DNA from: Sulfitobacter sp.
GTDB lineage: Bacteria > Pseudomonadota > Alphaproteobacteria > Rhodobacterales > Rhodobacteraceae
NCBI GenBank assembly: GCA_024636405.1
Contig: JAGXHC010000031.1
Coordinates: 1-5,339, forward strand
DNA: 5,339 nucleotides
Direction of reading: 5' to 3'
The notes under the pieces are model-generated. The model had not been told where the DNA came from. It saw only the letters and a list, made by a program, of their open reading frames with translations, and ran no database searches. Every line of letters begins with the position of its first letter. The first letter of the stretch is position 1. Below are positions 1-5,339 of this stretch, piece by piece. The position numbers and the translations under genes were made by a program.

Positions 1-1
1 C

Positions 2-2035
2 CTCAAAGGGCCCGCCAACGATGTGCGCCTGCTAGACAGCGTGTTGCGTGGGCGCGGGGTCACGGACATAAGGATTTTGGCTGACGGGGTCGCTGGCGGC
101 ACGGTTCCGACGCGGGCGGCAATCCTCGATGCGTTCGAAGTTTTGTCGCAAACCGTGCGGAGCGGTGATTTTGTCTATATTCATCTGTCAGGCCACGGCA
201 CACGCCAGACCGATCTGAACGGCGATGAAACCGACGGGCTTGACGAGGTGTTTTTGCCCGCAGATGTCGCACGGGCAGATGCGGGGCAGTTGACGATACC
301 GAACGCGCTGGTCGATGATGAAATCGGGGCCGCTGTCGACCGTATCCGGGCCAGTGGCGCGGACGTGTGGCTGGTCATGGATTCGTGTCATTCAGGCTCT
401 GGACTGCGCGCCGCCACCCCCGGCACCGCGCTGCGGTTTGTTGATCCGGCGGTGTTGGGAATAACGGTCACGCCAAATCCGCAGCCGGAACAGACCATCG
501 TCGAGGAAACACCAGATGTCCCCGGTGGATCGTTTCTGGCCTTTTATTCCGCACGATCAACCGAAGTCGCACGCGAGGTCAACATGGCCGCAGATGGCGC
601 ACCGGAGGAATGGTACGGTCTGTTCACCGCAAAGCTGGCGACACGGCTTCAGACCGCTGGTGCCGTAACGTTCCGCCAGGTCTTTCAGGGCGTGTTGAGT
701 GACATGAACGATGGGGTGGTGCCCGGCGTCGCACGGTTGCAGACGCCAACGTGGGAGGGGCGGTTGATCGACGCCGCCCTGTTTGGCGGGGCCGCAACAA
801 CAGGCATCCGGCGGTATGCTGTGACCGGTGAGGAATTATCCGCAGGACTGGTGCATGGGCTGGCCGAGGGGACGCTGGTTGGATTGGTCGCCGATGCAGC
901 GGACGCGCCTGACAAGGTGTTGGGATTTGCCCAGACCGAAGATACCACCGCAACGCTAAGCTATCTGCGCGCGGTGGATAAGACCTGTATTCCGCTGTCC
1001 GATACGCCCTGCGATGCTGCGGGCACTCTGCCGCCGAACGCGAAGTTCGCGCAAGTTATCGCACGCCCCATTGATCACAAGACCCGGATCAGCCCGCCGC
1101 GGGATATCGCAACAGGCGCGATCCTGCCTGCCGATCACCCCGCACAGGTGGCATTGGCGGCGGCGCTTTCACAGATCGACGCAGGCGCGGGGCAGGGCCT
1201 TGAACTGGCGCAGGCTGATTTCACGGTCGAAGTGATCTGGGATGGCATGGCGCTGTGGTTCGGGCCCCGCGCTGTTGAGGGGCAAAGCGCTGTCGGATTG
1301 CGCTGGGGGCTGGCGGATGCGGACCTTGTGCCCCTGCTTTCGCGGCTGGCCCGCGCCGAGGAAATGGCGCGGATGCTGGATGCAGTGGCCGCAGGCGGGT
1401 CGATCATGGTGCCAAGCCCGGTGGCCATAAGCGCGCGCTTTAACCCGGTGGATGTCAGCGATCTGGCCTTGCCCGGCGCAGAGGTGTCGACCGCCCGCGA
1501 ATGCCGCCGCGCCATTGCGCAGCGCGGTAACGCAAAGGCACAGACGCTTGAGACAAGCGCGGACCTCAAGCAATGCGACCAGATCAGCTTTTCGGTGCAG
1601 GGCGAAGTTGCCGGCGCGCATGACGTAAACCGGGTCTATATTGACGCACAATATTGTATCACCGCCGAATACGAGCGGATAGAAGACGCCGCGGCGGCGC
1701 GGGCGCTGGGCGGCGAAATGACCATGTGTTCGGACTGCAACGGGACGTATGCGGCGGGCGAGGAACGGCTTTATGTCATCACGACCGAAAGCCCGGAAAA
1801 CAGTGACGCGCTTAATCTTGAGGGCCTGATCGAGAATTGCGGGCCGACCGGCGGCATGCGCGGCGCGCAAAGCGCCCGTGCCATCAGCTTTCTCAGCCAG
1901 ATGGCGGCACGGCCTGACACGCGCGGCGCAATGGGCGGCTTCGGGGTGTCAGATATCTGGGTTGAACGGTTCAACTGGCGTGTTTTGCCGCGCGTTGAGG
2001 CTTTTGCAAAAGCTGGACGCGAGATCGGAAATTGA
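2..2035 (+). CDS. Metacaspase-like caspase-fold cysteine protease (peptidase C14), 5' partial
   Basis: Cysteine endopeptidase of the caspase/metacaspase clan. The frame is open from the window edge, and its first residues (LKGPANDVRLL) match the start of the p20 fold, so the GTG at 23 is internal; probably 30-60 residues, including any signal peptide, lie upstream. The catalytic His is in LSGHGTR (codon 194-196) and the catalytic Cys in MDSCHSGSG (codon 386-388). Between them an acidic stretch, DLNGDETDGLDE (about 218-250), is typical of metacaspases. The caspase domain ends near nt 780. The remaining ~420 residues contain eight cysteines (codons at 986, 1010, 1502, 1574, 1655, 1727, 1736, 1838), whereas the visible caspase domain has only the catalytic one. 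This fits disulfides in an exported protein. The far C-terminus (about 1570-1900) looks beta-rich and may resemble the trailing domain of other proteobacterial caspase proteins, but I cannot name it. It is first in a likely operon with a serine protease. The family call is firm; target and location are inferred. Confidence 0.9.
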   Translation, partial: LKGPANDVRLLDSVLRGRGVTDIRILADGVAGGTVPTRAAILDAFEVLSQTVRSGDFVYIHLSGHGTRQTDLNGDETDGLDEVFLPADVARADAGQLTIPNALVDDEIGAAVDRIRASGADVWLVMDSCHSGSGLRAATPGTALRFVDPAVLGITVTPNPQPEQTIVEETPDVPGGSFLAFYSARSTEVAREVNMAADGAPEEWYGLFTAKLATRLQTAGAVTFRQVFQGVLSDMNDGVVPGVARLQTPTWEGRLIDAALFGGAATTGIRRYAVTGEELSAGLVHGLAEGTLVGLVADAADAPDKVLGFAQTEDTTATLSYLRAVDKTCIPLSDTPCDAAGTLPPNAKFAQVIARPIDHKTRISPPRDIATGAILPADHPAQVALAAALSQIDAGAGQGLELAQADFTVEVIWDGMALWFGPRAVEGQSAVGLRWGLADADLVPLLSRLARAEEMARMLDAVAAGGSIMVPSPVAISARFNPVDVSDLALPGAEVSTARECRRAIAQRGNAKAQTLETSADLKQCDQISFSVQGEVAGAHDVNRVYIDAQYCITAEYERIEDAAAARALGGEMTMCSDCNGTYAAGEERLYVITTESPENSDALNLEGLIENCGPTGGMRGAQSARAISFLSQMAARPDTRGAMGGFGVSDIWVERFNWRVLPRVEAFAKAGREIGN

Positions 2036-2052
2036 CTGGATAACTTTTAGCT

Positions 2053-2060
2053 GGAGAGGA
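2053..2060 (+). promoter_or_regulatory. Ribosome-binding site of the serine protease gene
   Basis: GGAGAGGA is a strong Shine-Dalgarno match, six bases before the GTG at 2067. It decides the start of the downstream gene: the in-frame ATG at 1878 lies deep inside the caspase gene and would place an implausible 63-residue extension before a good signal peptide. The 31-nt gap between the caspase stop and this start holds this site and no visible hairpin terminator, supporting co-transcription. Confidence 0.85.
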
Positions 2061-2066
2061 ATTAAG

Positions 2067-3137
2067 GTGACCAAAAACAAAACTCACGCAAATCTGAGGA
2101 CGCTGGCGTTTGCCACGGCGCTGTCTGTCCTGCCAGCCGTGCTTGCGGCGCAATCAACAGGTCTGTCGCAAATCGCGACACCCGCAGGGTCCGATCAGGT
2201 CGCGGTGAAAACCCACGTCCTGGCTGCAAAGGAACTGGGCACGGTTGTGGACGGCGAGGCAGCATCCCGGATTTTCGGCGGACGTACTGCCCAGCAGGGG
2301 GCCTGGCCTTTTCAGGTTTCGCTGCATTCAGCAGAAGGGTTGGACGGATCGCCGCAAAGCAAGTTTCAGTCGCAGTTCTGTGGCGGAACCCTCATTGCGC
2401 GGCAGTGGGTGCTGACAGCGGCGCACTGCGTTGTTCAACAAAACGGGCGCACTTCCGATCCCGCGTCGATCATGGTGCATACATCTTCGGTTAACCTTGA
2501 TGAAGGTGACTACAGACCCGTTGCGCGCGTCATTGCACACGAAAAATATGATCCCGTTCGCATCGACAATGATATCGCGCTGATCCAGCTGGCCCAGCCG
2601 ATCGGCGACGCGTCCGGCCCGGTAGGTGCGATCCCGGTCCTGCCCGGAGGTGCTGCTGTGCCGCAGGGGCCGTCGGTGGTCATTGGCTGGGGCATGATGG
2701 AAGAAAACAAGTTTCCCGCATCGCTGATGGAAACCGACATCGATATCGTGCCAAACGCCACCTGCAATGCCGGAATGCGCGAGCAGACCAAACGCGATGT
2801 AGGCGGTTTCCTGATGGGCATGGGCGCAACCAACGGTGTGCCGCAAGAGGCGCTGGAACAGGCGTTTCAGACAATCACCCAGAACCTTGGTGATGCGTTG
2901 TCGGACAATATGATCTGCGCTGGTATCGCATCGGGTGCCAAGACGTCGTGCAGCGGAGACAGCGGCGGGCCGTTGATGGTGCGCCAGCAGAACGGCAGCT
3001 GGCTTCAGGTTGGAATCGTAAGCTGGGGCCGCGAACCGCTGGGGTCAAATCAGCGTTGCGGACATCAAGACCTGTATTCAGTCTACACAAATGTATCCAA
3101 TTACTTTGATTGGATAGCCCAGCATGTACGGGGATAA
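2067..3137 (+). CDS. Secreted trypsin-fold serine protease zymogen (peptidase S1)
   Basis: Serine endopeptidase of the chymotrypsin family, 356 residues, starting at GTG. Residues 1 to about 28 are a signal peptide (basic MTKNKTHANLR, hydrophobic core, LAA cleavage region). Residues 29-68 look like a propeptide. The mature N-terminus would be Ile69 in SRIFGG, the counterpart of Ile16 in chymotrypsin. The triad is complete: His120 (LTAAHC), Asp169 (DNDIAL) and Ser299 (CSGDSGGP), with Asp298 placed to receive the new N-terminus. Cysteine pairs expected from the family are 105-121, 233-284 and 295-331. Two oddities: the S1-pocket residue equivalent to trypsin Asp189 is Thr293, so classic Arg/Lys specificity is unlikely; and the 233-284 disulfide loop spans 51 residues, against about 14 in trypsin. 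It follows the caspase gene by 31 nt and is followed closely by the rhodanese gene. Family and export are clear; substrate is unknown. Confidence 0.95.
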   Translation: MTKNKTHANLRTLAFATALSVLPAVLAAQSTGLSQIATPAGSDQVAVKTHVLAAKELGTVVDGEAASRIFGGRTAQQGAWPFQVSLHSAEGLDGSPQSKFQSQFCGGTLIARQWVLTAAHCVVQQNGRTSDPASIMVHTSSVNLDEGDYRPVARVIAHEKYDPVRIDNDIALIQLAQPIGDASGPVGAIPVLPGGAAVPQGPSVVIGWGMMEENKFPASLMETDIDIVPNATCNAGMREQTKRDVGGFLMGMGATNGVPQEALEQAFQTITQNLGDALSDNMICAGIASGAKTSCSGDSGGPLMVRQQNGSWLQVGIVSWGREPLGSNQRCGHQDLYSVYTNVSNYFDWIAQHVRG

Positions 3138-3141
3138 TGCG

Positions 3142-4053
3142 ATGTACAGTATCATGAAAGTTGGCGCGATTGCCGCCGTTTGCACGGCCCTGCTTGCGAT
3201 CCCCGCGTTTGCCGAAAGCAGCTTTGAGGGGGGCAGTTTCGGCGGCAGCGGCAGTTTTGAGCAGCCATCGCAGACGCCCGGCCCCGCAGATCCTGTTGTT
3301 GACGGCAATTTTTCAGGCAGCTTTGACGGTGGTGCGACGGGCGTGGTGATTGAGCCGGGTCCGGATCAGACCGTGCCCGCAGTGGACACGCCGGGCGGCG
3401 GTGATTTCACCGGTGGCAATTTCGATGACACCGGCGGCAGCTTTGGACCGACCCCACAGCCGGGGCCGCAACCCGTGCCGCAGCCGCAGCCCGTGCCACA
3501 GCCGCAACCAATTCCCCAACCGCAACCGGTGCCGCGGCCCCAACCGGTGCCGCAACCACAGCCTGTTCCGGGCCCAACCGTACAGATTGATCCACAGATC
3601 TACGCGTTTGAGATCCGTGATTTTGGTGTGCAACCGGCGCAGCAATTGCGGCAGGGCGAATTCCACAGCCCGACCCCCACAAGCATACCCGGCGGTCAGC
3701 TTGTATCGACACAGACCCTCGCCGATGCCATGCAAAAGAACACCAAGATGATCGTCATCGACGTACTGGGGGGCCAGTATGCCTTGCCCAATGCCTATGC
3801 TGCGGGGGTGATGGCCCAAGGCGGTAGTTTCACCGACCGGGTGCAACAGCAGACGGTGCAGTGGCTGGGGCAGATCACCGGCGGGCAGCGCGACGTGCCC
3901 ATCGTGATCTATTGCAGCGATCCCATGTGTTGGCTCAGCTACAACGCGTCGCTCAGGGCGATCAACGCAGGCTACAGTCAGGTCTATTGGTATCGCGGCG
4001 GCGTGCAGGCGTGGCAGATGGCGGGTTTGCCGTTGCAGCCGGCATCGTATTGA
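3142..4053 (+). CDS. Exported rhodanese-like domain protein with Pro-Gln linker
   Basis: A 303-residue protein in three parts. Residues 1-24 are a signal peptide (AIPAFA then ES). Residues 25-102 are low complexity, rich in Gly, Ser, Phe and Asp, with recurring SFxGG/GNFxG motifs. Residues 105-145 are a Pro-Gln-Val repeat, a likely extended linker. From about 150 a folded region begins (FEIRDFGVQP, then PTPTSIPGG), leading into a rhodanese domain at roughly 185-300: MIVIDV strand, active loop YCSDPMCW, and the ending YWYRGGVQAWQMAGLP. Cys258 is the expected persulfide-carrying residue; Cys263 closes the same loop, which is unusual and suggests redox or disulfide chemistry. The loop recalls the CXXCW-type rhodanese relatives linked to PQQ-dependent catabolism, but the spacing differs. 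I chose ATG 3142, four bases after the protease stop and eight after a GGGG; ATG 3124 (overlapping the protease) and ATG 3154 are alternatives giving the same signal peptide core. The role in this operon is unknown. Confidence 0.88.
   Translation: MYSIMKVGAIAAVCTALLAIPAFAESSFEGGSFGGSGSFEQPSQTPGPADPVVDGNFSGSFDGGATGVVIEPGPDQTVPAVDTPGGGDFTGGNFDDTGGSFGPTPQPGPQPVPQPQPVPQPQPIPQPQPVPRPQPVPQPQPVPGPTVQIDPQIYAFEIRDFGVQPAQQLRQGEFHSPTPTSIPGGQLVSTQTLADAMQKNTKMIVIDVLGGQYALPNAYAAGVMAQGGSFTDRVQQQTVQWLGQITGGQRDVPIVIYCSDPMCWLSYNASLRAINAGYSQVYWYRGGVQAWQMAGLPLQPASY
3454..3573 (+). repeat. In-gene tandem 18-bp repeat encoding PQPQPV units
   Basis: Five hexapeptide units in register (PQPQPV, PQPQPI, PQPQPV, PRPQPV, PQPQPV) occupy 3478-3567, preceded by the related PQPGPQPV from 3454 and closed by PGP. 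The 18-base period is visible in the DNA, but synonymous codons vary (cag/caa, ccg/cca/ccc). The repeat therefore looks old and kept at protein level, though copy number could still vary by slippage. Such Pro-rich repeats form stiff extended linkers in exported proteins; here it separates the Gly/Phe-rich segment from the rhodanese domain. Confidence 0.9.
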
Positions 4054-4057
4054 CCCG

Positions 4058-5339
4058 TTGACCGGGCGTCTTGCAACGGCGCTGTTTGCGCTTGTAATAT
4101 GGACATGCGCGGCGGTTCCGATCGCCGCGCAAAACCCCGGCGTCGCGCAGGCTGAGGCGCTGATTGACGCCGAGCAATGGGACGAGGCCACGGCGCTTGC
4201 CCAAAAAATGCGTGCCGATGCGTCTGATCAGGGCGCAGTGCTTGAGGCAGATATATTGCTGGTGACGCTGGATTTTCTGCTTGCAGAGCAGGACGTGGCG
4301 CTGGCCAGCCTGACCGATGTAAATTCCCGCATGGTTGATGTTTATGGCTGGCAAGACAGCCGCCGCCTGCCTGTTTTGGACATGCTGGCAGCCGTACAGG
4401 AAGAAGCGGGCGCACCACAGGACGCGCGGCTGAGCTATGTGCGGCTGGCCCATATCGCGGGCACCATAGGGGATACCGCATCACTGATGATAGCGCTGGG
4501 GCGGCTGACGCCTTTGGAACTGGCGCAGGGTGATCCGCAGGCCGCAACCCTGTTTGCTGCGCAATACTACCTTGCGGTGCTGGACGCGGAAGGGGCCGCA
4601 AGCGACGCGGCGCAAACGGCTCTTTATCTGCGGGCGCAGGCGCATTTGGCCGCAGGCCAGCACGCAGCGGCAATCGCGGTTGCAGGATTTGCCGATACCG
4701 GTTTCGACGGCTCCGCAGCGCAGGAATATCGCACCATGCTGCAATCAGCAGGAACGCCGCAACAGATTGCAGACTGGCGTGCGTCGGCGGGTAATATCAC
4801 TATGGACCCAAGCGGCGCGGATATGGCGCTGACCATGGGTAGGTTTTTCGCAGCCTTGGAAAACAACGATCTGGCATTGGCGGGCATAAGTGCGCGCGAA
4901 GTTATTGCCCGCGCCCCAGACGGAGATCCCACTCCGATCACGATCTGCGGCCTGATGGCGTTCTCAACCTCCGTGCAGGATGCGCACGGCGCGCTGCCGT
5001 GGATTGATTGTCTGATGCGCTATCCCGCAGATGTGCTTGGCGTGACGGCGGATCTGGCACCCCTGTTTGACGCCACAGCCGACGGTCTGCTGGACCGTGC
5101 TGATCCGGTTCGCACGATCGCGCTGCGCTCAAAGGCGTTAGACATCGCGACCGTGCTTCAGGGTCCGAAATCCGCCAATGCGCAGCGGCTTCTTTTCAAA
5201 CGGGCAGAGACGTATTTCTATAATCGCGACTTCTCAGCGGCACAGGGTGATCTGAATCGGGCTGCGGTGGACGCCGCGATGGCTGATCCCGAAACGCGCT
5301 ACGACTTTCTGGAGCTTCAGGCGCGGGTACATCTGACAC
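4058..5339 (+). CDS. Exported TPR-like helical repeat protein, 3' partial, TTG start
   Basis: The frame is open for 427 codons to the window edge without a stop. The only start codon placed to give a sensible N-terminus is TTG 4058, four bases after the rhodanese stop; it yields a signal peptide (TGRLATALFALVIW core, cleavage near PIAA-QNPG). No ATG or GTG occurs in frame until about 4208, inside the mature protein. No clear Shine-Dalgarno site precedes it, so translation may be coupled to the upstream gene. The mature part is almost entirely alanine- and leucine-rich helix. TPR-like helical hairpins are visible near the N-terminus (ALIDAEQWDEATALAQKM, about 4139-4212) and at the end (about 5171-5266, with AETYFYNRDFSAAQGDL). 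Two cysteines (codons 4946 and 5009) could pair. Proteins of this kind often scaffold other proteins, and some carry a C-terminal CHAT protease domain; whether this one does cannot be seen here. That it is a real gene is well supported; its function is not. Confidence 0.8.
   Translation, partial: MTGRLATALFALVIWTCAAVPIAAQNPGVAQAEALIDAEQWDEATALAQKMRADASDQGAVLEADILLVTLDFLLAEQDVALASLTDVNSRMVDVYGWQDSRRLPVLDMLAAVQEEAGAPQDARLSYVRLAHIAGTIGDTASLMIALGRLTPLELAQGDPQAATLFAAQYYLAVLDAEGAASDAAQTALYLRAQAHLAAGQHAAAIAVAGFADTGFDGSAAQEYRTMLQSAGTPQQIADWRASAGNITMDPSGADMALTMGRFFAALENNDLALAGISAREVIARAPDGDPTPITICGLMAFSTSVQDAHGALPWIDCLMRYPADVLGVTADLAPLFDATADGLLDRADPVRTIALRSKALDIATVLQGPKSANAQRLLFKRAETYFYNRDFSAAQGDLNRAAVDAAMADPETRYDFLELQARVHLT

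Follow-up and report, generated by a model that had tools for sequence, protein, structure and literature searches.

Here, we identify the stretch of DNA analysed (5,339 nucleotides; the window) as, in all likelihood, a fragment, truncated on either side, of a Rhodobacterales locus that encodes several exported proteases. We suggest that this locus encodes a proteolytic system acting in the periplasm or at the cell surface, built around two caspase-fold proteases, a metacaspase-type C14 protease and a TPR-CHAT protein, with a DUF900 alpha/beta hydrolase as companion and, in the variant of the window, also an S1 protease-rhodanese pair. N termini indicate that all parts are exported, and presumably the window's own caspase is as well. 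A cue, probably sensed via the TPR-CHAT protein and/or the Cys-rich C-terminal region of C14, would switch on the caspase; the caspase would cut the S1 zymogen after an invariant Arg, thereby freeing an I-F-G-G N terminus; and S1 might then, more speculatively, cut the tether of the rhodanese domain, a linker rich in Phe and poor in Lys/Arg. As a whole, we hold this explanation as a serious possibility rather than a probable one, and the same tentative standing applies to its central step, in which the caspase would activate the S1 zymogen outside the cytoplasm. That S1 would release the rhodanese from its linker is doubtful, as is the complete three-step extracytoplasmic cascade, in which CHAT and metacaspase would act as initiator, a non-self-activating chymotrypsin-like zymogen would follow and a rhodanese would be freed from a Phe-repeat linker.

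The four ORFs of the window lie on the same strand with gaps of 31, 4 and 4 nt (Table 1), in line with the tight spacing noted in an earlier sequence-only reading. Pfam bore out that reading's metacaspase, S1 protease and rhodanese; its fourth, "TPR-like" gene gave no TPR match above the Pfam cut-off and most likely represents the N-terminal portion of a TPR-CHAT protein. By a crude N-terminus rule, S1, the rhodanese and ORF4 of the window, the three genes for which signal peptides were claimed, have signal-like N termini. The window's C14 is cut at its 5' end, with about 50 residues missing, including the signal peptide and the first strand; its start lies off the contig, and the export signal that the complete caspase was expected to carry was sought in relatives, where 101 of the 120 listed (best 120 of 451) pass the same rule. 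Four long antisense ORFs tested in the window have no Pfam match, and Rfam returned nothing at gathering score in the window. A scan of positions 1900-4200 gave one promoter-like site versus 0.5 in shuffles and no terminator-like site versus 2.5.

Table 1. Features of the window, with the basis of each assignment
Feature	Position	Strand	Basis or remark
C14 metacaspase/orthocaspase-type protease (ORF1)	2..2035	+	5' open; Pfam Peptidase_C14 4.5e-13; relatives' profile vs yeast metacaspase-1
C14 pocket Asp	20-22	+	120/120 listed relatives (best 120 of 451)
C14 pocket Ser	188-190	+	120/120 listed relatives (best 120 of 451)
C14 catalytic His	194-196	+	kept in 120/120 listed relatives (best 120 of 451)
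C14 pocket Asp	380-382	+	120/120 listed relatives (best 120 of 451)
C14 catalytic Cys	386-388	+	kept in 120/120 listed relatives (best 120 of 451)
Predicted exported chymotrypsin-fold S1 protease with pro-segment (ORF2)	2067..3137	+	GTG start; Pfam Trypsin 1.3e-50; alignments; column counts
S1 activation Arg, before IFGG	2268-2270	+	
S1 triad His	2424-2426	+	
S1 triad Asp	2571-2573	+	
S1 pocket position 189, Thr	2943-2945	+	
S1 triad Ser	2961-2963	+	
Predicted exported rhodanese-like protein: signal peptide, Phe/Gly/Pro-rich linker, rhodanese domain (ORF3)	3142..4053	+	ATG start; further in-frame ATG at 3124; Pfam Rhodanese 8.4e-8
Low-complexity rhodanese linker, repeated G-[SDN]-F motifs, nearly no Lys/Arg	3214..3606	+	simple-rule bounds
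Rhodanese CX4CW, first Cys	3913-3915	+	
Rhodanese CX4CW, second Cys	3928-3930	+	
Rhodanese CX4CW, Trp	3931-3933	+	
Probable N-terminal part of a TPR-CHAT protein: signal-like peptide and TPR-like region (ORF4)	4058..5338	+	TTG start; 3' open; alignment to L048, L002

The C14 protein of the window has the p20 domain with a His-Cys dyad expected of C14B metacaspases/orthocaspases, and a profile built from six relatives has yeast metacaspase-1 (4f6o) as a match, at 7.2e-21. Pocket residues were placed through the alignment to yeast metacaspase-1 together with the pocket list of TbMCA2, which comprises Cys92, Asp95, Ser156 and Asp211 in an excerpt of PMC4357240. In a 71-row alignment, the position of Cys92 is invariably Pro; the other three acidic-pocket residues are kept. 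The predicted C14 pocket is largely that of Arg/Lys-specific metacaspases. Metacaspases cut after Arg/Lys (excerpts of PMC5756287 and PMC6426788), and mutation at the Cys92 position reduces metacaspase activity (excerpt of PMC5756287). Caspase-fold proteases need not favour basic residues: Leu precedes the site at which one of them cleaves a bacterial gasdermin (excerpt of PMC9612521). The C-terminal region of C14 is Cys-rich and of unassigned fold. Eight non-catalytic Cys residues, all present in the window, are invariant in the 120 listed relatives (best 120 of 451), in agreement with the "disulfide-like" pattern seen from the sequence alone.

The S1 proteins share the architecture of S1A zymogens: the P1 Arg, the catalytic triad and an [IV]xGG start after the activation residue are each present in 120/120 listed proteins (best 120 of 548, the window's protein included). 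In the same 120 proteins, residue 189 is Thr in 88, Ser in 22, Asp in nine and Ala in one. The best PDB sequence matches of S1 are tryptase and plasma kallikrein; a true trypsin, cutting with Arg/Lys at P1, was rejected for the window, which has Thr and no Asp189. With mostly Thr or Ser at this position, S1 probably prefers large hydrophobic residues, as read from positions 189/226, and would be unable to cleave at its own site of activation. We infer caspase-to-S1 activation because S1 keeps its Arg in all listed proteins with Asp189 in nine, and C14 keeps its pocket trio in all listed relatives. Zymogens of the chymotrypsin type have an activation-site Arg by ancestry, so that its conservation, taken by itself, is weak evidence. 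A second exported locus type, in which a neighbouring S1 protein has a basic P1 residue and no Asp189, counts for activation; counting against it are the Pro at the Cys92 position, the nine Asp189 proteins, which might self-activate, and the absence of S1 and rhodanese from three of 11 loci. A PF00089 control reduced 43 rows to 30 loci and gave motifs for 29 (none for L093). In the six locus-bearing genomes, 12 of 19 matched places were read, with seven left unread; six were the locus S1 and six HtrA-like by motif. S1 proteins that are not caspase neighbours can also lack Asp189: in G012, a genome without a C14 match, one (L096) of the three S1A-like control proteins read is without it, while two have it.

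The CX4CW motif of the rhodanese is invariant in 10/10 aligned proteins. The linkers of nine of these together contain 62 Phe and six Lys+Arg in 1056 residues; the tenth protein (L004) yielded no linker. Aligned against solved structures, the rhodanese family gave no match at E up to 0.01. The window protein resembles the PQQ-associated CXXCW protein of TIGR03865 in its rhodanese-like domain, with a profile match of 9.8e-26; however, membership was rejected at 90.6 bits, below the cut-off of 128.05, and the window protein differs by its CX4CW spacing, its Phe/Gly/Pro linker and its protease neighbourhood. Rhodanese relatives in Azospirillum were likewise rejected as the same locus, the one examined in B510 adjoining a thioredoxin-family gene and not caspases.

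ORF4 is very probably, judging from alignment and position, the front of a TPR-CHAT protein, that is, of a second caspase-fold protease whose CHAT domain would lie past the contig end. It aligns with the N-terminal part of the TPR-CHAT protein in L048 (score 172 versus a maximum of 98 in 200 shuffles; BLASTP 3e-4) and with that of L002 (E 0.003), and it occupies the slot that holds the TPR-CHAT gene in four relatives. A stand-alone TPR protein was rejected on these two alignments, although ORF4 does not match an N-terminal profile of five other locus CHAT proteins. Against the CHAT proteins of L003 and L050, ORF4 was not distinct from shuffles. It matched 0 of 394 family genomes in a search that had no positive control, and nothing at E up to 1e-3 in a protein search whose length limits full-length TPR-CHAT proteins exceed. 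The CHAT proteins of the locus have signal-like N termini.

The wider locus was defined from 11 relatives whose flanks extend for 6 kb or more in both directions. All 11 of these flanked loci combine CHAT with C14; the DUF900 hydrolase is present in 10/11 (divergent from the caspase in 9/11), S1 in 8/11, adjoining C14 each time, and the rhodanese in 7/11. The expectation that the four families stay together thus held for C14 and CHAT but not for S1, missing from three loci, or the rhodanese, missing from four. The rhodanese occurs in 7/8 loci with S1 versus 0/3 without it. C14 is independent of S1, because S1 and the rhodanese can be missing while C14, CHAT and DUF900 remain. The order C14-S1-rhodanese on one strand recurs in eight loci besides the window (L001, L002, L003, L005, L006, L046, L048 and L051); the exported, operon-like caspase-protease-rhodanese set proposed earlier is thus kept in relatives, with its fourth gene corrected and DUF900 added to the wider locus. 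The three flanked loci that have neither S1 nor rhodanese encode large WD40 proteins, and two of the three are on plasmids. BLAST with these three proteins found no WD40 protein in the other eight loci, a weak test because the WD40 query from L062 found neither of the other two. The window, L004 (rhodanese only), L047 (containing a run of Ns and ending inside S1) and L051/L052 (a pair of fragments from a single genome) were left out of the tally because their flanks are missing. L059, a C14 fragment only, was uncounted, and the distant C14 loci L055, L057 and L058 lay outside the analysis; the CHAT gene of L050 was found by Pfam and not by the local profile.

Each homologue search scored just under 8000 candidates; the listings and counts cover the best 120 of 451 homologues for C14 and the best 120 of 548 for S1. 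For 45 of the 120 C14 clusters listed, the longest contig equals in size that of a listed S1 cluster, versus 0 to 2 in nine shifted controls. Matches of at least 690 bits occur in 8/394 family genomes, two of them sources of query rows. Among genus genomes, 3/62 matched, one being the query source and two having contigs sized as the SK012 and THAF37 plasmids. A class-wide spread was rejected: at E up to 1e-60, 2/385 genomes match, namely the reference G001 and a partial match of 263 bits.

It is somewhat unlikely that the locus encodes parallel exported proteases for envelope turnover or scavenging of external protein, without an order of activation and with another host protease maturing S1. 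The persistence of C14, CHAT and DUF900 without S1 and rhodanese, the Asp189 of nine listed S1 proteins and a patchy, partly plasmid-borne distribution fit this idea. However, S1 is next to C14 wherever it occurs in the flanked loci, the distant second type of exported locus again pairs C14 with S1, and the S1-less SK012 caspase is nested, in a 30-row tree, inside a supported clade with S1-linked caspases (S1 linkage of database rows being taken from coincident contig sizes).

An outward-facing conflict or programmed-death module, in which caspase and CHAT sense phage, predators or envelope damage and S1 and DUF900 act as envelope effectors, is less likely still. It draws on the use that conflict and gasdermin systems of bacteria make of caspase, CHAT and trypsin domains (excerpts of PMC9612521 and PMC10907252), on the few family and genus genomes matched and on the WD40 proteins of the S1-less loci. 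Against it, a PADLOC-listed defence system was rejected, because the six proteins tested gave weak or generic matches only: a partial generic caspase match in the window (8.3e-11, 39.7 bits), S1 against LmuA (0.0011) and Avs1b (0.0016), and the L001 CHAT protein against BovA (0.009). Moreover, no relative of S1 or C14 was found in IMG/VR viral contigs, by which a phage-borne system was rejected too, and the products annotated in L061, L062 and L063 include no NTPase sensor. Very unlikely, finally, is a rhodanese that serves as redox guardian, keeping or regulating the catalytic Cys of exported C14 and CHAT by a persulfide or disulfide switch. Two extracytoplasmic Cys proteases beside an exported CX4CW rhodanese would suit such a role, yet the rhodanese tracks S1 and not C14 and CHAT, which S1-less loci keep.

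Most discussion of caspase relatives in bacteria treats them as enzymes of cell death or defence that act in the cytosol on unknown substrates. This locus gives a named candidate caspase substrate, extracytoplasmic and with its cleavage site predicted, and the target of an exported bacterial caspase becomes directly testable with two purified proteins; named strains bearing the locus are Actibacterium naphthalenivorans DSM 105040 and Seohaeicola saemankumensis DP4N-5. If true, the three-step cascade would be the periplasmic counterpart of zymogen cascades, and its output arm would be interchangeable between S1-rhodanese and WD40. Literature searches for this gene combination found no description, those on DUF900 returned none, and those on caspase-serpin-trypsin in Rhizobium gave nothing related, judged by title.

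Bacterial gasdermin operons are cytosolic. In them, caspase-like, CHAT or trypsin-like proteases, types also present in the window locus, adjoin the substrate gene (excerpt of PMC9612521); however, the locus proteins subjected to a Pfam scan included no recognisable gasdermin. The systems in the excerpt of PMC10907252 are others than this gene set. Craspase, the TPR-CHAT of type III-E CRISPR, shares the fusion of TPR to a CHAT protease domain and acts with a CRISPR effector (excerpts of PMC9729208 and PMC9935389), whereas the locus CHAT proteins have signal-like N termini and two plasmid loci have no annotated CRISPR gene. A closer parallel is the second caspase locus of Rhodobacterales (Pseudosulfitobacter plasmid L063; L053, L054 and L056), in which C14 is directly followed by an exported S1 with Arg (3/4) or Lys (1/4) before the activation site and no Asp189 (4/4). 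L063 also has a CHAT protein nearby. This type differs by two caspases, an HtrA-like protease, a two-component system and a patatin (L056 and L063), and its L063 S1 is about 34% identical, with no rhodanese seen.

Among known systems, an exported Rhizobium operon of caspase, trypsin and serpin comes closest. On R. etli p42e, a caspase, a trypsin-like protease and a serpin lie in a row, all with signal-like N termini by eye; it probably corresponds to the operon variant termed "protease and protease inhibition" that an excerpt of PMC3501461 describes in four Rhizobium strains. The sequence-only reading could name no exported caspase-trypsin system with a rhodanese; the literature searches found no account of such a set, but an exported caspase-trypsin pair has a precedent here. 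The R. etli caspase is without a DSCHSG motif, the annotation of the stretch examined lists no product of the CHAT, DUF900 or rhodanese type, and a serpin and a kinase follow S1. That S1 has Asp189 and, therefore, could self-activate. As in the window, the caspase is directly followed by an S1 protease with Arg before its activation site, and both proteins have signal-like N termini.

The locus is a real, conserved and very probably exported caspase-CHAT-protease system, and no description of its gene combination was found in the open-access literature. The window appears to be an entire contig of 5339 bases, since a database S1 protein identical to its own has a longest contig of this length. 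Four ORFs lie on a single strand of the window, separated by intergenic gaps of 31, 4 and 4 nt; ORF1, the caspase (C14), lacks its 5' end and ORF4 its 3' end. The caspase, trypsin and rhodanese domains proposed by the sequence-only reading are all matched by Pfam. ORF4 has no TPR match above the Pfam cut-off, four long antisense ORFs searched have no Pfam match, and Rfam returned nothing reaching gathering scores in the window. The chymotrypsin-fold protease (S1), the rhodanese (RHO) and ORF4 of the window pass a crude signal-peptide rule. Export had also been proposed for the caspase, and most complete caspases are consistent with this: 101 of the 120 listed C14 relatives pass the same rule; several of the 19 that fail seem to have a misplaced start or to fall just short. 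Eight noncatalytic Cys residues are invariant in all 120.

Locus anatomy was compared across the 11 loci with at least 6 kb on either side of C14 (L001, L002, L003, L005, L006, L046, L048, L049, L050, L061 and L062). The expectation that the four genes stay together held in part: a CHAT-domain gene accompanies C14 in 11/11 loci, but S1 is present in 8/11 (missing from L050, L061 and L062) and the rhodanese in 7/11 (missing from these three and L049). Within this set, RHO presence tracks S1 rather than C14 and CHAT. A gene for a DUF900 alpha/beta hydrolase is found in 10/11 loci (missing from L005), divergent from C14 in nine and downstream on the same strand in L062. The codirectional order C14-S1-RHO occurs in eight relatives, including the fragment L051. 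In L001, L005, L006 and L046 the CHAT gene comes after RHO on the same strand; it comes after S1 in L049 and after C14 in L061, is convergent in L003, and sits on the opposite side of C14 in L002, L048, L050 and L062. Large WD40 proteins are encoded in all three loci that lack both S1 and RHO; BLAST searches with them, a weak test here, detected no relative in the remaining eight. A mechanosensitive-channel gene is also present in L062. Of the proteins adjoining the DUF900 hydrolase gene, those of L001 and L003 begin with a signal-like segment and match no Pfam family above cut-off.

Coordinates of features in related loci
Feature	Location	Remark
Large WD40 protein	L050:11332-15993	Locus without S1 and RHO; signal-like N terminus by eye
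Large WD40 protein	L061:5734-9897	Locus without S1 and RHO; signal-like N terminus by eye
Large WD40 protein fused to C14 domain	L062:18180-22595	Locus without S1 and RHO; signal-like N terminus by eye
Protein adjoining DUF900 hydrolase gene	L001:3504-4445	
Protein adjoining DUF900 hydrolase gene	L003:3320-4390	
Protein adjoining DUF900 hydrolase gene	L047:13681-14700	
Protein adjoining DUF900 hydrolase gene	L052:2582-3553	
Rhodanese relative near thioredoxin-family gene; no caspase annotated	L097:6826-9471	Azospirillum sp. B510 plasmid
Two CHAT genes adjoining caspase-family gene; transposases nearby	L098:1-12703	Azospirillum brasilense plasmid
DUF4384 protein, caspase, trypsin-like protease (Asp189), serpin and kinase in a row	L099:2312-12097	Rhizobium etli p42e

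ORF4 is very likely, although not certainly, the front of a TPR-CHAT protein, as judged from its alignments to two such proteins, its gene position and its signal-like N terminus. Aligned over nearly its full length to the N-terminal part of the L048 protein, it scores 172, with 200 shuffles reaching at most 98 (composition-adjusted BLASTP 3e-4); the match to the L002 protein is weaker (117, shuffles at most 81; BLASTP 0.003). Scores against the CHAT proteins of L003 and L050 were not above shuffles, a profile of CHAT-protein N termini (L001, L005, L006, L046 and L049) gave no match, and a search of 394 family genomes, run without a positive control, matched none. In a scripted scan, His-Gly and S-x-Cys motifs were both present in 9 of 10 locus CHAT proteins (L050 outside the set); the His expression failed for L061, yet its printed segment has a THG motif.

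The solved structures closest to the C14 profile are yeast metacaspase-1 and other metacaspases. Across the 120 listed relatives, the catalytic dyad is invariant, as are the positions corresponding to Asp95, Ser156 and Asp211 of the metacaspase TbMCA2, and Pro aligns with Cys92 (pocket residues as listed in PMC4357240); no Pfam family matches the C-terminal region. Metacaspases and orthocaspases cleave after Arg or Lys, according to PMC5756287 and PMC6426788. The best 120 of 548 S1 homologues, the window protein included, all have a complete catalytic triad and an Arg directly preceding the [IV]xGG start, and position 189 is Thr in 88, Ser in 22, Asp in nine and Ala in one. By the usual rule, an S1 enzyme lacking Asp189 would not be expected to cleave at its own Arg and would depend on an outside Arg-specific protease, for which the neighboring caspase would be the natural candidate. 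Because an Arg activation site is the ancestral state of the S1 fold, this pattern is suggestive only. Activation of S1 by the caspase is the best-supported mechanism, a tentative prediction from sequence at somewhat below an even chance. In a PF00089 control search of 15 genomes, the six that bear the locus had 19 matched places; the 12 of these that were read comprise six locus S1 proteins and six HtrA-like by motif. G012, a genome without a C14 match in the family-wide profile search, has S1A-like proteins with Asp189 (L069, L082) and with another residue (L096).

CX4CW is invariant in 10/10 aligned rhodanese proteins. The linkers of nine, 1056 residues together, hold 62 Phe, mainly within G-[SDN]-F motifs, 2 Tyr, 1 Trp, 10 Leu and 6 Lys plus Arg, a composition that would be suited to cleavage by an enzyme of chymotrypsin type and would withstand one specific for basic residues. 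The G-[SDN]-F repeats of the window linker (3214-3606) resemble FG repeats; such repeats may reflect simple self-association rather than a protease target.

For 45 of the 120 listed C14 clusters, the longest contig has the same size as that of a listed S1 cluster, a lower bound with the best 120 of each list compared; nine control shifts of the sizes gave 0 to 2 matches. Among S1 clusters whose contigs reach 5 kb, 43 of 80 matched a C14 cluster. In a 30-row C14 tree, in which S1 linkage of database rows was taken from same-size longest contigs, the "no S1" label (three rows) required three changes, no better than shuffles. C14 of the plasmid-bearing strain SK012 falls within a supported clade of seven rows, three of them S1-linked, suggesting that the S1-RHO pair was lost or replaced in SK012. 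Plasmids of Sulfitobacter sp. SK012 and of strain THAF37 carry C14 relatives with 64% and 47% identity, respectively, covering 99-100% of the window protein. Within the family of G001, a profile search found C14 in 40 of 394 genomes (E up to 1e-20), with at least 690 bits in eight, two of which (G001, G005) supplied query rows. C14 was also matched in 3 of 62 genomes in the genus of G003, including G003, another source of query rows, and in 2 of 385 genomes of a class-wide sample (E up to 1e-60), one being G001 and the other a partial match of 263 bits. A rhodanese-protein scan of genome contigs gave six loci, from Actibacterium, Marivita, Sulfitobacter and Seohaeicola, all Roseobacteraceae per the tree taxonomy, Gemmobacter, and one labelled Alphaproteobacteria. 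Viral contigs searched with S1 and with C14 yielded no relative of either.

A second exported Rhodobacterales caspase locus (L053, L054, L056, L063) has S1 directly after the caspase in all four cases; its S1 has a basic P1 residue in 4/4 and Asp189 in 0/4. L063 lies on a plasmid of Pseudosulfitobacter pseudonitzschiae. Its annotation lists two caspases, a trypsin-like PDZ protease, a response regulator, a histidine kinase and a patatin, and the locus further encodes one TPR and one CHAT protein; L056 resembles L063, with protease and patatin by Pfam and two-component genes by eye. C14 matches occur in 46 Pseudosulfitobacter plasmid records. S1 of three Rhizobium/Neorhizobium relatives has Asp189 in 3/3. 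By eye, the DUF4384 protein, caspase, trypsin-like protease and serpin of R. etli p42e have signal-like N termini. This gene row is probably the Rhizobium operon of PMC3501461.
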